Positions 1-14,228 of a DNA stretch of 14,228 bases are shown one piece after another. This DNA is from Lachnospiraceae bacterium UBA3845. Its GTDB lineage: Bacteria; Bacillota; Clostridia; Lachnospirales; Lachnospiraceae. Position 1 is the first letter of the stretch. Each line of letters opens with the position of its first letter. Location: NCBI GenBank assembly GCA_002392705.1, contig DGHP01000146.1:1-14228 (forward strand), given 5' to 3'. A program made the translations under genes and the position numbers. A model generated the notes under the pieces. That model saw only the letters and a list, made by a program, of their open reading frames with translations. It did no database searches and had not been told where the DNA came from.

Positions 1-453
1 GAAATTGTACAGCGCCTGGGGCGGAAAGTAGCTTCCAGGATGGAGAAGGATCATGTGATGGCGAAGACCATCCAGGTTATTGTAAAGACGGACGATTTCA
101 GGAGGCATTCAAGGCAGGCGACTATCGGGTCGGCGACCGCTGATCCCGCTGTTATCTGCAGGGAGGCGGAAGCGCTGATGGATCAGATGCTCTTCAGCGC
201 GGACGGGATCTTTAAGTCCGGAAGAACCCTGCGGCTGATCGGAGTCGGCTGCTCCGGACTGACGGACGGGGCCTACCAGCAGATGGATCTTCTCTCCTGG
301 ATGAAGGAGGCTCCGGTGAGGGACGAAAAGCAGCGGAAGAAGAAAAAGCTGGAGGAGATGATGCGGCAGGCCAGTTCGCGCTTCGGCGCGGACGCCATCC
401 GGCGGGGAACAGGCGGCAGCTTTGAAAGCGGAGCGGACAGTCAGAAGAGATGA
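1..453 (+). CDS. dinB: Y-family DNA polymerase (DinB/UvrX type), C-terminal part
   Basis: This is the 3' end of a gene that begins left of the window; the frame is open from base 1 and stops at TGA 451-453, leaving 150 residues. The visible part matches the little-finger domain of translesion polymerases: an opening stretch like EIVQRLGRKVASRM, then a beta strand with TIQVIVKTDDF and R-x-S-R (equivalent to the usual 'lkvRysdF...tRs'), then a GVGCSGL segment. The tail RFGADAIRRG resembles the end of DinB/UvrX-like polymerases in Firmicutes. The catalytic palm and fingers are outside the window, so activity cannot be judged. Its family extends primers past damaged template bases. The convergent YolD-like gene with a LexA box supports a DNA-damage setting, because yolD and Y-family polymerase genes are linked in Bacillus (yolD-uvrX). 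The choice between DinB and UvrX is open. Confidence 0.85.
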   Translation, partial: EIVQRLGRKVASRMEKDHVMAKTIQVIVKTDDFRRHSRQATIGSATADPAVICREAEALMDQMLFSADGIFKSGRTLRLIGVGCSGLTDGAYQQMDLLSWMKEAPVRDEKQRKKKKLEEMMRQASSRFGADAIRRGTGGSFESGADSQKR

Positions 454-468
454 CTGCCCGCTTTTTTT
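433..468 (+). terminator. Rho-independent terminator overlapping the polymerase stop codon
   Basis: An 11-bp stem with one A:C mismatch pairs 433-443 (GCGGACAGTCA) with 451-461 (TGACTGCCCGC) across a 7-nt loop, followed at once by seven T residues at 462-468. The TGA stop of the polymerase gene (451-453) is the first part of the right arm, so coding sequence forms the left arm. On the opposite strand no T-run follows, so it acts for plus-strand transcription. Confidence 0.9.
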
Positions 469-512
469 CATGTCCGCCGCGGGATATTCTGAAACCGGTC
501 CGGGATCAGATA

Positions 513-1031
513 TCAGGAGGCTTCGGTTGTGCAAAAAAGAGGAGAACTTATATCTACGATATCGGAAAGAAGAATCGTCTGTTCTTCTATCGTAATGGTA
601 TGCGTAAGGACCGGATCGATCTGCCGCACCGGCCCGGTGACCGTCTCATAGCTCCCGCTCCGGTTATAGGACTCAATGCAGAAATCGGCACAGGGGCGAA
701 AGAAAGTCACGGAGACCTGCGGCGGGGTTTTATCTTCCGGTCCTGCTTTCCGGATGAGGGTGTTCAGAACGGACAGTTTCCGCTCCAGGAGTTCCCGCTC
801 GTCCGGAGAAAGATTCTTTCGCCCGGAATATAAAACGTTCCGGGCGGAAATACATTCATCAAAGCCGTCCAGGGCATCAAACGGGGCATAGATCTTCGCC
901 CAGCGCTGCGGCGTCATGGGGGGATGCTTCCTCCAGAATGCATCGTACTTCTGATGGTGGGGCCTTCCGCGGAGAAATACGTCGCGGTATCTGAACCCTG
1001 CCGGCATAGGCATCTCGCCAACTGTCATCAT
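513..1031 (-). CDS. YolD-like protein, SOS-controlled
   Basis: A 172-residue protein of the YolD-like family found beside Y-family polymerase genes in Firmicutes. Recognisable parts are the MTPQRWAKIYAPFDALDGF segment near residue 40, a charged helical stretch (LSPDERELLERKLSVL), and a C-terminal beta-rich part (VSVTFFRPCAD, YETVTGPVRQID, ITIEEQTILLSDIVDI). The molecular function of YolD proteins is not established; a role with translesion polymerases is inferred from repeated linkage. The start is ATG 1029-1031 because GGGAGGTGAG lies just upstream at about 1036-1045. A longer frame from GTG 1052 would place that ribosome binding site inside the gene. A second ATG follows immediately (1026-1028). 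The gene converges on the polymerase gene with about 60 bp between stops and has its own LexA-type promoter. Confidence 0.8.
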   Translation of the reverse strand: MMTVGEMPMPAGFRYRDVFLRGRPHHQKYDAFWRKHPPMTPQRWAKIYAPFDALDGFDECISARNVLYSGRKNLSPDERELLERKLSVLNTLIRKAGPEDKTPPQVSVTFFRPCADFCIESYNRSGSYETVTGPVRQIDPVLTHTITIEEQTILLSDIVDISSPLFCTTEAS

Positions 1032-1087
1032 CTTTCTCACCTCCCGCCGCACCCCGGCTGACTTCAGCTCCGTGGTTCTGATACAAT

Positions 1088-1115
1088 ATTATATCGAACA
1101 CATGTTCGATGTCAA
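1088..1115 (-). promoter_or_regulatory. Sigma-A promoter of the YolD-like gene
   Basis: Read on the minus strand, TTGACA (1110-1115) is a perfect -35 and TATAAT (1088-1093) a perfect -10, separated by 16 bp. The predicted start near 1081 gives a leader of about 50 nt to the ATG at 1031. The spacer is almost entirely a LexA box, so the promoter should be strong but silenced until LexA is cleaved. Confidence 0.85.
1095..1108. promoter_or_regulatory. LexA (DinR) SOS box
   Basis: CGAACACATGTTCG matches the Gram-positive LexA operator CGAAC-N4-GTTCG exactly, and the symmetry extends one base pair outward on each side. It lies in the spacer between perfect -35 and -10 elements, where LexA would block RNA polymerase. 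No second copy was found in the window. Confidence 0.88.
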
Positions 1116-1428
1116 GAGAGATTCTTAAACAAAAAGAAGCTGAAAACTGCACATGGATGTTTCCAGAATGCATGCCTTTGTTGTATAATATTTTTAGCTT
1201 GCCAGAAGTATGACCCGCAAAAAATGTATAGACAATTCTGACAGCTTGACTTTTGGCGTATCAATCATAATATGATTACAGCGGCAGAGCTTTGTCCACA
1301 CGCTTTCTCTGTTCCGGGTACCAGTCCGATGGCGAACCGGGATGCGCACATCGCCTGTTACGGCGAGATTGTCGGGGCATATATTGCCGAATAACGAAAG
1401 GCTGCGGTATTTTTCAGGAGGGACATGT
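1116..1428 (+). other. Intergenic region with candidate promoter and structured leader
   Basis: No gene is supported here. A candidate plus-strand promoter is TTGACT (1246-1251), 16 bp, TAATAT (1268-1273), which would give the transglutaminase-like gene a leader of about 150 nt. That leader can fold: TCGCC (1351-1355) can pair with GGCGA at 1362-1366 or with an identical GGCGA upstream at 1331-1335, and a bulged stem follows at 1372-1390. Another TATAAT occurs at 1184-1189 but its -35 is poor. I could not match the leader to a known riboswitch class. Confidence 0.45.
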
Positions 1429-1962
1429 ATGAAAGAATCAAAAGTTTTTTTCAGAAGGCTTCTGCTGCTTTTCAGCTTATGCATGATACTGACCGCAGGG
1501 AATGCCTATGCGGCAAAACCGGGGCTTGTTCCTGTCGGCAAACTGGCAAATTATAATTATTTCCGCCGCTATATGTCTCAGTCGGAGCTTCAGCAGGCAT
1601 ACGACAGGGCGGAAAGTATCGTGGCACCCCTGGTCGGGATGAATAAAAAAGATCAGCTGAAAGGAATCGCGGTCGGCCTGAGGGCACTCGTCGACAACGG
1701 AAGCGTCGGCTATTCCATGAAGGCCAGCCATTATAATGATCCCTACGGCTATCTGGTGAAAGGCATGGCATCCTGCGCCGGATGCGCAAGGGCAACCGGC
1801 CTGTGCCTGAATATGCTCGGAATCCGGTATGAGCATGTGAATGAGAACAAGTATACTCACCAGTGGGCGCGGGTTAAGGTAGGGAAGAAATACTGGATCT
1901 GTGACGCGTACGGACTGTACTGCGGCCCGGAACCCGGGGTGAGAAAGCACCCGTATCTGTGA
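1429..1962 (+). CDS. Secreted transglutaminase-like (papain-fold) protein
   Basis: A 177-residue exported protein. A signal peptide is clear: basic MKESKVFFRR, a hydrophobic core at about 11-24, and an A-Y-A cleavage site after residue 28. The mature part carries the Cys-His-Asp order of the transglutaminase-like superfamily: C116 in SCAGCARATG at the start of a helix followed by LNMLGIRY, H144 in THQWARV, and D159 in YWICDAYG. Members act as cysteine proteases, peptidoglycan-linked enzymes or non-catalytic binders, so the reaction is not assigned. The usual aromatic residue two positions after the catalytic Cys and Gly is Cys119 here. The start is ATG 1429, six bases after AGGAGGG (1416-1422); an upstream ATG at 1342 has no ribosome binding site. 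The protein is short for the family and consists of the core domain only. Confidence 0.75.
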   Translation: MKESKVFFRRLLLLFSLCMILTAGNAYAAKPGLVPVGKLANYNYFRRYMSQSELQQAYDRAESIVAPLVGMNKKDQLKGIAVGLRALVDNGSVGYSMKASHYNDPYGYLVKGMASCAGCARATGLCLNMLGIRYEHVNENKYTHQWARVKVGKKYWICDAYGLYCGPEPGVRKHPYL

Positions 1963-1963
1963 G

Positions 1964-1981
1964 AAAGCAGCATGCTGCTTT
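1964..1981 (+). terminator. Palindromic hairpin after the transglutaminase-like gene
   Basis: AAAGCAGCATGCTGCTTT is a perfect 18-bp palindrome starting two bases after the stop codon. A further GCTGC at 1986-1990 followed by ATTTTT offers an alternative stem with GCAGC at 1967-1971 and a short T-tail, so the segment 1964-1996 may act as a weak terminator. There is no long T-run directly after the perfect palindrome. Confidence 0.45.
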
Positions 1982-2143
1982 ACCAGCTGCATTTTTAGCA
2001 GAGAAATGCTGAATAACCCTTTTTCAATTAACAAATCTTCAGCAGGCGGATACTGCGGCAAAACTGCAGATCCCGCGGCTTCCGTACCAGCCGGCAGCGG
2101 ATTCCGCCTGTGGAGGATCATACAGGAGAGGAGCAAAGAGAAT

Positions 2144-2329
2144 ATGTTTATCAGAAGAAAAATCAGGGAAATAAAGAATGCCGTCAACACCTTGCTTGCT
2201 CTGGCAGGTTTTCTGACAATCTGTTTTCTGATCATTCACAGAAGAGTGATCGCAGCCAAAATTCAGGGAAAGCCGCTTCCGGAGGCTCCGAAATGGCACA
2301 GGAAGCTGTTCTGCCACAAAAAAGCCTGA
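2144..2329 (+). CDS. Small single-span membrane protein
   Basis: A 61-residue frame with a basic N-terminus (MFIRRKIREIKN), one hydrophobic helix at about residues 15-32 (NTLLALAGFLTICFLIIH), then a basic tail ending KLFCHKKA. I do not recognise a family. Support comes from a purine-rich ribosome binding site (AGGAGAGGAG at 2124-2133, ten bases before the ATG), the clear membrane segment, and a strong terminator 40 bases after the stop. The same frame is open upstream to 2006, but that part is low-quality sequence without a ribosome binding site. Positive charge on both sides of the helix leaves topology unclear. Confidence 0.5.
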   Translation: MFIRRKIREIKNAVNTLLALAGFLTICFLIIHRRVIAAKIQGKPLPEAPKWHRKLFCHKKA

Positions 2330-2370
2330 ACTGTTCCGTCAGCGGCTGAAAGAAAAGTATGAAAACAAAG

Positions 2371-2410
2371 ACCAGCCGGCAGAGCGGATCTGATTTGCCG
2401 GCTGGTTTTT
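2371..2410 (+). terminator. Rho-independent terminator
   Basis: A perfect 11-bp stem pairs ACCAGCCGGCA (2371-2381) with TGCCGGCTGGT (2396-2406) across a 14-nt loop, followed by a T-run ending at 2410. It closes the small membrane protein gene and lies 17 bases from the stop of the convergent minus-strand gene. On that strand the stem is followed by a moderately T-rich stretch, so it may work in both directions. Confidence 0.9.
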
Positions 2411-2426
2411 AACAATACAGAGGCGG

Positions 2427-2750
2427 TCAGTCTTCCTGCCCGGAATCCTCCCTGGACTGCAGGGCGATCTGAGCCAGTTCTTCGTCGGTCAGCTCCTCTT
2501 CCCGGGACAGATAACTGTCGATCAGGGATTCTGCCTTTTCCGCGTCCTTCCGGTTTACATAGATATCCATCCCGAAAGGACTGCCCAGACCGATGATCCT
2601 CAGATATGCGCCGGAATCCTCCCGGTCTCTGTAGTAGGCGGGGATTCCGCTGTTAATCAGCAGGCCGGTGATCAGGTCCGCCTCATATACATCGCTCACG
2701 GAATGGACTGCGACGATGTCCGGGTCCTGTATGGTACCTTTGCGAAACAT
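2427..2750 (-). CDS. DUF2007-type small cytoplasmic protein
   Basis: A 107-residue protein with the DUF2007 pattern ('putative signal transducing protein'): a strand-helix opening VAVHSVSDVYEADLITGLLINSGIPAYYRD, in which a protein 'looks up' a helix and then GIPA, followed by FGMDIYVNRKDAEKAESLIDSYL, similar to the usual 'V.V...d.e.A..ll'. The tail is acidic (LSREEELTDEELAQIAL and SGQED). No membrane span is present. The biochemical role of DUF2007 proteins is unknown. The start is ATG 2748-2750 with AAAGGAG seven bases upstream. It is divergent from the dCache phosphatase gene, with 137 bp between starts. Confidence 0.75.
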   Translation of the reverse strand: MFRKGTIQDPDIVAVHSVSDVYEADLITGLLINSGIPAYYRDREDSGAYLRIIGLGSPFGMDIYVNRKDAEKAESLIDSYLSREEELTDEELAQIALQSREDSGQED

Positions 2751-2827
2751 AAGAATTCTCCTTTGAATTTTAAGAAAGGTCCGGTGTTTTTGCCGTGCGT
2801 GGAAACAATATGCTTCCTTTGTGTCTG

Positions 2828-2836
2828 ATTATAGCA
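2828..2836 (-). promoter_or_regulatory. Extended -10 promoter for the DUF2007-type gene
   Basis: Minus-strand TGCTATAAT (2828-2836) is a perfect -10 with the TGN extension; there is no good -35 17 bp upstream, as is common for extended -10 promoters. The leader would be about 70 nt. I found no convincing promoter for the divergent phosphatase operon in this 137-bp gap. Confidence 0.5.
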
Positions 2837-2887
2837 TGACGGAAGAAACTGCGCGACAGAGATTTACGGACACAGACAGGAGACAGA

Positions 2888-5074
2888 ATGAAACGTATTA
2901 AAAACTTTGTAATAGGCGGTATTGAGAATAAAGTATTTAACCTGATTCTGATGACAGTGATTCTTCTTACTGCCGCATATCTGGCTGTTTCTGCCTATCA
3001 CGGTAAAATGCTGAAAGATCTTGCCGCCGATTCCGCGGAGCGTCAGCAGACCGCTATTGAAGAGACGATCAGCTCCGTCATGGATTCCGTGGTGGATTCG
3101 TCCATGTACCGGTCCACGGGGCTGGAAGCCTATATCGTGAATGAGATGTTCTACGGGCTGGAAACCCGGGTAAGAATGCTGGGTGAATATGCGGAAAAAC
3201 TGTTTTCCGGGCCGGACAGTTATCCGAGGATGTCATATTCCACACCGGATGCCGGCAAAAACGGTGAGGTGCTTCCCCAGACAATCTTCGCGGACGGCGT
3301 GGATGACAGTTCGCCGGAGCTGAAAGACCGGATCGGACTTGCCGCCAATCTGTCAGATATGATGGTCTCCCTGTTCGGTGTCTCTGCGGAAACCAATTCC
3401 TGTTTCATTGCTCTGCCGGAGGGCGTATTCCTGGTCACGGATGACCGCACTGCCGCAAAGTACAGCGAAGACGGCAGCCCCGTCAGCTATGATCCCCGTA
3501 CCCGTCCCTGGTATCAGAAGGCTGTGGAAGAGGGACAGCTGATTTTTACGGACGTGGAGACGGACGCCTTTACCGGCGATGTCGGTATTGTGTGCGCCAT
3601 GCCCGTTTATGTGGATGGTCATCTGGAGGCGGTTGTGGGATCGGACCTGTTCCTTACCTCCATGCAGGAGTATGTGCAGACATCCGAAGAAAACGGCGGC
3701 TTTATGCTGATCGTTAACGATAAAGGACACGTTGTCTTTTCCCCGAAGACGGACGGCGTCTTTATGGTACGGCCTTCTTCGGAGGCGGTAGATCTGCGGC
3801 AGTCGGAAAATACGGAACTTGCCGCAGCGATCGATGCATCTATGAAAGAATTGACACAGCCCAGAACGATTGCTCTGGATGACGGCGGATATTATATCTG
3901 CGGGGCACCGGTTGAGACGGTCGGATGGGCTCTGATTTCCCTGTTCAGCCAGGAATCTGCCGGAATTCCGGCGGAGATGCTCAAAGAAAACTACGGGCAG
4001 ATCCAGGCGGAATCCACGGGGACTTATCTGAAGAATACGTCACATTCCAGAAATACAGGTCTTTTCCTGCTCATTCTGGTGACGCTCATCACTCTTGCGG
4101 GAGCTCTGTTTCTTGGGAAAAAAATCGTTACCCCGCTGAATACGATAACAAAGCGGATCTCAGGACTGAACGAAAAAAACCTGGAATTTAAGATGGAGGA
4201 CGCGTACCGCACCGGGGATGAGATCGAGGTGCTGGCGGAATCATTTGCGTCGCTGTCCCACAAGACCGTAGAATATGTAGACCGTGTAAAGAAAGTGACG
4301 GCGGAGAAGGAACGCATCAGCGCGGAGCTGTCCATGGCGACCAATATCCAGGCAGCGATGCTGCCGCATATCTTCCCCGCATTTCCGGACCGTCCCGATT
4401 TTGATATCTATGCCAGCATGAAGCCGGCAAAGGAAGTCGGCGGGGACTTCTACGACTATTTCCTGATTGACCAGGATCATCTCTGTATGGTAATGGCGGA
4501 TGTCTCGGGCAAGGGCGTTCCGGCTGCCCTGTTTATGATGGCCTCCAAGATTATTCTTCAGAGCTGCGCGATGCTCGGACAGTCTGTAGTTGATATTATG
4601 ACGAAGACCAACGAGGCGATCTGTTCCAACAACGAAGCGGAGATGTTTGTCACGGTCTGGCTGGGGATTCTGGAGCTGTCCACAGGCAGGCTGACTGCCG
4701 CCAACGCGGGACATGAATATCCGGTGCTGAAGCAGGAAAACGGCGTATTTGAGGTATTCCGGGACCAGCATAGTTTTGTCATCGGCGGAATGGAAGACTC
4801 GAAGTATAAGCAGTATGAGCTGCAGCTGAAACCGGGTGACAAGGTATTTGTCTACACGGACGGCGTTCCGGAGGCCACCAACAGCGAGGATGAAATGTTC
4901 GGTACGCAGCGTATGCTTGCCGCGGTAAATGAGAAACTGGACGCGGATCCGCAGACGATTCTGGAAAATGTGAGCCGGGCTGTTTCCGCTTTCGTTGGCA
5001 GCGCTCCCCAGTTTGACGATCTGACTATGATGTGCGTGGAGTACAGGGGAATGAAAGGGAAAAAGACATCCTGA
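2888..5074 (+). CDS. Membrane PP2C phosphatase: dCache-HAMP-SpoIIE/RsbU type
   Basis: A 728-residue sensor phosphatase. An N-terminal span (about 15-37) leads into a large extracytoplasmic domain (about 40-385) with the dCache signature DPRTRPWYQKA at 202-212, then IFTDVETDAFTGDVGIVCAMPVY and VVGSDLF. A second span lies at about 391-412, followed by a HAMP domain (KKIVTPLNTITKRISGL, then TGDEIEVLAESF) and a coiled linker KERISAELSMATNIQAAMLP. The C-terminal PP2C/SpoIIE domain has all metal-binding acidic motifs: GGDFYD (D520), ADVSGKG (D538), YTDGVPEA (D658) and FDDLTMM (D710, D711). Relatives dephosphorylate phosphoserine anti-sigma-factor antagonists, so this protein probably turns an external small-molecule signal into sigma or partner-switch output. 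No antagonist or anti-sigma gene is in the window. The start ATG follows AGGAG by five bases. The D-Ala-D-Ala dipeptidase gene follows after 34 bp. Confidence 0.92.
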   Translation: MKRIKNFVIGGIENKVFNLILMTVILLTAAYLAVSAYHGKMLKDLAADSAERQQTAIEETISSVMDSVVDSSMYRSTGLEAYIVNEMFYGLETRVRMLGEYAEKLFSGPDSYPRMSYSTPDAGKNGEVLPQTIFADGVDDSSPELKDRIGLAANLSDMMVSLFGVSAETNSCFIALPEGVFLVTDDRTAAKYSEDGSPVSYDPRTRPWYQKAVEEGQLIFTDVETDAFTGDVGIVCAMPVYVDGHLEAVVGSDLFLTSMQEYVQTSEENGGFMLIVNDKGHVVFSPKTDGVFMVRPSSEAVDLRQSENTELAAAIDASMKELTQPRTIALDDGGYYICGAPVETVGWALISLFSQESAGIPAEMLKENYGQIQAESTGTYLKNTSHSRNTGLFLLILVTLITLAGALFLGKKIVTPLNTITKRISGLNEKNLEFKMEDAYRTGDEIEVLAESFASLSHKTVEYVDRVKKVTAEKERISAELSMATNIQAAMLPHIFPAFPDRPDFDIYASMKPAKEVGGDFYDYFLIDQDHLCMVMADVSGKGVPAALFMMASKIILQSCAMLGQSVVDIMTKTNEAICSNNEAEMFVTVWLGILELSTGRLTAANAGHEYPVLKQENGVFEVFRDQHSFVIGGMEDSKYKQYELQLKPGDKVFVYTDGVPEATNSEDEMFGTQRMLAAVNEKLDADPQTILENVSRAVSAFVGSAPQFDDLTMMCVEYRGMKGKKTS

Positions 5075-5108
5075 AGCAGACGGTGAGAGAGCAGAAAGGA
5101 GCAGTGAA

Positions 5109-5762
5109 ATGGATTACATGCGCCGGGTTACGATGGATCCCTCCGGTTTTGTGGTGCTGGCGGACTTTGTCCCCCATATTATCCAGGAAATCCGCTATTA
5201 TTCCGACTACAATTTTATCGGTGAGAGAATCAGCGGATATGAAGAACCCTGTGCGCTTCTGACCATAGAAGCGGCCCGGGCCCTGAAAAAGGTCAGCAGT
5301 GAGCTTTTTGTCAAAGGATACTGGCTCAAGGTATTTGACGCATACCGCCCCGCAGGGGCTGTGGAGCAGTTCGTTCTCTGGGGCATCGAGGATCAGGATA
5401 TCCGGATGAAACCTTATTTTTATCCGGATCTGGAAAAGCAGGAGCTTTTTATCAAAGGCTACATCGCAAAAAAGTCCAGCCACAGCCGGGGAAGCGCGAT
5501 CGACCTGACGCTTCTCGATATGAAAACCGGCAGGGAAGTGGATATGGGAGGTCCTTTCGATCTGTTCAGCGAAGTATCGCACCCGGATTTCAGGGGCATT
5601 ACCAATGAACAGTATGAAAACCGGATGCTTCTGAGAAACGCCATGGTTAGGAACGGATTTCAGCCGATCGACTGTGAATGGTGGCATTTTTCCCTGAAAG
5701 ACGAGCCCTACCCGGACATTTATTTTGAGTTCCCGGTATCTGCCCGGTATCTGAGGAGATAG
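5109..5762 (+). CDS. D-alanyl-D-alanine dipeptidase (VanX/DdpX family, peptidase M15)
   Basis: A 217-residue zinc peptidase. The VanX-type residues are all visible: R80 in DAYRPAG (transition-state arginine), zinc ligands H125 and D132 in SSHSRGSAID, and catalytic E190 with zinc ligand H193 in CEWWHF. The family hydrolyses D-Ala-D-Ala. In VanA/B clusters this depletes the normal wall precursor, while in other bacteria (DdpX) it recycles dipeptide. No vanH, vanA or vanRS genes are nearby, so resistance should not be inferred. There is no signal peptide or membrane span, so it is cytoplasmic. Length is close to VanX (about 200). The start is ATG 5109 with AAAGGAG at 5096-5102. It sits between two phosphatase genes with gaps of 34 and 47 bp, so it is cotranscribed with them. 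Confidence 0.9.
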   Translation: MDYMRRVTMDPSGFVVLADFVPHIIQEIRYYSDYNFIGERISGYEEPCALLTIEAARALKKVSSELFVKGYWLKVFDAYRPAGAVEQFVLWGIEDQDIRMKPYFYPDLEKQELFIKGYIAKKSSHSRGSAIDLTLLDMKTGREVDMGGPFDLFSEVSHPDFRGITNEQYENRMLLRNAMVRNGFQPIDCEWWHFSLKDEPYPDIYFEFPVSARYLRR

Positions 5763-5809
5763 CCCGCGGAGAGCAGCAGCCAGACCGCATAGACCGGAGA
5801 GGAAGTCTT

Positions 5810-7738
5810 ATGAATAAGTACGGTAAATATCTGTTTTCTCTGGCCGCGGTGTTTCTGCTGACGGTTCTGGCCGGACTGGGCGCTCTCCGGCGCGTGGACA
5901 AGTGGGCGCAGGACTGGTTTTTCCAGAAGCCCGGCGTGTCTTCCGGGAATATCATTATAATCGGAATTGATGAGGACGCGCTGGCGGAACTGGGGCCATA
6001 CCATACATGGAGCAGGGAGGTTATCGCTTCCGTCCTGGAAAAGCTGGCTGAGGATCCGGAAAAAAAGCCCGCCGTCACGGCATTGGATATTCTGTACGCG
6101 GGAAAGAGCAGCGCGTCTGCTGACAGCAGGCTTGCAGCTGCAGCCGGGGCACTGGGAAATGTGGTGACGGCTTCCATGGCCGAATTCGGTGAAAGCATCA
6201 GCTGGGAAAACGGGCATGCCGTATCGCTTTACGGGGATGCCGTAGTGTGCTATGAGCAGCCTTATGAGGAACTGCGCCAGCGGACAACGCAGGGCCATAT
6301 CAATATTATGCCGGACAAAGACGGGATTATCCGCCATGCTCTTCTGTATGTGGAGCCCGAGGGGGAAACGGGTGAAAGCGTCTGTTCCATGGCGGCTGAG
6401 ACGGCCCGCATTTACCTTGAACAGAAAGGAGAGGAGCTGGTGCTGCCTCCGGTTAACCGGACCGGTCATTTTTATATTCCTTATTCCGCCCTTCCCGGAA
6501 GCTATTATGACGGCGTTTCCGTCGCCATGGTTCTCAGCGGAAAGGTGCCTCCGGATTACTGGGCCGGGAAGATTGTACTGATCGGACCTTATGCGGCGGC
6601 TCTCCAGGATGCTTACTTCACGTCCGTTGACAAGAGTCAGCCGATGTACGGGGTGGAGATTCAGGCCAACCTGATTCAGAGTTTTCTGGAAGGGAACTTC
6701 CGGACGGAACTTCCGGATTTGCCTCAGCTGATCCTGCTGTTCCTGCTGTGCGCGGCAGCGGTGATTTATTTCCTGAGAGCAAGGGTGGTCCGGGGCGCCG
6801 CCGCCTGCGCGGGCCTGATCGCGCTGTACCTCTTCATAGCGTATATTCTGTATAAGTCAGGATTGATTATTCACCTTCTCTGGCTGCCCTGCTGTCTCCT
6901 GCTTCTTTATCTTCTGGCCATGGTGTTTCACTACATACGCGCAGCGGAAGAAAGACAGCAGCTGGCTCTGGAAAAGGAGCGGATCAGTACGGAACTGGCT
7001 CTGGCTTCCCGAATCCAGAAAGGCGCGCTTGTAAAAGATTTTCCCCCGTTTCCGGAACGGAAGGAATTTGAACTGTATGCATCCATGAATCCAGCAAAAG
7101 AAGTCGGCGGCGATTTTTATGATTTCTTTCTGATCGATGATGATCACCTGGGACTGGTAATTGCGGACGTGTCCGGGAAGGGTTCTCCGGCGGCTCTGTT
7201 TATGATGGTCTCCATGGCCCTGGTCCGCCACGCGGCCATGAGCGGGGGAAATGAATTCAGTCCGGCAAAGGCGCTGCAGGACGTGAACAGGCAGGTCTGT
7301 TCCCGCAATCCGGAAGAAATGTTCGTGACGGTCTGGCTTGGAATTCTGGAGATCTCCACGGGAAAACTGACAGCGGCGAACGCCGGCCACGAATACCCGG
7401 TTCTGAAGAGAGCGGACGGAAGCTTTGAACTGATTAAAGACAAACATGGACTTGTAATCGGCGCCATGGAAATGGCAGTCTACCGGCAGTACGATCTGCA
7501 GCTGGAACCCGGAGCAAAACTCTTCGTCTATACGGACGGGGTGGCTGAGGCTCTGAATGAGCAGGATGAGCTCTTCGGGACAGCACGGATGGTCGCTGCG
7601 CTTCGCGGCTGTGAGGACGGTTCCCCTGAAAAGATTCTGGAGACGGTCGGACAGGCGGTTAAGGCATTTGCCGGAAGCGCGCCGCAGGCGGACGATCTTA
7701 CCATGCTCTGCCTGCAGTACAACGGCAGCGTATCATAA
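5810..7738 (+). CDS. Membrane PP2C phosphatase: CHASE2-SpoIIE/RsbU type
   Basis: A 642-residue sensor phosphatase. One N-terminal span (about 7-26) is followed by an extracytoplasmic CHASE2 domain (about 30-300; markers IIIIGIDEDALAELGPYHTWSR, ALDILY, GHINIMPDKDGIIRHALLYV, GKIVLIGPYAAALQDAYFTS, MYGVEIQANLIQSFL). Three closely spaced spans follow at about 304-325, 327-348 and 351-376, the usual CHASE2 architecture. A short helix EERQQLALEKERISTELALASRIQ leads to the PP2C domain with GGDFYD (D435), ADVSGKG (D453), YTDGVAEA, and ADDLTML (D628, D629). There is no HAMP domain. The catalytic half closely resembles that of the first phosphatase in this operon, so one arose from the other by duplication and sensor exchange. 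It probably dephosphorylates a serine-phosphorylated antagonist protein. The start ATG follows GGAGAGGAA. Confidence 0.92.
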   Translation: MNKYGKYLFSLAAVFLLTVLAGLGALRRVDKWAQDWFFQKPGVSSGNIIIIGIDEDALAELGPYHTWSREVIASVLEKLAEDPEKKPAVTALDILYAGKSSASADSRLAAAAGALGNVVTASMAEFGESISWENGHAVSLYGDAVVCYEQPYEELRQRTTQGHINIMPDKDGIIRHALLYVEPEGETGESVCSMAAETARIYLEQKGEELVLPPVNRTGHFYIPYSALPGSYYDGVSVAMVLSGKVPPDYWAGKIVLIGPYAAALQDAYFTSVDKSQPMYGVEIQANLIQSFLEGNFRTELPDLPQLILLFLLCAAAVIYFLRARVVRGAAACAGLIALYLFIAYILYKSGLIIHLLWLPCCLLLLYLLAMVFHYIRAAEERQQLALEKERISTELALASRIQKGALVKDFPPFPERKEFELYASMNPAKEVGGDFYDFFLIDDDHLGLVIADVSGKGSPAALFMMVSMALVRHAAMSGGNEFSPAKALQDVNRQVCSRNPEEMFVTVWLGILEISTGKLTAANAGHEYPVLKRADGSFELIKDKHGLVIGAMEMAVYRQYDLQLEPGAKLFVYTDGVAEALNEQDELFGTARMVAALRGCEDGSPEKILETVGQAVKAFAGSAPQADDLTMLCLQYNGSVS

Positions 7739-7817
7739 CAGGATGCATTGATTCAGTTGGCGTGAATTGATTTTCCGCTGGATGGCCTTATCTCCGTATA
7801 ATGTTTTTACACAGCTG

Positions 7818-7859
7818 CGGCCTGCAGATTCCTTTCATGAGAATCTGCAGGCCGTTTTT
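7818..7859 (+). terminator. Rho-independent terminator of the phosphatase operon
   Basis: A perfect 14-bp stem pairs 7818-7831 (CGGCCTGCAGATTC) with 7841-7854 across a 9-nt loop, followed by five T residues (7855-7859). It lies 80 bp after the CHASE2 phosphatase stop and just before the convergent lacI-type gene. There is no T-run on the other strand. Confidence 0.92.
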
Positions 7860-7865
7860 GATATA

Positions 7866-7895
7866 TCCGGTTTTTATTCTGTCCGGTTTTTATTC
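7866..7895. repeat. Short tandem repeat at the lacI-type gene 3' end
   Basis: TCCGGTTTTTATTC occurs at 7866-7879 and again at 7882-7895, a period of 16 bp. The second copy contains the TAA stop (minus strand, 7890-7892) of the LacI-family gene. It looks like a local duplication. Confidence 0.6.
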
Positions 7896-8894
7896 CGGCC
7901 CGCACAGGCTGACCGGTATAATCTCCTGCTGAAGAGGGCAGCCGGGTTCTTCGATCCGTCTCAGAAGAAGACTGACAGCTGATTTCGCGAGACTTTTTCC
8001 CGGAACACAGGAGATGGTCCGAAGTTTCGGAAGATAGGAGATCGTACGGTGAATATTGTCAAAACCAATAATTTCGATATCGTCCGGGACTTTTTTACCG
8101 GCGGCAGCGAGCTTGTTGATCAGATAATAAGCCAGCTCATCGTTGAAGGAGAAAACCGCGGTAAAGTCGAGCGGTTCCAGAAGACTGGCGTCATCGCTGT
8201 CGTTGACGGTCGGATAAAAGCGGTCATGGGGCAGTTCCCGGATCTGTTCAGGGGAAATCCCTCCTTCCCGCAGAGCGTCCCGGAAACCGTTCCGCCGGTA
8301 GACATGTGAAGAGTTCACCAGCGGACCGCCAAGATAAAGGAAACGCCGATGCCCGCGGCTTACCAGATATCTGCCGGCCTGGTAAGCTCCGCTGTAGTCA
8401 TCGGGCCGGGTCAGATCCATCTTAAGACCGGAGATTTCACGGTCAATCAGGACGATCGGAACCTTTGTCTGCAGAATCCGGTCTGCATTGTGGACGCCGC
8501 TGCTTATCGGAAACAGGAAAATACCGTCTACGGAATGAGAGATGGCAAGCTCCAGCATCTGCGCCTCCTGCTTCGCATCATTATGCGTACAGAGGATCAT
8601 GACAACATATCCCTCTTCACGCAGCAGCTGGTCCAGTTCATTGATCAGTGAGGAGTAGTGGGGATTCTGAATCTCTTCCACGACTACGGCGATGACATGG
8701 CTTTTACCGGACCGCAGGCCGGAGGCAAGATTATTGCGGATATATCCAAGCTCCTCAGCCGCTTTTGATATCTTCGTCCGCGTGTCCTCCGGAAGCTTCG
8801 TATCCCCCCTGAGCACGCGCGATACAGTATTGACGGAGAAGCCGCATTGTTCTGCCACATCTCTGAGCGTAATGCGTCCTGTTTTGTCTGCCAT
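7890..8894 (-). CDS. LacI/GalR-family transcriptional regulator
   Basis: A 334-residue repressor. The N-terminal helix-turn-helix is typical (ITLRDVAEQCGFSVNTVSRVLRGD at about 8-31, hinge helix NNLASGLRSGKSHVIAVVV), followed by a periplasmic-binding-like effector domain (NPHYSSLINELDQLLREEGY, VDGIFLFP, VPIVLIDRE, GHRRFLYLGGP, FTAVFSFNDELAYYLINKL, IEIIGFDN). The gene is divergent from a GH51 and ABC sugar operon, which suggests an arabinose or arabino-oligosaccharide-type effector; that is inference. I chose ATG 8894 because family members begin a few residues before the helix-turn-helix. The frame is open to ATG 8978, adding 28 residues, and neither start has a strong ribosome binding site. 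It probably represses its own gene as well, since a palindrome overlaps its predicted start point. Confidence 0.9.
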   Translation of the reverse strand: MADKTGRITLRDVAEQCGFSVNTVSRVLRGDTKLPEDTRTKISKAAEELGYIRNNLASGLRSGKSHVIAVVVEEIQNPHYSSLINELDQLLREEGYVVMILCTHNDAKQEAQMLELAISHSVDGIFLFPISSGVHNADRILQTKVPIVLIDREISGLKMDLTRPDDYSGAYQAGRYLVSRGHRRFLYLGGPLVNSSHVYRRNGFRDALREGGISPEQIRELPHDRFYPTVNDSDDASLLEPLDFTAVFSFNDELAYYLINKLAAAGKKVPDDIEIIGFDNIHRTISYLPKLRTISCVPGKSLAKSAVSLLLRRIEEPGCPLQQEIIPVSLCGPE

Positions 8895-9049
8895 GGTATT
8901 TACCCCGTATCTCTCAGAAATGCTCATCACGCCGCAAACCCTGATGCGGACCGCATCCTTCTGCCTGGCGTCTAACATAAATATCCCGGCGCAGCTGTCT
9001 CACCGAAGAATACCGTGAACGCACCGATGAAGTCCGGCAGCTTAAGCGG

Positions 9050-9070
9050 AAGTGTGCTTAAAGCACACTT
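9050..9070. promoter_or_regulatory. Candidate LacI-type operator (21-bp palindrome)
   Basis: Perfect 10-bp arms AAGTGTGCTT and AAGCACACTT flank a single central base. The element covers about +1 to +21 of the predicted lacI-type transcript, so its centre falls near +11, the place lac O1 occupies, and like O1 it is 21 bp with an odd centre. A related smaller palindrome (GCTTAAGC) lies at 9040-9047. Because five T residues follow on the plus strand, it could also act as a terminator, but no plus-strand gene precedes it. Confidence 0.5.
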
Positions 9071-9076
9071 TTTTCA

Positions 9077-9105
9077 ATTATAGCATTCATCAAATACATG
9101 GACAA
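9077..9105 (-). promoter_or_regulatory. Promoter of the LacI-family regulator
   Basis: On the minus strand TTGTCC (9100-9105) and TATAAT (9077-9082) are spaced by exactly 17 bp, with a predicted start near 9070. The leader to ATG 8894 would be about 175 nt. Confidence 0.65.
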
Positions 9106-9213
9106 GAAGAAAGAAAGAACAAAAGAAATGAAAAATATGCACAAATAATCTTCGATAAATTTGTAAAAAATAGTAAAAACGAAATCAGAGTACAAAAAAA
9201 CAGAGTCGATGCA

Positions 9214-9242
9214 TTGACAAATTCATGGAATAACGTTAATCT
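9214..9242 (+). promoter_or_regulatory. Promoter of the sugar-uptake and GH51 operon with overlapping palindrome
   Basis: A perfect -35 TTGACA (9214-9219) is followed after 17 bp by a weak -10 TAATCT (9237-9242), the pattern of a controlled promoter. GAATAACGTTAATC (9228-9241), a CG-centred palindrome with one mismatched pair, covers the spacer and -10, as expected for a repressor of LacI type. It lacks the outer TG and CA of a CcpA cre site. A-tracts upstream may act as an UP element. Confidence 0.55.
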
Positions 9243-9315
9243 ATATCTATCATAGGTATGTTGCAGTAATTGCGCTGCAGCGACCGGTGTAACAGTTGTG
9301 AAAGGAGAACAAGGT

Positions 9316-10641
9316 ATGAAAAAAAGACTGCTTGCAACTCTTCTTACCGCAAGTCTGGCTGCCGCGGCAATCTGCGCAGTTCCGGCCATGGCTTCCGATG
9401 ACGGCTCCACACAGGGCACCAACACCTTTGTGGACGGCGGAACAGACCTGAACTTCTGGACTTTCCAGGAACTTCATGTAGCATTCTGGACCACCATGGC
9501 GGATGTCTGGAATGAGCAGAATCCGGACCGCCCGATTAACCTGACCGTTACCAACGGCGAGTCCCATTCCCTTCATACCAAGCTGCTCACCGCCTGCGAG
9601 GCCGGTGAGGGCACCCCGGATATCGCTGATATCGAGATCGGCTACTATGGCTCCTTCGTCAACAAGGGCTATCTGATTCCGATCAATGATGCGGTAGAAC
9701 CGTATGAGGACGATGTTGTCATGTCCCGTGTCACCATGTACGGCGATCCGGAAGGAAACTACTATGGCGTTGACTTCCACCTCGGCGCATCTGTAGCATA
9801 TTACAACATGGACATCATGAATGCAGCGGAAGTTGACCCGGCTGACATCGTCACCTGGGATGATTTCATCGAAGCAGGAAAGAAAGTCCTGGAAGCAACC
9901 GGCAAGCCGATGTGCGCTGTCGAGACAGCGGACCTTTTCCTTCCGCAGCTCATGATGCTTGAGCTTGGCGCTCAGTATGTGGACGCGGACGGCAATCCGA
10001 ACCTTGTAACAGACGAACACATCCAGGTCATCGACAAGATCCGTGAGATGATCGATCTGGGCATCTGCATCGTGGCTCCGGGCGGCGGATTCCATACCGA
10101 AGAGTGGTACGGATTCCTTGATCAGGGCGGCGTTGCATGCGTCCTTATGCCGCTGTGGTACATGGGAAGATTTACCGACTATATGCCGGATCTGGATCAG
10201 AAGATGGCGATCTATCAGATCCCGGTATGGAACGAAGGCGACGTGCGTGAAGTCCTTCAGGGCGGCACCGGCACATCCGTTATCAAGGGAACCGAGAACG
10301 AGCAGCTGGCGAAGGATTTCCTGGCATTCGCGAAGCTTTCCAAGGAAGGCTGCACCTATGAGTGGAATGAACTCGGATTTGACCCGATCCGTACAGAACT
10401 CTGGGATGATCCGGAAATCACCGAGAACAAGGACAACAAGTTCCTGGCTTACTTCCTGACCAATCCATTTGACATCCTGAAAGCAAACGGAACCGAGCTG
10501 ACCGCACCGGATATCTCCGGTCTGTATTCCACAACCTACAGCACGCTGGTTTCCACCACCTATGCGAACGCATTTGAGATTTCGATTGATACCGATGCTG
10601 CTGAACTTCTTCAGCAGGAGCAGGACAGCATTATTTTCTGA
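9316..10641 (+). CDS. ABC transporter sugar-binding protein
   Basis: A 441-residue extracellular solute-binding protein of the carbohydrate (family 1, AraN/MalE-like) group. The mature start LNFWTFQELHVAFWTTMADVWNEQNPDRPINLTV, then EAGEGTPDIADIEIGYYGSFVNKGYLIPIND and YYGVDFHLGASVAYYNMDIM, are typical of the fold. The signal peptide (MKKRLLATLLTASLAAAAIC...) ends in A-M-A at 24-26, a type I cleavage site. A Cys at 20 is preceded by A-A-I, which is a poor lipobox, unlike most Gram-positive binding proteins. The start is ATG 9316, eight bases after AAAGGAG (9301-9307); an earlier GTG at 9298 would run through that site. It is first in the operon, before two permeases and GH51 enzymes, so arabino-oligosaccharides are the likely ligand. 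Confidence 0.9.
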   Translation: MKKRLLATLLTASLAAAAICAVPAMASDDGSTQGTNTFVDGGTDLNFWTFQELHVAFWTTMADVWNEQNPDRPINLTVTNGESHSLHTKLLTACEAGEGTPDIADIEIGYYGSFVNKGYLIPINDAVEPYEDDVVMSRVTMYGDPEGNYYGVDFHLGASVAYYNMDIMNAAEVDPADIVTWDDFIEAGKKVLEATGKPMCAVETADLFLPQLMMLELGAQYVDADGNPNLVTDEHIQVIDKIREMIDLGICIVAPGGGFHTEEWYGFLDQGGVACVLMPLWYMGRFTDYMPDLDQKMAIYQIPVWNEGDVREVLQGGTGTSVIKGTENEQLAKDFLAFAKLSKEGCTYEWNELGFDPIRTELWDDPEITENKDNKFLAYFLTNPFDILKANGTELTAPDISGLYSTTYSTLVSTTYANAFEISIDTDAAELLQQEQDSIIF

Positions 10642-10694
10642 TAGCGCCTGCTGCGTTTTCGGAAAATAAAAAAGTTGAATAACTGATCTGGGAG

Positions 10695-10726
10695 ATGCGG
10701 TGCGGGAGTACGATTCCGCACCGCAT
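10695..10726 (+). promoter_or_regulatory. Intercistronic hairpin between binding protein and permease genes
   Basis: A perfect 11-bp GC-rich stem pairs ATGCGGTGCGG (10695-10705) with CCGCACCGCAT (10716-10726) across a 10-nt loop. No T-run follows and the next ribosome binding site starts about nine bases later. It is more likely an RNA-stabilising or processing element, or a leaky attenuator, than a full terminator. Confidence 0.65.
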
Positions 10727-10745
10727 TCCTGTGAACGGAGGCATT

Positions 10746-11663
10746 ATGGAGAGCAAGAAGAAAAAAAGGCTATCGTCCAGATTCCTTTATTCTCAGAAAA
10801 TAGCACCGTATGTTTTTATTGCTCCTTTTCTTATTACGTTCGTGGTGTTCTTCGCCTACTCGATCGTGAACATGGTCATCATGAGTTTCCAGAATGTCGC
10901 GGGAGCAAATTCCACCTTCATCGGACTGCAGAATTATCAGAAGATCCTGCCGAACGCGGTATTCCAGAAAGCGCTGAAGAACAGCATTTTCTATACGATC
11001 GTATCCTGCGCGCTGATGATTCCGATTCCGCTTCTGATGGCTGCCATGCTGAACAGCCGCCATATGAAGGGCAAGGCTTTCTTCCGGAGCATCCTGTTTA
11101 TCCCCGCGCTGACTTCCGTAGTTGTCTCCGGTGTCATGTTCCGCCTGATGTTCGGAGAACTGGAAGGATCCTTTATGAATAAGCTGATCGGCCTGTTCGG
11201 AGCCGGTCCGCTGATCTGGCTGCGGACGCCGGTTACGGTCTGGATTATTCTGTTTTTCCTCTGCATGTGGAGGTGGACGGGCGTAAACATGATGTACTAC
11301 CTGTCCGGCCTGCAGCAGATCGACAGCGCCCTGTATGAATCCGCGGCGATTGACGGGGCAGGAACGCTGGATACCTTCCGCTATATTACGATTCCGCTGC
11401 TGAAGCCGACCACCATCTATGTTCTGACTATATCCATATTCGGCGGCATGGCCATGTTCTCGGAGTCCTACATGATCTTTAACGGCAATAAGTCTCCGAA
11501 CAATGTGGGCACGACGCTTGTCGGAATGCTATACAGGATGGGCTTTGAGCAGGGCAATCTGGGCATCGCCAGCGCGATCGGTGTGGTCTTCCTCCTTATT
11601 GTCCTTGTCGTCAACGTCATTCAGCTGTTCATCAACGGCACATTCGGCAGAAAGGAGGATTAA
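10746..11663 (+). CDS. ABC sugar permease (AraP/MalF/UgpA type)
   Basis: A 305-residue inner-membrane permease. After a basic start (MESKKKKRLSSR), a first span at about 20-42 (APYVFIAPFLITFVVFFAYSI) is followed by about five more. The cytoplasmic EAA loop that docks on the ATPase reads YESAAIDGAGTLDTFRYITIPLL, with E198 and G204. Together with the next gene it would form the heterodimeric channel fed by the binding protein. The start is ATG 10746, close behind ACGGAGG (10735-10741); the frame extends upstream to ATG 10695 but through the hairpin and ribosome binding site. The gene ends three bases before the next start. Confidence 0.92.
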   Translation: MESKKKKRLSSRFLYSQKIAPYVFIAPFLITFVVFFAYSIVNMVIMSFQNVAGANSTFIGLQNYQKILPNAVFQKALKNSIFYTIVSCALMIPIPLLMAAMLNSRHMKGKAFFRSILFIPALTSVVVSGVMFRLMFGELEGSFMNKLIGLFGAGPLIWLRTPVTVWIILFFLCMWRWTGVNMMYYLSGLQQIDSALYESAAIDGAGTLDTFRYITIPLLKPTTIYVLTISIFGGMAMFSESYMIFNGNKSPNNVGTTLVGMLYRMGFEQGNLGIASAIGVVFLLIVLVVNVIQLFINGTFGRKED

Positions 11664-11666
11664 GCG

Positions 11667-12500
11667 GTGAGAAAATCAATACCCAAGACGACTTTGCTTA
11701 TTCTCTTTTTTATCGGCGCTGCCGTGATTACCCTGCTGCCTCTGGCTCTGCTTTTTGTCGCGTCCCTGCGGCCCGGGCAGGAGCTGATGAGAAACGGGCT
11801 GAATTTCAGTATCGATTGGAAAAACGCGAATCTGGATGAGTACCGCTATCTCTTCAGCGGCAACAACGCCTATTTTACCTGGTATATCAACAGCCTGATC
11901 GTCACGGTGGTCCAGGTGGCGCTTGCCCTGATCCTGAGTTCCTGGGTCGGTTACGGATTTGCCATGTATGAGTTCAAGGGAAAGAACCTTTCCTTCATGC
12001 TGGTGCTGCTGGTCATGATGGTTCCGACCGAGGTCATCATTCTTCCCCTGTACCGGCTGATTATCAGGCTGGGACTGATCAATACGAAAGCGGGTATTAT
12101 TGTACCCTATGTGGTCATTCCCATGCTGATCTTTTTCTTCCGGCAGTATCTGTCCGGCATCCCGAAGGACTTCGTGGACGCGGGGCGTGTGGACGGATGC
12201 TCTGAATACGGGATCTATACGAGGATCATGCTTCCCCTGATGAAACCGGCTTTTGCGGCCATGGGAATCTATGAAGGCATGGCAAGCTGGAATAATTTCT
12301 TCTGGCCCATGATTGTCATCAACCAGAACAGCAAGATAACGCTGCCGGTCGGTCTGCAGAGCCTTCTGTCCCCTTACGGCAACAACTACGACATCCTGAT
12401 CGCCGGTTCCTGTTTTGCGATTATCCCGATCCTGCTTCTGTTTGTCATGTTCCAGCGTTACTTTATCGAAGGCATGACAGCCGGAGGCGTGAAAGGCTGA
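11667..12500 (+). CDS. ABC sugar permease (AraQ/MalG/UgpE type), GTG start
   Basis: A 277-residue permease partner. The opening span TLLILFFIGAAVITLLPLALLFVASLRP, the following NSLIVTVVQVALALILSSWVGYGFAMY, and the segment VPTEVIILPLYRLIIRLGLINT are hallmarks of MalG-type subunits. The EAA loop is DAGRVDGCSEYGIYTRIMLPL (171 onward, G177). It ends in the usual QRYFIEGMTAGGVKG. It starts with GTG at 11667, eight bases after AAAGGAGG (11651-11658), which lies in the end of the preceding gene. No ATPase subunit follows; a GH51 gene starts 15 bp downstream. Confidence 0.93.
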   Translation: MRKSIPKTTLLILFFIGAAVITLLPLALLFVASLRPGQELMRNGLNFSIDWKNANLDEYRYLFSGNNAYFTWYINSLIVTVVQVALALILSSWVGYGFAMYEFKGKNLSFMLVLLVMMVPTEVIILPLYRLIIRLGLINTKAGIIVPYVVIPMLIFFFRQYLSGIPKDFVDAGRVDGCSEYGIYTRIMLPLMKPAFAAMGIYEGMASWNNFFWPMIVINQNSKITLPVGLQSLLSPYGNNYDILIAGSCFAIIPILLLFVMFQRYFIEGMTAGGVKG

Positions 12501-12515
12501 GGAGGGTCCGGATCG

Positions 12516-14228
<1,713 letters not shown>

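Follow-up and report, generated by a model that had tools for sequence, protein, structure and literature searches.

A VanX-like dipeptidase gene between two SpoIIE-type sensor phosphatase genes in a Lachnospiraceae genome, and the recurrence of such dipeptidases beside partner-switching genes

The window, by which we mean the whole 14,228-nucleotide stretch of DNA analysed here, is contig C70 of a metagenome-assembled genome (MAG) of a Lachnospiraceae bacterium from the gut, probably from a rumen (2.62 Mb, 84% complete, 198 contigs); this genome is G000 in the comparisons with its genus and with 195 relatives. Genes in the window were called from open reading frames (ORFs), and ten window proteins were scanned with Pfam. 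Three neighbouring genes are the subject of this report: two encode SpoIIE-type (PP2C) phosphatases with different sensor domains, and the gene between them encodes a predicted D-Ala-D-Ala-type dipeptidase (Table 1). An earlier note, written from the letters of this DNA alone, had described the three genes as tightly packed under one terminator, and on both points we find the same, down to the coordinates and the two gaps.

Table 1. Genes, gaps and terminator of the three-gene segment (positions in the window)
Feature	Position	Strand	Size, basis or signal
dCache_1-SpoIIE/PP2C phosphatase	2888..5074	+	728 aa; ORF and Pfam
Gap, 34 bp	5075..5108	+	AGGAG ribosome-binding site; identical in G010
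M15D dipeptidase, VanX/DdpX-related (predicted)	5109..5762	+	217 aa; ORF, Pfam, VanX alignment, motifs
Gap, 47 bp	5763..5809	+	purine-rich ribosome-binding site; 3 differences from G010
CHASE2-SpoIIE/PP2C phosphatase	5810..7738	+	642 aa; ORF and Pfam
Intrinsic terminator 3' of third gene	7817..7859	+	hairpin of ~15 bp and T-run

The region of the terminator (7806-7870) folds as RNA with -30.4 kcal/mol (z -6.95), and a consensus scan of 2300-9400 places neither promoter-like nor terminator-like sites in either of the intergenic gaps. The same scan gives no promoter-like (sigma-70-like) site on the + strand 5' of position 2888; its total of 6 promoters, compared with 5.0 in shuffled sequences, is at shuffle level. 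With this arrangement, the three genes are probably cotranscribed as one operon. Elsewhere in the window, positions 1342-1962 encode a 206-aa secreted-looking protein with a Cys-His-Asp pattern; it reads like a transglutaminase-type fold, and Pfam returns no match for it. Downstream, at 7890-14012, a LacI-type regulator faces a sugar ABC transporter and an alpha-L-arabinofuranosidase-family gene, apparently an ordinary-looking operon for arabinoside use.

In the Pfam scan, the first gene matches SpoIIE (165.3 bits) and dCache_1 (62.6 bits) and the third matches CHASE2 (151.6 bits) and SpoIIE (168.1 bits), all above the respective cut-offs, so that both outer genes belong to the SpoIIE-type PP2C family (PF07228, cut-off 25 bits). 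Conserved Asp motifs bear functional roles in SpoIIE-type PP2C enzymes, and the four of them (VGGDFYD, ADVSGKG, YTDG and DDLTM) are kept in both phosphatases. The two PP2C domains share 59-60% identity over ~260 aa, and the idea of dCache and CHASE2 sensors mounted on closely related phosphatases is thereby confirmed. Two hydrophobic segments are found in the dCache phosphatase (~14-38 and 388-415), and because the dCache domain sits between these membrane segments, it is predicted to lie outside the cell. The CHASE2 phosphatase has one N-terminal hydrophobic segment and a cluster of them at ~300-379. The best NCBIfam match of the first gene is SiaA (NF038263), but at 68.1 bits, compared with the 700 bits that the model calls for.

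The product of the middle gene matches Peptidase_M15 in Pfam (139 bits, above the cut-off) and aligns with VanX (1r44) over 198 residues without a gap (167 bits). The motifs YRP, SxHxxGxAxD and EWWH, whose residues are zinc ligands or have catalytic roles in VanX-type enzymes, are all retained, and homology and motifs together point to a D-Ala-D-Ala dipeptidase of the VanX/DdpX type with its catalytic residues intact, as had been proposed. We take M15D to be the MEROPS label for the DdpX/VanX dipeptidases. The protein has no hydrophobic or membrane segment. It stays below the cut-offs of both equivalog models, VanX (NF033115, 198.5 vs 320 bits) and DdpX (NF007557, 110.2 vs 176 bits). In some relatives, Pfam finds the M15 dipeptidase domain sharing a reading frame with DUF3089 (L044:2027-3805 and L086:7089-8849) or with an L,D-transpeptidase YkuD domain (L016:1393-2811).

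The exact trio is present in 2 of 19 genomes of the genus, that of the window and G010, which match at 92% DNA identity over window positions 1419-14228. Between the two, the dipeptidase genes differ at 13 nucleotides and at 0 amino acids, all differences being silent, and the two phosphatases differ by 14 and 36 amino-acid changes. Among the best 80 of at least 571 dipeptidase relatives, a CHASE2 gene adjoins the dipeptidase at a single locus, and this one (L031) is the G010 contig. A search of the 195 relatives gives full-length orthologues of the CHASE2-PP2C protein in G004 (67% identity) and G006 (63%), with no dipeptidase in the 14.0 kb and 11.6 kb examined around them, respectively. Likewise, no dipeptidase flanks six dCache-PP2C genes in G011, G012 (two), G004, G018 and G008, several of which are on contigs that end nearby. 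Because the trio has no further occurrence in the genomes and loci examined, the dCache/dipeptidase/CHASE2 layout is, as far as these data go, confined to two closely related species. As a conserved system in unrelated genomes it has to be given up, and the earlier view of the layout as a wider system was not borne out. The earlier note had also stated that occurrence in one genome only would argue against a functional unit; the second species narrowly avoids that outcome, but conserved co-occurrence of the exact trio is not what we find.

A looser question is how often dipeptidases of this family lie near any SpoIIE-type gene. For this purpose, we used the best 80 of at least 571 dipeptidase relatives, on contigs from one genome per species, with flanks of up to 5 kb per side. 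Flank genes were taken as the longest ORFs, so that gene starts, like the small overlaps (-34, -17), are approximate, and were typed by phmmer with the window proteins, the STAS, HATPase and sigma proteins of G000 and one STAS-kinase protein. In this sample of 80, a SpoIIE-type gene lies within 5 kb of the dipeptidase at 22 loci. The expected number is 1.2 from the density of SpoIIE genes (352 matches in ~196 Mb, same 80 genomes), and none of 200,000 simulated draws gave more than 8; for these expectations, genome sizes were rounded and related MAGs were counted as if they were independent. The 22 include three pairs of close kin (L045/L048, L051/L056 and L093/L094) as well as L032, a 182-aa end fragment that scores 33 bits against PP2C and was omitted from the tree and sensor-group analyses. 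All 24 of the flank PP2C genes in the 80 loci are on the strand of the dipeptidase, and at 9 loci one lies within 100 bp, where 0.03 would be expected by distance and 0.3 by counting the two neighbouring genes. Where the flanks reach at least 2.5 kb on both sides, the proportion is 17 of 54 loci. The other 58 of the 80 loci have no PP2C in the flank examined, many flanks being shorter than 5 kb; thus, the link is frequent and not obligatory.

Other partner-switching genes accompany the dipeptidases in the same sample of 80. STAS-bearing genes occur at 20 loci (26 genes, 23 of them on the dipeptidase strand), PP2C or STAS genes at 28, and HATPase kinases also recur in the flanks. HATPase labels of 20-26 bits on proteins of 590-601 aa (L032, L036, L057, L086 and L094) did not enter the PP2C and STAS counts. 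When the four genes on each side were instead clustered with BLAST, the partner-switch cluster was the commonest neighbour, in 26 of 81 rows (the 80 loci and the window), ahead of an ABC-transporter cluster in 14. ABC transporters are far more numerous in genomes.

The association between dipeptidase and phosphatase is a repeated one rather than the legacy of a single origin. A quick dipeptidase tree, in which 10 of the 76 inner branches are starred, requires 15 changes in the presence of a phosphatase over the 60 labelled rows, 23 with PP2C including the window and 37 without; the other 21 rows, again from the best 80 of at least 571 relatives and the window, were omitted for short flanks. 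BLAST of the N-terminal parts sorts the neighbour phosphatases into at least seven sensor groups. Even the dCache phosphatases that abut a dipeptidase, those of the window and G010, of L078, and of L045 and L048, do not group apart from those that abut none; three changes are required on a tree of 14 sequences (9 of 11 inner branches starred).

The 195 relatives give 30 strong dipeptidase matches (E <=1e-49), of which at least 5 have a SpoIIE gene within 5 kb; among the matches listed, this is on the same strand in G000, G010, G187 and G004, and on the other strand in G012. This set was read by eye and overlaps the 80-locus sample, G010 and G187 being in both. Within the genus, the link between dipeptidase and PP2C is weak: a PP2C gene lies within 5 kb at only 3 of the 10 further dipeptidase loci examined, that of G012 being on the other strand, and the remaining 7 have none, two of these on contigs shorter than 5 kb.

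Several of the other operons give some support to an envelope theme beyond the window. The dCache-PP2C gene that abuts the dipeptidase in L045 and L048 comes after a STAS gene. The order in L078 is a MATE-HATPase fusion, a 195-aa gene, a HATPase, a dCache phosphatase and the dipeptidase. Another row (L085:1048-5642) contains a SpoIIE phosphatase, a VanY-type carboxypeptidase, an unknown gene and the M15D dipeptidase. Six loci (L038, L042, L051, L056, L093 and L094) encode proteins in which STAS is joined to an APH-type kinase, and in five of the six a HATPase is part of them too.

Some of the proteins in these loci are unusual fusions by Pfam. STAS and an APH-type phosphotransferase are joined at L037:3227-4411, and a HATPase_c_2 domain is added to such a pair at L042:2025-3581; judged from its predicted domains, each unites the greater part of a switch core in a single polypeptide. 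Two MATE transporters (L038:5664-7433 and L078:38-1786) carry a C-terminal HATPase_c_2 domain resembling an anti-sigma kinase, and 9 of 81 rows have a member of the MATE-HATPase cluster near the dipeptidase (best 80 of at least 571 relatives, and the window).

The remaining members of a switch were sought in the genome of the window, as the earlier note had suggested for STAS antagonist and anti-sigma genes, and they are present together with a sigma factor. Above the cut-off, STAS is matched once in G000 and HATPase_c_2 twice, and on contig C99 a sigma-70-family factor (regions 2 and 4), a STAS protein and a HATPase are encoded in a row on one strand. The same row, in the same order, is found in G010 (C21) and G009 (C134). 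By gene content, one genome therefore holds phosphatase, STAS, HATPase and sigma factor, with the window contributing phosphatases only. A comparison of the trio with the sigma and STAS genes gave no shared promoter, only scattered 8-mers. G000 has at least seven SpoIIE-type genes (eight matches, two of which are parts of one broken-up frame on C38), and the simplest picture would be one of many receptors reporting to few hubs. The window phosphatases may act on the STAS protein of C99; the MAG being 84% complete, this target is not certain. In G010, there are two strong STAS matches and one weak one.

The second HATPase match of G000, on C106 (L116:7426-9693), belongs to a 755-aa protein in which the kinase domain is fused to a SpoIIE phosphatase, so that a single chain presumably holds opposite activities. 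Similar SpoIIE-HATPase proteins are encoded in G010 (C5) and G004 (C2).

Of the cell-envelope-responsive partner-switching unit put forward earlier, the operon-like unit, the switching context and the link of the dipeptidase family to SpoIIE genes stand, and the layout as a wider system does not. We consider it moderately probable that the trio is a partner-switch operon whose receptors report to a remote hub, with the dipeptidase as effector cargo. The two outer proteins would be membrane receptors that have different extracellular sensors and closely related phosphatase domains. Through them, a STAS antagonist encoded elsewhere (C99) would be dephosphorylated and would then bind the HATPase anti-sigma kinase, freeing the sigma factor of the same row. 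The cytoplasmic D-Ala-D-Ala-type dipeptidase would be made together with the receptors without being a signalling part itself, and may trim wall precursors or salvage dipeptides under the same conditions as the receptors operate. If the dipeptidase is cargo, sensors can vary while the association recurs, and many dipeptidases can do without a phosphatase. Here we infer the STAS target, the substrate of the dipeptidase and its physiological role, and the coupling of dipeptide turnover to signalling that the earlier note suggested stays an inference as well.

Known systems resemble this arrangement in part. As in RsbU/SpoIIE partner switching, SpoIIE-type PP2C domains are mounted on membrane sensors, and STAS, HATPase and sigma genes are in the genome; here, however, hub and receptors are encoded on different contigs, a dipeptidase gene is packed in with the receptor genes, and at least seven SpoIIE-type genes face one STAS match in an incomplete genome. 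The SiaABCD system of Pseudomonas aeruginosa, according to the accessible part of its description, likewise uses a membrane-bound PP2C acting by partner switching and includes a diguanylate cyclase (PMC7647112), whereas a Pfam scan of ten window proteins yields neither a STAS protein nor a HATPase nor a diguanylate cyclase. With DdpX and VanX, the window dipeptidase shares the gapless 198-aa alignment and the catalytic motifs; unlike them, it scores below both equivalog cut-offs and sits with partner-switch genes, and the ten proteins scanned include neither products of van genes nor a peptide transporter. E. coli ddpX provides a precedent for a starvation-linked sigma factor driving a D-Ala-D-Ala dipeptidase, since it is strongly induced via RpoN and NtrC under nitrogen depletion in the portion of the source available (PMC8743547).

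The genes may instead be incidental neighbours, a recent trio at the level of the lineage in which a nutritional or wall-recycling dipeptidase shares a transcript with the sensors and has no regulatory relation to them. Such an origin would fit the restriction of the exact trio to 2 of 19 genus genomes, the six dCache-PP2C and two CHASE2-PP2C relatives with no dipeptidase in the flanks examined, the 25 of 30 strong dipeptidase matches (195 relatives, among the matches listed) with no SpoIIE gene within 5 kb, and the 58 of 80 loci with no PP2C in the flank examined (best 80 of at least 571). What it does not lead one to expect is the excess of same-strand, often abutting PP2C genes with varied sensors at 22 loci of that sample, and we regard it as possible but on the unlikely side.

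A second alternative makes the trio a feedback unit, in which dCache or CHASE2 senses D-Ala, D-Ala-D-Ala or the wall stress that removal of the latter brings about, and passes the signal on to the switch. We know of no ligands of CHASE2. Enzyme and sensors are indeed packed together, and in an alignment with PctA the dCache domain keeps Tyr201, Arg206, Trp208, Tyr209 and Asp253, that is, the carboxyl-contacting Tyr, Arg and Trp and the final Asp of the amino-acid motif; at the place of PctA Tyr144, however, it has Glu224. The dCache_1AA motif, in the part of the source available (PMC11237719), consists of an aromatic residue, Arg/Lys, Trp, an aromatic residue, a second aromatic residue at +13-17 and Asp at +27-34, and the spacing printed for its first two residues falls one short of that in the alignment with PctA. 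Glu224 replaces the second aromatic residue of this motif, with no Tyr, Phe or Trp at 223-227. The CahR definition of AI-2 receptors, as given in the excerpted text (PMC9540692), comprises R126, W128, Y144, D146 and D173 of PctA, and the window dCache has four of the five, Y144 again being Glu224. Because of this mismatch with both motifs as published in those parts, the domain belongs by these rules to neither the amino-acid nor the AI-2 class, both assignments failing at this one position. None of the 14 aligned dCache phosphatases has an aromatic residue at that place. Moreover, D-amino acids are among the test compounds reported as non-binding in the accessible text (PMC11237719), and enzyme and sensor are predicted to be on opposite sides of the membrane. 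We judge such feedback to be improbable. A remnant of glycopeptide resistance, with the dipeptidase working as VanX, has the gapless VanX match and the catalytic motifs in its favour and is still highly implausible, given the missed equivalog cut-off (198.5 of 320 bits), a Pfam scan of ten window proteins that gives no van genes, ligase or dehydrogenase, and a genome with one strong D-Ala-D-Ala ligase-family match (175.4 bits; the other seven <=48.4).

Each of the proteins, and partner switching itself, is already known; the repeated placement of a VanX-like dipeptidase in such operons is apparently undescribed, and, among the open-licence papers listed, titles and the beginnings of abstracts gave no description of a link between dipeptidase and partner switching. 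In the gut and rumen Clostridia sampled, each genome carries several SpoIIE-type sensor phosphatases (352 matches over 80 genomes, from the best 80 of at least 571 dipeptidase relatives), to which, to our knowledge, neither inputs nor outputs have been assigned. With a wall dipeptidase recurring in SpoIIE operons, cell-wall precursor handling may be one such output, represented by a concrete enzyme. A stronger statement, which we think doubtful, is that gut Clostridia have recurrent partner-switch operons with a VanX-like dipeptidase as a working part, in which varied SpoIIE phosphatases gate, or are gated by, D-Ala-D-Ala turnover; if true, wall-building capacity would be an input or a directly controlled output of a stress switch. 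For VanX-like dipeptidases, the operons add a setting besides vancomycin resistance and the dipeptide-transporter operon, and they hint that in these bacteria wall turnover and stress signalling run together.
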